Positions 1 through 64,000 of a DNA stretch of 64,000 nucleotides are shown in pieces. The stretch is from contig CAIFEG010000001.1 of the NCBI GenBank assembly GCA_903789415.1, forward strand, positions 12,876 through 76,875, given 5' to 3'. The notes under the pieces are model-generated. The model had not been told where the DNA came from and searched no databases. It saw nothing but the letters and a program-made list of their open reading frames with translations. This stretch comes from an uncultured Eggerthellaceae bacterium (GTDB lineage Bacteria > Actinomycetota > Coriobacteriia > Coriobacteriales > Eggerthellaceae). Made by a program: the position numbers and the translations under genes. Position 1 is the first letter of the stretch; each line of letters begins with the position of its first letter.

Positions 1-1003
1 CCAAGCTGTATCGTAAGCCGGCGATCATATCCAGTTTGCCTGCTTCGAGCGCTTGCTCCATGATTTTCGGATCGGTGTTGCGATATCCCTGTGCTACTGG
101 TTTTTTCGCGACTGTTTTAATCTTTTCCGAAATCCATGACCACTGCAGGTCTTTGACATCTTTTGTTGTTAGCGGTTTGCTTGTCTCATGCCAACCCACA
201 GCAAGATCGTGTAAATCGCACCCAGCCTTTTCTAACATCGGGGCAATTTTTAGAGATTCTTCCATAGAAAGTCCTGGTCCAGCAGAGCTTTTAATATAAT
301 CGACCGGAGACCAGCGCACTACTATTGGGAAGTCTGGACCGACCACTTCACGTGTACCTTGAATTACTTCCAAAGCAAAACGGCATCGATTTTCCAAACT
401 TCCACCGTATTCGTCTGTTCGATTGTTAGTGGCACGTGCCATAAAACGTGACAAAATGCCACCTACACCTGCCATTACTTCTACAGCATCAAACCCAGCT
501 TCTTTAATCACACGTACACCATTGAAATACATCTCTTCGAAAGCTTTGATTTGCTCAATAGACATGGTTTTGAAACCACTCATAAATTTTAAAATTGCAA
601 TATCTGACGGACCATAAGGACTTTCTGGGAGATCAGGAGATGGTTTCCAATCATGCACACAATAAAGTTGTGCACAAATCCGTCCACCATTTTTATGGAC
701 AGGGTCAACCTCATACTTCACTAAATCAGGAATACACGATTCGTCGTAACAGGATGCTAGCGGAGTAATCATAGGATTATAGGTCTCTAGTTCATTACGT
801 TTCCACGGCACGAGTGTCTGTGTGATTAATCCCGTTTTTCCAATTGCGCGTTCGATTAGGTAATTAGCCAAGCGTTGAGTGGGTCGATTGTCATCTGTGA
901 TATAACCACGACCTGGAGACATAGATGTAGAAAGAAACCTATTTGGCAGTTCAAGACTATTGATCTTGATTGGAGATCCAAGAATTGGATATTCTGTGCT
1001 CAT
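1..1003 (-). CDS. NADH:flavin oxidoreductase (Old Yellow Enzyme family), partial
   Basis: The minus strand is open from an ATG at 1003 to the left edge of the window, giving about 334 residues of an incomplete protein. The start is preceded by a clear GAGAGG ribosome site. The N-terminus (ILGSPIKINSLELPNRF) and the later DEYGGSLENRCRFALEVI block are typical of the FMN-binding TIM barrel of Old Yellow Enzyme-like reductases such as BaiCD/BaiH or 2,4-dienoyl-CoA reductase. These enzymes reduce activated C=C bonds of enones or enoyl-CoAs with FMN. Whether the gene also has the Fe-S and FAD/NAD domains cannot be seen because the C-terminus lies outside. It lies 41 bases from the MFS gene on the same strand, and with the CoA-transferases farther along suggests a CoA-dependent reductive pathway of unknown substrate. 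Confidence 0.85.
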   Translation of the reverse strand, partial: MSTEYPILGSPIKINSLELPNRFLSTSMSPGRGYITDDNRPTQRLANYLIERAIGKTGLITQTLVPWKRNELETYNPMITPLASCYDESCIPDLVKYEVDPVHKNGGRICAQLYCVHDWKPSPDLPESPYGPSDIAILKFMSGFKTMSIEQIKAFEEMYFNGVRVIKEAGFDAVEVMAGVGGILSRFMARATNNRTDEYGGSLENRCRFALEVIQGTREVVGPDFPIVVRWSPVDYIKSSAGPGLSMEESLKIAPMLEKAGCDLHDLAVGWHETSKPLTTKDVKDLQWSWISEKIKTVAKKPVAQGYRNTDPKIMEQALEAGKLDMIAGLRYSL

Positions 1004-1044
1004 AAAAAACCTCTCTGTTCCCTTTTATTCCGTTTTCAGAAGCA

Positions 1045-2313
1045 TTACTTCGATTGTTTAAATGGGTGCCATGTCTTACGTCCAAATTTCACAGTGAATG
1101 GGACTAAGATGGCAGCAATTACATAAAGCACTATTACGAGTGCAAAACATAAATCAAAGGATTCTGTGAGGTCATAAATCCTGCCATACACAAGAAATGC
1201 TACGGCAGAAGCAACAAAGATCCCTGTTGAACACCAGGAATAAATTTGCGAATAGTTACGAGAGCCAAACGCTGATCTTGCCAGCATTGGCGCAATGACA
1301 GTTAATCTGGCATACCCAAGACCAAATATTCCCATGCCGACATAAAACATCGTTACGTTACTACCCGAAGTCCATGCCAATGCAATGCCTAAGGCGCCAC
1401 CTAATGCAGCAATTATGCCAGTATTTTGTACTCCTATTACATCATTGAGACCGCCTAGAATGAGTTTGCCAACAATGCCACCGACCATAATGATGGAAAC
1501 TGCTACAGCTCCTGCATCAGCACCTAAAGAGCCTCGAGCGCAGAATGCAGGAATCTGCTGAAAGAAAGCTGCACACATAACAAAGATGGCACATACAAGA
1601 ATCAACGTATATAATGCCGGCGAATGTAAAGCCGCACTAATACTTGCTCCTTCATTTTCTTCAGCGGCAACCTCTTCCTTGCTCTCATTTTCATCTGCTC
1701 CCCAGGGCAAAACACCCATTTCTTCAGGATCTTTGCGAACGAAAAGAATTGTTAATATTACTGAACAAACCGTGGTAACAGCGGAAAGAATGGCACGCGC
1801 AGTATGCCATCCGTAAGCATCAATAAGTTGTTGACCGACAGGACTGGCAATAGCGGCTAGCAAGGAAAGCGAGGCTGCGGCAATAGCAATAGCTGTTCCA
1901 TTACTCTTCTTAAACCACCTATCCACAAGGACAGGTGCTGCGAGATACATAAAGAACGCAGCTGTTATACCAAATAACACTCCATATAAGTTCCATTGCC
2001 ATAATTCAGTAGCATATGCACTTGCCCATGAAGACAATCCGAACACAAGCGCTACGATACTCAAAATCCATCGTGGATTACCCTTTTGAAGTATTTTCCC
2101 GGCAAATGGGGCAAGAACAGCAGAAATTAATGGCTGGATAGTGCGATACATAGTTGTGTCAGTTTGTGACCACCCAAATTCATCCATTACTGGGGCAACA
2201 AAAATACCTGATGTATTTGCAATAATTCCTGTCGGTATAGAATAAAAACCTATACAACCAATGACAACAAGCCATGGCCATGCAGAACGATGCTTTTGTA
2301 CGCTTCGATCCAT
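1045..2313 (-). CDS. MFS transporter, oxalate/formate-antiporter-like
   Basis: This 422-residue protein has about twelve hydrophobic segments and a long charged central loop (poly-Glu/Asp near residues 205-225), as in 12-helix major facilitator permeases. The motif GWSQTDTT after the first extracytoplasmic loop and the pattern PVMDEFGWS are seen in the OxlT-like (oxalate:formate/monocarboxylate) subgroup. I chose the ATG at 2313 because AGGAGGAG lies 5 bases upstream; an in-frame ATG at 2334 has no comparable site. It is a close paralogue of the MFS gene at 5128-6396. It lies just upstream of the flavin oxidoreductase gene, so co-transcription is likely. It probably moves a small carboxylate or steroid-like acid; the substrate cannot be read from the sequence. 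Confidence 0.85.
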   Translation of the reverse strand: MDRSVQKHRSAWPWLVVIGCIGFYSIPTGIIANTSGIFVAPVMDEFGWSQTDTTMYRTIQPLISAVLAPFAGKILQKGNPRWILSIVALVFGLSSWASAYATELWQWNLYGVLFGITAAFFMYLAAPVLVDRWFKKSNGTAIAIAAASLSLLAAIASPVGQQLIDAYGWHTARAILSAVTTVCSVILTILFVRKDPEEMGVLPWGADENESKEEVAAEENEGASISAALHSPALYTLILVCAIFVMCAAFFQQIPAFCARGSLGADAGAVAVSIIMVGGIVGKLILGGLNDVIGVQNTGIIAALGGALGIALAWTSGSNVTMFYVGMGIFGLGYARLTVIAPMLARSAFGSRNYSQIYSWCSTGIFVASAVAFLVYGRIYDLTESFDLCFALVIVLYVIAAILVPFTVKFGRKTWHPFKQSK

Positions 2314-2444
2314 TGCTCCTCCTAAAACAGGCATAAAACCTTTTAATTTAAGGAGAGCAAATATCGTGCCATTCTTAAGTTTTTAGATGCAATTATTCAG
2401 GGGTACGCCCTAAATCCTGGAGAAAAATCTCGTAAGAGGAGCGC

Positions 2445-2980
2445 ATGACATATCCCAAAAGTACCATTGATAAAGCTATAGCTTATATAGATCAAGGACA
2501 TACCCCATATGATGCAGCCTAGAAGTTTGACATTTGCCATGCCGCAGCATCAATCTGGTTGAGAAAACGGAATGGGAGAGAAAGACAGAGATATCAACTT
2601 AAAACCATCGCTGTTGCCTTAGTTGCAGCATATGGCGACAATAATATTTCTAACAAAGAGGTTGCATGCTTGTTTGGTGTGCCTGTCCCTACCATATCGT
2701 ATTGGAAGAAAAAGTACCTGGTAGAGAAGGGATGCAATTGTCTGAGATCAATTCCAAAGACCTCAAACACATCTCAGACGAAGTCCCGGTTAAAATGTCT
2801 GAGAAGGAGAAAGATGACTACATCCACAAGCTTGAACTTAAGACTGCAGTGCTTGAAGGTACAGTGAAAATTGTAAAAATCAGAGGTATCGAGGGGGAAA
2901 GCAATGACGGAAAGGCTACTCTCGTCGATACCTTAAAGAAAAGATTTACCATAAGAGGCGCTTTTTGCTCTAGGACTTAG
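2445..2980 (+). pseudogene. Broken IS3-type transposase orfA of the outer element
   Basis: Reading from the ATG at 2445 gives an N-terminus MTYPKSTIDKAIAYIDQG, then an in-frame TAG at about 2520. The same frame continues with a helix-turn-helix-like stretch (NISNKEVACLFGVPVPTISYWKKKY). At about 2740 the sense frame shifts and continues as MQLSEINSKDLKHISDE and a coiled, Lys/Glu-rich tail. This matches the HTH plus leucine-zipper layout of IS3 OrfA proteins. With at least one nonsense codon and one frameshift it cannot make an intact OrfA. Confidence 0.7.
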
Positions 2981-3055
2981 ATCCTCTAGCTATTACTACT
3001 GTACATATACATGATCGTTATACTGAAGCTAAAGAGATAATCAGAACTAGTAAAA

Positions 3056-3738
3056 GGTAGAAGAGGATACCGCTATATACGCCAGGGACTAAGGAAACGT
3101 AAAAACTCAATCATGATATCTGGTAAAACCGTAAGACGTTTGATGGCAGAGGAAGGTTTGGCAGTTACCTGCTACAAGAAAAACGTAGGTATAGCTCCTA
3201 TAAAGGTGAGATTAGTAAAGCATAATTTCCATACGTCTATTCCCAATATGCTTTGGCTTACCGATATCACCGAGTTTTCCATTCCAGAGAACAAAGTGTA
3301 TCTAAGCCCTGTCATAAGATTGCTTTGATGGAATGCCAGTTTCTTGAAGTATAGGGATACATCCTAATGTCCACCTTGCAAACTCTATGTTTACATCTCT
3401 ATGCTTACAAAAGCTTGTAAAAGCCTAGGCAGCAATGAACATCCCATAACCCACAGTGATCGTGGTTACCACTACTGCTAGCACAGCTGGATTAAGATAT
3501 ATAGAAAGTACGACTTTACCAAATCAATGTCTGCCAAGTGCTGCTCTCCTGATAATTCTGCTATGGAAGGATTCTTTGGAAGACTAAAAAACGAATTCTT
3601 CTATTACTTTGACTGGGATGGTGTAAGTACAGATGAATTTATGAAGCAGCTCGATGAGTATATGAGATATTATCGGGACGTGAGGTCCAAAGAATCCCTT
3701 GGATGGTTAAGCCCGAAGCAATACAGGAAGTCAAAAGG
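3056..3738 (+). pseudogene. Broken IS3-type transposase orfB of the outer element
   Basis: Fragments of an rve-type DDE integrase domain lie in several frames: GRRGYRYIRQGLRKR at about 3056, SGKTVRRLMAEEGL at about 3119, MLWLTDITEFSIPENKVYLSPVI (first catalytic Asp) near 3250-3320, HSDRGYHYC followed by a stop near 3457 (second Asp), and DNSAMEGFFGRLKNEFFYY with the catalytic Glu near 3550-3600. The C-terminal block ends with LGWLSPKQYRKSKG, where the inner element begins. Stops and frame changes separate the pieces, so the gene is dead. Confidence 0.75.
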
Positions 3739-3790
3739 TGGAATGGGTAAGATAAATTGAACACCAAGTTAAGAGCGAAAGGTGTTCGAT

Positions 3791-4090
3791 ATGACCCAAA
3801 CAAGAAAAAGATACGACAGGCAGTTCAAAATCTCTGCAGCCAAGGTGGTTCTTTCTGGCGATATGACAGTTAGAGAACTTTCAGAGGAGCTCAAGATTAA
3901 AGATTCGACATTGAGACGATGGGCAGCCGAATACACGGAGATGGGAGAAAATGCTTTTCCCGGTAACGGAAGTCCTAAGATCAATAAAGATTACGAGATC
4001 GTCAAACTAAAAAAGCAGGTAGAAGAACTAGAACGTGAGAATGAGCTACTAAAAAATTTCCGGGCCTTCTTGAGTCAAGACCATGCGTGA
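3791..4090 (+). CDS. IS3-family transposase OrfA
   Basis: This 99-residue protein has a helix-turn-helix near residues 15-50 (AKVVLSGDMTVRELSEELKI then STLRRWAAEY) and a C-terminal coiled coil (VKLKKQVEELERENELLKN). That is the DNA-binding and dimerisation layout of IS3 OrfA. The ATG at 3791 follows AAAGGTG; a GTG at 3782 in frame is less likely. The frame overlaps orfB, and an A6 run at 4051-4056 in codons CTA-AAA-AAT would allow a -1 slip into orfB, which is open from there. By analogy with the family, this would give the OrfAB transposase. Confidence 0.85.
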   Translation: MTQTRKRYDRQFKISAAKVVLSGDMTVRELSEELKIKDSTLRRWAAEYTEMGENAFPGNGSPKINKDYEIVKLKKQVEELERENELLKNFRAFLSQDHA

Positions 4091-4953
4091 GGTTTGAATT
4101 CCTCAAACAGCATAGGAACGAATACGGTCCCATCAAGAAGGCATGCAAGATTTTAAAGATATCGTCGTCGGGATACTATGAATACCTCCATAGGCGCAAA
4201 TCGAAATCTCAGATCGAACGTGAAGCGCTTGAGGGCTTTGTGAAAGAGATACTTGATCGTCATCGTGGGCGATATGGATATCGACGTATCAACAAAGAAT
4301 TAAGAAAAACTGGTATTACGGTAAGCAATAAACGAGTATTACACACCATGCAAAAGCTTAATCTCGTTGCCAAAGGTGCTACAAAGAAGCACAAACAACA
4401 CAAGGCAATAGCGCCTGGTGGTCCAAGAACTAATATAGTTGAACGTGTTTTTACGGTAAGTGAGAAAAACAGGTTGTGGGTTGGAGATATTACCTATATT
4501 CCAACCCAAGAGGGATGGCTCTACCTTGCTACAGTGATAGATGCGTTTTCTCGCAGGGTAATAGGATGGTCAATGTCTAATCGAATTACTGAAAAGATTG
4601 CAATTGATGCAATTGAACAGGCAATTGGCAGAGAAAACCCACCAGATGATGGCTCGCTTGTCTTCCATGATGATCAAGGAGTTCAGTACACATCACGAGC
4701 CTACCAAAAATGCCTTGAATCCCACGGAATTGTACAGTCTGTATCCCGTCCAGGCACTCCACTAGATAATGCAGTGGCAGAATCATTCTTTAAGACGCTC
4801 AAACGTGAGCTCGTAAATGAGAAGAGGTATAAGACAAGAGATGAAGCAAGACAAGATATCTTCAAGTACATTGAGCTCTATTACAATAGAGTGTGTCTCC
4901 ATTCAACATTAGGCTATGTATCTCCAGCAGTATACGAGCATGAATATGCTTGA
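4087..4953 (+). CDS. IS3-family transposase OrfB (DDE catalytic domain)
   Basis: The 288-residue frame begins with a GTG at 4087 but is open upstream to the A6 slip site, so it is probably made mainly as an OrfAB fusion. An HTH_21-like segment (HRGRYGYRRINKELRK) precedes the rve integrase core. All three catalytic acids are present: Asp in WVGDITYIP, Asp in VFHDDQGVQYTS, and Glu in DNAVAESFFKTLKRE. The C-terminus YNRVCLHSTLGYVSPAVYE is standard for the family. Nothing disrupts the frame, so the element may still be mobile. Confidence 0.88.
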   Translation: MRFEFLKQHRNEYGPIKKACKILKISSSGYYEYLHRRKSKSQIEREALEGFVKEILDRHRGRYGYRRINKELRKTGITVSNKRVLHTMQKLNLVAKGATKKHKQHKAIAPGGPRTNIVERVFTVSEKNRLWVGDITYIPTQEGWLYLATVIDAFSRRVIGWSMSNRITEKIAIDAIEQAIGRENPPDDGSLVFHDDQGVQYTSRAYQKCLESHGIVQSVSRPGTPLDNAVAESFFKTLKRELVNEKRYKTRDEARQDIFKYIELYYNRVCLHSTLGYVSPAVYEHEYA

Positions 4954-5058
4954 AGGTTCTTAAATAAAAGTCCAATTTGCCCTTCCCATTCCAAAGATTA
5001 GTGGAATAAGTTATCCAGTTTTATGGGCGCATCCCCTTATCAATTAATATAGCCAAAA

Positions 5059-5102
5059 AGAAACGGTAAGGGGTCTTCTATTGAAGACCCCTTACCGTTT
5101 CT
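5059..5102 (-). terminator. Strong intrinsic terminator for the MFS gene
   Basis: A perfect 20-base-pair stem (5059-5078 with 5083-5102) closes a TATT loop. Read on the minus strand it is followed by CTTTTTGGC, giving the U-tract. It lies 26 bases past the stop of the minus-strand MFS gene. Confidence 0.85.
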
Positions 5103-5127
5103 AAGAAGGATTGTTAATGATACTTAT

Positions 5128-6396
5128 TTACTTACGCGCCCACGACTTACGTCCCATCGGAACAATTATGATAGAAAGAACAATGATAATGATATAGAAA
5201 GCAATCATCATATAGAATGCCCCGTTATATGAACCGCTAATATCAAAGATTTGCGCATAAATCAAAGCCGAAAACCCTGAGAAAACATTTAAACCTGTTG
5301 CGACAACTGAGTAGATGTCGCTGTAATCTTTATTGCCGAATGCCTGGCGACAGGTCATTGGCGGTACAACAGTAAGTGCCGAATAGCCAACGCCAAAGAA
5401 TGCCACACCTACGTAGAACATTGTCACACTGCCACCGCCCATAAGCATGACAGCGGGACCAATAGCACCACAAATTCCTGCAACAATTCCTGCAGATTTT
5501 GCACCAAAATGGTCGCACAACCAGCCAAGCACAAGTTTGCCGATAACAGAGGCAACCATTGCAACAGAAACTGCAAGAGCGCCAACAGCAGCACCTAAAG
5601 CAGGATTAGTAGAAGCATAACGAGCGATTTGCTGTACAAACGATGCAGAAATAACAAATAGACCAGCCATAATCACAAGCAACCAAAGAGCAGGGCTTTT
5701 CATTGCTTGAGAGCGCGTTGCCCCTTCATCAGCAGCAATATCGATTACGTTGTTTTTCTTTTCCTCATTCTGCACTTCACCGTATCCCCACGGCTTTACC
5801 CCCATCTTTTCAGGAGAATCACGAAGCAGAATAGCTGTCAGGCCACCGCCTACGATTAAAACAATAAGTGAGCAAATAATACGAGCAGTTTGCCAACCAT
5901 ATGCCGTGATCCAACTTTGGACGATAGGGCTCATGATTGCGCCAAACACTGAGACAAGCGCGGTAATCACGCCTATAACAGTGCCATTGCTCTTTGCAAA
6001 CCAGCGATTGACCATAGTTGGCGTAGCAATATACATCCAGAACGCTGCAGAGGCACCATATAATACGCCATAGATATCCCACTGCCATGGCGCAGTGAAC
6101 CATGCACATGCCAAGTTAGCCAATGCGAACACTACAACTGCTGCTGTCATAATCCAACGAGGGTTATATTTAGTAATTAATTTTCCTGCTAGCGGAGTGC
6201 AAAGCGCTGCCACCCAGGGTTGGATTGACATGTACAGCGTTGTATCTGTTTGCGACCATCCGAACTCATTCATTACAGGTGTAGTGAATAAACCAGCATG
6301 GTTTGCAGCAAATCCTAATGGAACAGCATAAAATGCTACACAAGCAACCGCAATCGCCCAAGCGTAATTACTGCCCTTTTGGGTTCCTGTGTCCAT
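5128..6396 (-). CDS. MFS transporter, oxalate/formate-antiporter-like
   Basis: The protein has 422 residues and about twelve membrane segments with a charged middle loop (EVQNEEKKNNVIDIAADEG, about residues 200-220). It shares with the MFS protein at 1045-2313 the blocks PVMNEFGWSQTDTT, NPRWIM and YGWQTARI, so the two are paralogues of the OxlT-like subgroup. The ATG follows AAGGAGG at good spacing. It lies 35 bases downstream of a CaiB/BaiF CoA-transferase gene on the same strand and ends before a strong terminator, so the two likely form a unit: uptake or exchange of an organic acid and its activation as a CoA ester. The substrate is unknown. Confidence 0.88.
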   Translation of the reverse strand: MDTGTQKGSNYAWAIAVACVAFYAVPLGFAANHAGLFTTPVMNEFGWSQTDTTLYMSIQPWVAALCTPLAGKLITKYNPRWIMTAAVVVFALANLACAWFTAPWQWDIYGVLYGASAAFWMYIATPTMVNRWFAKSNGTVIGVITALVSVFGAIMSPIVQSWITAYGWQTARIICSLIVLIVGGGLTAILLRDSPEKMGVKPWGYGEVQNEEKKNNVIDIAADEGATRSQAMKSPALWLLVIMAGLFVISASFVQQIARYASTNPALGAAVGALAVSVAMVASVIGKLVLGWLCDHFGAKSAGIVAGICGAIGPAVMLMGGGSVTMFYVGVAFFGVGYSALTVVPPMTCRQAFGNKDYSDIYSVVATGLNVFSGFSALIYAQIFDISGSYNGAFYMMIAFYIIIIVLSIIIVPMGRKSWARK

Positions 6397-6431
6397 TTTT
6401 CCTCCTTCAAGTTTATAAATTACACAAAGAT

Positions 6432-7679
6432 TTATTTATCGTTGTGTTTTAGAATTCCTTTGTCATATAAGGCAGATATTTCTTCTGATGTGTAACCAAG
6501 TTCTTCCATCACATCTTTTGTATCTGTGTCATATGGCACACCGCCGCGTACAATCTTTCCCGGATGCTTCTTGAAACGTGGAATCATATTTACTTGTTTG
6601 ACATTCTTCTCTGTAATAGGATCCCAACTTTCAATGAATACTTTACGTGCTTTGTAATGAGGGTCATCAAGCATCATCTGATAAGTCATGTGAGGACTAA
6701 CAGCCACACCCATGTCGCCAAAGATCTTAGTTACTTCAGCTACAGTATGCTCGGCACAGAATTTATCGAGAGCAGGACGAAATTTTGCAGCACGGGGTGG
6801 CAGGGGTTCATCAAGGCTTTTGCAGCCCGGAGCACGTGTAATTGACGCATACGACCCAAGCGGTTGGAAATCAGGGTCGTCGGCAAATCCAAAGAATTCT
6901 ACCAACTTGCGAACTGGACCGGCACCTCCAACAGAAACTTGGCAATACCCATCTTTGCATTTCTGCGAACCAGCACAGGCACCTACTAGATCTTCATTGC
7001 CTAAGCGCGGCGGTTGGATGCCATGATTGATGCCGTCTGACAACGTTGCGCCTTGTAAACGTACAAGTGTTTCGAATTGACAACAGTCAATAGAGTCGCC
7101 TTCGCCTGTTTCCCGTGCATGCATTACCGCAGCTAACGCCGACCAAGCTCCCATCAAACCGGTCATAAAGTCACCTGTAAATGGTTTCGTTACACTTGGC
7201 GGAGAATCAGGAAAACCATTAATGTTTGAATATCCGGAAAACGCTTGGCCTATTGGATCAAAAGATGCGCGACTCACATAGTCAGGATCGCCATAACTAC
7301 CAAAACCTGTGATATGCAGAATTACAAGAGCAGGGTTGTGCTCCCAAAGAACGTCATCAGTTAAACCCCATTTCGCCCATGTGCCTCCTTTCGAGGATTC
7401 AACCAACAAATCAGCGTTTTTGATCAGACGAAACAGAATTCCCTTTCCTTCATCTGTAGGGATGTTCAGTGTCATCATTCGCTGATTACGGCGGTCCATT
7501 GACCATGCATCACCGTACATACGGTACATATCAGGGGCACGAACGCTTTCCACCTCGATTACATCTGCACCCTGTTCTGCAAACAGTTCACATGCAAAAG
7601 GCCCTGCAATTACCGATGCTGCATTAATGACCTTTAGGCCATGCAAATTGCCAAATTTAGGAATTTCGCTTGCCTTCAT
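6432..7679 (-). CDS. CaiB/BaiF family CoA-transferase
   Basis: This 415-residue protein has the class III CoA-transferase hallmarks: an N-terminal GLKVINAASVIAGPFACEL block, ADVIEVE, an R-N-rich MDRRNQRMMTLN segment, HITGFG near residue 122, SFDPIGQAFSGY near 139-150, and the catalytic Asp in FTGDFMTG at residue 170, the same place as Asp169 of formyl-CoA transferase. Such enzymes move CoA between carboxylic acids via an aspartyl-CoA anhydride and work as interlocked dimers. The start is preceded by AAGGAGG. It is followed at 35 bases by an MFS transporter. It belongs to a set of three paralogues here. The acid handled cannot be read from the sequence. Confidence 0.9.
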   Translation of the reverse strand: MKASEIPKFGNLHGLKVINAASVIAGPFACELFAEQGADVIEVESVRAPDMYRMYGDAWSMDRRNQRMMTLNIPTDEGKGILFRLIKNADLLVESSKGGTWAKWGLTDDVLWEHNPALVILHITGFGSYGDPDYVSRASFDPIGQAFSGYSNINGFPDSPPSVTKPFTGDFMTGLMGAWSALAAVMHARETGEGDSIDCCQFETLVRLQGATLSDGINHGIQPPRLGNEDLVGACAGSQKCKDGYCQVSVGGAGPVRKLVEFFGFADDPDFQPLGSYASITRAPGCKSLDEPLPPRAAKFRPALDKFCAEHTVAEVTKIFGDMGVAVSPHMTYQMMLDDPHYKARKVFIESWDPITEKNVKQVNMIPRFKKHPGKIVRGGVPYDTDTKDVMEELGYTSEEISALYDKGILKHNDK

Positions 7680-7932
7680 TCATACCTCCTTGAATAGAAA
7701 TGACCACATACCCTCCTGGGTCTTCTACAAAAAGAGGAAGCAAATTACGTGCCAACACCAGCATTACAAAAGAACTTAATTTCTTAAAACCAGGCACAAA
7801 TTATTAAAATTAAACGAGATCGAAAATAAATAACAAATCTCCCATTAACAGCTGAAAAGAAAACATCAATAGGGTTAAACAAAGTGTTTGGGAGAACAAT
7901 AAAAATGTAGACTTATATCTCCTGTGGACTTG

Positions 7933-9177
7933 TTAACAAATAAATGATTGTTTATATGACTTTTGAGAAAGCAATTGTTGCTCATACATTGATTTGATTT
8001 TTTCATCGGAAAAGCCTAATTCATGGAGAATATCTTCATTGTCTTCGCCGATCGAAGGAGCACCACGCCATACTTTTCCGGGATTATTATGCATTTCAGG
8101 AACTACCTTGACTCCAGGAATTTGGGTAACACCATCTTCTGCCGTCCAAGTATCTACAACATGGCGCGCTTTATATTGAGAGTTGTCACGTGCTTGTTGA
8201 TAATTCATCAGACGAGAGCAGGGTACTCCATTATTTGCCAAGATATCCTCAACTTCTGCAGCTGTATGCTTAGCTAAAAATCGAGCGAATGCTTTTTCGG
8301 CAACATCGGCAGCATGTGTTCCAAAAGGAATAATTCCTTCACCTTCAGGGAATAATTCACTACCATATTCCAATCCTATCAGAGGAAGCCCATTACGTAA
8401 TACACCTGGACCTAGAAAAAGAACATATACCTCTTCACCATCTTTGCAAACATAGGTTCCATAAAGAGCACAAATAAGACTGTGGCTGCCCTCTTTTACA
8501 TAGTCTTTTCCAAAACGCCAATAATCAGTAGGATAGTTTGCTTGTGTGCGAATGAGACATTCAAATTGCGCTACATCAATGCTTTCCCCTTTACCCGTCT
8601 CTTGCCGTTTAAGCAATGCTGCAAGTGAAATCGAGAATGCATAAAATGCTGCTGAATAGTCCCCTGGAAATGCCATTGCCGGAACTGATTTATGACCAGG
8701 TATTCCATTCATGCGCATCGTACATCCAAAAGCTTGTGCAATAGGGTCATAACTCGCCCGCCGCACATATGAGGGATCACCGGTTTGACCAAATCCTGAA
8801 ATGTGAGCAATCACAAGCCGAGGATTTGTTTTCCAAAGCACATCATCAGAAAAACCTTGCGCTTTAAAGCGTCCTCCAACTGAAGCTTCAATTAATACAT
8901 CAGTAGTTGCAATAAGGGAAAGAAATGCCTTCCGTCCTTCACCTTTCGTATAATTTATCGCTAAGCTGCGCATGTTGCGTCGATCTTGCTGAGTACTACC
9001 TGCATGACCGGAAAAACGCCCCATATCAGGAACCATAGGATTTTCAATCCATATTACATCGGCACCATTTTCAGCATACAATTCAGCCGCAAAGGGAGCA
9101 GCTACGGATAGTCCTATCATTACAACTCGAAACCCATGAAGTAATCCAAATGTGGGTATATCTTCAGTTTTTGCCAT
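7933..9177 (-). CDS. CaiB/BaiF family CoA-transferase
   Basis: This 414-residue class III CoA-transferase is a paralogue of its neighbours. The N-terminal block reads GFRVVMIGLSVAAPFAAEL; HISGFGQTGDPSY and ASYDPIAQAF follow, and the catalytic Asp is in FPGDYSAA at residue 173. The middle region differs (CKDGEEVYVLFLGPGVLRNG), so the acyl group may differ from that of the 6432-7679 enzyme. The C-terminal signature NPGKVWRGAPSIGEDNEDIL is shared by all three proteins. The next gene on the same strand is 253 bases away, so it may have its own promoter. It is divergent from the third paralogue across 183 bases. Confidence 0.9.
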   Translation of the reverse strand: MAKTEDIPTFGLLHGFRVVMIGLSVAAPFAAELYAENGADVIWIENPMVPDMGRFSGHAGSTQQDRRNMRSLAINYTKGEGRKAFLSLIATTDVLIEASVGGRFKAQGFSDDVLWKTNPRLVIAHISGFGQTGDPSYVRRASYDPIAQAFGCTMRMNGIPGHKSVPAMAFPGDYSAAFYAFSISLAALLKRQETGKGESIDVAQFECLIRTQANYPTDYWRFGKDYVKEGSHSLICALYGTYVCKDGEEVYVLFLGPGVLRNGLPLIGLEYGSELFPEGEGIIPFGTHAADVAEKAFARFLAKHTAAEVEDILANNGVPCSRLMNYQQARDNSQYKARHVVDTWTAEDGVTQIPGVKVVPEMHNNPGKVWRGAPSIGEDNEDILHELGFSDEKIKSMYEQQLLSQKSYKQSFIC

Positions 9178-9360
9178 TTAGTCAATCTCTCCTACATATT
9201 TAGTTTTGTAAATACTGCCAATTATATAAATGACATAAATGCAATTCTCATGCCAGAATTCTTTACCAAAATAGGGTTATCAGATGGCATGGTTTTTGCT
9301 TCCTTCCCTTGTAAGCACATCTTGCATCAAAAAGTTATTTCAAATGAAAGGAGCATTTCG

Positions 9361-10596
9361 ATGGACAACACAACGGAGCAATTTGGTCCTCTTCAAGGCG
9401 TAAAAGTAGTTAGTTTATGCCAAGCGATAGCTGGACCTTTTGCATGCGCATTGCTGGGCGATTGGGGGGCCGATGTTATCGGGATTGAGAACCCGAATGG
9501 ACGCGATGCTTCACGTCCCAACAGAGTATTGGGAGGATGGGGCACACAAATGGATCGGCGTAATTCTAGATCACTTTGCATAGACGTACGAAGCGAGATT
9601 GGTCACAAAATTTTCTTTAAGCTTCTTTCAAATACCGACATTATGGTTGAGGGTTTTCGTGGTGGCCAAATGGAAAAATGGGGAATGACCGATGATGTGC
9701 TATGGAAGGAGAACCCACGTTTGATCATCGTGCACATTTCAGGATTTGGGCAAACTGGCATTCCTTCTTACGTAACACGAGCGTCATTTGATGGTATTGG
9801 CCAAGCCTATTCAGGCTATATGGAAATGAACGGTTTCCCTGATCGTTTGCCAATTCCTGCATTCCCACAACCATCAGATTACTTTGCTGGTTTATTTGCT
9901 ACAGCAAGTGCGCTCGCAGCACTTCATAGGGCACAGGCAACTGGCCAAGGCGAGAGCATTGATGTTGCACAATTTGAGGCAATGCTTCGCTGCTCAGGAT
10001 ATTATGTTGTGAATTACCTCAACACCGGTGAGCTGCCAAAACGAGAGGGGTCACATTCTACTACATCAGCAGGATATGGTGCTTATCGCTGCAAAGATGG
10101 CGTCCCACTATATATTCTTATTATTGGTGCAGGTGTTGTTCGCAGTGCTCTTAAGGTTTTAGGATTAGATATCAATTCCGAGCCTTTCTTTGATGGCATG
10201 GGATTATGTGGTGTAGGAACTCCTGCAGGGGATCGATTAGAAGAGGCACTGGCAAAATTCTTCGACTCACATGATGCAGCGGAAGCTGAGAAAATATTGC
10301 TTAACGCTGGCGTACCATGTAGTCGTATATACACTTTTGCTGACGGAGAAAAAGATCCCCACTATCAGGCACGACAAATCTATACACACTGGAAAAATGC
10401 ATACGATGATGGCGAAATTCGTGGAATAAATGTAGTACCAAAGATGAAAAACAATCCTGGAAAAATCACCCGTGGAATGCCTTTAGTAGGACAACATAAT
10501 GAGGAAATACTGCATGAAATGGGAGTATCTGATGAAACAATTTCTCAAATGTATGAAGCCGGAACGCTAAAACAAGAGCGCACACCACTTGGGTAG
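9361..10596 (+). CDS. CaiB/BaiF family CoA-transferase
   Basis: The protein is 411 residues if it starts at the ATG at 9361, which has AAAGGAGC about 8 bases upstream; an in-frame ATG at 9250 would add 37 residues that do not look like the family. The N-terminal block GVKVVSLCQAIAGPFACAL, then HISGFGQTGIPSY, ASFDGIGQAYSGY and the catalytic Asp in PSDYFAG at residue 173 identify a class III CoA-transferase. It is closest in pattern to the 7933-9177 protein, sharing EREGSHS-like and YRCKDGVPLYILIIGAGVVR blocks. It is transcribed away from it, so the short spacer probably carries back-to-back promoters. Confidence 0.9.
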   Translation: MDNTTEQFGPLQGVKVVSLCQAIAGPFACALLGDWGADVIGIENPNGRDASRPNRVLGGWGTQMDRRNSRSLCIDVRSEIGHKIFFKLLSNTDIMVEGFRGGQMEKWGMTDDVLWKENPRLIIVHISGFGQTGIPSYVTRASFDGIGQAYSGYMEMNGFPDRLPIPAFPQPSDYFAGLFATASALAALHRAQATGQGESIDVAQFEAMLRCSGYYVVNYLNTGELPKREGSHSTTSAGYGAYRCKDGVPLYILIIGAGVVRSALKVLGLDINSEPFFDGMGLCGVGTPAGDRLEEALAKFFDSHDAAEAEKILLNAGVPCSRIYTFADGEKDPHYQARQIYTHWKNAYDDGEIRGINVVPKMKNNPGKITRGMPLVGQHNEEILHEMGVSDETISQMYEAGTLKQERTPLG

Positions 10597-11645
10597 TAAT
10601 AAAAAATATGAAAAAATTTTATCGATTCTATCGATAAAAGAAGCGAACACTATCATTCCTCATACGACTATGAGGAATAATGCGAAAAAACATTTTGTTT
10701 AACATACTTTAAGTTTATTTTGAATTCATATGTAAATAAACAAAAGGAACCATTTTAGTTTACGGTAGATAAAGCAGAATGCTCATCACGTCTGCTGGGC
10801 ATTCTGCTTTAAAAATTGTGAGATTTCGTTTTCAGCAATTTCGAAGTCTAGCTCTTTAAATTCGTGATCAGCAAAAACAAGTGTAATCCAAAATACCGAT
10901 AAGTATTCCTGCACAGCTCTTTACAAGTAGGGATATTGATTTTAGTGTTGTCATTTCTACGGAGAGTCAAATCATTTCTCGGACAATTACGAATCTCTTG
11001 AAATGCATTTATTATTAGAAAATAAACATAATATCGTCGACCTATTGACACGCTGAATAGACTGTTGTCTTCCGAATTTTGTTTACATTCGAATACCAAG
11101 CTCTGATTTCATCAATGTTTCTTTATTCTAAGTAAAGAAACATTGATGCTCGAATTTCACTTGGAGGTTGCACAGTAAAAAGGTTACAACTAGAACATCC
11201 TGATTTTCACTTTCAAGGAGAATATTATTGGTATCTACAACAAAGTAAGACGTAATTCCAGCAACCACCACGCCCATATTGTCCTGCTCAGTCAGAACCA
11301 AAATTTGTAAAATATTATCTTCTTTTTCTCTAAGAAAAAACCTTCGCAAAAATCAAAAAATTACCAGTAATGCCATTTTCGGCTAGTACTTTTGTATAAG
11401 GGATGGTTGTGTTTATCAGTAGTTCCAAACTAATGTTCAAAATCACAACAGGATATTGATCATTTTTTGGAATACAGATTTCCATAAAGTTTCATGCTAA
11501 TACATAAAAAGTTAATTGTATACCATAATGACACATATAAAGGATATTATCTCATTTAGCACAGGGATTATTTCAAATAGAAAAGCAAACATCCCAAGCA
11601 AAATTAAGATTTGAATTATTCCTGGCCAAGACAGAACGGTTTATA
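10597..11645. other. Long A+T-rich non-coding stretch with four hairpins
   Basis: No convincing gene lies here. Short minus-strand frames (10848-11099, 11128-11349) lack family features and ribosome sites, and may be relics. Four perfect inverted repeats stand out: TTTTATCGA/TCGATAAAA at 10617-10639; ATTCCTCATA/TATGAGGAAT at 10655-10678; a 12-bp stem AAAGCAGAATGC at 10771-10782 with 10799-10810; and a 16-bp stem CATCAATGTTTCTTTA at 11110-11125 with 11133-11148. The first two probably end transcription of the CoA-transferase gene. The others have no obvious partner gene. Confidence 0.5.
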
Positions 11646-11678
11646 AAAAACGAGCCACCCATAAGGCGGCTCGTTTTT
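11646..11678. terminator. Bidirectional intrinsic terminator
   Basis: The stem AAAAACGAGCC (11646-11656) pairs with GGCTCGTTTTT (11668-11678). A-run and T-run on the two sides give a U-tract in both directions. It lies about 75 bases past the stop of the minus-strand hydrolase gene. Confidence 0.75.
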
Positions 11679-11752
11679 GAGTGGATATTTTTTATAAGAG
11701 TATGGTCTAAGCCGAAAGGCTAACGCACAAACCAAAGTGCATCGCGGTCAAC

Positions 11753-12757
11753 CTACAGGGTGCGGCCGAAGAACTCCAACAGATTCTGCTCTTCAAAGGT
11801 CACATACTGCGGCTTCCAGTATTCGTCGATATGACTCGCACCTTGAACCAAAACAAGCTTCTTGTCGGTAGTCCCGGTCAGTTTTTTAAACACATCCTCA
11901 GTCATATAGCGCGTGTCAGCCACATCGCCCACCATCATCAGAATCGGCTGATCAATCAGGTCTGCCGCATCTTCCGCATCAAACGCCATCAAATCCATCA
12001 GGCTCATCGTGGTGTAGCGGCTCTGTGCACGCGGATGGAAATACCGATCGCCGTAATACCACGCGCCGTCACGATATAGTCCCGCCGGAATCTGCTGCAG
12101 CTGCTCTTCGGTATAGTGCACTGGCGCGGTGCGAAGCTCACCCTTATATGTCACTTCGCCCGTCTTCGCATACGCCACGCGTGCCACGGCCGCCTCGCGC
12201 AGGCGCACGGGAATGGCCGTCATGTCCGCATCCTTAAAGCCATTGCGACGCACGCGCCCCGTATTAAACATACCGATGGTCGCCACCGATTGAATGCGCT
12301 TGTCCTCCGCGGTTGCCGTAATAGCGTATCCGCCTCCGCCGCAAATGCCGAGCACTCCAATGCGATGGTCGTCGATCGCCGGAATGGTCATCAAGTAATC
12401 AATGCTTGCGCGGATGTCTTCCACACGGCTGGCAGGAATATCCGTCTGGCGCGGTTCGCCTTCGCTTGCGCCCTGATATGCCGCATCATATGCCAGTGTG
12501 ATGTAACCATGCTCCGCGAGGAACTGCGCGAACAAACCTGCCACCTGCTCTTTTACGCCTCCGTTTGGATGCGCGACCACCACTGCGGCATATCGTGCGT
12601 TTTCGTCATAGCGCGCGGGCGTGTACAGATTAGCCGCGATCTTCAGACCGATGTTGTTAGGATACGTGACCGGATGAATGTTGACCTTGCCATCGACATT
12701 TTTGGTGATTGCTCCGTCGTAGACAAGCGTCCATTGATTGTCGTTGTAGTCTGCCAT
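11753..12757 (-). CDS. Alpha/beta hydrolase, dienelactone-hydrolase-like with Cys nucleophile
   Basis: This 334-residue cytoplasmic protein has an alpha/beta hydrolase fold: the oxyanion region AVVVAHPNGGVKEQVAG near residues 58-74, ITLAYDAAYQGASEGEPR near 86-103, and the nucleophile elbow VLGICGGGGYA with Cys139 in place of the usual Ser. A late GASHIDEYW supplies the His, and MMVGDVADTRYM probably the acid. Cys at the elbow is typical of dienelactone hydrolases. Two further proteins in this window (at 24820 and 28890) share the GICG elbow and the GESEG(E/T)PR block. It is divergent from a MerR gene, with a dyad between them, so that regulator probably controls it. The physiological ester or lactone is unknown. 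Confidence 0.8.
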   Translation of the reverse strand: MADYNDNQWTLVYDGAITKNVDGKVNIHPVTYPNNIGLKIAANLYTPARYDENARYAAVVVAHPNGGVKEQVAGLFAQFLAEHGYITLAYDAAYQGASEGEPRQTDIPASRVEDIRASIDYLMTIPAIDDHRIGVLGICGGGGYAITATAEDKRIQSVATIGMFNTGRVRRNGFKDADMTAIPVRLREAAVARVAYAKTGEVTYKGELRTAPVHYTEEQLQQIPAGLYRDGAWYYGDRYFHPRAQSRYTTMSLMDLMAFDAEDAADLIDQPILMMVGDVADTRYMTEDVFKKLTGTTDKKLVLVQGASHIDEYWKPQYVTFEEQNLLEFFGRTL

Positions 12758-12803
12758 GTCGAGATCCTTCCATTTGATTCCGTGGTATGATCCGAGTATA
12801 TCT

Positions 12804-12822
12804 ACCGATAGTTGCTATCGGT
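12804..12822. promoter_or_regulatory. Dyad operator candidate between hydrolase and MerR genes
   Basis: ACCGATAGTTGCTATCGGT is a perfect 8+3+8 inverted repeat in the divergent intergenic region, 47 bases from the hydrolase start and 56 from the merR start. MerR-type regulators bind such dyads within promoter spacers, often their own. The promoter elements themselves are not clear enough to mark. Confidence 0.6.
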
Positions 12823-12877
12823 CAGTGAACCTGTTACTTTCATTTTAGTGAACAATTTGGGAGGTCAGCCGGACATT

Positions 12878-13357
12878 ATGGCGAATGCATCAACGGTAAA
12901 AGCAGCGGCGAAGCAAACGCCTATAGCAGAAGCAACCGCCACCGCAACAAAGGCACCAGCAGGGCAAATGCACACGATGCTTGAGGCATGCGAAGCTGCA
13001 GGTCTTACGTATCAGACGCTTAAGTTCTACTGCAATGAAGGCCTGGTGCCGGGCGTGAAGCGAGACAATCGCAATCGTCGTGTGTTCGATGACCACACCC
13101 TTGCTTGGATAAAAGACTTGGCGTGTCTGAAACGCTGCAATTTCTCGATTGCCGAAATGAAGACATATCTGGCGCTTTGCCTGCAGGGCGAAAAGACCAT
13201 CCCCCAGCGCCAAAAGATTCTCGAACGGAAGCGCGCGGAGCTGGTTGACCAGGTAAAGCAGCTCAACGACAGCATCGACTATATCGACTGGAAGCAGGGC
13301 TTCTACAACGATGTGCGTACCGGCAAGACCCCGTATGTAAGTAATTTGCTGCCGTAA
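12878..13357 (+). CDS. MerR-family transcriptional regulator
   Basis: With the ATG at 12878 the protein has 159 residues: about 30 low-complexity Ala/Thr residues, then a MerR HTH (MLEACEAAGLTYQTLKFYCNEGL, with the wing KRDNRNRRVFDDHTLAWIKDL) and a C-terminal helix pair (ERKRAELVDQVKQLNDSIDYIDWKQGFY). GGGAGG lies about 12 bases before the chosen ATG; an upstream GTG or ATG is possible. The C-terminal DYIDWK pattern is typical of MerR proteins without a large effector domain. It is divergent from the Cys-hydrolase gene and likely binds the dyad between them. The effector is unknown. Confidence 0.85.
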   Translation: MANASTVKAAAKQTPIAEATATATKAPAGQMHTMLEACEAAGLTYQTLKFYCNEGLVPGVKRDNRNRRVFDDHTLAWIKDLACLKRCNFSIAEMKTYLALCLQGEKTIPQRQKILERKRAELVDQVKQLNDSIDYIDWKQGFYNDVRTGKTPYVSNLLP

Positions 13358-13702
13358 TACGCTACCGAACACCGTACGGCGCCGCATCCGCGCCGTTCAC
13401 CGCGCGCGCCCGCAGCGCGTTCACTTCTGATCCAAATTATCGCCACAAATTCGACTGAACTTATTTCCTACAAATTCACTAGGATTTGTGTTTCTCACCT
13501 GGGAAACCATGCCCTCTCGCGTGCACTAAGATGTTCACGACGCAGGTCAACGCAAATTTTTCTCTACTCCAAACGGACACAAAACCACGACAAATATTCT
13601 CCAATGTGATAAGTTAGGTGCACCTAACAAACACAAGTAGTTAGGACATACCCAAGCTTGACGCACAGGAATGTGCAAGGTTCTGAATTGGAGGTGATCA
13701 GT
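13358..13702. promoter_or_regulatory. Intergenic region with iron-repressor-like palindrome upstream of ECF operon
   Basis: No gene in these 345 bases. At 13613-13628 lies the perfect 16-bp palindrome GTTAGGTGCACCTAAC, with an extra half site TTAGG at 13640. TTAGG/CCTAA half sites are characteristic of DtxR/IdeR-type iron repressors, although the spacing here is shorter than the 19-bp DtxR consensus. A plausible -10 (GATAAG at about 13607) touches the palindrome, so a bound repressor would block transcription of the transporter operon. The ribosome site GGAGGTGA before 13703 marks the first gene. Confidence 0.6.
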
Positions 13703-14293
13703 ATGGAAAAGAGCATTTCGTCATCATCATCATCGAAAAAAATGACGTCACGTGATGCAGTAATGGTGGGAGCACTTGGTGCACTTATCATTGCCATCCG
13801 TTTCGTGTTTATGTTGCTAGGCGGCTTAAGCCCCTATGCATGGTTCTCCTCTCACTTCATCGATGCTATCCTTATCGGCCCTATATTCATGCTGATCATG
13901 TCCAAAGTGCGCAAGCCGGGTGCCTTCCTTATCATCGCGGTGATAACAGGCTTCGTATTCCTCGCCGCCACGTGGATGATAGTCGCGACAGGTATTATCG
14001 GCGGGCTTTTGTGCGAATTTTTCGTCAAGCGCGCCAACTACCGCCCAGGATTCTTAGCAACGATGGGATTCCTTTGCTTCAACCTAGGATTCCTGGGTGA
14101 CTTCCTTCCACTGTATATTACGCGCGACGAATACTACGCCGCCTCTATGTCGACGATGCCGCCCGCATACGTTGACGCTCTCTACCAACTCGTTACACCA
14201 GAAACACTTATCGCAATCATCGCGAGTATTGTTGTGGGCTCCATCTTAGGCGCATTGTTCGGTTCACGGATGATGCGTCGCCACTTCAATTAG
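13703..14293 (+). CDS. ECF transporter S component, Trep_Strep family
   Basis: The ATG at 13703 follows GGAGGTGATC; the protein then has 196 residues. After a Ser/Lys-rich start come about five to six hydrophobic helices, with the pattern SRDAVMVGALGALIIAIRFVFML and FSSHFIDAILIGPIFMLIMSKV typical of the Trep_Strep S components (substrate-binding membrane subunits). It is 12 bases before ecfT, then the fused ATPase and two half ABC transporters, all on one strand. S components give specificity to the ECF module. The substrate of this family is not settled; the iron-box-like palindrome upstream hints at iron, haem or a metallophore. Confidence 0.82.
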   Translation: MEKSISSSSSSKKMTSRDAVMVGALGALIIAIRFVFMLLGGLSPYAWFSSHFIDAILIGPIFMLIMSKVRKPGAFLIIAVITGFVFLAATWMIVATGIIGGLLCEFFVKRANYRPGFLATMGFLCFNLGFLGDFLPLYITRDEYYAASMSTMPPAYVDALYQLVTPETLIAIIASIVVGSILGALFGSRMMRRHFN

Positions 14294-14305
14294 GAAGGAT
14301 AGAAG

Positions 14306-15040
14306 ATGCATGCAAATGTCATGCGAATCGATGACGTGATGGATTCGCATGACAGGGCACCTGAACGAGACGACGGTGGGCTCGACCCCCGCACCAAGTT
14401 GTTGCTCACCTTACTCTCGTGTTTTGTGGTGTTCACAGCCCCTTTGTCTTCGTTCTCCCTTGTCTTTATGGGGCTGTTTTGCATCCTCTTCATCATCGAG
14501 AGAATGCCGAAACTGGTATTCGAATTGCTCGCGGTGTACGTGGGCATCATGTGTCTTGCACAATTCATCATCCCCGTACTTCCCGCACAAGTTGGAGTTA
14601 TGCTTGCCGTCATTTGCTACGGCGGAGTGATTTTTCCATGCGCAGTGGCTGCGGTGTACCTGGTCAAAACGACATCGGTTGGCCAGTTCGTCGCCGCACT
14701 GCGCGCCATACATATTCCGAACACACTCATTGTTGCCTTAACGGCCACCCTTCGATTCTTCCCCGCCATTCGCGAGGACTTTTCCCACGTGCGCGATGCG
14801 TCCAGGCTGCGTAAACCCCACGGGCCGCAACGGCGCGTCGACTGTATATATGTGCCCCTACTCCTCAACGTTTCAAGTACGGCTGCCGATCTTGCCGCCT
14901 CGGTGACAGCGCGCGGCATCGACAATCCCTGTCAGAAAACGTCGTGGCACCGCATTGGCTTTTCGGCCGGTGATGCGATCGTGCTTGCGGTGGCGCTGGC
15001 GATTTATGCCGCCTGTATAGCGTGGAGAGTGATGACCTGA
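14306..15040 (+). CDS. ECF transporter transmembrane component EcfT (CbiQ-like)
   Basis: This 244-residue membrane protein starts after AGGAAGGAT. It has five or so hydrophobic segments starting with LDPRTKLLLTLLSCFVVFTAP, the usual EcfT N-terminus. The cytoplasmic coupling helices appear as FFPAIREDFSHVRDASRLR near residues 150-168 and later ADLAASVTARGIDNP, matching the A-x-R/RG signature that docks to the ATPases. The stop codon TGA overlaps the ATG of the ATPase gene, showing translational coupling. It links the S component to the energising ATPase in the membrane. Confidence 0.87.
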   Translation: MHANVMRIDDVMDSHDRAPERDDGGLDPRTKLLLTLLSCFVVFTAPLSSFSLVFMGLFCILFIIERMPKLVFELLAVYVGIMCLAQFIIPVLPAQVGVMLAVICYGGVIFPCAVAAVYLVKTTSVGQFVAALRAIHIPNTLIVALTATLRFFPAIREDFSHVRDASRLRKPHGPQRRVDCIYVPLLLNVSSTAADLAASVTARGIDNPCQKTSWHRIGFSAGDAIVLAVALAIYAACIAWRVMT

Positions 15041-16434
15041 TGATTCACTTCGACCATGTAAACCTGACATACGAAAACGCTGATCACCCCGCCCTTTCCG
15101 ATTGTTCGTTTGACATCGAAAAGGGCCAAACTGTCCTTTTGGCCGGCATGAGCGGCTGCGGAAAATCCACTATTTTAAACCTGATTAATGGCCTTTTGCT
15201 CCACGACGAGCAAACCGAAGTGTCCGGCACCATCCAGATTTCGGGCAAGGCGGCGCAGGATCTTGAGCAGTGGGAAGTGGCCGATTTGGTGGGCTCGGTG
15301 TTTCAAAATCCGAAATCCCAGTTTTTCAACCTGACAGTGGCCGATGAAATCATTTTTGGTCTGGAGAATCGCGGAGCCACGCGACCGCAGATGGAGCGCG
15401 CTCTTGCGCGTGCCGCCGAAGTGTGCGGCGTGCAGGATTTGCTCGGCCGCGACATTTTCGGACTTTCCGGTGGCGAGAAACAGCGCATTGCCTGCGCAAG
15501 TGCCTATGCCACCGACCCCGATGTGCTGGTGTTGGATGAGCCATCTGCAAACCTGGATGAGCAGAGCATCGAAGCGCTGGCCAAGGTTTTGGCGGAATGG
15601 AAGCGCCAGGGGAAAACGGTCGTGATCGCCGAGCATCGACTTTGGTATGCCATCGATATTGCCGACGAGGTTTTCTACATTCGCGACGGGCATGTGGAAC
15701 GCACGTTTACGCCCGATCAGCTTCGTTTCATGAATGCAGCAGATCGTGCGCAGCTGGGACTTCGGCAATGCACCCGCCCGCCCGATATCGCACCCGAACC
15801 AGGTCCCGTGGGAGACGACGGAATTGTTGCCCAGGGACTTACCACGTCAAACAAGAGAATTCCCGTTTGGCAAAACATTGATTTTCATATTCCGCGCGGT
15901 CGCGTGTGCGCCATTACCGGCAAAAACGGCGCGGGAAAGACAACGTTGGCGCGCGTACTGTGCGGATTGAAGAAGACAAACACAGGCACATTAAACATCG
16001 ATGGGCAGGTTACGAAACGCAAGCAGCTTCGCGCGCGCAGTTTCATGGTTATGCAAGACGTAAATGCGCAGCTTTTTGGGGAGACTGCCTTAGATGAAGT
16101 GACCTTCGGAGACGAATCTCTAAAGGACCAGGCGCACGACGCGCTCGAGCGTTTGGGCTTGGGCGGTTACGCCAAACGCAATCCGTCCACGCTTTCTGGA
16201 GGGCAGCGTCAGCGCCTTGCTGTGGCCGACGCCCTGGTGAGTAAGCGCGACATTATCGTGTTGGACGAGCCCACAAGCGGGCTTGATCTTCGGCACATGC
16301 AGCAAGTAAGCGACGCACTTCACCAGATGGCGCTTTCGGACAGGTGCGTGGTGGTGATTACGCACGACATGGAGTTTGTTCACACAAGCAATGCCCTGGT
16401 CATCGACTGGGCAAGACCGATAGATAGGAGATAG
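15040..16434 (+). CDS. Energy-coupling factor ATPase, two ATP-binding domains fused
   Basis: The protein is 464 residues from the ATG at 15040, which overlaps the ecfT stop. It has two complete ABC nucleotide-binding domains in one chain. Domain 1: Walker A GMSGCGKST (36-44), signature LSGGEKQR (about 144), Walker B VLVLDEPS (about 163). Domain 2: GKNGAGKTT (about 293), LSGGQRQR (about 385), IIVLDEPTSG (about 405). It therefore replaces the separate EcfA and EcfA' subunits. It powers the S/EcfT pair just upstream and is followed one base later by the exporter-type ABC genes. Confidence 0.92.
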   Translation: MIHFDHVNLTYENADHPALSDCSFDIEKGQTVLLAGMSGCGKSTILNLINGLLLHDEQTEVSGTIQISGKAAQDLEQWEVADLVGSVFQNPKSQFFNLTVADEIIFGLENRGATRPQMERALARAAEVCGVQDLLGRDIFGLSGGEKQRIACASAYATDPDVLVLDEPSANLDEQSIEALAKVLAEWKRQGKTVVIAEHRLWYAIDIADEVFYIRDGHVERTFTPDQLRFMNAADRAQLGLRQCTRPPDIAPEPGPVGDDGIVAQGLTTSNKRIPVWQNIDFHIPRGRVCAITGKNGAGKTTLARVLCGLKKTNTGTLNIDGQVTKRKQLRARSFMVMQDVNAQLFGETALDEVTFGDESLKDQAHDALERLGLGGYAKRNPSTLSGGQRQRLAVADALVSKRDIIVLDEPTSGLDLRHMQQVSDALHQMALSDRCVVVITHDMEFVHTSNALVIDWARPIDRR

Positions 16435-16435
16435 C

Positions 16436-18241
16436 ATGGGGGAAGAAAGCAAAAAGCCTGGTACCGTGAGTCAACTCATGGCCTTCGCCGGATCGTACAA
16501 GTGGCTTACCGTGGTGGGCTGCATTCTGTCTGGCATCGCTATGCTGCTGAGCATGGCGGTCTACGTGTGCATCTGGCAGGTGGTCAACGCAGCGATAAGC
16601 GTGGCACCAGACTGGAGCCAAGCATCAGCGGCGGTGAATTACGGCTGGGCAGCCTTGTGGTTCGCCTTGGGCAGCATCGTCGTCTACTTCTTCGCGCTGA
16701 TGTGCAGCCACGGCGCGGCATTCCGCGTAGCCACCAACATTCGCAAAGAATGCGTACGGAAACTTCTGCACGCACCACTCGGCTATTTCGATAACCACGC
16801 GTCGGGAATGCTTCGTCGCCGCATTTCTGATACGGCTTCGGAGGGAGAATCCTTCCTCGCGCACAGTATGCCCGATATCGCTGGCACCGTGGTTCTCGCA
16901 ATATCCATGGTGGTGTTGCTATTCGTGTTCGATTGGCGCATGGGCCTGTCGTGCCTGGTCATCGTCGTGATTTCGCTTGCCTGCATGGCTGCAATGATGG
17001 GCGGCAACAGTCAGGACATCATGAAGGACTACGAGCAGGCCATGGACGACCTGAGTAAATCGGCGACCGAATATGTGCGCGGCATCCCCGTAGTAAAGGT
17101 GTTTCAGCAAACGGTCGATTCGTTTAAGGTGTTCAAACGCGCCATCGACGAATACAGCCAGAAGGCGTCGGAATACGAAAGCTCGGTGTGCAAGGCTCCG
17201 CAGAGCCTTAACCTCACGTTTGTGGAAGGTTCGTTTTTATTCCTGGTGCCTGTGGTTATCATTTTGGCGCCGGGCGCGGATAACTTCGCCCTGTTCATCA
17301 CCAACTTCGCATTCTACGCGGTGTTTTCGGGAATCCTTTCCACCGCGCTTGCACGCATCATGTTTTCCGGGGGCTACCTGCGCCAGGCCGAAGCGGGGCT
17401 CGCGGGTATCAAAGAGATCATGAACGCGCCCCAGGTGAAGGTCGCAGAACGCACGAGCGCGCCCAAAGATTCCAGCGTGCAGTTTGACCATGTAACGTTT
17501 ACCTATGACGAAGGTGAACATCCTGCGCTCGACAACGTGTCGTTTGATGTGCCTGCCGGCGCAACCGTGGCGCTTGTTGGCCCAAGTGGTGGCGGCAAAT
17601 CGACGGCGGCAAGCCTGGTTCCGCGCTTTTGGGATGTGCAGCACGGCAGCGTACGCGTTGGCGGCGTGGACGTGCGCGAAATCGATCCGAAGCTGTTGAT
17701 GGACCAGGTGGCGTTCGTCTTCCAAAACAGCCGCCTGTTTAAGACCAGCATCTACGAAAACGTGCACATGGCGCGGCCTTCAGCAACACGGGAAGAAGTG
17801 ATGCAGGCACTTTCCGCAGCTCAGTGCAACGACATTATCGAGAAGCTTCCTGAAGGCGTCGATACCCTGGTGGGAACTGGCGGAACATTTCTTTCAGGCG
17901 GCGAGCGCCAACGCATCGTGCTCGCGCGCGCCTTCTTGAAAGACGCACCCATCGTGGTGTTGGACGAAGCCACCGCATTTGCCGATCCCGACAACGAAGC
18001 GCTTATCCAGCGCGCACTCAATCGCTTAATGAGCGGACGAACCGTTTTGATGATCGCGCATCGTCTTTCTACCGTGGTGGATGCCGACCGCATCATCGTT
18101 TTGGACAAAGGACACGTAGCCGAAGAGGGAACGCACCAGCAGCTTGTGGCCGCCGGCGGCGAATACGCTCGTATGTGGAGTGACTACAACCACGTTCTCA
18201 CCTGGTCAATTGGCAGAAAGGAGGCAGCAGATGTTCGGTAA
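16436..18241 (+). CDS. ABC transporter, fused permease/ATP-binding half transporter
   Basis: The 601-residue protein has a six-helix type-IV ABC membrane domain (about residues 1-320) and one ATPase domain: Walker A GPSGGGKST (about 384), Q-loop VFQNSRLF, signature LSGGERQR (about 483), Walker B IVVLDEAT and switch His in AHRLST. It is a half-size transporter that needs a partner. The next gene overlaps it by 11 bases and encodes one. In other bacteria, paired half transporters of this architecture next to Trep_Strep ECF genes resemble the siderophore importer IrtAB; import versus export cannot be told from the sequence. Confidence 0.9.
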   Translation: MGEESKKPGTVSQLMAFAGSYKWLTVVGCILSGIAMLLSMAVYVCIWQVVNAAISVAPDWSQASAAVNYGWAALWFALGSIVVYFFALMCSHGAAFRVATNIRKECVRKLLHAPLGYFDNHASGMLRRRISDTASEGESFLAHSMPDIAGTVVLAISMVVLLFVFDWRMGLSCLVIVVISLACMAAMMGGNSQDIMKDYEQAMDDLSKSATEYVRGIPVVKVFQQTVDSFKVFKRAIDEYSQKASEYESSVCKAPQSLNLTFVEGSFLFLVPVVIILAPGADNFALFITNFAFYAVFSGILSTALARIMFSGGYLRQAEAGLAGIKEIMNAPQVKVAERTSAPKDSSVQFDHVTFTYDEGEHPALDNVSFDVPAGATVALVGPSGGGKSTAASLVPRFWDVQHGSVRVGGVDVREIDPKLLMDQVAFVFQNSRLFKTSIYENVHMARPSATREEVMQALSAAQCNDIIEKLPEGVDTLVGTGGTFLSGGERQRIVLARAFLKDAPIVVLDEATAFADPDNEALIQRALNRLMSGRTVLMIAHRLSTVVDADRIIVLDKGHVAEEGTHQQLVAAGGEYARMWSDYNHVLTWSIGRKEAADVR

Positions 18242-19982
18242 GAAATTCCAACATAGATACGCGCTCACGCCCGACGGCGCGAAAAACATCAAAGCCGGCA
18301 CATTTTGGACCGTACTGGTCAACCTGTTCGACATGGTAGGAATCATCATCCTGTTTGCGCTGATGGTTCAGCTCTACAACGCGCTCATGGGTCTGGGCAG
18401 CATGCCGCGACTTGTCCCGTATGTGATTGCCCTGGTAGTGTTCCTAGTTGTCTCGTTCTTCTTCCATTACAAGCAATACGGAAACACCTACAGCACCGTA
18501 TACGGCGAATCGAACCACCTGCGCGTAAGCATCGCCGAGCGCATGCGCAAACTGCCGCTTTCGTTTTTCGGACGGCGCGACGTGGCAGATCTGGCAGACA
18601 CCCTGATGAACGACGTGGCCAAGCTTGAGCATGTGTGGTCACATGTGCTGGGTTATCTGTACGGCTCATACATTTCCACCGCGATCATCGCCGTGGTTGC
18701 GTTCATCTTCGATTGGCGATTAGCACTGGCCGCTTTTTGGAGTGTACCTGTGGCGTTTGGGCTGCTCTATGGCGAGCGTCATTCCATGAAGCGGAAATCC
18801 CTTGAGCTTCGCGACGCGAACATAAAGGTGGGTGACGCGATTCAGGAAATGCTGGACAACGTGCGAGAGATTCGTGCGTTCAACGGCGGAGACGCCATGC
18901 AGAAGAACTTGAATTCGCGCATCGATGACCTGGAACACACGACCATCCATATCGAAGCGTTCGCAGGAATTTCCGTGAACCTGGCTTCTGCTGCCCTGCG
19001 CCTGAGCATGGCAACCACCATCCTCGTGGGTGCAATTCTTTTGATATCAGGTCAGATTAATTTTGCGCTGATGTTTGCATTCCTGCTGATGGCAAGCCGC
19101 CTGTATGCCCCGTTTGACCAGGCGCTGGCTTTGATTGCCGAACTGTTTTCAAGCGAAGCGGCCTCGGAGCGTCTGCAGGCCTTATACGACGAGCCTCTGG
19201 CCACCGGTTCTGAAACTTTCAGCCCCAACGGATATGACATTCGCTTTGATCACGTGGCATTTTCCTACGACGATCGCCGCGTGCTTGACGATGTAAACTT
19301 CACGGCCAAGGAAGGCCAGGTAACCGCCCTGGTTGGGCCTTCTGGTTCAGGGAAGTCCACATGCAGCCGGCTGGCCGCACGCCTGTGGGACGCCGACGGC
19401 GGATCGGTGCAGATCGGCGGCGTGGACGTGAAAACCGTTGATCCCGAAAAGTTGCTGTCCGACATTTCTATGGTGTTCCAGGATGTCATGCTGTTCGACG
19501 GCACCGTTATGGACAACATCCGCCTGGGCCGCAAAGGCGCTACCGACGACGAGGTTTTGGCTGCTGCTCGTGCCGCGTATTGCGACGAATTTGTCGAAGC
19601 GCTACCCCAGGGCTATCAGACCATGATTGGCGAAAATGGCGCGCGCCTGTCTGGCGGCGAACGCCAGCGCATCTCCATTGCACGAGCATTGCTGAAAGAT
19701 GCGCCGATTCTGTTGCTTGACGAGGTCACGGCCAGCTTAGATGTCGAAAGCGAGAACAAGGTGCAGCAAGCGCTGTCTCAACTGACGCAGGGTCGCACCG
19801 TGCTCGTAATCGCACACCGGATGCGCACGATCGGCGCCGCGGATAAGGTCGTAGTGCTGCGAAACGGCGTGGTCGCCGAACAAGGCAAACCGCAAGAGCT
19901 GATGACGCATGAGAACGGACTCTTCCGCAAGATGTGCGAAGAGCAAACCGGCTCCGCCACCTGGACGGTTGGCCAGGCATAA
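18231..19982 (+). CDS. ABC transporter, fused permease/ATP-binding half transporter
   Basis: Starting at the ATG at 18231, which follows AAAGGAGG inside the end of the previous gene, the protein has 583 residues. It has six membrane helices followed by the ATPase: GPSGSGKST, VFQDVMLF, LSGGERQR, ILLLDEVTAS and AHRMRT. Walker B reads LLLDEV, with the catalytic Glu kept. The N-terminus is unlike that of its partner, as expected for a heterodimer. It is the last gene of the five-gene transporter operon; an oppositely oriented gene follows 33 bases later. Confidence 0.9.
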   Translation: MFGKKFQHRYALTPDGAKNIKAGTFWTVLVNLFDMVGIIILFALMVQLYNALMGLGSMPRLVPYVIALVVFLVVSFFFHYKQYGNTYSTVYGESNHLRVSIAERMRKLPLSFFGRRDVADLADTLMNDVAKLEHVWSHVLGYLYGSYISTAIIAVVAFIFDWRLALAAFWSVPVAFGLLYGERHSMKRKSLELRDANIKVGDAIQEMLDNVREIRAFNGGDAMQKNLNSRIDDLEHTTIHIEAFAGISVNLASAALRLSMATTILVGAILLISGQINFALMFAFLLMASRLYAPFDQALALIAELFSSEAASERLQALYDEPLATGSETFSPNGYDIRFDHVAFSYDDRRVLDDVNFTAKEGQVTALVGPSGSGKSTCSRLAARLWDADGGSVQIGGVDVKTVDPEKLLSDISMVFQDVMLFDGTVMDNIRLGRKGATDDEVLAAARAAYCDEFVEALPQGYQTMIGENGARLSGGERQRISIARALLKDAPILLLDEVTASLDVESENKVQQALSQLTQGRTVLVIAHRMRTIGAADKVVVLRNGVVAEQGKPQELMTHENGLFRKMCEEQTGSATWTVGQA

Positions 19983-20015
19983 AATCACTGCTCGAAAAAT
20001 CGCTGCCCGGAAGGA

Positions 20016-21116
20016 TTAATACCCGAAATACTCCGCCATTTCGCGCATGCGGGCCATCTGATCAACGCCGAACGGGCAACGATCATTGCAGTGGCCACAT
20101 TGCACGCAATCCGACGCATGGCGATTTAAATTGCGGTAGTGTTCCGCCGCTACCGCATCGCCCATGCGCGCTAAGTCGTAATACTTGTTCGCCAAACCAA
20201 TCAGGATTCCTTCGGGACATGGCTGGCAGTGATTGCAATACACGCAGGTTTTTTCTGCTTCAACAGGCCTAAATCTGCTGATCACCGAATAGTCGCGACG
20301 CCTAGGATCAGCGTCACTGAATGCCAGAATGTCGTCCAAGTCGTCCATATTCCGCACACCGGGAAGAACAGTCATTACGCCGGGCTTATCGAGCACGTAT
20401 TGCATGCATTGGTGTGTGGTAAGCGCATGCCGAAAAGGCGACGCCTGTGCATCGAGCAGCTGCCCACCGGCAAATGGCTTCATTACCGAAATACCTACAC
20501 CCGCAGCTTCGAACTCGCGATATAGAGACGCGCGATCGTCGGTACTCCCCTTTCCGTATACTGATTCGTCGGTGTAGTCATACATCGGGTTTATAGCCAG
20601 CATGCCCATGTCAACCTGCCCCGTTGCCAAAAATCTTCGGGCAATATTTGCGTTGTGAGTGCTGAAACCAATATGGCGAATGACGCCCGCGTCGTGCATC
20701 TTGCACGCGTAGTCCCACAGGCCACCGTTCATGACTTTGTCGAAGTTGGCATCGTTGTCGATGCAGTGGATGAATCCAAAATCGGCATAGTCGGTGTTGA
20801 ACGTACGCAGCCGCTCTTCAAACTGGCTGATCGCGCGCTTAGTATTCGTGGTTACCCACGCGTATCCTTCGCCGGAATAATCAGCTCCGAGGTGCATCTG
20901 CAGCATGACCTTGTCACGCTTACCGTTGAGAGCACGCGCATATCCTTCAAAGGCGCTCGATCTGCTGGGGACCATATCAAAATAATTGATACCCTCATCA
21001 ATGGCAGTATCTACGATGCGCGCAATTTCTTTGGTACTTGATTCGTGGATGCTCCCCATGCCAAGTCCCACAACACTTATTTTCTCGCCACCATGTGGCA
21101 AAACGCGGTATTCCAT
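20016..21116 (-). CDS. Aldo/keto reductase with C-terminal 4Fe-4S ferredoxin domain
   Basis: The 366-residue protein has an AKR TIM barrel (about 1-270) followed by two Cys clusters, CVYCNHCQPCPEG (about 295) and CVQCGHCNDRCPFGV (about 340), which fit two 4Fe-4S sites. Such fused proteins are grouped as ferredoxin-linked aldo/keto reductases. The barrel is odd: Asp47 of the AKR tetrad is present in INYFD, but the position of the catalytic Tyr reads Arg52 and that of the Lys reads His75 (VMLQMHLG). The typical reductase chemistry may therefore be altered. It converges with the ABC operon and lies 56 bases from the DUF1848 gene on the same strand. Confidence 0.85.
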   Translation of the reverse strand: MEYRVLPHGGEKISVVGLGMGSIHESSTKEIARIVDTAIDEGINYFDMVPSRSSAFEGYARALNGKRDKVMLQMHLGADYSGEGYAWVTTNTKRAISQFEERLRTFNTDYADFGFIHCIDNDANFDKVMNGGLWDYACKMHDAGVIRHIGFSTHNANIARRFLATGQVDMGMLAINPMYDYTDESVYGKGSTDDRASLYREFEAAGVGISVMKPFAGGQLLDAQASPFRHALTTHQCMQYVLDKPGVMTVLPGVRNMDDLDDILAFSDADPRRRDYSVISRFRPVEAEKTCVYCNHCQPCPEGILIGLANKYYDLARMGDAVAAEHYRNLNRHASDCVQCGHCNDRCPFGVDQMARMREMAEYFGY

Positions 21117-21172
21117 ATGTTCTCCCCCAGAAATGTGCGCTGTAGCAACGCACCAATGAAAACTAATAACAA

Positions 21173-22144
21173 TTACTCAAACAATGATAGCTGGCTGGCC
21201 GGTGATCCATTTACTCCTTCTATAAAAGACTGAACTTTGCGTTCGGTAATCTTGTCATCAGGTAATACGTGACCAACGAGCAGCGGAGATTCCGGATCAT
21301 GCACTGCAACATTCTTGCGCACCGAGGCGTCCGAAGAATTTGCATAGCAGTACCGGCATCCATGTGCACACGTATTGTACGCACCAATATCGATACTTGA
21401 GCAACAGCCACATTCGGGACGCTGCATTTTATCCTTGCCGAGCTTACTGCTGAAGCGATACCCACTGATGCGTTCGAGCAAGGTCTTGTCGATACAGCTC
21501 CCGTGAGTAATCCCGTATGCTTCCAGATCCACCGGCTCGGCGCACGTTGCCATTTCAAGTCCATGATCGTGAGCAGTTTCTGCAAGTGATGCCGCAAGTT
21601 GGTTCATCTCATCTGCAGATGGTGCGCGCACACCCAGGCTTGCCATGTTGCGCTCGATTTTCCGATACATATCGATAAAGCTGATCACCACGCGCTTCGT
21701 GCTTTCCGCAAGTGCATCTGCAAGCTGTTGAAAATGCTTCACATGGTAGTCAATCGTATACGTGTCCGAAAGAAGGATCGGGTCGTAACGCCAGATCACA
21801 CATTCAGGCCCAATACATTCCGCCAGCTTTTGAAACGTGAATACCGAATCTTCGACCCGAGGCACATGAGGCTCGACATCTGTGCCGTATCCCGTCAGCG
21901 TGAACTGGACATAGTACGGATAATCTTTCAGTAGTTCCATGAGCTCGGCATTGCGCATCATGGGTGCCGGGTTTTTCGTCCAGAAAACGATGCCGTCGAC
22001 CACGTCTCGTGTAAGCGGGACCTTGCTTATCTGATGCGGATTCATCGGGTTGCGCGTACAGGCATACCCTGCCTTCAGGCGATTGAGCAGCCACGTCGAA
22101 TAAAATGCCGGTATGTCGGTACGTCGCGATGTACTAATGATCAT
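21173..22144 (-). CDS. DUF1848 family protein with radical-SAM-like cysteine motif
   Basis: The 323-residue protein begins MIISTSRRTDIPAFYSTW and contains DGIVFWTKNPAPMM and YVQFTLTGYG, the hallmark blocks of DUF1848. Near the C-terminus (about 255-285) lie CGCCSSIDIGAYNTC and CAHGCRYCYANSS; the latter is a CX3CX2C arrangement as in radical SAM enzymes, although it is at the end instead of the beginning. The family's reaction is not established. It lies just upstream of the Fe-S aldo/keto reductase on the same strand. No clear operon partner points to a substrate. Confidence 0.85.
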   Translation of the reverse strand: MIISTSRRTDIPAFYSTWLLNRLKAGYACTRNPMNPHQISKVPLTRDVVDGIVFWTKNPAPMMRNAELMELLKDYPYYVQFTLTGYGTDVEPHVPRVEDSVFTFQKLAECIGPECVIWRYDPILLSDTYTIDYHVKHFQQLADALAESTKRVVISFIDMYRKIERNMASLGVRAPSADEMNQLAASLAETAHDHGLEMATCAEPVDLEAYGITHGSCIDKTLLERISGYRFSSKLGKDKMQRPECGCCSSIDIGAYNTCAHGCRYCYANSSDASVRKNVAVHDPESPLLVGHVLPDDKITERKVQSFIEGVNGSPASQLSLFE

Positions 22145-22231
22145 GATGCTTGCGTTTCGTCCTATGTGTTATATACATTCATGCGGAAAGCCTTGGGCTA
22201 ATGCGAAAAATTTAGACATTCGCGCACCAAC

Positions 22232-23374
22232 CTACGAATCGATAACTACCAGTTCATACTGGCGGCTGCCCACATCCAACTGTTCCGCGTAGTCAAGCAA
22301 ATGCGTCCCATTCCGGGATTCAATACGCTGGATCAAGGCATCCTTGCCAGGGTCATTGCTCAAATACACCTGGTCGACACTTGCCTGATCAAGTGCGAGC
22401 GGATCCAAAGAAGCCATAATTCCAATATCTGCCATGCCTGGAGTTGCCGCATTTCCGTCACAATCGCAATCGACCGAAAGATTGTTCAGCACATTGATGC
22501 ATGCCATGTTTAGACCGTAGTGGTCGAAGGCGCCCTTGGAAAACTCGACGATGCGCTCGAGGAACTGATCGTCCGAGCTGAAGCCCGACCCATGCACCGA
22601 CCGTTTTCCCGCAGGGGTTCCCAGACCAATGCCGAGATTTTTAAACGTGCCACCAAAGCCTGCCATTGAGTGCCCCTTGAAATGGGCCACCGAAATCATG
22701 GAATCATAGTTAGAAACGTGTGATCCCACCTGCGCTTCTGTCAGGTGATTTCCGCCGCTAATCGGCAGAGAAATCGCGCCATCACGGTCAAGAATATCTA
22801 CCGGCGCATAGGTGAAACCGTGATCCGCGGCCAGCGATGCATAACCGTCGGCCGTTGAACGCCTGCCGCCATAGGCCACCGTGCAATCAACAAACGTGGC
22901 ATTCGTGGCCTCGACCAGCGGGCGCAACAATTCAGGACTTAAATAATTGGTATTGCCTTCTTCTCCCATGTGCAGCTTTAGGGCAACATTTCCCGTCGGT
23001 GTCCAGCCAAGCGCCTGATACACACGAAGCAGACCTTCCGGACTGATATCGCGCGTCGCGTACACGGTTGCAGCACCCGGCGTTGATCTGCTGGTATCAA
23101 AACCGGTTCCCGTGCTGTTGGTGAAGCTGCTGGTGCTGGAACTTCCGTTTTGTGAGCCCGACAAAGACGAGCCCGAACCGCTTTGTGAAGTGCTTCCAGA
23201 ACCACTTTGCCCAGAGTTATCCTCCGAACCACTTCCGGATGAAGTTTCGCCAGAAGAACAGCCGACAAGCCCTGCACCTGCTCCTACGGCGGCGATTCCA
23301 AAGACAACTGACCCCTCGATAAATTTCCTGCGGTCGATGCTGTGATCAGAAGGGTCTATATTTTTCTCACTCAT
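22232..23374 (-). CDS. DUF362 domain protein, Tat-exported lipoprotein
   Basis: The 380-residue protein has a Tat signal (DRRKFIEGSVVFGIAAVGAG) ending in a lipobox LVGC at about residue 39, then a Ser/Gly-rich linker to about residue 90. The rest shows the DUF362 blocks, including VALKLHMGEEGN, ISVAHFKGHSMAGFGG and TFKNLGIGLG. DUF362 proteins often occur with Fe-S ferredoxins and their role is unsettled. Tat export implies folding with a cofactor in the cytoplasm. It should sit on the outer face of the membrane. Its neighbours are also exported lipoproteins. Confidence 0.85.
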   Translation of the reverse strand: MSEKNIDPSDHSIDRRKFIEGSVVFGIAAVGAGAGLVGCSSGETSSGSGSEDNSGQSGSGSTSQSGSGSSLSGSQNGSSSTSSFTNSTGTGFDTSRSTPGAATVYATRDISPEGLLRVYQALGWTPTGNVALKLHMGEEGNTNYLSPELLRPLVEATNATFVDCTVAYGGRRSTADGYASLAADHGFTYAPVDILDRDGAISLPISGGNHLTEAQVGSHVSNYDSMISVAHFKGHSMAGFGGTFKNLGIGLGTPAGKRSVHGSGFSSDDQFLERIVEFSKGAFDHYGLNMACINVLNNLSVDCDCDGNAATPGMADIGIMASLDPLALDQASVDQVYLSNDPGKDALIQRIESRNGTHLLDYAEQLDVGSRQYELVVIDS

Positions 23375-23454
23375 GATTCGCTCCTACCCCAAGTTCCTCA
23401 TAGTTTATTTAAGCCAAGCGGCGAAGGCTCGCGTTAATGGACCATTGCAGCCCC

Positions 23455-24510
23455 TCAATTCGCAGAATCCCCTGTTTGAATGTTTTGCTGCAGAAAACTC
23501 ACCATGTCGTTTGCTGCGGTATCGCGGTATGATCCGTAAAAGCCATGTCCCGCGCCTTGGAGGGTAATTAGCTGAACAGAAGCGTACGTTTCCGTAGCTC
23601 TTTGCGAATAGGAAATAGGGACTATCGAATCATCGCTTCCGTGAATAATCAGAACATTCCCGGGATAACTTCCGATTTCCTGATACACGTCCATGTTGAG
23701 CACGTCGGTGTAGTATTGCCTTCCGACCGTCATGCCGAATTGTTGCATAACATCAGGGATTTCGTTGGCACTAGTATAGCGCGCACGGGCATCATCGGGA
23801 ATGCTCAACGCAGGATATAACAAGGTCATTGCGCGAATTTCGTCTGGACATTCCGCGGCAACAAGCGCCGAAACCAAGCCACCCTGACTTTGCCCCGCAA
23901 GAAAAATGTTGTTGTCATCAGCAAACTGATACGTTCTGATTCCATCGAGCACGGTCAGCAGATCAGCACGCTCGGTGAGCACCGACATGTGCTGCATGTC
24001 GCCTCCACTTTGGCTGTAGGGAGACCCGCCGCAGAAATCGTAGACATAGCTCGCAATTCCATTTTCGGCAAGCGTTTGTGCATATGGAGCCGTATCGGCG
24101 TGCGTGCCGCCAAATCCATGGGACAAAACCACCACTGGATGAGGACTGGTTCCTGTTTTCGGAAGATACAAATTTCCATATATCTGCAAATCACCACGCT
24201 GAAACGGCAGTTCATACACGGTATAGGCTGCCTCATCTTGGATGACAGGCACGTTGTCTAAGGTGTTGGCTTGAGCTGCAGAGCTTTGATTCGCGTTTGC
24301 GCTCGCACTGTCGTTTTCGTCGGCCTGAGAATTATTTGTCTGCTCGCTATCTGCTTGCGCACTTGGTGCGTCAGAAGAAGCAGCCCCGGTGCTATCCGAC
24401 GCAGACAAATTTGAGCTACACCCCAGCAGCGCCAGGGAAAACGTCAGAACTAATGCAAGCAGAGCGGAAGTTATGCGCCTTGTCTGTCTATTCGTTTTCT
24501 TTTTCTGCAC
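23455..24510 (-). CDS. Alpha/beta hydrolase lipoprotein
   Basis: The 351-residue protein has a Sec lipoprotein signal (positively charged start, hydrophobic core, lipobox LLGC near residue 30) and a low-complexity Ser/Ala/Asn/Gln linker to about 85. The hydrolase domain has VVVLSHGFGGTHAD (oxyanion), the elbow AGQSQGGL with a Ser nucleophile, IIHGSDDSIVP (acid) and GAGHGFYG (His). It is probably an extracytoplasmic esterase or acyl-peptide-type hydrolase. The flanking genes on the same strand include another hydrolase. The substrate is unknown. Confidence 0.85.
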   Translation of the reverse strand: MQKKKTNRQTRRITSALLALVLTFSLALLGCSSNLSASDSTGAASSDAPSAQADSEQTNNSQADENDSASANANQSSAAQANTLDNVPVIQDEAAYTVYELPFQRGDLQIYGNLYLPKTGTSPHPVVVLSHGFGGTHADTAPYAQTLAENGIASYVYDFCGGSPYSQSGGDMQHMSVLTERADLLTVLDGIRTYQFADDNNIFLAGQSQGGLVSALVAAECPDEIRAMTLLYPALSIPDDARARYTSANEIPDVMQQFGMTVGRQYYTDVLNMDVYQEIGSYPGNVLIIHGSDDSIVPISYSQRATETYASVQLITLQGAGHGFYGSYRDTAANDMVSFLQQNIQTGDSAN

Positions 24511-24529
24511 CCGTTTTCACCTGCTATTC

Positions 24530-24793
24530 CTATAAGACGCTTCTCATCTGATATTTCAGATAATCAAGATTGTCAATTTTTGTCTGGAAGCTATGCAGGT
24601 TATCCAAAAGATCTTTTCGATGTACGTCGAGCAAACGCTTGCAATCAGTTTCCTTCCCGGCTTTGGCAAGCTTCAAGAAGTACTGAATTTCATCCGCAGA
24701 ACAACCTGCCGCTTCAAGATTTTGCACTACCTCAGATTCGTTCAGATGATCAGCCTTTTCATTTGAATGATTCGCCATTTCATTTACCCACAC
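24530..24793 (-). CDS. Small MerR-like helical protein lacking the DNA-binding domain
   Basis: This 87-residue frame starts with GTG at 24793; an internal ATG at 24778 is an alternative. The sequence GCSADEIQYFLKLAKAG, then CKRLLDVHRKDLLDNLHSF and KIDNLDYLKYQM, reads like the second half of a MerR regulator: the last HTH-linked helix and the dimerising antiparallel coiled coil. No winged-helix part is present, and the preceding bases encode the hydrolase, not a lost HTH. It lies 26 bases after the hydrolase gene on the same strand. It could modulate a full MerR protein by heterodimerising, but this is inference. Confidence 0.55.
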   Translation of the reverse strand: MWVNEMANHSNEKADHLNESEVVQNLEAAGCSADEIQYFLKLAKAGKETDCKRLLDVHRKDLLDNLHSFQTKIDNLDYLKYQMRSVL

Positions 24794-24819
24794 TTTGTGC
24801 CGATCTTCCTCATGTCGGT

Positions 24820-25776
24820 TTACACAAGAGCCTTCTTAAAGAAGTCTTCCAGCTTGTCAAACGGAATTTTGTCCGTCTGATCATACAGATCAATATGCTC
24901 AGCATCAGGCACGATGTAGAGTTCCTTTGGCTCTGCTGCCATCTCGTACACCTTTTCGGAGAAGCTTCTTGAATGCGCGCGATCACCTGCAACCAAAAGA
25001 ATTGGCCGCGGAGAAATTTCTTTCACGTAGTCCAGGGCGAACCAATTCATCATTGCCATCTGGGATGTTGTGGTAAAGTTGCCACGTGCATTCGGATGGA
25101 AACCACGCGGTACCGCATAGAAGCGATTCCATTCATTGGTAATCGCATCAGTTTTTGGCAGCGCATCAACATCCGGATATGGCGTCTCGGGGAAACTCGG
25201 AATATATTCCGGCTGTCCCGCCTCGAAGTCCTTCCAACGCTGTTCGCCAAGCGCATCCTTCATCTGGTCAAGTTGCTCTTTTGTCGGATTCATCATTCCA
25301 CGGATATCGGTGATGTTATACAGCGACGTAGTGGCAACTGCTTTGATGCGCGTATCGCACTGAGCGGCAGAAAGTGCAAAGCCGCCGGATCCACAGATAC
25401 CAATCGCACCAATTTTGTTTCTATCGACGTACGGAACCTTTACGCCTAGATAATCAACGGCAGCATTGAACGACTCGACGAAGAGCTCGGGGCTCGAAAC
25501 GTTGCGTGGTTCGCCGCCCGACTCACCCATAAACACCTGGTCAAATGTGAGTACCACGAAACCTCTCTGCGCCAGCTCATTTGCATAGACGCATGGCCCT
25601 TGCTCTTTTACACCGCCATATGGGGCGCCAACGATTAAAGCCGGATACTTCTGTGCCGTGTCCAGATCTTTTGCATGGTAGATATCCGCAGCAATGGCAA
25701 TTCCATATCGGTTGCTATAACGAACATGCTCTCTGGTGACGCTCGGATCAAGTTTTGCAATATAACCGTAGGACAT
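24820..25776 (-). CDS. Alpha/beta hydrolase, dienelactone-hydrolase-like with Cys nucleophile
   Basis: I chose the ATG at 25776 because AAGGAG sits 8 bases upstream; a GTG at 25785 overlaps that site. The protein then has 318 residues. It shares with the 11753 and 28890 proteins the block LIVGAPYGGVKEQG, FMGESGGEPR and the elbow IGICGSGGFA with Cys at about 128. LLVAGDRAHSRSF probably gives the acid and DAEHIDLYDQ the His. It is followed by a small MerR-like gene and is divergent from a LysR regulator (209 bases apart), a likely controller. The substrate is unknown. Confidence 0.82.
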   Translation of the reverse strand: MSYGYIAKLDPSVTREHVRYSNRYGIAIAADIYHAKDLDTAQKYPALIVGAPYGGVKEQGPCVYANELAQRGFVVLTFDQVFMGESGGEPRNVSSPELFVESFNAAVDYLGVKVPYVDRNKIGAIGICGSGGFALSAAQCDTRIKAVATTSLYNITDIRGMMNPTKEQLDQMKDALGEQRWKDFEAGQPEYIPSFPETPYPDVDALPKTDAITNEWNRFYAVPRGFHPNARGNFTTTSQMAMMNWFALDYVKEISPRPILLVAGDRAHSRSFSEKVYEMAAEPKELYIVPDAEHIDLYDQTDKIPFDKLEDFFKKALV

Positions 25777-25984
25777 GTTTTTCACTCCTTGGGTTGTGTT
25801 TTGTCTTTCCTGTTAATTTCCCTAAAAGCAATGTATCACCGCACGCATGAGATGAATAATACTTAGTTATCATGCCAATTCATGCTTTATAGGCATGGTT
25901 AAAACGGAGGTATACGAATCACTCATGCATCGGATAATTTGAAAGCATCATGGTTCAAAAACAACGAAAATTCGGGAGCAGTAT

Positions 25985-26884
25985 ATGAACATCGAACTGC
26001 GCGTTCTGTATTACTTTTTAACGGTTTGCCGCGAAGGCAGCATCACTCGCGCCGCAGAAGCACTGCATCTTTCACAGCCTACCTTATCCAGGCAGCTCAG
26101 AGACATGGAACGCAGGCTGGGTAAACAGCTCATGGTTCGCGGAAGCAGACAGATCACCCTCACCGACGAGGGCATGCTCTTGCGAAAACGAGCCGCCGAA
26201 ATCCTCGAGTTAGTAGATCGTACCGAATCTGAGATCGCACTTTCAGGTGACACCGTTTCCGGCGATGTATACATCGGAGCAGGTGAAACACATCTCATGC
26301 ACTTCCTCACGCGGGCGATGGCAACCTTACGAAAAACATATCCCGACGTGCGCTTTCATATATCCAGCGGAGATACCGCAGATGTGTACGATGATTTAGA
26401 CAAGGGTCTGACCGATTTTGCGCTCGCGTTCGCCATTCCGGATGAAAGCAAATACGAACACATTCAGATTCCTGGATCCAATGGGTGGGGCGTATATCTC
26501 AGACGCGATAATCCCCTGGCGCGCAGGTCAAGCCTGACCGCGCAAGACCTTCACGATCAGCCCCTTATTGTGTCACGTTCTGTTTTGGGGAGTCGGCAAG
26601 CAGCTGCGTGGATGCATCATGAGGGACTTCCAAGAGACGGTTCACATGTGGTGGCGACGTACAATCTTGTCTACAACGCAACGATGATGGTGCGCGATGG
26701 ACTCGGGTGCGCGCTCACATTCGACAAGCTGATTAATACCGAAAATGACCCCGATATTTGTTTTATTCCTCTTGCCGATTCAGGGAAAGACAAGGCATCT
26801 ATCGTTTGGAAAAAGTACCAGGTGCGCACCAAGGCCGCCGAAGTATATCTGGATGTACTAAAAGACCAGCTCAAGCAAGATTAA
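25985..26884 (+). CDS. LysR-family transcriptional regulator
   Basis: The 299-residue protein has a LysR winged HTH at residues 1-60 (LRVLYYFLTVCREGSITRAAEA, LSQPTLSRQLRDME) and a substrate-binding-like effector domain from about 90, with VYIGAGETHLMHFLTRAM at its start. The start follows GGGAGCAGTAT, a moderate ribosome site. It is divergent from the Cys-hydrolase gene at 24820-25776, the classical arrangement for a LysR target. On the other side it converges with a minus-strand esterase gene 60 bases away. The inducer is unknown. Confidence 0.9.
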   Translation: MNIELRVLYYFLTVCREGSITRAAEALHLSQPTLSRQLRDMERRLGKQLMVRGSRQITLTDEGMLLRKRAAEILELVDRTESEIALSGDTVSGDVYIGAGETHLMHFLTRAMATLRKTYPDVRFHISSGDTADVYDDLDKGLTDFALAFAIPDESKYEHIQIPGSNGWGVYLRRDNPLARRSSLTAQDLHDQPLIVSRSVLGSRQAAAWMHHEGLPRDGSHVVATYNLVYNATMMVRDGLGCALTFDKLINTENDPDICFIPLADSGKDKASIVWKKYQVRTKAAEVYLDVLKDQLKQD

Positions 26885-26943
26885 TGCAGTGGCACATTGG
26901 TGCTGGACCCTCGCACATCAGATTAAGGAATCAAACAAGCTAG

Positions 26944-27954
26944 CTAATTCTGCACGTGGTCGAACAGCCAACCCATAATTTGCTGGTCATGCGGGAAAAG
27001 CTGCGCGCCACCGCGATGCTGGTCTGAGCTATTTTCCAACTGGCTGAAATATGAAGCCGGCTTTACATCCAACACCACAAGTTGCGACATTTGATCATCG
27101 GAAAGCCCCTGGTCAGAGTAGAGGCTTACAAGCTCCTGATACGTATCTTGATCATATCCCGAGCCATAATAGTTATCTGCCTCACCAATGGCAAGATATA
27201 TCGGCGTGCGTGCCTGGGCAAGCACATTGAGATCGCCGTCCCAGCGGCTGCCCCCATGAAGTGCCGCCGCAAACAGATTCGGTTCCATACCCAGCACAAT
27301 CGAAATGGTTTCGCCGCCACCTGAGTAGCCCGAAAGCGCCACACGCGCAGGATCGATGTTGTAGGCGCTAAAAAGCCACCTGGTCAGAGCAATAGTTTGA
27401 CGGGCTGACGTATCTTCCCAATCGTTAAGTTGCGGAGATGCCACAATCATGTCTGCCACATAATCGTTGGCCACAAAGGGAAAATCCTCTCGGAGATTCG
27501 CACCAGCACCTTGAAAACGCAGGCCACTATAGCCGGGCAGTGCCAGGTAGAGCGCAAACGGCGTAGACCCGTCGTAACTATCCGGCACGTGAAGACAAAA
27601 GGAAATGTCTCCTACCTCATTGGCATGCAGCACATTATCTACGGAAAAGCCGCGATCCATCTGGCTACTTCTGTTCACCTGCCATGAGGCAGGGTCACCG
27701 CCACCGATGACGGGATCTTCTCCCGTACTTTCACCAGTGTTTGAGCTTCCGTTTACATTACTCGAGGAGTTGTCCGCTGCACCATTGGAAGAATTGCCTG
27801 AAGAATTCTGATTTGCTGATTGATCTGCTGAAGAATCTGTTGCCATATTCGAGTCATTTCCCTGATCATCATTGCGGGCACATCCTGCAAGGCCGAGTGC
27901 GGCAAGAACTCCAAATGTGGTACCAAGGAATGTTCGTCTGCTCATGTTTCTCAT
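26944..27954 (-). CDS. Tat-exported lipoprotein esterase/hydrolase
   Basis: The 336-residue protein begins with a Tat signal (SRRTFLGTTFGVLAALGLAGC) with the lipobox LAGC near residue 25, and then an Asn/Ser/Gly-rich linker to about 80. The hydrolase part has PFALYLALPGYSG, a Ser elbow in ALSGYSGGGETIS, IYLAIGEADNYYG (acid region) and a late HRGGAQLFPHDQ (His). It resembles secreted PHB-depolymerase/feruloyl-esterase-like enzymes. A second in-frame ATG at 27945 is possible. It is followed upstream on the same strand by a Tat flavodoxin, so both may be made together. Confidence 0.82.
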   Translation of the reverse strand: MRNMSRRTFLGTTFGVLAALGLAGCARNDDQGNDSNMATDSSADQSANQNSSGNSSNGAADNSSSNVNGSSNTGESTGEDPVIGGGDPASWQVNRSSQMDRGFSVDNVLHANEVGDISFCLHVPDSYDGSTPFALYLALPGYSGLRFQGAGANLREDFPFVANDYVADMIVASPQLNDWEDTSARQTIALTRWLFSAYNIDPARVALSGYSGGGETISIVLGMEPNLFAAALHGGSRWDGDLNVLAQARTPIYLAIGEADNYYGSGYDQDTYQELVSLYSDQGLSDDQMSQLVVLDVKPASYFSQLENSSDQHRGGAQLFPHDQQIMGWLFDHVQN

Positions 27955-27986
27955 GATCTTGAGCCTTAGTTTTGTTCACCTTTCGG

Positions 27987-28604
27987 CTATAAGTTCAACG
28001 AATCAACCCACGCATCAACATCATCCATGCTGGTGTTCATGTCAAACCTGTGGCCTGTTTGCCAATCTCCCGTGCCTGCCATAGAAGCCAGGTTGTCACC
28101 ACTTCTGCCAATGCCAGAAGAGTAGGAAGTGCAGAACGGAATAACTGTCTTACCCGTAAAATCATTTCCACTTGCAAAGTTATTCACGGGCCACGCAGCA
28201 TTCATCCACCAAATGGGATAGCCGAAGAAAACTGTTGAATAATCCTGGAAATTGTCGGGAGTCACCTGCGTAAGCTCGATATTTTGTAGGGACGTATCGT
28301 TGTGCTCACGAGCAACACGCGAATCGTCATTATTGTAGTCGAGGTCTTCTTCGGTATAGGGATTAACGGGGGTAATTTCAAAGATATCAGCGCCTAAATG
28401 TGAGGCAATTTCCTCAGCCACCGCACGTGTGTGACCTGAAGCTGAGAAATACGCGACAAGTGTTTTGTCGCCGGTAGTATTTGCACTTCCGTTTGCATTC
28501 GAGCTGGAAGTATTCGAACTTGAGCACGCAGCAAGAAGAGACGCACCCGCAATCCCTGCAAAAGCGAGAAAACCTCTTCTGGTCATGATGGTTTTTCTGT
28601 CCAT
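27987..28604 (-). CDS. Flavodoxin-like protein exported as a Tat lipoprotein
   Basis: The 205-residue protein starts after AAAGGATG. Residues 1-27 form a Tat signal (MTRRGFLAFAGIAGASLLAAC) ending in a lipobox, then a Ser/Asn linker. The flavodoxin domain begins TLVAYFSASGHTRAVAEEIA, with the FMN-phosphate loop, and continues with the tryptophan-bearing loop FFGYPIWWMNAAWPVN and a Gly-rich third loop PFCTSYSSGIGRSG. Flavodoxins are normally cytoplasmic; a membrane-anchored extracytoplasmic form would be pre-loaded with FMN and used for redox work on the outer face. Its cytoplasmic counterpart is at 29839-30348. Confidence 0.87.
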   Translation of the reverse strand: MDRKTIMTRRGFLAFAGIAGASLLAACSSSNTSSSNANGSANTTGDKTLVAYFSASGHTRAVAEEIASHLGADIFEITPVNPYTEEDLDYNNDDSRVAREHNDTSLQNIELTQVTPDNFQDYSTVFFGYPIWWMNAAWPVNNFASGNDFTGKTVIPFCTSYSSGIGRSGDNLASMAGTGDWQTGHRFDMNTSMDDVDAWVDSLNL

Positions 28605-28732
28605 AATGTCATCCTTTCGCTGGAGCGATTGCGAATACGTAGCGTTCTTCTTCCTCTAATAATAGAAAGTTATTTGAGAAAGTATTGATATAGAAATGTT
28701 GTTATCATGGATATCATGTAGCTTATATTTAA

Positions 28733-28855
28733 CTACGTTTCTTTAGAAGGCCTGACAATAAGATCGGAAACATCCACCTCATCAGGCTGAGAAATCGCAT
28801 ACAGTACGGCGGTTGCCACAGCCTTAGGAGAAATGCCAACCTGATCATAGATACC
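28733..28855 (-). pseudogene. C-terminal stub of a short-chain dehydrogenase
   Basis: The minus strand encodes about 40 residues, including VGISPKAVATAVLYAISQP, DEVDVSDLIVRPSKE and a stop at 28733-28735. This is the usual end of NADP-dependent short-chain dehydrogenases (compare 'PEDIA-AVLFALSQP...VNVNEILIRP'). Upstream in the same frame is a TAG at 28856-28858, and no Rossmann domain precedes it. It is therefore the remnant of a deleted gene, between the flavodoxin and hydrolase genes. Confidence 0.7.
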
Positions 28856-28889
28856 CTACACCTGCGAACGAACTAACATGATTTGACCT

Positions 28890-29762
28890 CTAAAGATTCT
28901 TTGCGAAGAATGGGAGAATCTCTTCGAATGCCTCAGGAACATACGGAGCCAAGTCGTACAGATCGAAGTGACCTGCCTCAGGAACAACAACCATCTTTTT
29001 GTTGTCGCCAGGAACTGCATCGAAAACTTCAGTAGAAGATGGACGGCTCCACGCATTTTCACCAGAAATCACCAGATACGGCTTCTTCATGTCCTTCATA
29101 ATCTCAGGAACGTTGTAAGAAACGAGGTCCAGCTGACTCCAAGAAACGACACGATTGTCATAGTTGGGAGTGGCACCACGAGAGGTGTAATAGTACGCAG
29201 CACCTTCATCGAAGTTGCGCGGCATGAAGTTGAGGTACGTAAGCTCGCCCTTACCTGCCTCGTATGCGTCCTTTTCAGCCTGAACTTCTTCAGCAGGACG
29301 GAAAAATCCCATCATTGGTGATTTAGAAATATCTGAAATTGCAGGAACGACCGCGGTGATTGCCTTCAAGCGTGGCTCTTTGACACCTGCAACTGACATA
29401 TATGATCCGCCGCCGCAGATTCCCAAGCCGCCGATGCGATCGCTATCTACAAACGGAAGACTTTCCAGAAAATCAACCGCGCCTTCAATATCGCTTTCCT
29501 TCACTGAAGGAAGCTCCTGCTGACGAGGCGTGCCTTCGCTCTCTCCAAAATATGCACCGTCATAGCAAAGCGTTACATACCCTGCTGCGGTCAAACGCTT
29601 CGCATAGGTTGCTTGTGCCTGCTCTTTTACGGAAAGCATCGGGCCGATCACGACAACGGCGGGATAGTTCTTGCTTAAGTCGAAGTTATCCGGCAAGCGA
29701 AGAACTCCGGCGAGACGAAGGTTGAGATCCTTGTTCATGAATACGATTTTCTGCTTAGTCAT
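28890..29762 (-). CDS. Alpha/beta hydrolase, dienelactone-hydrolase-like with Cys nucleophile
   Basis: This 290-residue protein is the third Cys-elbow hydrolase in the window: VVVIGPMLSVKEQAQ (oxyanion), YFGESEGTPRQQ, and GGLGICGGGSYM with Cys116. LVISGENAWSRP and PEAGHFDLYDL provide the likely acid and His. Compared with its paralogues it lacks about 30-40 residues in the middle lid. It lies between an SDR remnant and a flavodoxin gene on the same strand, with 76 bases to the stop of the latter, and probably shares regulation with it by the LysR protein at 30480. Confidence 0.82.
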   Translation of the reverse strand: MTKQKIVFMNKDLNLRLAGVLRLPDNFDLSKNYPAVVVIGPMLSVKEQAQATYAKRLTAAGYVTLCYDGAYFGESEGTPRQQELPSVKESDIEGAVDFLESLPFVDSDRIGGLGICGGGSYMSVAGVKEPRLKAITAVVPAISDISKSPMMGFFRPAEEVQAEKDAYEAGKGELTYLNFMPRNFDEGAAYYYTSRGATPNYDNRVVSWSQLDLVSYNVPEIMKDMKKPYLVISGENAWSRPSSTEVFDAVPGDNKKMVVVPEAGHFDLYDLAPYVPEAFEEILPFFAKNL

Positions 29763-29838
29763 TTTTATTTCTCTCTTTCTGTTTACTTTGGTATTGAAAA
29801 CGTTCGTTTTTACTTGTTTCCGATGATTTGTCTCTTGC

Positions 29839-30348
29839 TTATTTCAAAATGCCTTGTTTTGTAGGAACACCGATGCGCTCTAACCAGCGATGGATGCCCT
29901 CGAGATCTCCTTTCTCTGCATCACGCATTTCAATCGGGAATCCTTCGACAACATGTGCCTTGGGTTCAAGCTCTTGAATCGTGCGATACGTGCTGCCGTC
30001 TCCAGAGCCCATGTGCGTGTTGAACGGAACAATGGTTTTGCCTGAAAAATCAAGCTCGTCGAAAAGCGTGTATATAATCATGGGGAATGTATACCACCAC
30101 ATTGGATAGCCAAGGAAGATCGTGTCATATCCACTGATATCGATGTGGTTCTTAATCTGAGGACGTTGGTCTTGATCGTGCTCGACCTTTGCCCGCCTCG
30201 CTAGTGCATCATAGTGGTCGCGATTGCTGTCGTAGGGTTTCACAGGCTCGATTTCCTGGATATCAGCACCAGTCTGACGAGCAATCTCCTCCGCTGTTTT
30301 CTTTGCAGTCCCATAAACAGAGAAGTAGAGGACTAACGTTTTTGGCAT
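29839..30348 (-). CDS. Flavodoxin
   Basis: With the ATG at 30348, preceded by AAAGGATTG, the protein has 169 residues; an upstream in-frame ATG would add a basic 30-residue tail that does not fit the family. It starts directly with the FMN-phosphate loop (TLVLYFSVYGTAKKTAEEIA) and has the flavin-stacking loop FLGYPMWWYTFP and PFNTHMGSGDGST. It lacks a signal and should be cytoplasmic. The body is similar to that of the Tat flavodoxin at 27987. It is divergent from a LysR gene, 131 bases away. Confidence 0.9.
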   Translation of the reverse strand: MPKTLVLYFSVYGTAKKTAEEIARQTGADIQEIEPVKPYDSNRDHYDALARRAKVEHDQDQRPQIKNHIDISGYDTIFLGYPMWWYTFPMIIYTLFDELDFSGKTIVPFNTHMGSGDGSTYRTIQELEPKAHVVEGFPIEMRDAEKGDLEGIHRWLERIGVPTKQGILK

Positions 30349-30479
30349 CTTCAATCCTTTCTTTGGAAGGCGTTTCGTTTTTCTTGACGGGATTATCTTC
30401 TCTGTTTTCCGGAGCTCTGTGAAATGCTTCTTCCTCATATGTATATAATCATGAGTTATATAGACGAAAGGAACGACGC

Positions 30480-31346
30480 ATGATCGAAATCAATATGCTT
30501 CAACAGCTGGAAGCCTTTGCCCGATTTGGAACGCTTTCGCGCGCTGCCGAAGAGCTGCATATCACTCAGCCCGCACTTTCCCGGTCGATGCGAAAACTTG
30601 AAGCAACAACGGGAATGCAGCTTTTCAACCGCGACGGAAAACACCTTTCGCTCAATAAAACAGGAGAAGTTGCCGTTCGCTATGCGCGAAGGATCTTAGA
30701 AGACGAAGACGATATGCTTGAGCAGATGCAAGCGATGGATCGAAGATTAAACGGCATTGCGTTTGGATCGTGCGCGCCGCTGCCCCTGGCACGTCTTACG
30801 CCCGCGCTCGAGACGGAATATCCCGAAAAAGCGATAACCACGCGTATGGAAGCAGAGGATGAGGTGCTCCTCCGCGGACTTCACGACAGGAAATTTCAGA
30901 TCATCGTGCTTCATACACAGCCTGATGATCATTCACTCTTTTGCCAGCGATATATCAAAGAGTCTTTGTATTTGTATGTTCCAACGGCGCATCCGCTTGC
31001 TTCAAAAAAGAGCGTTACGTTTAACGATATGGCACAGTATCAAATCGTAGTGCATCGTCATATTGGCTTTTGGCTTGGAATCTGTCAGGAGGAAATCCCT
31101 TCGTATAACCTGATCATTCAGGACAACATCGACTCGATGGATGCTCTTGCGGAATCGTCTTCGCTTGCCATGTTCAATTCGTCAGCCATGATGGAAGACG
31201 GGTACCTCACCGATGGCCGCGTTCCGATTCCTATCAGCGATCCACAAGCTTCAACGACATATTACGTGGCCTGTCTGGACAGCGAAAAAGAACGCTACCG
31301 TACATTCTTCAACACGGTGCGTTCTGAGGCTATGAAAGAGAAATAA
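30480..31346 (+). CDS. LysR-family transcriptional regulator
   Basis: The 288-residue protein starts after AGGAACGACGC. It has an N-terminal HTH (MLQQLEAFARFGTLSRAAEELH, ITQPALSRSMRKLE) and an effector domain with GIAFGSCAPLPLARLTPALE in the place of the family's first strand. It is divergent from the flavodoxin and Cys-hydrolase pair, its probable targets. It is a different subgroup from the LysR protein at 25985, judged by the effector domain. Confidence 0.9.
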   Translation: MIEINMLQQLEAFARFGTLSRAAEELHITQPALSRSMRKLEATTGMQLFNRDGKHLSLNKTGEVAVRYARRILEDEDDMLEQMQAMDRRLNGIAFGSCAPLPLARLTPALETEYPEKAITTRMEAEDEVLLRGLHDRKFQIIVLHTQPDDHSLFCQRYIKESLYLYVPTAHPLASKKSVTFNDMAQYQIVVHRHIGFWLGICQEEIPSYNLIIQDNIDSMDALAESSSLAMFNSSAMMEDGYLTDGRVPIPISDPQASTTYYVACLDSEKERYRTFFNTVRSEAMKEK

Positions 31347-31456
31347 GAAAAGTAATTACTATTAGCTTCTTTTACTGTATTAGATAAAATGCCAATTTTG
31401 AAAAGCCAAAGGGTAAAGCAGTAGAAAAAATGAAGTTGAGAAGAAAGTGACGCTCT

Positions 31457-32407
31457 ATGGTCAAAAAGAAGTCTTGGCTTACCCCGCCACAACAAGTCAA
31501 CCACCTAAAATCAAAAGGTGTTTTGTTCAGCATCTACGATGAACAAAAAGCAGAAAAATATCTTCGAGATAATAATAATTATTTTCGTCTTAGATCATAT
31601 CGAACTAATTTCGAAAAGCGTGTTGGCGGCGATGCTAACGGCATATATATAGGATTAGATTTTGGGATGCTTGTTGATTTATCCATTATCGATATGCATT
31701 TGCGGGATTGCCTTCTTCCTATAACGCTTGATATAGAGCATTTTGCAAAAATGCATTTGCTTGAACAGATAGAACTGCATAGAGAAGATGGTTACAAAAT
31801 CGTTCAAGATTTCTTATCAGAAAAAGAAATAATCATCGATGGAAAGAAGTCCAATACAGTAATTGCAGAAATTCGTCGAGGATTATCCAGCCCTTATACG
31901 AAGGGTCTTATTAAAAGTCGTCCTAAAAGTGATTACCCAGCATGGGAGTTCATGGAGGTCATTCCATTTGGACAATTTATACATTTCTATAGATTTTGCG
32001 CCTTTAGATTTGAAGATAGACACATGCAGAGCAATTTTTATGCGCTTCAAAGCGCTAAAGGATTACGTAATGGATGTGCACATGATAACTGTATCTTAAA
32101 TGATCTTAAATCTGGATCATCGACACACAGACCCCAAAGAGAAGTTACAAAAGCTTTAGGCCAAATTGGCATAGGACGAGACATGCGTCGCACTAAACTT
32201 AGCAACGAGAGGTTACAACAAATTGCGACGACCCTCTATTTGCATACCAAGCTTTCCTCAAATGGTGTTCATATCTTACGTTCAAAAAGCTTGCATAAAC
32301 TTTCTAATCGAATGAATCGCAATGTAAATTACTACTCCGCAAGTACGCCAGTAAGAACCAGTTTTGCCTTTATCCAAATGATGATTAAAGGTTGGTTTGA
32401 ACAATAA
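31457..32407 (+). CDS. Abi-family protein (AbiD/AbiF-like, Abi_2)
   Basis: The 316-residue protein begins WLTPPQQVNHLKSKGV, followed by AEKYLRDNNNYFRLRSYR, the start pattern of the Abi_2 family, and has DLSIIDMHLRDCLLPITLDIEHFAK and a late LRNGCAHDNCILN motif. Members of this family include lactococcal AbiD/AbiF, which abort phage infection. The gene is A+T-rich compared with its neighbours and stands alone, so it was probably acquired. With the CRISPR system 5 kb away it makes this segment a small defence area. The start is an ATG at 31457; the ribosome site is weak. Confidence 0.8.
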   Translation: MVKKKSWLTPPQQVNHLKSKGVLFSIYDEQKAEKYLRDNNNYFRLRSYRTNFEKRVGGDANGIYIGLDFGMLVDLSIIDMHLRDCLLPITLDIEHFAKMHLLEQIELHREDGYKIVQDFLSEKEIIIDGKKSNTVIAEIRRGLSSPYTKGLIKSRPKSDYPAWEFMEVIPFGQFIHFYRFCAFRFEDRHMQSNFYALQSAKGLRNGCAHDNCILNDLKSGSSTHRPQREVTKALGQIGIGRDMRRTKLSNERLQQIATTLYLHTKLSSNGVHILRSKSLHKLSNRMNRNVNYYSASTPVRTSFAFIQMMIKGWFEQ

Positions 32408-32477
32408 ATTTAGAGTGACAAGAGGCAAACAGCGCTTGACAGAAAAAAGATTAATTGGAACAATTATTCCATTACGA

Positions 32478-32536
32478 AAAACGGTTCGACCGTTTTAAAG
32501 GGGGGCTTCCTTCGGGGAGTGCCCCTATTTTTTGCG
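32478..32536 (+). terminator. Tandem intrinsic terminators after the Abi gene
   Basis: AAAACGGT/ACCGTTTT (32478-32496, loop TCG) is followed at once by a second G+C-rich hairpin (GGGGGGCTTCC paired with GGAGTGCCCC) ending in ATTTTTT at 32530-32536. Both act on the plus strand. Confidence 0.65.
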
Positions 32537-33095
32537 TATACATCTTTTTTCTCATTTTTACCTGACAAAACATTTTCCATATATCCGCATCACGAACTTA
32601 TCGCCTTATTTTCGCCATTTTTGGCGATTTTAAGGCCTTATTTTCGCCAATCTTGGAGAAAATCAGGCGTTAACTTGTAACGAGGCAGTCAAAAGGCAAT
32701 CGCGAAACGATTGCAACACAACCACGAAGTAATCGCGAAACAGCCACAAGACGACTGAAAGACGACGACAAGACAAACGAGAGGCAACCAAGAGGCAAAT
32801 CAAGACAAGCATAGAAAGAGCGAGCGCCCCCGTCAGATCATCATAACGGATAGTCAACATCCTAAGCTTTTGCGTCCTTTTGGGCTGCTGTGTGATTTAA
32901 ACCAGAATTACCAGAATAAAAGCTCACGACGGCACTTCCCTTTTGACAGAAAAATAGCTCAACGTCAGCCACATACATAGCGACAGGCATCACACACGTG
33001 AGCCGCGGTGTACAAGCATTTCTTGCTATTGCTACAGCTGACTATTTCATTCCAACGGAAGCTGACCGCCGCGATCGTTTTTTGAGGTGAGTCAG
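32537..33095. other. Non-coding stretch with direct repeats and a purine-biased segment
   Basis: I see no gene. CCTTATTTTCGCCA is repeated at 32604-32617 and 32636-32649, and TCGCCATTTTTGGCGA (32612-32627) forms a small hairpin followed by TTTT. From about 32690 to 32820 the plus strand is nearly free of T, rich in GACGAC/AAGACAA-type words. The ribosome site GAGGTGA at 33084-33090 serves the next gene. Confidence 0.45.
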
Positions 33096-34877
33096 TTGAA
33101 CGTTGCATTCATAACCCCCGCTCCATGGCTTAAACGCCAACCCGTATATCGTGCTGGTTCGCGTCTCTATGGCACGCGCGACGCAATTACCGGCCCGCTG
33201 ATTTTGGCAGGAATCGTACGCCGCGCAGGTCACAACGTGCGCGCCTACGAGGAACTTCGCGGCAATGTTGATTACGACGAGCTCCTCGAATGGGCCGATG
33301 TGGTAAGCATTTATACCATGACCGCCGTGGCTCCTCGCGCCTACCAAATTGCCGACATGTTCAAAACCAAAGGTCATGCCCATGTGATCATGGGTGGCCT
33401 TCACGTGTCCGCCATGCCTGACGAGGCGCTTCGCCACGCTGACCAGGTGATGATTGGTGAAGGCGAAAACACCATTTTGGATGTGGTCGAAGGTCGCCGC
33501 ACCGAGCCGATCGTCCATTGTGAACCAGTGAAGGATCTCGACGCTGTTCCGTGGCCAGATTATTCAGTGTTACAAACGCCGGTGGACGCTGCAGACATCA
33601 TGACCACCCGCGGATGTCCCTTCCGCTGTTCGTTTTGCACCACGACACGCATGTTTTCTCCCTACCGCGAGCGCAGCGTGGACAACGTGATCGCAGAAAT
33701 TCGCCATTATAAGGAAATGGGTTTTAAGTACATCAACTTTGAAGACGACAACTTCACCGCGAACAAGAAACGTGCAAAGGAAATTTGCCGGCGCATCATT
33801 GCCGAAAACCTGCAGTCAAAAGAAACATTTTTCTTCGGACGCACAGACATGGCGAACGATCCTGAACTGCTCGAACTGCTGTCGAAAGCGAACTTGAACT
33901 GGGTGCTTATCGGCATCGAGTCGCTGAACCAGGAAGCGCTCGACAGCATCAACAAGCACCAGAACTTCAACGACATTCGTCGTGCGGGCGAAGCGTGCCG
34001 CGAACACGGCATTCATATGATTGCAAGCATCGTGCTGGGCATCGACAGCGATGGTCCGCGCGATATCGCACGTGCAACAAAATTCGCCAAGCAGATCGGC
34101 GCATCGAAGCTGCAACCTGCGATTTTGACGCCTTTCCCCGGAACCCCGGTGTATGAAAACTATAAGCAAGACAACCGCATGATTCTCGACAACGAAAAAA
34201 ATTGGGTTGCCTTTGACATGATGAACGCGACGTTTCAGCCGCGGCACATGTCGCCGTGGGATTTACAGATGGAGTTCTTCCGCTGCGCCTATGACTTCTA
34301 CGACCTTGAGGGCGCCATCATCGAAGCCAAAAATTACGGGCTCAAGGATGGCATCAATCGACTGGCGCTTGGTGGCGTTGCGCGGCTGGGATGGTTTGCC
34401 GAACAGTTGGCGGCAAAATACGCTACGCACAGCTTCTATCACACGCTTAAAGTTACGCCGTGGATGTATGCAACCGAATATGGGCTGCCTGCCACCGCGA
34501 CAAGTCGCTACGAAAATGATCCTTCCCGCAAGAAACTTATCAACCGGTTGGGCCCGACAGGTGTCAAGGGGCGCGACGTGAAAGAATCGTTCGTGGGCGA
34601 AAATTCCGCATTTGGGAATTCTTCGGCTGGTCAGACATCTGGGACCCACCACGCGAACGAAGATGCTGGGCTGGCGTCGGCAGCATCACCGACAAAGCCA
34701 AGAGCGATACTTTCAGCAAAACCGGGAACCCAACATCTTCTTGCGCAGGCCTTCACCCGTGAAAATACAAAACAAGCAATAGGAAGACTTGGCGAGAAAA
34801 TCAGCACCACGGTATTGCGTGCGATCAATTTTGCCGATGTTGCGTCAGGCACTGTAGCAAAATATATAGTGCGATAA
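33096..34877 (+). CDS. B12-binding-domain radical SAM protein
   Basis: I place the start at the TTG at 33096 because GAGGTGA lies 5 bases upstream, whereas the GTG at 33087 lies inside that site; the protein then has 593 residues. The N-terminal third looks like a cobalamin-binding Rossmann domain (VVSIYTMTAVAPRAYQIADM, VIMGGLHVSAMPDEAL), although the DxHxxG His motif is not clear. The radical SAM motif CX3CX2C is RGCPFRCSFC at about residue 175, followed by YRERSVDNVIAEI and a TIM barrel. The last 110 residues are low-complexity. Family members do methyl transfer or ring rearrangements; no partner gene shows the substrate. Confidence 0.85.
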   Translation: MNVAFITPAPWLKRQPVYRAGSRLYGTRDAITGPLILAGIVRRAGHNVRAYEELRGNVDYDELLEWADVVSIYTMTAVAPRAYQIADMFKTKGHAHVIMGGLHVSAMPDEALRHADQVMIGEGENTILDVVEGRRTEPIVHCEPVKDLDAVPWPDYSVLQTPVDAADIMTTRGCPFRCSFCTTTRMFSPYRERSVDNVIAEIRHYKEMGFKYINFEDDNFTANKKRAKEICRRIIAENLQSKETFFFGRTDMANDPELLELLSKANLNWVLIGIESLNQEALDSINKHQNFNDIRRAGEACREHGIHMIASIVLGIDSDGPRDIARATKFAKQIGASKLQPAILTPFPGTPVYENYKQDNRMILDNEKNWVAFDMMNATFQPRHMSPWDLQMEFFRCAYDFYDLEGAIIEAKNYGLKDGINRLALGGVARLGWFAEQLAAKYATHSFYHTLKVTPWMYATEYGLPATATSRYENDPSRKKLINRLGPTGVKGRDVKESFVGENSAFGNSSAGQTSGTHHANEDAGLASAASPTKPRAILSAKPGTQHLLAQAFTRENTKQAIGRLGEKISTTVLRAINFADVASGTVAKYIVR

Positions 34878-35239
34878 CTTTAATAATCTAACGCGATGGC
34901 ATAGAAAGTTTCTGCTTGGTTGCAGTTTTTTGACCGTCATAGATTCGTTATTAAAATAATAGATGTTAGTTCTTGCAAAATGTAATCCTGTGTAAGGCAC
35001 TGCTTTGCACAGGATTTATTCCGTTAGCTTGGCTTCATTCACCTATGCGGCGCAATTTTTGTCCAAATGGTATGCGGAGCCATACTAACATTCGCAAGAG
35101 CGCCCTTTTTCAGAAGCATAGAGAACCGAGCAGAACCCAACTGGCCTTGCGCCAGGTTATCCGCCTTGTGAATGTCGTTGTACATCCCCTTTGCCTCTGA
35201 AAAAGGGCTGTATGAACGACCGCGTGGAGGATTGAGAGC
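34878..35239. other. Intergenic region with a terminator-like hairpin
   Basis: No gene seen. AATCCTGTG (34984-34992) pairs with CACAGGATT (35008-35016), with a 15-base loop and then TTATT; it may end transcription of the radical SAM gene, but the U-tract is poor. The ribosome site GGAGG lies at about 35225. Confidence 0.45.
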
Positions 35240-36700
35240 TTGTCTGATTCAGAAGCATCTGCCTTACCTAACCGAAGTAGGCTGAGCAAAGAGCAAATCG
35301 AGGAAATAAAACAACGCCCCGATATGAAGCCTTTAGGAAAGAAGGTTTACCTTTCCTATGCAGGCGGCGATGTTGCATGCAACATTGTGTTTGGCATGGT
35401 CAGCTCACTGCTTGTTATGTTCTATACCGACTACATCGGCATTGACCCGGTACTTATCGGTATCGTGTTCCTGCTTACTCGCCTGCTTGATGGCCTGTCC
35501 GATATGATTATGGGCGTCATCGTTGACCGTACGCATTCAAAGTACGGTAAATCCCGCCCATGGATTATTCGCATGGCAGCCCCATTCGCACTATCCGCCG
35601 TGCTTTTGTTCACGGTTCCTCATACCGATATGATGCTGCAGGCTCTATATGTGTTCGTGGCATACAACTTCGTGAACACCATCTGCTATACCGCGATTAA
35701 CCTGCCGTATGGCTCGCTGTCGTCAATGATGACGCGCAACGAAGAAGAACGTTCCAAGCTTTCCATGTATCGTATGGGCTTGTCGCCGCTTGGCAAGATC
35801 CTTTCAGTAACATTTTCTATGCCGCTCGTTCACTTTTTAGGCAACACCCAGCAGGCATGGATTGAAGCGATGACCCTTTGGGCATCAATTGCATTTGTGT
35901 TGCTGGTCATCTGCTTTGTAAACTGCAAAGAGAATGTCTCAATTACCGCACGCGACAAGGCAGAAAAAGAAAAGAAAAACCTGCCTGTTAAAACCGAACT
36001 TAAGGCACTGTTCCACAATAAGTATTTCTGGGCATGCATGATTCTTTGGGGCATGCAGAGCGTATCCTTTAGCGTTTCCGGCACCATTCTTCCGTATTAC
36101 TGCAAGTACATTTTCGGCGATGATACCTGGATGTACAGCCAGCTGTTTACCGTGGAAACCCTGGTGCTATCGGCTGCGGTATTTATTTGCTCGCCGATTG
36201 TTGAGCGATTTGGCAAGCGTAATAGCGCATTGGTGGGTGCCATCATCGCCTTTGTGGGACACTTGATTTTCTGCTTTGGCCCTAAGGATAGCTACGCTTT
36301 GATCATGTTCAGCTGCGTCATCCGTTCAATCGGCCTTGGCCCGCTGAACGCCGTGGTGTTTGCAATGCTGGGCGACGCCGTGGAATATGGTCAATGGAAG
36401 ACCCATATTCGCCAGGAAGGTTTCGTGTTTTCCGCTGGTTCAGTAGGAACCAAGGTTGGTGCTGGTCTGACGCGTGCAATCATGACGCTGTGCTTAAGCC
36501 TTGCTGGTTACGTGAGTTCGACCGCTGGTGGTGCTGATCAGCCGGCAAGCGTTCTTCAAATGATCATTAATATTTACGAAGTTGGTCCCCTCATTGTTTC
36601 CGGCGTGGTCATCATTGTGCTTCTGTTCTATAAGCTTGATAAGATGTATCCAAAGATCGTTCATGAACTTGCCGAGCGCGAGTCACGTGGCGAAATGTAG
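35240..36700 (+). CDS. GPH-family sugar/cation symporter
   Basis: The protein has 486 residues from a TTG start at 35240 that follows GGAGG. Twelve membrane segments and the GPH (glycoside-pentoside-hexuronide:cation) hallmarks are visible: YLSYAGGDVACNIVFGMVSS, DYIGIDPVLIGIVFLLTRLLDGLSD and DRTHSKYGKSRPWI. The last block corresponds to the conserved DRT..KWGKfRPw of MelB-like proteins. A charged loop KAEKEKKNLPVKTE separates the halves. No glycosidase or regulator lies nearby, so the substrate cannot be inferred. It is followed by a strong terminator. Confidence 0.88.
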   Translation: MSDSEASALPNRSRLSKEQIEEIKQRPDMKPLGKKVYLSYAGGDVACNIVFGMVSSLLVMFYTDYIGIDPVLIGIVFLLTRLLDGLSDMIMGVIVDRTHSKYGKSRPWIIRMAAPFALSAVLLFTVPHTDMMLQALYVFVAYNFVNTICYTAINLPYGSLSSMMTRNEEERSKLSMYRMGLSPLGKILSVTFSMPLVHFLGNTQQAWIEAMTLWASIAFVLLVICFVNCKENVSITARDKAEKEKKNLPVKTELKALFHNKYFWACMILWGMQSVSFSVSGTILPYYCKYIFGDDTWMYSQLFTVETLVLSAAVFICSPIVERFGKRNSALVGAIIAFVGHLIFCFGPKDSYALIMFSCVIRSIGLGPLNAVVFAMLGDAVEYGQWKTHIRQEGFVFSAGSVGTKVGAGLTRAIMTLCLSLAGYVSSTAGGADQPASVLQMIINIYEVGPLIVSGVVIIVLLFYKLDKMYPKIVHELAERESRGEM

Positions 36701-36742
36701 GAACAATAAATTGATTATTGTCCTTAGTAAAATTTAAATTTA

Positions 36743-36777
36743 TCTGGTATATGAAATTTTCATATACCAGATTTTTT
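36743..36777 (+). terminator. Intrinsic terminator after the GPH symporter
   Basis: TCTGGTATATG (36743-36753) pairs with CATATACCAGA (36761-36771), followed by TTTTTT. It isolates the symporter gene from the cas operon. Confidence 0.9.
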
Positions 36778-37020
36778 AGTCTGAAATATGTTTTGATCTG
36801 CTGCAAGCAAGGGCTACTGGTAAGAACTGCCCACCATTTTTTTATCTGTCCCATTAATGTCTCATGTAATTACTTGAATTACGCTATTATTTTGCATATA
36901 AGTTTTGATATTTAGAGATGAGGGACTGTCTTATTTACCGGCAATATAACAGGTATCTCATTTCTTGATTTCAACATGAAAATTGTTTGAACGATAGCAA
37001 AGAGAAACAGGGTACATGCA
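36778..37020. other. A+T-rich region upstream of the cas operon
   Basis: No gene seen in these bases; they must hold the cas promoter, but no -35/-10 pair is strong enough to mark. ACAGGGT at about 37008-37014 is the likely ribosome site for the first cas gene. Confidence 0.5.
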
Positions 37021-38229
37021 ATGACATCAGTAAATCTTGAAATCCTTAATTCCGCAGCTCAACCAGGTGGTCCATCGGCTCTTTCTGAGGTTACACATTT
37101 GCGTCCTGCCGCAGGCGAACAGGCCCTTATAGCACCTGCTAAGTATGCACTTCAAAATAGTGATTCCGGAACCTATGTTTTTGAAACACGATTTATTAAC
37201 GGAGAACCAACACGTACGGTACTAGTTGATTCACGTACCTCTATTGCAAACCGTATGGAAGATGCTATCCGACAAGCCATCAACAACGGGCATCCAATAT
37301 TCTCAAAAATGCCTAGAATTCGTGTCACATATCAAGATAAAGAAAATCCTATCGTCGAATGGGATCTTACGTTACCCCATCGAGCATTCGATGGGCATAT
37401 TCGCTTTGGTTATGTTGATGGGAAAGCCATCGACGACAATCCAGCATATTGGGCGGCGAGGAATTCTACACAACGTAACGCGTGGGATTTATTTGCAATT
37501 AGTCCCATAACCGTTTTATTCGGAGGTTGGGATTCTCTCCGTAAACTACACCAGGCAAAGTTCCCCGCAGCAGTTGTTGGTGAAATTATTGGTGTTCTTG
37601 CAGATCAATATTCAGAACCAAATTCATTAGTAACTAAAAGATCAGGTGCAAGAATAGACCCAATAGCTGCTAGCGTTAGTATTTCTTCAGAGACAGCTGG
37701 AAAAATAGCTAAAGCAACAGAAAAGAGCCTAATTGAAAAGAAAATAAAAAAATTAAATGGCACTAAAAAAGATGTAAAGGGTTCTGAACTTGGACTTGGG
37801 AGCATCCCCCCAGGAGTAGAGGCCCTCGATGGAATTGCAACATCTAGTATTATTCGCTCATATGTCCTGAGCTTTGCAACATTACGCCAGCTCCATTTTG
37901 GAAAAGGTGCCGATGGAGATGCATCAATTCGATCACTCCTTTCTGCAATGGCTATCGATGCAATGGTCCGAGCTGATAGCGAATTATACCTAAGGGCTAA
38001 TACGCATCTAATAGAAGCAGAAAAACCCATATGCAAGGTTGACCAACGAATGGGCGATTCTCTTCAATGCGAACCATTAACCATTGATCAAGCCGACAAT
38101 TTATTAGAAGAAGCATATGCGCAAGCAGCAGAAAAAACAGGCATCCAATGGCAAGGCCAAATTCTCGAAGTTACTGGCGAGCCAGGAATTATCGCTAAAG
38201 CAAGCGCCGAGGAGGAAGATAAGGAGTAG
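37021..38229 (+). CDS. csb1: Type I-G CRISPR protein Csb1 (Cas7)
   Basis: The 402-residue protein matches the GSU0053/Csb1 pattern: a long RAMP-type Cas7 protein with DSRTSIANRMEDAIRQAINN near residue 70, the block DLFAISPITVLFGGWDSLRK near 160-180, and AKFPAAVVGEIIG. Csb1 forms the multi-copy backbone of the I-G interference complex along the crRNA. The C-terminus is charged (ASAEEEDKE). It is the first gene of the cas operon, 5 bases before csb2. The gene is A+T-rich like the rest of the block. Confidence 0.85.
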   Translation: MTSVNLEILNSAAQPGGPSALSEVTHLRPAAGEQALIAPAKYALQNSDSGTYVFETRFINGEPTRTVLVDSRTSIANRMEDAIRQAINNGHPIFSKMPRIRVTYQDKENPIVEWDLTLPHRAFDGHIRFGYVDGKAIDDNPAYWAARNSTQRNAWDLFAISPITVLFGGWDSLRKLHQAKFPAAVVGEIIGVLADQYSEPNSLVTKRSGARIDPIAASVSISSETAGKIAKATEKSLIEKKIKKLNGTKKDVKGSELGLGSIPPGVEALDGIATSSIIRSYVLSFATLRQLHFGKGADGDASIRSLLSAMAIDAMVRADSELYLRANTHLIEAEKPICKVDQRMGDSLQCEPLTIDQADNLLEEAYAQAAEKTGIQWQGQILEVTGEPGIIAKASAEEEDKE

Positions 38230-38234
38230 GAGCT

Positions 38235-39869
38235 ATGTCTCTGAAAATTAGCGCTGAATTTCTCTTTGGTTATTATCAGGGTCATGATCGAGCTCATCAC
38301 TCAGAAAAATATCCAAGTATTGCAAGACTACAATCTGCATTCATTTCTGCAGCATATTCAGTTGCCACATATGACAAAAACACCGAAGGTAGCTTAACTA
38401 AAGATGGCGATGTTAGAGAACTACCAGAATATTTAAAAGCTGCAGTGGAATGGTTTGAGAGCAATCCACCTGACGCTATTTCTTTTCCAAATGGAATAGC
38501 AAATGAAACAGGCGAAGTGATCGCTTTTCGCAATAAAGAAAAATATAAAGTTTCTAAAGGTGACTCTTTTTTCATTACAGAACCACAAGGCGAGCGCGCG
38601 GTATCAAGGACAGCTTTGGACGGACCCGTGATTTGGTGGTGGCAAAACTCACCTGATCATAATACTTTTGTGCTACTTAAAAAGCTCTCAACCGAAATTG
38701 CATATCTTGGTGAAGTATCGTCCCCAGTAAAAATTTCAGTGACTGAGATATCCAAAATTCCTGCAGATGCGTACCAGCATTTAGAGGGGCATAATCTTAA
38801 TTACGCAAATGATATAAAATGCCCTGTTCCTATTTGCGGAAGAGCAGATTTCCTTCAAAGAGAGTATTTACAAAACAATAGTAAGATCCCGAAAAAAGAA
38901 GGTTCGCATTTAGACAAGAGCGGAGAATTCCCTTTACCAGTATCCTATAAAGGAGTGGTAACAGAGTTTTACCGTTCTCCACAACCAGTATTTCAAAACG
39001 TTCCATGGCAAACAGGGACCTTGTTACAAGTGGAAAAAGATAATGGAGATCCTTGGATCCCTCTTGAAAAAGACTATCTAAGATGGGCAGTAGTTCTTCA
39101 TCGTGCACTTGTCAAAATATGTGGCGATAACCTTCCTATATTTTTAGGTGGTAAAAGATTAAAACGTTTTAATCCACAGCTAAAGCAACCTGCAAACGGA
39201 CTTTCAATCCAGATTCTTTCACCTGATATGCCGTTATCATTTGAATTTGCTAATAAAGGGTCAGCTTTTCTCTTAATGTTTCCAAATGACGCCCAAAACG
39301 AAGACATTGCTCTTATCAAAAGCATTACAAGAAGAGGCTTAAAGCTATATGGAAAAGGCCTCGGAAGAATCCACGTAAAAACAGCGCAAGAGAATATTGA
39401 TTTAACTTCTTTATGGAAGAATCCTGATGCTGGAAATCAAAGATGGTGGCGACCATATCCTCTATATGTAAGCGATAGTAGACCTCCAAGTAAGTATGGT
39501 CAAAAGTGGACAATCGCCGATGCAATGCGTGTTTCAATAGGCTACGTTTTCCGAGATAAATTTCATGTTTCAGGTAATAGTGACCAACGCCAGCTTTTAC
39601 TTTCTAAACTGGTAACAGAATCAGAAATAGAAATAATTGGCGAACATAGCTTACACCCAGAAAATCCAAACAATTATATTCACCATATGAATAAAGGATC
39701 ATTTTTCCTAGCAGGAACAGCACTTATTAATTTTGGCGAATTATTGGGGAAATGTCAGACTGCTGCCTTAGCTATTGGCCAAACGCGCCATTTATCTGGT
39801 GGATTTCTGGTTCCTATTGATATTCCTGTTATTGATAAAAGAAAAAGCGACGGGAAGAAGGCAATATGA
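38235..39869 (+). CDS. csb2: Type I-G CRISPR protein Csb2 (Cas5/Cas6)
   Basis: The 544-residue protein starts after AGGAGTAGGAGCT. Its N-terminus (LKISAEFLFGYYQGHDRAHH) and the segments ARLQSAFISAAYSVATYD and AVEWFESNPPDAISFPNG fit Csb2 (GSU0054), the long I-G subunit that combines Cas5-like 5'-end binding with a Cas6-like part. The later third contains TALINFGELLGKCQTAALAIGQTRHLSGG, with a Gly-rich loop typical of RAMP folds and a His that could act in crRNA cleavage. No separate cas6 gene exists here, so Csb2 probably processes the pre-crRNA. Its stop overlaps the cas3 start (ATGA). Confidence 0.82.
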   Translation: MSLKISAEFLFGYYQGHDRAHHSEKYPSIARLQSAFISAAYSVATYDKNTEGSLTKDGDVRELPEYLKAAVEWFESNPPDAISFPNGIANETGEVIAFRNKEKYKVSKGDSFFITEPQGERAVSRTALDGPVIWWWQNSPDHNTFVLLKKLSTEIAYLGEVSSPVKISVTEISKIPADAYQHLEGHNLNYANDIKCPVPICGRADFLQREYLQNNSKIPKKEGSHLDKSGEFPLPVSYKGVVTEFYRSPQPVFQNVPWQTGTLLQVEKDNGDPWIPLEKDYLRWAVVLHRALVKICGDNLPIFLGGKRLKRFNPQLKQPANGLSIQILSPDMPLSFEFANKGSAFLLMFPNDAQNEDIALIKSITRRGLKLYGKGLGRIHVKTAQENIDLTSLWKNPDAGNQRWWRPYPLYVSDSRPPSKYGQKWTIADAMRVSIGYVFRDKFHVSGNSDQRQLLLSKLVTESEIEIIGEHSLHPENPNNYIHHMNKGSFFLAGTALINFGELLGKCQTAALAIGQTRHLSGGFLVPIDIPVIDKRKSDGKKAI

Positions 39870-42802
39870 ATAATGCAGTAATAAACGCATTTGGCTTGCC
39901 AAAAGATACTCTCATTTCTGACTTTAAGGAGTTTTTCTCTTCGTTGAATAATGGGGAAAAACCTTATCAATGGCAAGTACGTTTACTTGAATTTCTCATC
40001 GACAACAAAAAGTGGCCAGATATGCTTGACGTTCCTACCGGAGCCGGAAAAACATCAGCAATTGAGATTCATTTGTTTTTGAATGGTGCGATCGGTACGC
40101 ATAAAAGTGCTATTCCACGCAGACTTCTCATGACAGTGAATAGACGAGCTTTGGTGGATAGCCAATTTGAACATGCGAAACAGATTCACGAAAATATGCT
40201 TAGCGGTTATCAAGAAAACCCCGAAGGCATTATTGGAAAGATCGTCACAGGGCTTATCCAAAGACAAGTTGGCACAGTAAAGAAGAAAAATAATATTGAT
40301 TTTTTCTCAACTGTGGAACTTCGAGGAGGACTAGATGATTTGAATGCAAATTCACGCGATTGGAAACTTCACCCAACACGTGTAATGATTATTTGTGCTA
40401 CGCCAGACATGATTGGAAGCAGGCTGCTGTTTCGCGGCTATGGGACAAGTAAACGAGCGCGACCAATTGAAGCAGGGTTGCTCGCTTATGATTCAGTTCT
40501 ATTCCTAGATGAAGCACATCTCAACCGGCAGCTAAATATAACTGCAAGACAAATTAAACGCATTGAATCTTACGCAGAGCATCCTTTAAAGGCAAGTCCC
40601 CTGCAAGTTTGCGCAGCATCAGCAACACAAGTAAATGATTCAAAATGGTATAACCCTGAAAAAGAAAACGAACTCACTGCTATAAAGCTTGAGCAAAAGG
40701 ATTTTGAAGTAGATCAAACTTTACGCAAACGTATGCTTCGTCCAAAACCTGTAACAACATTTGAAGTTAATACACGAAAGAAAGACTGGACAAAACAGAT
40801 TGTAGGTCTTTGCCAAAACATGCATCAACAAGTTGGCGGAACTATTGGATGTATTTTTAATTCAGCTCACATTGCTTCAGTTTTTGCACAGAAGCTTGAA
40901 CAAGTTGCACCTCATTTACATGTTGAATGTATCGTCGGTAAAATGCGACCTTTCGATAGAAAGCATATAGAGAAGCAACTTCTTGATCCGGACCAGTTTG
41001 CCAAAATTGATATTTTGGTAGGAACTCAAACTTTAGAAGTCGGTTTAGATGTTGACTTTCGTGGGTTAATTACTGAGCTTGCTGATCAATCGGCACTTAT
41101 TCAACGTTCTGGACGTGTAAATCGTTTTGGTAAATATAAAGACGCACCTATCTGGGTTTGGGCTCCAAAAGAACTTAAGAATTCAATCTATGTAGAGAAA
41201 GATTTAAAAACAGCAAAAGCATGGCTCGAGTCTCTTAATGAAAACGGTTTGCGCCCGCTCCTTTCTTCAAAAGCAGTTCACCCTCGAAGAAGAGCTTTTG
41301 AGCGTTTAGAGTTAACGGATGTCGATTACCTAAGTAATACCGGCGAAGACATGGCAGCTGAATCACCTGTCTTAACCGGACATCCTTCAAATCTTGATCT
41401 TTGGTTGCGCGATGACTTCTCTGAATCACCCGAAGTATATTTCGTTGTAAGAAAACGCCCCCAAGCTCAAAACGAGAGTTCTATGGTCAGACCAATTTCA
41501 GATGCAAATATGACTAAGCTGCTTGAACTGGTTCCTCCGATTGAAGTAGAAATGATTCCATGCATAATTCCCTGGGCTAGAAATGTCCTTAATGTTTTGA
41601 CAGATCCTAGCTCAACCTCAAATTCATCTGTCTTATTGATAAGGCACGATGCTCCTATTACTGCTTGCACCTCAGAAACTTCAATTGCACCTGGTGACAT
41701 TTTCGTTGTTAGCGATGAAGTAAAAATCTTCCTTAGAGATATTGTTTATATGCCAAAAGATAAAGGCACTTTAACTGAAAACAATATTTCGAAAGATGAT
41801 ATTTATTACAAGGCCATTAGCGAGAAAAACCAAAAGAAAGATTTCCCTGTCCCCTTGTTCGTTCTACCGGAGGTAGATTCTCTAGTTGAAAAAGAAAGTA
41901 TAAGTATTCGCTGTACGCCTGAGTTAAAAGAAATTGCTACCGAGTATATTGAGAATCCCACAGAATTTGAAAACATTACAATTGAGAATGCTCTAAATAA
42001 TTTAACAGCTGCTGATCATCAAAAAAGTCCTGTTGCAGAGCAACTTTTAGAAGCAGTGCATAACGACAATGGCGCAGGAACTTGGGATCTATTACTGTGG
42101 GGCGATCTGCCAGACGATGGGTTCGCTATCGTCTATACGCCATCAACTAGTGGCCTTCAGAATTTCAGTGAAAGAATGTCTCACAACACAAATAGAGCTG
42201 TGCTTCTTAAAGATCATAATGCTGCAGTTTCAGAACGTGCATCACAAATTGCAGACAATCTTTATCTCACTGATAGAGAAAAACAAACGCTTATAGTAGC
42301 TGGAAAATGGCACGATGCGGGGAAAATCGATCCTCGTTTTCAGGAATTGTTGAGGCTCAATAGTTCCTCGAAAAGCTTCCCTGATTTACCTCTCGCCAAG
42401 GGAAGACAATCATCGCGTCAAAAAGAAAGAATTTTTCGAAAAACTTGCGCTCTAGACGGCTGGAGACACGAACAATTGTCAGCAGCAATGGTTTGGTCCT
42501 CTGCAGAGGATTTTGATAATTTAGACAAAGAGCTAGTGGCTCGTTTAGTGGGCCAGAGCCATGGACATGGTTGTACACTTTTTAAGCAGAATTCAAACGA
42601 ATTGCTTCGAGGTATTGCATCGATCGAAACGCCTGATCAATCATCAAATAAAATCATTGAATCTGCCTCTCTTCTTTTCGATACTGGCCTTTGGGATCGA
42701 ATTGTTTCTTTGACAAACCACCGTTATGGGTATTGGGCAACAGCATATCTTGAAGCCCTACTGCGTGCAGCTGATGCTCAAGTTTCAGCTGAAGGCAGGT
42801 GA
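39866..42802 (+). CDS. cas3: Type I-G CRISPR helicase-nuclease Cas3
   Basis: This 978-residue protein has the SF2 helicase first and the HD nuclease last, the order typical of I-G (I-U) Cas3. Walker A is VPTGAGKTSA (57-66), motif II LFLDEAHLN (about 213), motif VI LIQRSGRVNRFG (about 411). The HD domain begins GKWHDAGKIDPRFQELL (about 812) and includes WRHEQLSAAMVW and VGQSHGHGC, so all expected His/Asp ligands are visible. It unwinds and degrades target DNA recruited by the crRNA complex. The frame is intact. It overlaps both neighbours by four bases. Confidence 0.93.
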   Translation: MNNAVINAFGLPKDTLISDFKEFFSSLNNGEKPYQWQVRLLEFLIDNKKWPDMLDVPTGAGKTSAIEIHLFLNGAIGTHKSAIPRRLLMTVNRRALVDSQFEHAKQIHENMLSGYQENPEGIIGKIVTGLIQRQVGTVKKKNNIDFFSTVELRGGLDDLNANSRDWKLHPTRVMIICATPDMIGSRLLFRGYGTSKRARPIEAGLLAYDSVLFLDEAHLNRQLNITARQIKRIESYAEHPLKASPLQVCAASATQVNDSKWYNPEKENELTAIKLEQKDFEVDQTLRKRMLRPKPVTTFEVNTRKKDWTKQIVGLCQNMHQQVGGTIGCIFNSAHIASVFAQKLEQVAPHLHVECIVGKMRPFDRKHIEKQLLDPDQFAKIDILVGTQTLEVGLDVDFRGLITELADQSALIQRSGRVNRFGKYKDAPIWVWAPKELKNSIYVEKDLKTAKAWLESLNENGLRPLLSSKAVHPRRRAFERLELTDVDYLSNTGEDMAAESPVLTGHPSNLDLWLRDDFSESPEVYFVVRKRPQAQNESSMVRPISDANMTKLLELVPPIEVEMIPCIIPWARNVLNVLTDPSSTSNSSVLLIRHDAPITACTSETSIAPGDIFVVSDEVKIFLRDIVYMPKDKGTLTENNISKDDIYYKAISEKNQKKDFPVPLFVLPEVDSLVEKESISIRCTPELKEIATEYIENPTEFENITIENALNNLTAADHQKSPVAEQLLEAVHNDNGAGTWDLLLWGDLPDDGFAIVYTPSTSGLQNFSERMSHNTNRAVLLKDHNAAVSERASQIADNLYLTDREKQTLIVAGKWHDAGKIDPRFQELLRLNSSSKSFPDLPLAKGRQSSRQKERIFRKTCALDGWRHEQLSAAMVWSSAEDFDNLDKELVARLVGQSHGHGCTLFKQNSNELLRGIASIETPDQSSNKIIESASLLFDTGLWDRIVSLTNHRYGYWATAYLEALLRAADAQVSAEGR

Positions 42803-43875
42803 GTACTTTGGTTATAAAAGGAGATATAACAGACTTATTTGTTCATTGCACAGCTTTAGGATTAGCTGCCATAGTAGAAGAAACCACTGGACAAGGCGTC
42901 TTAATCAAATGGATTGACCAAAATCAAGTTCAAGTTATTTCTGAAAACGGACTTGATGATAAGGAAATGACAGGGCAAGTAATTACCTTTACTAAACGCT
43001 CCTTAGAAGCAAAATGGCCAGAAGCTGAAATTACTTTTAAATATGCTGATAAATCAGGGAAGCAAAAAGAAGCCGCAGCATCGCCTTTGAGTCCTAAAGT
43101 CAATTCATCAATAGAAACAAACGAAGAGGGCCTTTTGCGCTACAAACAAGGCAGAATGTCAGCCATGCAACTTATGGATAATAATTTGCTTTCCCAAATT
43201 GCATTAAATAACTTAGGCTCTCCTGCTTATTGGGCAATGGACAACAAGGGACACTTTAACTCAAGTAAAGTTGATGTAGGTCTAAGTCCATGGGCGATGT
43301 CAGATACCCGCCGTGGAGATGATTTTGTACGCTCACGATTAAAACCAGTATGCCAACTTGTTTCAAAGATAGAAAATAATGAGTCAGCTATTCATCGCCT
43401 ATGTGGCGATAGATGCAAAGACGAACTAAATCAACAAAAACTTTTATCGCAAAGCACTTCTGCAACCGGTTTAAGAATGAGAGGGCCCGCTGATACTCTT
43501 CAATTATGGTGTGCCCTGCATGCTTTTGTATTCTTCCCTATTCGTTCTGTTGTTTCATATGGTCACTCATTACAGTCTAACGCTATAGGCGCCATTACTA
43601 TTCAGAATCACTCTAGAAGAAGCATCTTCTTTTGTCTCCCCATATTCTCGAAACCGACGTATATCGAGCATATTCGTTCTACACTCCGATCTCGCCCTTT
43701 TTATGAAAAATGTAAATATTTTATTTCTCAACAGACTGATTCGAATGCGCAAAAAGCTCAAATGCGGAAATCAGATTATCAAGCGTTAGCGCTATTCCCA
43801 CGTGTAGCAAAATACGATGCAAGTTATACCGAATATTGGGCAGATTATGGGCAACTTTTCAATTTATCTAATTAA
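42799..43875 (+). CDS. csb3: Type I-G CRISPR-associated protein Csb3-like (Cas8-type subunit)
   Basis: A 358-residue protein starts at a GTG that overlaps the cas3 stop. It has no catalytic motif that I recognise. Its position after cas3, its size, and blocks such as NNLGSPAYWAMDNKGHF, VGLSPWAMSDTRRGDDFVRSR and ADTLQLWCALHAFVFFPI fit Csb3 (GSU0052 type), considered a small Cas8-like subunit of I-G complexes. The longer Csx17 protein, found in many I-G loci, is absent here, so this one should be the only large-subunit candidate. The assignment rests on position and pattern, not on an alignment. Confidence 0.65.
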   Translation: MSTLVIKGDITDLFVHCTALGLAAIVEETTGQGVLIKWIDQNQVQVISENGLDDKEMTGQVITFTKRSLEAKWPEAEITFKYADKSGKQKEAAASPLSPKVNSSIETNEEGLLRYKQGRMSAMQLMDNNLLSQIALNNLGSPAYWAMDNKGHFNSSKVDVGLSPWAMSDTRRGDDFVRSRLKPVCQLVSKIENNESAIHRLCGDRCKDELNQQKLLSQSTSATGLRMRGPADTLQLWCALHAFVFFPIRSVVSYGHSLQSNAIGAITIQNHSRRSIFFCLPIFSKPTYIEHIRSTLRSRPFYEKCKYFISQQTDSNAQKAQMRKSDYQALALFPRVAKYDASYTEYWADYGQLFNLSN

Positions 43876-43889
43876 ACGAGGTGCTTATT

Positions 43890-45475
43890 ATGGATGACGA
43901 TAAAATACCAATTAGCCTTGTTCTTCAATGGGTATATTACCCACGTCGCGCATGGCTTGAAGCATCTGGAAAAAAACTGATACCTTCCAAATGCAAGTTG
44001 GGTTCAATGCGCATAAGAATGTTGATAACTATTCCACTGAACGGAAAAATGAAATTCGATCTCTCGAAGTTTCAAGCGAGGAGCTTGGACTTACTGGAAA
44101 GTTAGATAGTATCATCAAAACAGATGCTGGCCTCGAGATAATTGAATATAAAGCAACTCCCATAAGAAAAAGCCCTGAGATTACTGAAGCTATGCGCATT
44201 CAATTGGCTTTACAACAAAAATGTCTAGAAGATTCAGGTTACAACGTATCTAAAACTTCTATCTTCTTTACATCGCATCATCGTCACGTTGAAGTTAAAC
44301 TCACTAAGAAAGATTATGCTGCTGCAATAAATGCAGTAAGGCAAACAAAGAAGCTAATTTCTGCAAGCTCTTCCCCGGAACCTCTTGAAGATGATCCACG
44401 TTGCGACCACTGTTCACATGAAGGAGTGTGCCTACCTGAAGAGCGAAAATTACAACCAGTTGCTAAGCGAATACTCGTTAATGACCCGGATAGCAAGGTT
44501 GTATACCTTACAACTCCAGGCTCTTACGCAAGAGTTAAGCAAGGACAAATGATTGTAGTTAAAGATAGAAAAACTCTTGCAAAAATTCCTTTGGAAACCA
44601 TTCAAGCTCTTGAACTTCATGGGAATATCAATATATCTGGCGGTCTGATTCGTGAGTTGCTTTGGAGGGGGCTGACTATTCTTTGGTGTACTGGGTCAGG
44701 GAAATTAACAGGTTGGGCAGTTTCATCATATGGTCCTAACGGCCAAACGCGCACAGAGCAGCACATTGCATCTTACGAAGGAAGATTGGCCTTTGCCCGT
44801 GAATTTATTGCTTGCAAAATTGCTAATCAGGCTACGCAACTCAGGAGAGGCGGAATAGACAAAAAGATCATCAATCAGTTACGCACAATTCAAGCTCATG
44901 CAAATGTCGCAGAACGATGGCAAGATGTCCTCGGGTGCGAGGGTGATGCTGCAGCACTCTATTTCAAATACTGGATTTTGCTATTGAAAGAGCCACAGCG
45001 TAGCTGCTGGAAATGGCACGGAAGAAGCGGAAGACCTGCCAAAGATGCTTTAAATGCAATGTTTAATTACACGTATACTTTATTATTGGGTGATATAGTT
45101 CGCGCAATCATTGCATGTGGGCTTGATCCACATGCTGGTTTTCTCCATAGTAGCGGGAGAAATAAGCCAGCTCTGGCTCTTGATTTAATGGAGGAATTCA
45201 GAGCACCGATTGCAGATTCTGCTGTGCAAACTGTAGTGAATAACGGGGAAATTAAATCTTCTGAATTTCAGTACATTCTTGATAGTGTACGCATGCAAAA
45301 TAGTGCGCGGAAAACATTGATCGCTGCTTATGAACGTAGAATAATGACTGAGATTCATCATCCCATTTTTGGATATTCGGTCACATGGCGTAGAGCAATT
45401 GAAATCCAAGCTCGTCAAATACTAGGAGTGCTCGAAGGATCTCAATCTCGATACAAGGGAATTCGCATAAGATGA
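43890..45475 (+). CDS. cas4-cas1: Cas4-Cas1 fusion, reading frame shifted at an A7 tract
   Basis: The ATG at 43890 follows GAGGTG and starts DDDKIPISLVLQWVYYPRRAW, a Cas4 N-terminus. This frame runs off at 44105. The true continuation (KTDTFQMQVGFNAHK, then SEELGLTGKLDSI and EIIEYKAT) lies in the -1 frame and joins exactly at AAAAAAA, 43970-43976, read GGA-AAA-AAA-CTG. The Cas4 domain has RCDHCSHEGVC (three Cys), while the N-terminal Cys position (usually YCPR) is Tyr. Cas1 follows intact, with Glu in LGCEGDAAALYF, and GFLHSSG and LDLMEEFRAPIAD. Spacer acquisition depends on this protein. The shift could be slippage, a mutation or a sequencing error. Confidence 0.85.
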
Positions 45476-45771
45476 GCAAAGATTTACATAGATATTTAGT
45501 AGCTTATGACATTAGCAGTGACCATCGTCGATCTCGAGTTTCAACTGTATTGCAATCTTATGGTTATCGTCTGCAATACAGTTTATTTGAAATAGAAGCA
45601 TCCCCTACCCGCATTGAACGACTTTTGGTGCAACTTGAAAATGAAATATCAATTCATGAAGATTCAGTACTCATTTACGATTTAGGAAAAATAGCGTCAG
45701 CAAGAAAAAGAAATATTTTGCAATTAGGCGCCTTGATTGATCCGCAAGCGGAAGGCCCAATTGTTATCTAG
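45472..45771 (+). CDS. cas2: CRISPR-associated endoribonuclease Cas2
   Basis: This 99-residue protein has the Cas2 ferredoxin-like fold pattern: RYLVAYDISSDHRRSRVSTV with the conserved Asp, LQSYGYRLQYSLFEIEAS, and a late ISIHEDSVLIYDLG. It bridges Cas1 dimers in the adaptation complex. The ATGA overlap with the fusion gene shows that the two are translated together, in line with a functional adaptation pair. It is the last cas gene; the leader follows. Confidence 0.93.
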   Translation: MSKDLHRYLVAYDISSDHRRSRVSTVLQSYGYRLQYSLFEIEASPTRIERLLVQLENEISIHEDSVLIYDLGKIASARKRNILQLGALIDPQAEGPIVI

Positions 45772-46052
45772 CTAATCCAAAGAAGTTAGACCAAAAATCC
45801 CCAAATAGGTTTCTGCAATTCAGTCGTTCTATTTAACTTGCTCTAGTCTCTGAGGGAAGAAAGCATATTGACTATTATGCGAGAAGTTGTTCGTCGCTAA
45901 TTGTTTCATGACTTCTCGCATCTTTATTCCGCCTGATGAGTCTCGTAACCATTTTTTTGCAGATTGTCTTTCCATATGGAAACTACTTAATTTGGTTATA
46001 TTTCGCATTCGGCTACGAAAAAGCTGGTAAAAGCGATGATACTATAGAGGCT
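45772..46052 (+). promoter_or_regulatory. CRISPR leader region with 11-bp inverted repeat
   Basis: These 281 A+T-rich bases lie between cas2 and the first repeat. ATGCGAGAAGT (45877-45887) is matched by ACTTCTCGCAT (45911-45921), a perfect inverted repeat with a 23-base loop, followed by CTTTATT. It could end cas transcription or be a protein or IHF-like bending site in the leader. GATACTATAG just before the array (about 46039-46048) may be the -10 of the array promoter. The orientation agrees with decay at the other end of the array. Confidence 0.65.
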
Positions 46053-46947
46053 ATGGCTGGGATATTTTCCCAGTCCCTTCGTTGAGGGATTACAAGCGCG
46101 TTGGATTGATGGAGGAACGCACAGATGGCTGGGATATTTTCCCAGTCCCTTCGTTGAGGGGTCTTAGAGGTTACGCCGAGCATTTCAACTGGTAGAGATG
46201 GCTGGGATATTTTCCCAGTCCCTTCGTTGAGGGACCTCTACCATCACCATGGCAAGCGGGTGGACGAATGGCTGGGATATTTTCCCAGTCCCTTCGTTGA
46301 GGGGCAGAAAAGAGGGAACGTGTCTCGCAGTAAGCAAAATGGCTGGGATATTTTCCCAGTCCCTTCGTTGAGGGTTGCGCCGCGCCTTGCCTGAATTGAC
46401 GCCGCCCTTATGGCTGGGATATTTTCCCAGTCCCTTCGTTGAGGGATGGAGCAAGTCACGGGGATTGCCGCGGCTTTGAAATGGCTGGGATATTTTCCCA
46501 GTCCCTTCGTTGAGGGGTTCGTGGGATCGATGGCGAAGCAGACTTTTTCGTATGGCTGGGATATTTTCCCAGCCCCTTCGTTGAGGGAACTGCAGGCACA
46601 TTGTGTATCCGATCATCTTAGGACATGGCTGGGATATTTTCCCAGTCCCTTCGTTGAGGGACGCCGTACATGTCGCTCCACGCTTGCAACTCTTCGATGG
46701 CTGGGATATTTTCCCAGTCCCTTCGTTGAGGGTTAAAGGCTATCCATCCTCATATGTGCGATGAGACATGGCTGGGATATTTTCCCAGTCCCTTCGTTGA
46801 GGGAACAAGTTAGGGTTAAATGGCTACGTCGGGAGCTAATGGCTGGGATATTTTCCCAGTCCCTTCGCTGGGGGGAAGGCAAGATCGAGCCATTCGTGGT
46901 GCAGCTTGGATATGGCTGGGATATTTTCCCAGCCCCTTCGTTGAATG
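46053..46947 (+). CRISPR. CRISPR array, 13 repeats of 36 bases, 12 spacers
   Basis: Repeats start at 46053, 46125, 46198, 46268, 46339, 46410, 46481, 46552, 46625, 46697, 46768, 46839 and 46912. Each begins ATGGCTGGGATATTTTCCCA and ends CCCTTCGTTGAGGG; CTGGGA/TCCCAG forms a 6-bp stem with a TATTT loop. Spacers are 34-37 bases. The repeat at 46552 has one change (AGCCCC for AGTCCC); the one at 46839 reads CGCTGGGGG at its end; the last one has AGCCCC and ends TTGAATG. Decay at the right end shows that transcription runs rightwards from the leader beside cas2. Confidence 0.98.
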
Positions 46948-46993
46948 ATAAAAAGTACTAGTTTTACTAGCTATATATCTTTAAAGAAAGGAA

Positions 46994-47812
46994 ATGCATA
47001 TGCATATCGATCGGACGCGAGCGCGAAATGCATTTGACGTGTACGTCGCCGACTACGATATCGCAGATCCAAAAATTCGTTTGAAGGTCGATCACACCTA
47101 TCGTGTCGCCGACCTGTGTGATGAAATTGCCCGCGAGCTTGGCTGGTCGAATGACGATGTCGACCTGGCCTGGCTTTGCGGGCTTTTGCATGATATCGGT
47201 CGCTTCGAGCAGGTGCGTCGATACGGTACCTTCAAAGATAGCGAATCAGTGTCGCATGCTACGCTTGGCGCGCAGATTCTCTTTGGTACTGGCGATGGCG
47301 CTGGAGACGGCACTGACGGCAATAGCGACGGTATCATTCGCAGATTTGCCGACGCACCAGATGAAGATGCGCTTATTCGGTCTACGGTTGCCGAGCACAG
47401 TGACTATCAACTGCCATCCAACCTGAATAAACGCACACGTCAATTCTGCGAAGTGGTGCGTGATGCCGACCAGATTGACATTGTGAAAGTCAACTGCATC
47501 GAATCGGCTGAATCTATTTATGGTGTCAGTGAATCAGAACTTGAAGCGAGCCCCGTCTCGTCTCAGGCACTTGCCGGGTTTCACGAGCATCGCACCCTGC
47601 GTCGTGACGAGCGCACCTACCCGGCAGACTATGTGGTAAGTCACATCTGCTTCGCGTTTGATCTGGTATATCCCATAAGTCGCCACATCATGGAAAAACA
47701 GGGCTATTTGGATAAAATGCTCACACGGCCGTTTACGAACGAGCAAACCACAAAAATATTCGCCGACATGCGTAAGGAAATGCATGCCTGGTTAGAAATG
47801 CAAAGTCACTGA
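46994..47812 (+). CDS. HD-domain phosphohydrolase
   Basis: This 272-residue protein starts after AAAGAAAGGAA. It has an HD fold: VDHTYRVADLCDEIAREL (first His, residues 33-50), LLHDIGRFEQ with the HD pair (about 72), HATLGAQILF and a later AEHSDYQLP, then RDADQIDIVKV. The set of His/Asp residues is that of metal-dependent phosphohydrolases. It is not the HD of Cas3, which is complete elsewhere, and base composition returns to the chromosomal norm here. It starts 46 bases after the last repeat, so the array does not extend into it. The substrate is unknown. Confidence 0.87.
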   Translation: MHMHIDRTRARNAFDVYVADYDIADPKIRLKVDHTYRVADLCDEIARELGWSNDDVDLAWLCGLLHDIGRFEQVRRYGTFKDSESVSHATLGAQILFGTGDGAGDGTDGNSDGIIRRFADAPDEDALIRSTVAEHSDYQLPSNLNKRTRQFCEVVRDADQIDIVKVNCIESAESIYGVSESELEASPVSSQALAGFHEHRTLRRDERTYPADYVVSHICFAFDLVYPISRHIMEKQGYLDKMLTRPFTNEQTTKIFADMRKEMHAWLEMQSH

Positions 47813-47833
47813 GGAAAAAATTGAAAGATACAA

Positions 47834-47870
47834 ACTGGGCGCCTGCAAGAGCAAACGCCCAGTAATTTTC
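47834..47870 (+). terminator. Terminator-like hairpin after the HD gene
   Basis: ACTGGGCG (47834-47841) pairs with CGCCCAGT (47856-47863), followed by AATTTTC. It lies between convergent genes. Confidence 0.6.
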
Positions 47871-47963
47871 ATTCTGATTTTTCATCCATTCCGCGATCAA
47901 AAAATGCAAAATTGATAGGTTTCCCCGCGAATAAAAACAAACTCGCAAAGCCAGCGATATCCC

Positions 47964-48908
47964 CTACTTCGCGTACTTTCCGTCGATGAAGACGAGGTCT
48001 TCTTCGTTGCCAAATTCACTGTTGCTGTATGCCTTGTACAACGCAATAATCCAGTCTACGAAGTTCCAAATGCCGAAGGTAAGCCAGTTGAGCAGGAGTT
48101 TTGCAACACCGATACCAATCTGGCCACGTACAAACCTGTCTACTCCAATTCCCCCAACTAAGAAGCACAGTACCCAAACAAAGACATGCTTGTTGATTCT
48201 CTTGACTTTGACCTGCCCGTTCGCAGGATAGGTAGTTGCCTGTGCATACGTCGCGCCGCCAGCTGCATAGTTAGCTTGTCCTGCGGGTGCTCCTTGCCCA
48301 CCTGCTGGTGCGCCGTACGTGTTTCCGTTCGGTGCATATCCATTTCCATTCGGGGCATATGTTCCTGTTGGTGCAGCACCATTTGGGGGTACCGCCGTAC
48401 CTTGTGGAGCTGCCTGTGGACCAGGTTGCGGTTGACCTGCGTACGTTCCCGCGCCAGCGGCACCCGCAGCAGCGACACCCGCGGCAGCAACACCCGCTGG
48501 TGCTGCATTTTGCGGAGGTACCGAAGTGCCTTGTGGCGCAGCCTGCGCAGCTGATTGTGCTGCGGAATACTGCGGTGGGGGTACGGGAGCACCTTTGCTC
48601 GCAGGTTTTGGAGCAGCTTGTTGCGATCCTGGTCGAGCGGGGGTTGTTGAATCTGCTTGTGCAGCAGGCTTTTCTGCGTCGGCAGATTTTTCTGCGTTAG
48701 CTGGCTTTTCTGCCTCGGCTGGCTTTTCTGCCTCTGCAGGCTTTGCTACATCTGCAGTTTTTTCGACTTCTGCAGGCTTTTCCGCCTTTGCCGTTTTTTC
48801 CGCATCTGCAGCAGGAGCTGTGCTCTTCTGCTCAGGAGTACCGGAGGAAGCGAGAGCGCTTTCGCTGGAGGCTTGTGGTGCGGGGGTGGGTTCTTTGTCT
48901 TCGGACAT
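47964..48908 (-). CDS. TM2-domain membrane protein with long low-complexity N-terminus
   Basis: In this 314-residue protein only the last 75 residues are a recognisable domain: the TM2 pair KHVFVWVLCFLVGGIGVDRF and ISIALYKAYS-type end (ALYKAYSNSEFGNEEDLVF), with the GxxGxDRF turn. Before it lie a repeat region of (E/A)EKPAEAEKPA-like units (about residues 25-85) and a Pro/Gln/Ala/Gly/Tyr-rich part. TM2 proteins are small membrane proteins without an agreed role. The N-terminal part is probably cytoplasmic and disordered. The repeats are encoded by variable DNA and can change in number. Confidence 0.82.
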   Translation of the reverse strand: MSEDKEPTPAPQASSESALASSGTPEQKSTAPAADAEKTAKAEKPAEVEKTADVAKPAEAEKPAEAEKPANAEKSADAEKPAAQADSTTPARPGSQQAAPKPASKGAPVPPPQYSAAQSAAQAAPQGTSVPPQNAAPAGVAAAGVAAAGAAGAGTYAGQPQPGPQAAPQGTAVPPNGAAPTGTYAPNGNGYAPNGNTYGAPAGGQGAPAGQANYAAGGATYAQATTYPANGQVKVKRINKHVFVWVLCFLVGGIGVDRFVRGQIGIGVAKLLLNWLTFGIWNFVDWIIALYKAYSNSEFGNEEDLVFIDGKYAK

Positions 48909-49126
48909 GGTGTCTCCTTTTAGATGAGCTGCGACGATATTGACGTCTTTTGTACATTATTATTACATAAGGATTATTAGAATTGTTTCCAGGATAATAC
49001 CTATTCTATGAGAAGATGCTGTTTCTAAGATTATTTCAGCTTGTAGTAGTGTTCTAGCTTTGCGGAATCTGTCTTTCTCATTGCGCAAAAACAGGCATAA
49101 CGTTGACAAACTGGAGGGAGGCACCG

Positions 49127-50200
49127 ATGGATCATCACTCCGAACACGATGATGCCGCTGGTAAAAAACACGTGCATACCAGAAATGTTCCTCCAGCAAA
49201 GCATGCTCAATTTAAAGAAGATGCCCAACATGAGGCGAAAATCAGCCAAGCGCAATTAAAAGATGAAGCAAAACACACTTCGGCAAAACTTCAAGAAGCT
49301 CTTACGCAGCAAGAAGCAAGAAATCGGATTATCCAAATAGCAATCATTGTTGTAGTTATTATTGCCATCGTGGGTATTGTTCGTTCGTGCGCAGCTCCAA
49401 GCGCATCTGACACATCCCAAGCAAGCACAGAATCGCAAGAGACTGCAAACGCCGCAAACGATTCATCTTCGGAAGACGCGTCTTCTGACGAGGCATCTCA
49501 AGACGAAACGTCTAACGATGAGACATCTTCTGACGAATCAGCCAACACCGCGAGCTCTGCAACCCCTGATAGATCTCTTTCTTCAAACAGAACATTGGCC
49601 TTCGATAAAAAGGGTCTGGGAATGTTTTCCGGTTCCGTGAACCTTAACGTGCCCTGCTATATGCAGTACCCTGAACTTCCCACCGGCTGCGAGTCAGTTG
49701 CATTAACAAACACGCTTCGCTATTGGGATTTTGACCTAAGTAAAACCGAAATCGCCGCAAACTGGATTCCCCAAAGTGATTACGATTTCGTGTATTCATT
49801 CTGGGGAGACCCGTTCACGTATTCCGGTGGATTCATCATGCCACCAGGTTTGACAAACGCGGCGAACGATTTCCTGACTTCTAATGGATCCGACCTGCGT
49901 GCCCACGACATATCAGGCACTCCGTTTCCGCAGTTGCTCTGGTATGTATCTCAAGGTGAGCCAGTCATTGTGTGGACAACAGTCAATATGTCACCCGTAG
50001 GCTCTCCGGTAATAGAAGCAGATGGATACACCGGATATTCTAATGAGCACGCCGTGGTCCTCGAGGGCTACGACTCTACCACAGGAATTGTTTTAATTTC
50101 AGATTCAATTAGCGGAATGGTTCCGCGCAATGAAACAGTGTTTGCCCAGATATACCAAGATCTCGGGAGCAATGCAGTCGTTATAACACGGGAATCATAG
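49127..50200 (+). CDS. C39-like cysteine peptidase, membrane anchored
   Basis: I chose the ATG at 49127, preceded by GGAGGGAGG, giving 357 residues. A charged, helical cytoplasmic N-terminus (to about 68) is followed by one membrane helix (IIQIAIIVVVIIAIVGIV), a Ser/Asp/Glu/Thr linker with SDE(A/T)S repeats, and a Peptidase_C39-like papain-fold domain. The nucleophile is in LPTGCESVALTNTLRY; NEHAVVLEGYD holds the His, and ISDSISG the acid. In the protein the catalytic domain is outside the cell. Related proteins are often found with cell-wall-linked functions; no target is visible nearby. Confidence 0.85.
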   Translation: MDHHSEHDDAAGKKHVHTRNVPPAKHAQFKEDAQHEAKISQAQLKDEAKHTSAKLQEALTQQEARNRIIQIAIIVVVIIAIVGIVRSCAAPSASDTSQASTESQETANAANDSSSEDASSDEASQDETSNDETSSDESANTASSATPDRSLSSNRTLAFDKKGLGMFSGSVNLNVPCYMQYPELPTGCESVALTNTLRYWDFDLSKTEIAANWIPQSDYDFVYSFWGDPFTYSGGFIMPPGLTNAANDFLTSNGSDLRAHDISGTPFPQLLWYVSQGEPVIVWTTVNMSPVGSPVIEADGYTGYSNEHAVVLEGYDSTTGIVLISDSISGMVPRNETVFAQIYQDLGSNAVVITRES

Positions 50201-50280
50201 GCTCACGCGAGCAGGTTAGAGCGCACTTCAGTAGGCTGGGATGATAAGCCTGTGACGACCTGGCTTTAACATATACGGCT

Positions 50281-51426
50281 CTATTTCGAAACAAGATTGA
50301 CGCAGTTGTCCGGGATCCTGATATAGAAATCTTCGCCTTCAACAGGCAATTTGCTTAAGTCATAATGCGTCTTATCAATAGCCCATTGAATGCGCGATTT
50401 CAGAAAATGCGCCTTATTTGGGTTTTGGCTATCACGCGCAGAACGAGCTTCCTGGCCTTCAATGTCCAGAACCGTCATCATAATGGCGCGCTCAAAACGC
50501 GAGTCACTGATGCGATCAGCCCGTACATGAAAAACGTTATCATTTGGAGTTTTCCCTGGTCCAGCTGCGAGTTTGAGATCAAACGCACGCACGCCAAGAT
50601 ACTTCACATCATCCGACACGAGATCTGCGACATGCACGCGAATTCCCCATTCAGGCAGGAACACTTCGTGGGAATTTGTCTTGGTAGCCGGGGTCGTATT
50701 TTTACAGCCAGAAAGTTTCAGCGTTGCTAGAGACCTCGGATGTTGCACCAGATCATCCTTTTCGGAAACTTCATCGATCTTGCCATTATCAATGACCGCA
50801 ATACGCTTGCAGAATCGAAATGCCTCATCGATATCGTGGCTCACATACAAGATTGTGCCATTAAACTGGTCAAACACGCCCACCAGATTTTGTTCCAAGC
50901 CACTTTTCAGATGTACATCAAGGGCAGAGAACGGCTCATCGAGCATCAAAATACCAGGCTTCGATGCGAACATGCGCGCCAATGCTACACGCTGCTGCTG
51001 ACCTCCTGACAAATGATATGGATAGCGCGCTTCGAGGCCCTTGAGCGAGAATCGTTCAATCTCCCGCATCACGATATCCTGGCGCGTGCGTGCATCCAGC
51101 GAGCGATCGATACCCGCAGCAACGTTGTCGAACACACTCAGATTAGGGAACAACTGGTAATTCTGAAAGAGCAGGGCAGTTTTTCGCTCCTGAGGTTTCA
51201 GATTCACTTTTGCATGGCGTGCACCTGCTGGTTTGTCAAAGAATGTTGTGCCGTTGACTTGGATAATGCCTTCATCAGGTGTTTCGATTCCGGCAATACA
51301 GCGCAAAGTCATGGATTTTCCACTGCCGCTGGCGCCCAAAAGACCAAGCGTTTCGGAACCTGCATCAAGGGCAACCTCTAAAGTGAACGAGGCAAGACGC
51401 TTTTTGATGTCAACATGCACACTCAT
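50281..51426 (-). CDS. modC: Molybdate ABC transporter, ATP-binding protein
   Basis: The 381-residue protein has one ABC ATPase domain: Walker A LGASGSGKS (about 30-38), LFQNYQLFP, signature LSGGQQQRVALARM, Walker B LMLDEPFSAL and His in VSHDIDEAF. It is followed by a C-terminal TOBE-like part (about 250-380), as in ModC. The overlap with modB (ATGA) and the ModA lipoprotein next to it settle the substrate class as molybdate or tungstate. It supports the molybdoenzymes common in anaerobic actinobacteria. Confidence 0.9.
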   Translation of the reverse strand: MSVHVDIKKRLASFTLEVALDAGSETLGLLGASGSGKSMTLRCIAGIETPDEGIIQVNGTTFFDKPAGARHAKVNLKPQERKTALLFQNYQLFPNLSVFDNVAAGIDRSLDARTRQDIVMREIERFSLKGLEARYPYHLSGGQQQRVALARMFASKPGILMLDEPFSALDVHLKSGLEQNLVGVFDQFNGTILYVSHDIDEAFRFCKRIAVIDNGKIDEVSEKDDLVQHPRSLATLKLSGCKNTTPATKTNSHEVFLPEWGIRVHVADLVSDDVKYLGVRAFDLKLAAGPGKTPNDNVFHVRADRISDSRFERAIMMTVLDIEGQEARSARDSQNPNKAHFLKSRIQWAIDKTHYDLSKLPVEGEDFYIRIPDNCVNLVSK

Positions 51427-52973
51427 GAGAGCGCCTCCCCCGCAGTTTCCGAATTGTCTTTCTGGCTGTCTTGCCCATCCTGGCCTTCATCGTAATGCGC
51501 GATAAAACGCTCAACTTTTCGGTCGCGTGCGTTTACCTTCATGTAGCGCTGCGTGCGCGATGAATATACGTTGATAAGCAGAATAACCAGGAAAGAAATG
51601 AGAATGACTACAACCACCCAGAAAATAGCCACGTCCGTTTGTCCGGCCATCCAGTCGAAGTAGATTGCGATCGGGATTGTCTGTGTGACGCCTACGTAGT
51701 TGCCAGCGAAAAACAGCGTTGCGCCAAATTCACCCATCGCGCGAGCGAAGGCCAAAACGGTACCCGCCGCAATTGAAGGCCAGACCAGCGGAATCATCAG
51801 TTTACGGAAGATATGCGATTCACTCCACCCCAGCGTGCGCGCCGCATCAAGCATCGACGAATCAATGTTTTCAAACGCGCCACGAATGGTGCGATACATC
51901 AGCGGAAATCCCACCACAATACATGCGATAACGGCAGCAGGCCAGGTGAACACGATGTCGATGCCGTGCGCGATAAGCCAACGACCAATGGCCGTGGATT
52001 TGCCGAAGAACAACAAGAGCAAAAAGCCGCACACCGTTGGCGGCAGCACCATGGGGATCGTGAAGAGCGTGTCCAGTACACCTTTCGCTTTATCCGACAC
52101 ACGAATGGTAAGCCATGCGGCAATCAGGCCGAGGAAGAAAATAACTGCCGTTGCCACAAAGGTCGTACGCAGCGATACCCACAGCGGCGACCAATCAAGA
52201 TTGCTTAAAAATTGTTGGAGCGCCGCAAGTCCCGTGGCACGCGTATTGACCACCGTTTCCGCCGGAACGCTCAACTCCCCCGATTCCGCATATAAACCGC
52301 CCGATGACCCATCTTCAGAACCCGACTGCACCACCGTGGTGTAATAATGGCCATCTTCGATTTCTACATTAAAAGAATAGGTGTAATCGCCCACAACAAC
52401 TTGCGACGAATCGGTGAAATAAATGGTCTCATCCTGCAGGTCGGCAAACATCGTGCCGCCGCGAGAAGCCTGCCTGTCCACGGCATCAAGCATGGAAAGA
52501 AATGTCTGCTGGAATGACGCATCGTTTATGTCGATGCCGAACTGGTCGATGACCGACGACGGAATATATACGAGCATATAGCCCTGCGCGACCACAACCG
52601 AAAAGCAGTTCGCACTTTCTACGGGGTAACGATACCCATAGTAGACATCGTTGTAGGTTCGATTGGTATCCTTGTTTGAACGCGAAAACGAATTGATTGC
52701 ATAATCGGTTCCGTTTACGACGATCGCATCGCCGGACTCAGAAATCGTGGAATTACCTGCGAATCCATCGCGCGAACTCGACACATCCTGCGTGGTTACC
52801 GCAGCCTGCTCGATATTTCCGCCCCTGCTATCACGCGGTGTGGAACCCGCTGCCCAAGCAGGCTTTGCATAGGAAACGATCAGTATGACGCATGCCACAA
52901 GCGCAAACGCTACGCGGAGCCCCCGCATCATACCACCCGTTTCATATGCCTTTTCCCGCCAAAAAGTGCGCAT
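51423..52973 (-). CDS. modB: Molybdate ABC transporter permease ModB with exported N-terminal domain
   Basis: The 516-residue protein is about twice the usual ModB length. The permease is residues 260-490: five or more helices, PPTVCGFLLLLFFG, and the EAA loop DAARTLGWSESHIFRKLMIP that docks to ModC. The added part starts with a signal-like segment (LRVAFALVACVILIVSYAKPAWA, about 19-41) and an extracytoplasmic domain of about 215 residues (GDAIVVNGTDYAINSFSRSN, VVAQGYMLVYIPSSVIDQFG, SQVVVGDYTYSFNVEIEDG). I do not recognise this domain. A second start at 52931 is possible and would begin right at the signal. It could receive ModA or bind oxyanions. Confidence 0.87.
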   Translation of the reverse strand: MRTFWREKAYETGGMMRGLRVAFALVACVILIVSYAKPAWAAGSTPRDSRGGNIEQAAVTTQDVSSSRDGFAGNSTISESGDAIVVNGTDYAINSFSRSNKDTNRTYNDVYYGYRYPVESANCFSVVVAQGYMLVYIPSSVIDQFGIDINDASFQQTFLSMLDAVDRQASRGGTMFADLQDETIYFTDSSQVVVGDYTYSFNVEIEDGHYYTTVVQSGSEDGSSGGLYAESGELSVPAETVVNTRATGLAALQQFLSNLDWSPLWVSLRTTFVATAVIFFLGLIAAWLTIRVSDKAKGVLDTLFTIPMVLPPTVCGFLLLLFFGKSTAIGRWLIAHGIDIVFTWPAAVIACIVVGFPLMYRTIRGAFENIDSSMLDAARTLGWSESHIFRKLMIPLVWPSIAAGTVLAFARAMGEFGATLFFAGNYVGVTQTIPIAIYFDWMAGQTDVAIFWVVVVILISFLVILLINVYSSRTQRYMKVNARDRKVERFIAHYDEGQDGQDSQKDNSETAGEALS

Positions 52974-53073
52974 CAGTTTTCTCTCTACAAACTCAACGTG
53001 CGCTCGCCATACAAAATGACCAGCGCACGTTTCGCTCCTATAACGTATTCGTCATCATCTGAGCTTTGAAGAC

Positions 53074-53991
53074 TTATGAGGCCAGCTCAAATCCATATTC
53101 GGAGAAGATCCTCTGAGCATCTGGATCATTCAAGCAGAAGTTCAGGAAGTCGTTTGCTACATCAGCATTTGAGGTAGACGTGCACACTGCACCAGGATAG
53201 ACAATAGGTTTATGCATATCAGCAGGAATGGTGTAAATGTTCTTGATTCCGTCATAGCGATAGATATCAGAGCTGTAGACCAAGCCTACATCGCACTGAC
53301 CCTCTCTTACATACGAAGCAACTGTTCCAACCTTATCAGCGCCCGCATTCAGTTTGTTGGTAACAAAGTCATTGTCCTGAATGGTGATATTGCCATCATC
53401 GGCGGTGGTGAAATCGAGAAGCCCCGCAGACTGCAGTGCTTGTGCCGCATATTTACCTGCAGGAACGGTGTTTGGCTCGCCAATAGCAACCGAGGTAATG
53501 GTGCTGTCCGTGCCCAAATCTGTCAGGTTTGAAACATTGAAATTACTGTTTTCTGCAGCGGCAACAACTAAATCGTTGTTGAACATATTTGTGCGCGTGC
53601 TTTCGTCGATTGATCCGTTGGTATCAGCTTTGTCCATTGTCGAAGATGAAGCCGTGATCAGGACATCTGCAGATGCACCAGCCTGTAACTGCGATACCAA
53701 ATCGCCTGACGCCTTGTACTGGGTGTCAGAGAAAGTGACCTCGGGATGCTGTTGCGTGTACAGCGCTTCAACTTCTGGCAATGCCTTTTCCAGAGAGTTC
53801 GCAGCAAACACCTGAAGCGTGGTGCTTTCTGTTGAAGAACTCTCACTCGTGGTTGAGGCGGAATTGGAGCTGGAGTCCGAAGAAGAGCTTTGGCTCGAAC
53901 AACCAGCAAGAGCAAACACGCCAACCAGCGCCATAATCGCACATACGGCAATGATCTTAGAAAACTTGCTCCGTGACGCAGTTTTGTTCAT
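53074..53991 (-). CDS. modA: Molybdate-binding lipoprotein ModA
   Basis: With the ATG at 53991, which follows GAAAGGAAC, the protein has 305 residues: a lipoprotein signal (lipobox ALAGC at about 32), a Ser/Thr linker, and a ModA-type binding domain. The pattern LQVFAANSLEKALPEVEALY, SGDLVSQLQAGASADVLITAS and AIGEPNTVPAGKYAAQALQ is the usual ModA signature, and GQCDVGLVYSSD and IPADMHKPIVYPGAV follow. It captures molybdate or tungstate for ModBC. It precedes modB by 100 bases on the same strand. No ModE-type or riboswitch site was recognised upstream. Confidence 0.9.
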   Translation of the reverse strand: MNKTASRSKFSKIIAVCAIMALVGVFALAGCSSQSSSSDSSSNSASTTSESSSTESTTLQVFAANSLEKALPEVEALYTQQHPEVTFSDTQYKASGDLVSQLQAGASADVLITASSSTMDKADTNGSIDESTRTNMFNNDLVVAAAENSNFNVSNLTDLGTDSTITSVAIGEPNTVPAGKYAAQALQSAGLLDFTTADDGNITIQDNDFVTNKLNAGADKVGTVASYVREGQCDVGLVYSSDIYRYDGIKNIYTIPADMHKPIVYPGAVCTSTSNADVANDFLNFCLNDPDAQRIFSEYGFELAS

Positions 53992-54413
53992 GTTGTTCCT
54001 TTCAATAGAATAGCGATTGGTCCGAATGCCCCTCATGAATCATCGATGCATATCAGCTTTCAACGCGCGGCCCTTATCAAAAAGACCTCTGCATGATTTT
54101 TGCTGACAGAAAATTTTCATGCCTTCCAGCATTTGTTTTAAGAGATCGCATTCAATAGGTTCACATATTATTTGTTTAAAAGAATATAGTCAATTATGCA
54201 TAAAGATATTCTTGAAGAGCGTTCAGATTAATCGGCTGAAGGTTGGCGGGCGAATTTCTATGCATGCAAAAACGTCCGGCGATTGCATATGCAGCCTTGT
54301 GCATTGCAACCAAACCGGACGTTTTCCGACGAAATGAGTTCACGCCATTCCAGGGCAAATTGTTATTGGTTTTCTACGTATCTACGCATCCCCACGTATC
54401 CAAAAACGCATCC
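53992..54413. other. Region between permease and modA genes, with a long hairpin terminator
   Basis: No gene is supported in these 422 bases. AAAACGTCCGG (54269-54279) pairs with CCGGACGTTTT (54315-54325); read on the minus strand it ends in CGTTTTTGC and should terminate the amino-acid permease transcript. Its 35-base loop contains GATTGCATATGCAGCC, itself partly palindromic. The remaining bases up to modA hold its promoter; I see no marked operator. Confidence 0.6.
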
Positions 54414-55793
54414 CTACGCATCCAGATGCTTAAACGCTTCGGGCACTTCCTTATATCCATGCGACTTTACCGCACCTACGATTATGCCGATGATGAGCCA
54501 TGTAATGCCTACTTCATACGTCAGAGTATTAAAGCCTGTAAAAACATACACGAGGATAACGATACCAATCCAAGGGCAAATAAGGTATTTCACCACGTCA
54601 CCGAAGCTATGACGTTTTTTATTCCGCACAAAGAAGTACAGGAACACCGCAAAGTTCAGCATGATGAACGAACTTAAGGCCCCAAAGTTTACCAGCGTTG
54701 CGAGCGAGCTCATGTCTAAGAACAGCGAAAGGATGAGGGCAACAATTCCCAGGAAGATAGCACCCACATACGGAGTCTTAAATTTCGGATGGACCTTGCC
54801 GAATACTTTCGGGATCACACGGTCGCGACCCATCGAATACAGCAGGCGCGATGCTGCCGTCTGAGCAGCCATAATGTTTGCGATGCCGACACCAACGATG
54901 TTGATGAGCAGCATCAAAATGTAGAATGGCTGGCCACCAATGGCATACACACAGTCAAAGAACCCCGTGTCCTGATTGATGTTTTGCCAATCAGGATTAA
55001 TAAGAGCAGCAATGTATGTTTGTGCAATGAATACCACGATGATGATCGACAACGCAATCATGATGCCGCGCCCGATATTTTTTTCGGGCTCCTTGGTTTC
55101 TTCCGCCAGTGTCGAAATACCATCAAATCCAAGGAAGTTTAAGGCAGCAATCGAAATACCTGCCGCGATGAAGTGGGCATCAACTTTACCGGGCTGCCAA
55201 ATTGGATCCATGTTGAATTCGCCGGCACCGCCGCCACCTAAAATGAACTGAGTGCCCAGCCACACGAAGGCGATGACAGCAAAAATCTCAATAATGAAAA
55301 TGATGATATCGACACCGCGCGTCATCGAAATACCGCGAATAGTGATAAAAGTATTCAATGCTACAAACCCAATAATCCACAAATACCAGGGACTTCCCGG
55401 AATAAGGAGCGTACCCCAGTTCGCGACCATAACATACAACAGCGCGGGACTGATGCAGTAGTCAAGCAAGATGAGCCAGCCGGAGATAAATCCCACGTGC
55501 GGGTTAATGCCGCGCTGCACATATGAGTACACCGAACCTGCAATCGGGAATTTGTTGGACATTCTCATGTAGCTCATTGCGGTGAAGATGATCGCGCAAA
55601 AGCCGATGATATACACCAACGTCGGCATACCGCCAGATTGATAATCGACCAGACCATAAATCGAATGTGGCGCAATGATCACCATAAACAGGACGCCATA
55701 CAAAACGACGTCGCGCAGACCCAATGATCGATTAAGCTCCTGTTTGTAGCCAAATTGTTCAAGTTCTTCAGAAGCATCCTGGGCTTGTGCCAT
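54414..55793 (-). CDS. APC-family amino-acid permease
   Basis: The 459-residue protein has twelve hydrophobic segments. The start LNRSLGLRDVVLYGVLFMVIIAPHSIYGLV and, after it, SYMRMSNKFPIAGSVYSYVQRGINP fit the amino acid-polyamine-organocation family, including the consensus FPxAGxxYxYxxR. EETKEPEKNIGRGI in the middle loop is typical of the eukaryote-like/GABA-type subgroup. The ribosome site AAGGAGG lies 10 bases upstream. The next gene upstream is an acetamidase/formamidase on the same strand, 98 bases away, so the pair may handle an amide or nitrogen source. Confidence 0.88.
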   Translation of the reverse strand: MAQAQDASEELEQFGYKQELNRSLGLRDVVLYGVLFMVIIAPHSIYGLVDYQSGGMPTLVYIIGFCAIIFTAMSYMRMSNKFPIAGSVYSYVQRGINPHVGFISGWLILLDYCISPALLYVMVANWGTLLIPGSPWYLWIIGFVALNTFITIRGISMTRGVDIIIFIIEIFAVIAFVWLGTQFILGGGGAGEFNMDPIWQPGKVDAHFIAAGISIAALNFLGFDGISTLAEETKEPEKNIGRGIMIALSIIIVVFIAQTYIAALINPDWQNINQDTGFFDCVYAIGGQPFYILMLLINIVGVGIANIMAAQTAASRLLYSMGRDRVIPKVFGKVHPKFKTPYVGAIFLGIVALILSLFLDMSSLATLVNFGALSSFIMLNFAVFLYFFVRNKKRHSFGDVVKYLICPWIGIVILVYVFTGFNTLTYEVGITWLIIGIIVGAVKSHGYKEVPEAFKHLDA

Positions 55794-55891
55794 TGGTATC
55801 TACCTCCTTTTTCTACTCACGAATACTATTTCCACGAATTTCCACGCGTACCATTGCGCGTGAAGCTTCGTGCGAACTGCCCTGACAAAAT

Positions 55892-56788
55892 CTATCTCAC
55901 CAGACGCCCAAATTCAGGCATCTTTGGAGCCCCAAAACGAATGATGAGATCCACCGAGCATGGTTTGCAGCCCTGGTTGATCTCAACGTCACATTGAACG
56001 GACATATACATGTAGGTATCGAGCGCGCTCCAGCCGGTGACATTCATAAGCAAACGCTGCAGCTCTTTGCTCGCATTGACCAGGGCATCATTGTATTCGG
56101 TGCCACAGGCATTCACATACCACTTGTCTTTGGTTTCCAAGACCGGCCAGTTCAGCTCAAAGTTTTTAATGAGATCGATGCGCACGATAATCTTTGCGGG
56201 AATTTCGATGCCCGTGCCGCACAGTTCGGCATCCCCCATCGTCGCATGGACGTCACCCATCTGCAGCAAGGCTCCATCCACGCGTACCGGGAAATACAAC
56301 CGCGTGCCCTTCGTGATGAGTTTGTTGTCCATGTTGCCGCCGTGGTTTCCCACGTAGCCGTTGATGACATCGGGACCGTCAGGCGCACACCCGATAACGC
56401 CGATCATCGGGTTGATGGGGAACCTGAGGTCATTGAACTGCGCGAAGCCATCTTCAATCTTGATTTTCTTGGTAGCATACGGTGTTCCCTCGAACAATGG
56501 CCCGCAGTGATCATCGGTTGCAATCGTGCCTTCATCAGCCACTTTGATATCGAAGATGTCGACGACGAGCACATCTCCCGGTTCGGCACCTTCCACATAC
56601 ACCGGACCGGCCGCTGGATTTGCGACTTCATAGCCATAGTTGAGGTCGGCCATCGTAATTGATTCGTCGGTGAGCTTGTTTGAGAAACAATCGAGCGTGT
56701 CGAAACGCAGAATTTCGCCTGGTTTCGCCGTTGCGCAGGGCTTGTTGTTACGCGAAAACGTATGAACTTGAGAATCGATAATGCGCAT
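55892..56788 (-). CDS. Acetamidase/formamidase family protein
   Basis: The 298-residue protein has the FmdA_AmdA pattern: an early PAAGPVYVEGAEPGDVLVVDI (about 56-76), DDHCGPLFEGTPY, NPMIGVIGCAPDG (about 122), GNHGGNMDNKLITKG and QMGDVHATMGDAELCGTGIE (about 177-196), where His and Glu/Cys residues sit around the Zn-like site. Such enzymes hydrolyse formamide or acetamide to ammonia and the acid. The start follows AGGAAGCC. It probably forms a unit with the APC permease downstream. Confidence 0.87.
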   Translation of the reverse strand: MRIIDSQVHTFSRNNKPCATAKPGEILRFDTLDCFSNKLTDESITMADLNYGYEVANPAAGPVYVEGAEPGDVLVVDIFDIKVADEGTIATDDHCGPLFEGTPYATKKIKIEDGFAQFNDLRFPINPMIGVIGCAPDGPDVINGYVGNHGGNMDNKLITKGTRLYFPVRVDGALLQMGDVHATMGDAELCGTGIEIPAKIIVRIDLIKNFELNWPVLETKDKWYVNACGTEYNDALVNASKELQRLLMNVTGWSALDTYMYMSVQCDVEINQGCKPCSVDLIIRFGAPKMPEFGRLVR

Positions 56789-57059
56789 GTTGGCTTCCTT
56801 TCGCCATTCCCGAAGAAAATATTTTGTTTAAAGTCGAACATTGACTCGCGAATTGAATCAACAGTTGCAGATGCTACAGACAGTTAAAAAGATGATCTGG
56901 TGAAACGTATTGGCTTCGCCGTTGCCCCTCGTTCAAGCAGCAACGCAAAAGCATTACGCCTCATCAGATCACGAATGAAACTGTGATTGTGTCATTAAAG
57001 CATAGTTACGTTACGGAATTGTAACCACATTGCATTAGGTATAAATCGCCCACAAAGAA

Positions 57060-57947
57060 TTAGTCGTACTGGCTGATGAAATTCTCCACCGCTTCCAGGC
57101 ATACATCAGGACGTACAAGATTTGCCATATGGGGTGCACCTTCAACCAGCGTCCACTTGCAATTCGGGATAAGATCGACGCCTTGCTTGATGGTGTAGGG
57201 CGTGCCTTCGTCGTCGGTGCCGGAAAGTGCCATGCATGGAACCTTGATCTTCCCGACCTGATCGCGGATGTCCCAATCCTTCATTTTGCCGGTAACCACG
57301 AACTCACTTGCGCCCTGCATCACCATGTAGCACTCACCCGTCTGTTCAAACGAGTCGACGACCTCTTTTGGATAATCCTTCTCGTAAAAACCAACTACAT
57401 GACGCTTGTAATATTCGTCATATGCAGCCTTGGCTTCAGGCGTGTCGTAGTTTCCCGTGCGCTCGGCTTCTGCCAGCGCCTTCTGCATATCTTCCGGCAT
57501 AAACGTGATCAGGTGCGCTGCTTCGTCAAGCCAAGTTTGAATACGCACCGGCGAACTATTAATCACAAACGAATTGACGCCCGAATCGTCACGCAGCATG
57601 CAATACATGCCCAGCATGCCGCCCCACGAATTGCCAAACAGATGGATATCATCCAGGTTCAAGGCTTTGCGAACCGTGTAGAATTCATCGGCCCACAAAT
57701 CATAGGTATAGAAGCTGTCATCTTGATGAGGGATGCTCGATTTTCCGCATCCGATCTGGTCATAGAAGATCACCTGACGACCATAGCGCTCCCACAACTG
57801 AGCATACGTGAGCAAATAATTGTGTGTCATGCCCGGTCCCCCGTGCAGCACAAGCAACGGCTTTTTGCCAGGTTTGCGCTCGCCTACAATTTTGCAGTAG
57901 GTTTTAAACCCCTTGTACGGAACGTAGACTTCTTTGACGTCATCCAT
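57060..57947 (-). CDS. Proline iminopeptidase-family alpha/beta hydrolase
   Basis: The 295-residue protein has the PIP family start YKGFKTYCKIVG and LLVLHGGPGMTHNYLL (HGGPG at about 36-40), VIFYDQIGCGKS, then the elbow LFGNSWGGMLGM with a Ser nucleophile (about 109), ALSGTDDEGTP (acid) and VEGAPHMANL (His). Such enzymes release N-terminal proline or hydrolyse related amides. The start follows AAAGGTGG. It is in the cytoplasm. The TetR gene lies upstream on the same strand, 152 bases away. Confidence 0.9.
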   Translation of the reverse strand: MDDVKEVYVPYKGFKTYCKIVGERKPGKKPLLVLHGGPGMTHNYLLTYAQLWERYGRQVIFYDQIGCGKSSIPHQDDSFYTYDLWADEFYTVRKALNLDDIHLFGNSWGGMLGMYCMLRDDSGVNSFVINSSPVRIQTWLDEAAHLITFMPEDMQKALAEAERTGNYDTPEAKAAYDEYYKRHVVGFYEKDYPKEVVDSFEQTGECYMVMQGASEFVVTGKMKDWDIRDQVGKIKVPCMALSGTDDEGTPYTIKQGVDLIPNCKWTLVEGAPHMANLVRPDVCLEAVENFISQYD

Positions 57948-58099
57948 GGAATACCACCTTTCCCAGATAGGGTTGATGCAGTTGACGTGCTGTGTGGATA
58001 CAGCAAGCTAAGAACTGCCCGCAACCAAGCGAGCTTATTGCCCGCGATGAGCGGTCCAGTTTCACAGATTGTACGACAGCGAAGCGCGACCGAAGCGCT

Positions 58100-58639
58100 C
58101 TATTTGAAATACGGTACAAGTGGCGCGGGCAAACTCTTGAGCCACAGGCGAATGAGTTCATCATCAGGGGTATCCATGCCACGCTCGATCCACTTTTTTG
58201 TAAGAATCGTTGCCCCATATGTGAACAGATCGAGCATGAAAGCGATATCGCCCGTATCCTTTACCCCCTGGGCAGCCAAATAGTGCCGATACGTTTGGCG
58301 TACATGCCGAAACATGACCTCGGTGAGACCGTTCACATCCTTAGAAGAAAATGCATTGCGCATAAATGTCTCTTTGTTGTGGTAGAGCTTATATAAATCG
58401 CGACAGCCTTCGCTAAAGGGGTAATACTTATTCATCTTTTCGAATGTGGGGATTGCCATGCGCTCGTAGCAGAATTCCATGAGCGCATATTTATCTTCGA
58501 AGTGGTGGTAAAACGTCTGCTTGCTCACCTGTGCTTTGCGGGCAATTTCTGTGACGAAAATAGAATCCAGCGGCTTTGTTTCCATAAGCTGCTCGAGCGC
58601 ATCAGCAAGCTTGTTTTTGGTATCCATTTTGGTATCCAT
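58100..58639 (-). CDS. TetR/AcrR-family transcriptional regulator
   Basis: The ATG at 58639, after GGGGGTGG, gives 179 residues (the GTG at 58645 is less likely). The HTH is in residues 8-55 (KLADALEQLMETKPLDSIFV, IARKAQVSKQTFYHHFEDKY), typical of TetR, followed by a helical C-terminal domain with a late WIERGMDTPDDELIRLWL. The N-terminal codons carry a doubled AAAATGGATACC. It is divergent from the flavin oxidoreductase at 58864, with 224 bases between, and probably controls it. The region 58708-58730 contains TTGAC and GTCAA around the palindrome GCATCGATGC, a possible operator. Confidence 0.87.
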   Translation of the reverse strand: MDTKMDTKNKLADALEQLMETKPLDSIFVTEIARKAQVSKQTFYHHFEDKYALMEFCYERMAIPTFEKMNKYYPFSEGCRDLYKLYHNKETFMRNAFSSKDVNGLTEVMFRHVRQTYRHYLAAQGVKDTGDIAFMLDLFTYGATILTKKWIERGMDTPDDELIRLWLKSLPAPLVPYFK

Positions 58640-58707
58640 TTCCACCCCCGCTGCTCGCGATCTATATATGTACCATGTTCACCATCACGGCAAATCAGAC
58701 ACGGAAT

Positions 58708-58730
58708 TGACTCATGCATCGATGCGTCAA
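58708..58730. promoter_or_regulatory. Possible TetR operator
   Basis: The palindrome GCATCGATGC (58716-58725) is flanked by TTGAC (58708-58712) and GTCAA (58726-58730), not at equal distances. It lies in the divergent region between the tetR gene and the oxidoreductase gene. Confidence 0.35.
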
Positions 58731-58863
58731 CTTCAATTATACCGATTTGCTGTTTCGTCAAACGGCCGCTTGACCATAACGATCTTCCGTCAGTTCTCAG
58801 CAGAATTCCCGCTCGCTACATTGAAGACAGGTAATAAATCACTTAGATGCCGGAGGAAAAACA

Positions 58864-60972
58864 ATGGGAGATTTCGACAGACTGCTTGAACCGATCAAGA
58901 TCGGAACTCGCACGTGGAAAAACCGCATGGTCAAAGGGCCTTCATCCACGCTGTTCGCCGGTCCTGATCAAATGTGCAATGACACCATAATTGGCCCGTA
59001 CAAGGCAATCGCAAAAGGCGGCGCCGCGGCCATCATCATCGGTGCAATGCTGAGCGACGATCCAAAAATGTTAATTGATAAGGAAACGGATACGGAATAT
59101 CCCTATGGATATCGGGGATATCCATTTTTGGGACTTTATGATGACAAGTTCATCGATCCGCTGAAAAAGCTTACCTCTGCGGTACATCAATACGGCTGCG
59201 AGATTATCGGTCAGATTTTTCAGAACGCCGCAGCGCTTGAGACAAAGGGTGGCGCGTGGTGCGCATCGAGCTTTTCCGCTGATGAACTGCCAAGCCCTGT
59301 TCCCTATTGTTTTCCAACACGTGCCCTTACCATCGATGAAATCCACGCATATCGTGACCGCTACATTGATGCGGCAGAACGTGCGCAAAAAGCAGGCTTC
59401 GACGGTGTGGAAGTGCACGCCGCAAATGGTTATCTGATCTTGAGTTTTTGCTCGCGCGTGTGGAATCATCGCGATGATGAGTATGGACCCCAAAGCATTG
59501 AGAACCGTACCCGTCTTGCCCGCGAAATAATCGCTGGTATTCGCGAGCGTTGCGGATCAGATTTCATCATTGGCATTCGCATGAATGGCCAGGAATTCTG
59601 CCATCCAGACGCCATCACGATGGAAGAAGGCGTCGAACTTGCCCAGGCGTTTGATCAGGCCGGCGTTGACTACATCAGCGTCACAGGATACGGATATGGT
59701 AAAACTCCATTCCAGTATGCAGCCGATTTTTGGCAGTACCCTGAAGTGCGCAAAGATATGGCTCAGTATGCCGATCGCCTTCCTCAAAACGGCGGCGATG
59801 GCCTGGTCATTCCTCCTGCCGCAGAAATTAAAAAACATGTAAACGCCCCAGTGTTCGGCGTCGGCTCACTTACTCCGGAACGTGCCGAGCGGCTTATCGA
59901 AGAAGATAAGATTGATCTTGCGCTGTTTTCACGTGCACCATGGGCCGATCCGGATATGTTCAACAAGGTGAAAGAAGGGCGTCCCGAAGACATTCGCCGC
60001 TGCAATCACTGCGGCACCTGCGACTGGATACGCCCTGGTCATCAGAAAGCTTGCCGCGTGAATCCCGCCTTTGGACGTGAGGCAGAGTTAACTCCGCAGC
60101 CGACCGACCATCCGAAAAACGTGCTTGTGATCGGTGGAGGCGCAGCGGGTTTGGAAGCTGCACGCACCGCTGCGGAGCGTGGGCACACGGTAACCCTGTA
60201 CGAAAAGGAACCGCAGCTGGCCATGGAGCTCAAGCTTGCCACCATGGTTAAGGGCACTGCTTCCGAAGATGTCCCTGCGCTTATCAACTGGCTTACCACA
60301 CAAGCAGAAAAGCAGCCAAACCTTACCATCAAGACAAAGACCGAGGTCACACCAAAGCTGATACAGAAGATGAATCCCGATGTCATTATCGTTGCGACGG
60401 GTGGCCACTACCCCACGCCAAATGTTCCTGGCATCGATTCAAAGATCGTGTCGACCGTGCCCGATCTGGCGAAGATAGCATTTAAGGCCATGCGGTTCTT
60501 CAGCGCTGATTCCATGAACAAACTTTCAAGTATCGCCCTTCCGGGCATCGGCAAGAACTGCGTTGTTCTCGGCGGTCAAATTGAGGCGATCCAAGGAGCG
60601 GTGTTCCTTCGCAAGCGCGGCAAGAATGTAACCGTGCTAGAAGACTCTGATCAGATTGGTCTGCGCTATCCACCACGGTATTTAAATGCGTCGCTCGATT
60701 GGTTAGCCGCGCACGATGTTTCGATTCACAAGGGTGTTACGTACGACTCGATTGATAAAAAGGGCATTACGTATACCGAAAACGGCGAACAGAAGCGTCT
60801 TGATGCCGACACCATTATGGTATTCAAATCTCCTGTCGAAGATCACACCCTGTATGACCAGGTGAAAGATCTGGCACCAGAAACATACGCAATCGGTGCA
60901 TGCAATGGTGCAGACACGAGCGTCATGGTTGAGGCGTTGCGTCAAGGTCGCGAGGTAGGCTGCCGAATCTAG
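58864..60972 (+). CDS. NADH:flavin oxidoreductase, Old Yellow Enzyme plus FAD/NAD domain (BaiCD/FadH type)
   Basis: The 702-residue protein starts after CGGAGGAAAAACA. An FMN TIM barrel (about 1-365) begins RLLEPIKIGTRTWKNRMVKG and includes GFDGVEVHAANGYLI (about 178) and EYGPQSIENRTRLAREII. A 4Fe-4S cluster site follows with C380, C383, C386 and C397 (RCNHCGTCDW, QKACRVNPAFG). A two-nucleotide-binding half starts with VLVIGGGAAGLEAARTAAERG (about 420). This is the layout of 2,4-dienoyl-CoA reductase and bile-acid BaiCD/BaiH. A BaiE-like SnoaL gene follows 193 bases later. It probably reduces an enoyl or enone group; the substrate is unknown. Confidence 0.9.
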   Translation: MGDFDRLLEPIKIGTRTWKNRMVKGPSSTLFAGPDQMCNDTIIGPYKAIAKGGAAAIIIGAMLSDDPKMLIDKETDTEYPYGYRGYPFLGLYDDKFIDPLKKLTSAVHQYGCEIIGQIFQNAAALETKGGAWCASSFSADELPSPVPYCFPTRALTIDEIHAYRDRYIDAAERAQKAGFDGVEVHAANGYLILSFCSRVWNHRDDEYGPQSIENRTRLAREIIAGIRERCGSDFIIGIRMNGQEFCHPDAITMEEGVELAQAFDQAGVDYISVTGYGYGKTPFQYAADFWQYPEVRKDMAQYADRLPQNGGDGLVIPPAAEIKKHVNAPVFGVGSLTPERAERLIEEDKIDLALFSRAPWADPDMFNKVKEGRPEDIRRCNHCGTCDWIRPGHQKACRVNPAFGREAELTPQPTDHPKNVLVIGGGAAGLEAARTAAERGHTVTLYEKEPQLAMELKLATMVKGTASEDVPALINWLTTQAEKQPNLTIKTKTEVTPKLIQKMNPDVIIVATGGHYPTPNVPGIDSKIVSTVPDLAKIAFKAMRFFSADSMNKLSSIALPGIGKNCVVLGGQIEAIQGAVFLRKRGKNVTVLEDSDQIGLRYPPRYLNASLDWLAAHDVSIHKGVTYDSIDKKGITYTENGEQKRLDADTIMVFKSPVEDHTLYDQVKDLAPETYAIGACNGADTSVMVEALRQGREVGCRI

Positions 60973-60984
60973 GCTAGGTTAAGG

Positions 60985-61085
60985 CCTCGTTGGGCACTGC
61001 AAGATAGTTCCAGGCAACACCAAACAGTGCTAGGTAACGCAGGCACTCCCAAGCAGCGCCGAATGGCATCAGGCAACCCCTGGAA
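60985..61085. repeat. Degenerate short tandem-like repeats between oxidoreductase and SnoaL genes
   Basis: The word (C)AGG(C/T)AAC recurs with spacing of about 24 and 45 bases (CAGGCAACACC, TAGGTAACGC, CAGGCAACCCC), with CA(C/G)TGC- and GGCACT-like words between. It looks like about three diverged copies of a unit of about 28-32 bases. No protein is encoded. Confidence 0.4.
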
Positions 61086-61165
61086 GCTCGCAATTCAATT
61101 TCCAATTCAGGTATCAATCGTCGTTGCAAAACGACGTCAAACAACAAACAGAAAGAAGGGCCATC

Positions 61166-61651
61166 ATGGCAACATTAGAAGAACGCGTTCAGAAGCTTGA
61201 GGACATTCGCGCATGTGAGCAGCTGATGTATCAATATGAATATTACCTTGATCATGGATATCAAGGAGACGGCATCGCATCACTGTTCGTTGAAAATGGT
61301 TTGTGGAAAATAACCGGCGTGGGTGGAACGGCACGCGGATTTGAAGCAATCAAAAAGCACGCAAAGGGACTCGGTGCAGCAATTCCTTGGGGGCAGCATT
61401 TTATGGGCGTTCCTCAGGTAACGGTCCACGACGATGGCAAAACCGCCGAAGGGCGCTTCCGTCTGCTGTGCACCATCAACATGATCGTAGATGGTATCGA
61501 AGATGCATACATTTTGATCGGCGACTATAAAAACACGTACGAAAAGGTTGATGGCGAATGGAAGTTCGTCGAGCTGATCGGCGACATCCAGAAATCTGCT
61601 CCTTGGGATAAGGGCTGGGTCAAAGCATCCGTCACCAAAGAGGACTTCTAG
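61166..61651 (+). CDS. SnoaL-like protein, BaiE (bile-acid 7-alpha-dehydratase)-like
   Basis: With the ATG at 61166, after AGAAAGAAGGG, the protein has 161 residues, the size of BaiE. It begins TLEERVQKLEDIRACEQL, close to the BaiE N-terminus in pattern, then YQYEYYLDHGYQGDG (Tyr pair 23-27), FVENGLWKITGVGG, IPWGQHFMGVPQVTV with His78, and ends with YKNTYEKVDGEWKFVEL. In BaiE, Tyr, His and Asp residues in these places line the cone-shaped pocket. The neighbour is a BaiCD-like oxidoreductase on the same strand. A dehydratase or isomerase role on an enone or acyl-CoA substrate is the best guess, but it is inference. Confidence 0.8.
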   Translation: MATLEERVQKLEDIRACEQLMYQYEYYLDHGYQGDGIASLFVENGLWKITGVGGTARGFEAIKKHAKGLGAAIPWGQHFMGVPQVTVHDDGKTAEGRFRLLCTINMIVDGIEDAYILIGDYKNTYEKVDGEWKFVELIGDIQKSAPWDKGWVKASVTKEDF

Positions 61652-61654
61652 GCC

Positions 61655-61712
61655 TTTATAGGTATGGGTCAAAATTCATAGGCAATAAGCTAATTCATAG
61701 GCATTGGTCCAA
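61655..61712. repeat. Three diverged copies of a 19-base unit
   Basis: AATTCATAGGCA occurs at 61673-61684 and 61692-61703, 19 bases apart, and TTTATAGGTATGGGTCAA just before reads like a third copy (compare TTCATAGGCATTGGTCCA). They lie directly after the SnoaL stop codon. Confidence 0.55.
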
Positions 61713-61866
61713 GTGGCCAAGGTGATTCGAAGGGGCGATCATATCAGGCTGAGCGCATGGTATGTTCGCCCTTTTCTGTGCGCCTGGCTTGTGTGTTCTA
61801 TGCGCGCAGAACTACGCATTCAAGGCCAGGAACGAAAAACTGTGGTGTGTAGCTATCCACGAAAGA

Positions 61867-63237
61867 CTACGCACGCGACGCTTTCTGTTTGCGTGTCACC
61901 ACGATGAGAGCGATAAAGGCCACGGCTTCGATGGCGATAGACCATACCGCAATGAGTGACGGGCTGATGCCGTACAACGCTCCCGCAATTGTGCCGCCCA
62001 AAAAAGATCCGATACCAGTGAACACTGAGAACACACCAAAAGCCGAAGCTCGATGGTCGGTGCTTACGAGATCGGCAACGTACGCACGCATCGTGGATTC
62101 CTGAATACCAAGCGAGGCACCCCAGAGCACCGCACCCGTAACGAGCATCCACAGCTGGTCGCCATAGGCAATCAGTGGAATGACCGCGCATACAATAGGC
62201 AAAACAAGCAGCACACGCGGCCCCAGCTTGTCGTACAACGTGCCGGTGATAAGGGCGAACACCGCATCCACAGCCATCGCTACTGCATAGATAACCGGAA
62301 CGGCTGCATCATTAATAATGCCTGTTGAAACCATGTGATATGAAAGCACTGCGAAGGTCGCTACCCCGGAAAGCACTAAGCCGCAGATAGTAGAATATGC
62401 CCAGAATGTCTTTGGCAACAGTGAGACGACGCTTGATTTCTTGTTCTTTTGAGCGACCTGCTTTTGGCGCGCATCCGTTTCATTCCTATTTGCAGCCGCT
62501 TTAGCACGATCGCGATCTGCACTTCCATTGTTCGCGCCCGACGTGACATTTTCTAAGTTTTCCTCGTAGACCGATGGATCCGGAACGCGATGGCGCAGAC
62601 CCAACAGGACACAGATTGCGGCAACGCCCGGAATGCCGAGGATTCCCAAGGCCGGCGCATAATTGTTCGCCGTCGCCCACAGAATCGCCGCCACAATAAG
62701 CGGACCAGCCATGGCTCCGATCTGGTCCATCATCTCGTGCATGGCGAATCCCTTGCCACGCCCCACTGCCGCACTCGCATGCGAAATCATTGCATCGCGC
62801 GACGGGGTGCGCACCGATTTGCCGAAGCGCTCGAAGATGATTAAAAATGCCACGCCGCCAACGCTGCCCACGATACCCATCGCAGGGACCGCTATTGCAG
62901 TGATCGCGTAACCGATGATGGCAAACAGCCAGTACTTCTTCGTGCGATCGGCCCACGGACCGCTGACTAGACGTCCGGCAAGCGCGGTGGCTTCGCCCAC
63001 ACCAGAAACGATACCTACGATGGCTGCCGATGCGCCCAACGACAGCAGCAGTGGTCCTTGCACACTTAAGGCACCTTCGTAGACGATGTCCATCAGCATG
63101 CTTACGACGCCGAAGCTCAAGATGAACGTCATCGGCTTTGCGCCGGGTTTTAATTTGCTGCCTGATTTTGGCTTGTTTTCCAGGGTATCGTCCGGTTTGT
63201 CCGTTTCAGTATCGGTAGGCGTAAGGTTACTTTTCAA
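61867..63237 (-). CDS. MFS transporter
   Basis: The 456-residue protein has twelve helices. A 35-residue charged N-terminus precedes the first helix (FILSFGVVSMLMDIVYEGALSVQGPLLLSLG). The block RFGKSVRTPSRDAMISHASA is a clear MFS subgroup signature, shared with transporters annotated as drug or Bcr/YjiJ-like exporters. Between the halves lies a long hydrophilic loop (residues about 210-260: NNGSADRDRAKAAANRNETD). It is not closely similar to the two OxlT-like carriers near the left end. The substrate is unknown. It converges with the SnoaL gene. Confidence 0.87.
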   Translation of the reverse strand: MKSNLTPTDTETDKPDDTLENKPKSGSKLKPGAKPMTFILSFGVVSMLMDIVYEGALSVQGPLLLSLGASAAIVGIVSGVGEATALAGRLVSGPWADRTKKYWLFAIIGYAITAIAVPAMGIVGSVGGVAFLIIFERFGKSVRTPSRDAMISHASAAVGRGKGFAMHEMMDQIGAMAGPLIVAAILWATANNYAPALGILGIPGVAAICVLLGLRHRVPDPSVYEENLENVTSGANNGSADRDRAKAAANRNETDARQKQVAQKNKKSSVVSLLPKTFWAYSTICGLVLSGVATFAVLSYHMVSTGIINDAAVPVIYAVAMAVDAVFALITGTLYDKLGPRVLLVLPIVCAVIPLIAYGDQLWMLVTGAVLWGASLGIQESTMRAYVADLVSTDHRASAFGVFSVFTGIGSFLGGTIAGALYGISPSLIAVWSIAIEAVAFIALIVVTRKQKASRA

Positions 63238-63280
63238 GTTTGATCTTCCTATAGCGTAAAAGCGAAATACCTAAAACATG

Positions 63281-64000
63281 CTATCGCAACAGCCAGTCTC
63301 GTACAGTCCAGATCTTCGCTTGTTTCAACGTTGTAGTTTCTGGGAAGCGCATCACAACAAAACGACGATCTGGTGGAACATTGAGCGCTTCACCCACAGA
63401 CGTTACATGTCGCAAATAATTCTGTTGAAATGTGCGTGACGCTTTTACCTCAATGAGCTCCATTTTCGATGGATTCGTACTATCCATCAGGTCAACTTCA
63501 ACTCCGTTACCATCGCGATAGAAAAACAGATGAGGTGTCTCACCTGCATTAAGATGACGTTTCATTGTTTCAACAACAATAAGATTCTCGAGCACCGCTT
63601 CACGAAATGGAGAATAACGCAGATGCTCAGCATCCGTTATTCCCAAGAGGTAGCACAAAAGCCCCGTGTCGTAGAAATAAACTTTAGGCGTTCTTATCAA
63701 ACGTTTCCGCAGATTCGTGTGATAGGGCTGCAGGCGGAATATTCACATCGTATAACCGCGGATATCCTCCTGCGATCGTAAATTCATCTGGCGTTAAATC
63801 AGATTGCGCACGAAGCGCTTCCTTATATGAAAAAGGGAGCAATTTGAGTATTCCGACACGACCGGCAAGCGGCTGTGTGATATTGCTCATCATCAAAAAG
63901 TTTTGCGACCCTGAAAGCACATACTGTCCAGGAGTGCCCTTCTCATCCGAGGCCACTTGTAGGGCATGGAAAAGCTGGGGAACCACTTTAAATAATCAAG
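63281..64000 (-). pseudogene. Broken AAA ATPase with DUF4143 C-terminus, runs off the right edge
   Basis: The minus strand encodes pieces of an AAA_14/DUF4143 protein in different frames. At the right edge is LDYLK, then with a frame change VVPQLFHALQVASDEKGTPG, followed by YVLSGSQNFLMMSNITQPLAGRV (sensor-type motif) and FTIAGGYPRLYDV. The frame then ends at 63684 (SHESAETFDKNA). A second frame, 63281-63700, holds the DUF4143 part: TPKVYFYDTGLLCYLLGI, RDGNGVEVDLM and MELIEVKAS, a restriction-endonuclease-like EVK motif. The middle part (normally YIERDVR and a helix bundle) is missing. At least two frame breaks and a deletion show that it is dead. Confidence 0.8.

What the first reader, a model, noticed from the sequence alone, without database searches (positions are those of the whole stretch)
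43890..45475. Cas4-Cas1 fusion needs a -1 shift exactly at an A7 tract
The Cas4 start frame (43890-44105) and the frame that holds the rest of Cas4 and all of Cas1 join without loss of a residue if the ribosome or polymerase slips by -1 at AAAAAAA, 43970-43976, in the phase A-AAA-AAA. This is the ideal heptamer for slippage, and the downstream Cas1 and Cas2 genes are intact and translationally coupled. Three explanations are open: programmed slippage that makes Cas4-less and fused products, an inactivating indel, or a sequencing error in a homopolymer. An internal ATG at 43991 could also yield a Cas1 with truncated Cas4.
Basis: partly seen in the sequence, partly recalled or inferred. Interest (0 to 1): 0.75.

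Follow-up and report, generated by a model that had tools for sequence, protein, structure and literature searches.

The report
Broken Cas4-Cas1 gene, not programmed slippage
One CRISPR spacer-acquisition gene in this gut-type bacterium is split by a one-base frameshift near its start and also lacks a cysteine that every relative keeps, so it is most likely a freshly broken gene rather than a gene that uses ribosome slippage.

Summary
The sequence observation is correct. The type I-G cas4-cas1 fusion starts at 43890, and the reading frame shifts by one base at or next to A7 (43970-43976). The rest of Cas4, all of Cas1 and the overlapping cas2 are intact. The shift joins the frames with no residue lost: the joined protein aligns without a gap to an intact relative (71% identity).

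The slippage reading is not supported. All 19 relatives found are in one frame at this point, with no A7 tract. No Shine-Dalgarno-like element or significant downstream structure was found. The same heptamer in the same phase lies in the intact csb1 gene of the same operon. A joined product would carry Lys where all 19 relatives have Glu, which suggests that the base was lost in that Glu codon and A7 is a by-product.

Independently of the join, the N-terminal Fe-S cysteine is Tyr (C17Y), although it is Cys in all 19 relatives. This argues for real decay rather than a base-calling slip, although error cannot be excluded without reads. The internal ATG (43991) has no ribosome-binding site. Best reading: recent loss of Cas4-Cas1 function. 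Two type II loci with their own cas1-cas2 remain elsewhere in the genome.

The parts
37021..38229 (+). csb1 / cas7g (intact); holds A_AAA_AAA at 37746-37752 in the same phase, an internal control
   Evidence: TIGR02570 and PF09617; phase
38235..39869 (+). csb2 / cas5-6 (intact)
   Evidence: TIGR02165, E 5e-45
39866..42802 (+). cas3g (intact)
   Evidence: TIGR02621, 602.9 bits
42799..43875 (+). fourth effector gene, 358 aa, no family hit; homologous to the 366-aa gene at the same place in L039
   Evidence: BLASTP 86 bits, E 3e-23
43890..44105 (+). out-of-frame Cas4 start ORF: 29 codons of true Cas4 N-terminus (with C17Y), then nonsense to TAG
43970..43976 (+). A7 tract at the frame change, at the codons for the conserved Gly-Glu-Lys
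43991..45475 (+). rest of Cas4 (RecB motifs and three C-terminal cysteines) and complete Cas1, in the other frame
   Evidence: NF049935 model positions 56-546, PF01867 251 bits
45472..45771 (+). cas2 (intact, overlaps cas1 end by ATGA)
   Evidence: TIGR01573, PF09827
46053..46947 (+). CRISPR array: 13 repeats of 36 nt, 12 spacers of 34-37 nt; repeats vary mainly at the far end

Best explanation
This is a type I-G cas4-cas1 fusion gene recently inactivated by a one-base loss around its 28th-29th codon. Ribosomes start well at 43890, read 29 true codons, run out of frame and stop at 44105. Cas1 is not made, or is made only in traces from the unsupported ATG 43991 or by rare spontaneous slippage. 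The locus can probably still use its existing spacers (csb1, csb2, cas3 and the fourth effector gene are intact) but probably no longer acquires new PAM-selected spacers. Shown: the two frames, the intact relatives, the loss of the Fe-S cysteine. Inferred: that the indel is real, that it is recent, and that adaptation is lost.
For: All 19 relatives (Eggerthellaceae, Coriobacteriaceae, Bifidobacterium, Actinomyces, Gordonia, Nocardia, Corynebacterium) are open across this point without A7. C17, the N-terminal Fe-S ligand, is Tyr here and Cys in 19 of 19. E28, at the join, is Glu in 19 of 19 and would be Lys in the joined product. Of 117 columns invariant in 18 full-length relatives the window breaks five; C17Y and E28K are the two in the first 29 residues (2 of 8, against 3 of 109 elsewhere; Fisher p 0.037; no single relative breaks more than one there). 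A one-base loss in the Glu codon would itself merge the flanking A bases into A7 (inference). No ribosome-binding site at 43991; the next in-frame starts are at 44192, 44204 and 44426. In F. novicida, Cas4 C16A (the same cysteine) is insoluble, and strain U112 carries a natural nonsense codon at the start of cas4 (PMC13034035). Another relative, B. vespertilionis, has a large in-frame deletion in the same gene (L063).
Against: The Cas1 and remaining Cas4 frame shows no decay yet: no stops, and the codon-position pattern stays strongly constrained. The array is tidy. E28K depends on where the join is placed. The statistic rests on two residues. No reads or second strain were available.
Confidence: 0.66

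Rival explanations
1. Sequencing or assembly error: the base is present in the living strain and the gene is one intact frame.
For: The genome is a 49-contig draft. The rest of the gene is constrained. No other gene in the cas operon is broken, so a lone one-base fault could be technical.
Against: C17Y, a separate substitution at an invariant Fe-S ligand 11 codons upstream, is not explained by a homopolymer miscall. A7 tracts in other window genes were called without breaking them. If the Glu codon was ancestral, the missing base is not a homopolymer base.
Confidence: 0.24
2. Programmed -1 slippage (ribosome or polymerase) at A_AAA_AAA makes a fused Cas4-Cas1 at a set ratio.
For: Heptamer in the correct phase, exact residue-for-residue join, conserved Cas1 frame.
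Against: No relative has A7 or a shift. No Shine-Dalgarno-like element upstream; downstream fold no better than shuffles (z 0.48, -0.37 and -1.15). Same heptamer in phase in intact csb1. The fused product would still lack the Fe-S cysteine and carry Lys for an invariant Glu. The zero-frame product is a 71-aa fragment with no domain hit.
Confidence: 0.06
3. Reinitiation or internal start at ATG 43991 (or later) gives a working Cas1 with an N-truncated or absent Cas4.
For: The 494-aa frame keeps the RecB motifs, three C-terminal cysteines and full Cas1. Purifying pattern retained.
Against: No ribosome-binding site at 43991, which lies inside a translated out-of-frame ORF; the next in-frame start is 87 nt past the stop. 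The product lacks the first 34 residues, including the Fe-S cysteine region.
Confidence: 0.04

Closest known systems
Type I-G Cas4/1 fusion (Geobacter sulfurreducens, PDB 7MI4; Methanosarcina barkeri, PMC10504553)
   Same: Same fused Cas4-Cas1 order and same motifs; 7MI4 is the best solved match to the intact G037 relative (E 2e-80)
   Different: Here the gene is split by a frameshift and has lost the N-terminal Fe-S cysteine
Natural cas4 nonsense allele of Francisella novicida U112 (PMC13034035)
   Same: A lesion at the very start of cas4, in front of the Fe-S cysteine, with a possible shorter product
   Different: Type V-A, separate cas4 gene, stop codon rather than frameshift
A-tract -1 frameshift signals (dnaX, IS3 orfAB; from own knowledge)
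   Same: A-rich slippery heptamer in the right phase
   Different: No stimulatory elements found, not conserved, fused product appears damaged

Membership tests
Type I-G CRISPR-Cas system | csb1, csb2 and cas3g with fused cas4-cas1, cas2 and array | tested here: met
   TIGR02570, TIGR02165, TIGR02621, NF049935 (partial, below its cut-off), TIGR01573; 13-repeat array
Functional type I-G Cas4/1 | One uninterrupted Cas4-Cas1 frame | tested here: not met
   Two frames, TAG at 44105; no relative is frameshifted here
Functional type I-G Cas4/1 | Four Fe-S cysteines | tested here: not met
   C17 is Tyr; the C-terminal three are present
Functional type I-G Cas4/1 | RecB residues and complete Cas1 domain | tested here: met
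   H42, D73, E86, K88, Q105 kept in the alignment; PF01867 1-282 of 283
Programmed -1 frameshift site | Slippery heptamer in correct phase | tested here: met
   GGA AAA AAA
Programmed -1 frameshift site | Upstream Shine-Dalgarno-like element or downstream structure | tested here: not met
   None by reading; folds within shuffle range
Programmed -1 frameshift site | Conservation of the site in relatives | tested here: not met
   0 of 19
Programmed -1 frameshift site | Fused product is made | not testable with these tools
   Needs proteomics or a reporter
Pseudogene | Frame lesion plus loss of residues invariant in relatives | tested here: met
   Frameshift, C17Y and, on the joined reading, E28K
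Sequencing error | Base present in raw reads | not testable with these tools
   No reads or second strain; no copy found in viral contigs or plasmids

The most novel reading that the evidence does not exclude
The A7 acts as a reversible on/off switch (phase variation by tract length, or low-level slippage) for spacer acquisition, with an Fe-S-deficient Cas4 that relaxes PAM choice.
Probability: 0.05. Interest if true: 0.75.

Novelty: already known. Interest (0 to 1): 0.15.

Why it matters
It is an example of an adaptation gene decaying while the effector genes and array stay whole, a known kind of event. It would matter more if reads from a population showed mixed tract lengths, which would make switching of CRISPR adaptation testable.

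Tried and rejected
A single-protein scan of genome contigs found nothing; an alignment query then gave 19 named loci. Search for other alleles of the tract in viral contigs: none. Plasmids: none. L010 first looked like a disrupted fusion but is a type I-C-like locus with separate cas4 and cas1. A second Cas4 in the genome that could act in trans: none found. PAM inference from the single weak spacer match (33 nt, 4 mismatches, E 0.3) was not usable. The whole genome was not available as a file, so the genome-wide frameshift rate was not measured. Literature on programmed frameshifting in cas genes: nothing relevant in the library. The key paper on Cas4-Cas1 fusions and PAM choice (NAR 2019, gkz217) is not held.

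Full report
Observation. The window lies in a 1.88-Mb, 49-contig draft genome. A member of the same family, G037, carries the same contig as the record 'uncultured Eggerthellaceae bacterium UMB00101', so the family is taken to be Eggerthellaceae. At 37021-46947 there is a type I-G CRISPR locus: csb1, csb2, cas3g, a 358-aa fourth effector gene (homologous to the gene at the same place in L039), cas4-cas1, cas2 and an array of 13 repeats. The cas4-cas1 start frame runs from ATG 43890 to TAG at 44105; the rest of Cas4 and all Cas1 lie in the other frame to 45475. The frame change falls at A7, 43970-43976, in the phase A-AAA-AAA.

Is it one gene? Yes. The joined 528-residue protein aligns without gaps to the intact 528-residue protein of G037 (L008), at 71% identity. 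The 29 codons before the tract differ from G037 at 20 third positions but at only 3 first and 2 second positions; the part after the tract has the same constrained pattern. The lesion is therefore young compared with the divergence from G037.

Relatives. Nineteen loci with the fusion were found in named genomes: Eggerthellaceae, Coriobacteriaceae, an Atopobium MAG, Bifidobacterium, Actinomyces, Gordonia, Nocardia and Corynebacterium. All are open across this place, and none has an A7 tract or a shift. The codons there read Gly-Glu-(Lys/Gln/Arg/His). One relative, B. vespertilionis (L063), has a different defect, a large in-frame deletion joining the middle of Cas4 to the middle of Cas1. Searches of the family (138 genomes), 398 genomes of the class and 397 of the order turned up only intact close relatives; the window's genus holds only this genome.

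Second lesion. The N-terminal cysteine of Cas4 (YCPRRAW or FCPRRAW) is tyrosine here (VYYPRRAW). It is Cys in 19 of 19 relatives. This residue is one of the four Fe-S ligands of Cas4 (PMC12538437), and in F. novicida the equivalent C16A makes the protein insoluble (PMC13034035). If the frames are joined at A7, the product has Lys at a position that is Glu in 19 of 19. Of 117 columns invariant in the 18 full-length relatives, the window breaks five: C17Y, E28K, V98I, R220Q and L392F. Two of these lie among the 8 invariant columns of the first 29 residues, three among the other 109 (Fisher p 0.037, small numbers). E28K follows most simply if a base of the Glu codon was lost, which by itself runs the flanking A bases together into A7. 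On that reading the tract is the result of the deletion, not a signal that was selected. The alternative, a Glu-to-Lys change followed by loss of one A from a longer run, is also possible.

Programmed slippage. The heptamer and phase are right, but nothing else is. There is no Shine-Dalgarno-like element upstream (by reading) and no structure beyond shuffles (z 0.48, -0.37 and -1.15). The same heptamer in the same phase (ATA AAA AAA TTA, 37746) sits in the intact csb1 gene of the same operon. A7 is rarer than expected in the window, 7 against 28. The zero-frame product is a 71-aa fragment without a domain hit. The fused product would still lack the cysteine.

Internal start. ATG 43991 is preceded by AAAAAACTGATACCTTCCAA, without a ribosome-binding site, and lies within the out-of-frame ORF that starts from a good site at 43890. 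The next in-frame starts are 44192, 44204 and 44426. Some Cas1 may be made, but there is no sign of design.

Error. This cannot be excluded from a consensus. The C17Y change and the correct calling of the other A7 tracts in genes argue against it, and so does the likelihood that the lost base was not a homopolymer base. I put it at about one in four.

Consequence. In type I-G the Cas4 domain cuts the PAM end and directs orientation, and Cas1 integrates (PMC10504553). Loss of this protein should stop or corrupt uptake while leaving interference from existing spacers. No other Cas4 was found in the genome, but two type II loci with their own cas1 and cas2 were. The best single verdict is a young loss-of-function allele of an ordinary type I-G adaptation gene.

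Noticed in passing
window 2335-4953: Decayed IS3-type transposase remnants (2335-3760) next to an apparently intact IS3-type pair of ORFs (3782-4090 and 4087-4953) that overlap as orfA and orfB, with AAAAAA near the end of orfA. This resembles a genuine place for programmed -1 slippage, seen by ORF reading only.
   Followed up: no
L063 8001-8900 (Bifidobacterium vespertilionis): cas4-cas1 with a large in-frame internal deletion that fuses half of Cas4 to half of Cas1 (300 aa instead of about 528); cas2 follows.
   Followed up: partly
L002 and L004 (own genome, contigs C11 and C17): Two type II CRISPR loci: a Cas9-like C-terminal ORF with cas1 and cas2 on each, plus a csn2-like ORF on C17. Assigned by reading the ORFs, apart from the Cas1 family hits.
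   Followed up: partly
window 46875-46911: The last spacer resembles a portal-gene stretch of Phage nd12 and of a human faecal phage contig (29 of 33 nt, E 0.3): weak.
   Followed up: partly
L045 / L046 (G037 contig 26, bases 1-2709): In the closest relative, cas4-cas1, cas2 and the array stand near a contig end, and no effector genes are seen in the roughly 800 bases upstream, unlike in the window.
   Followed up: no
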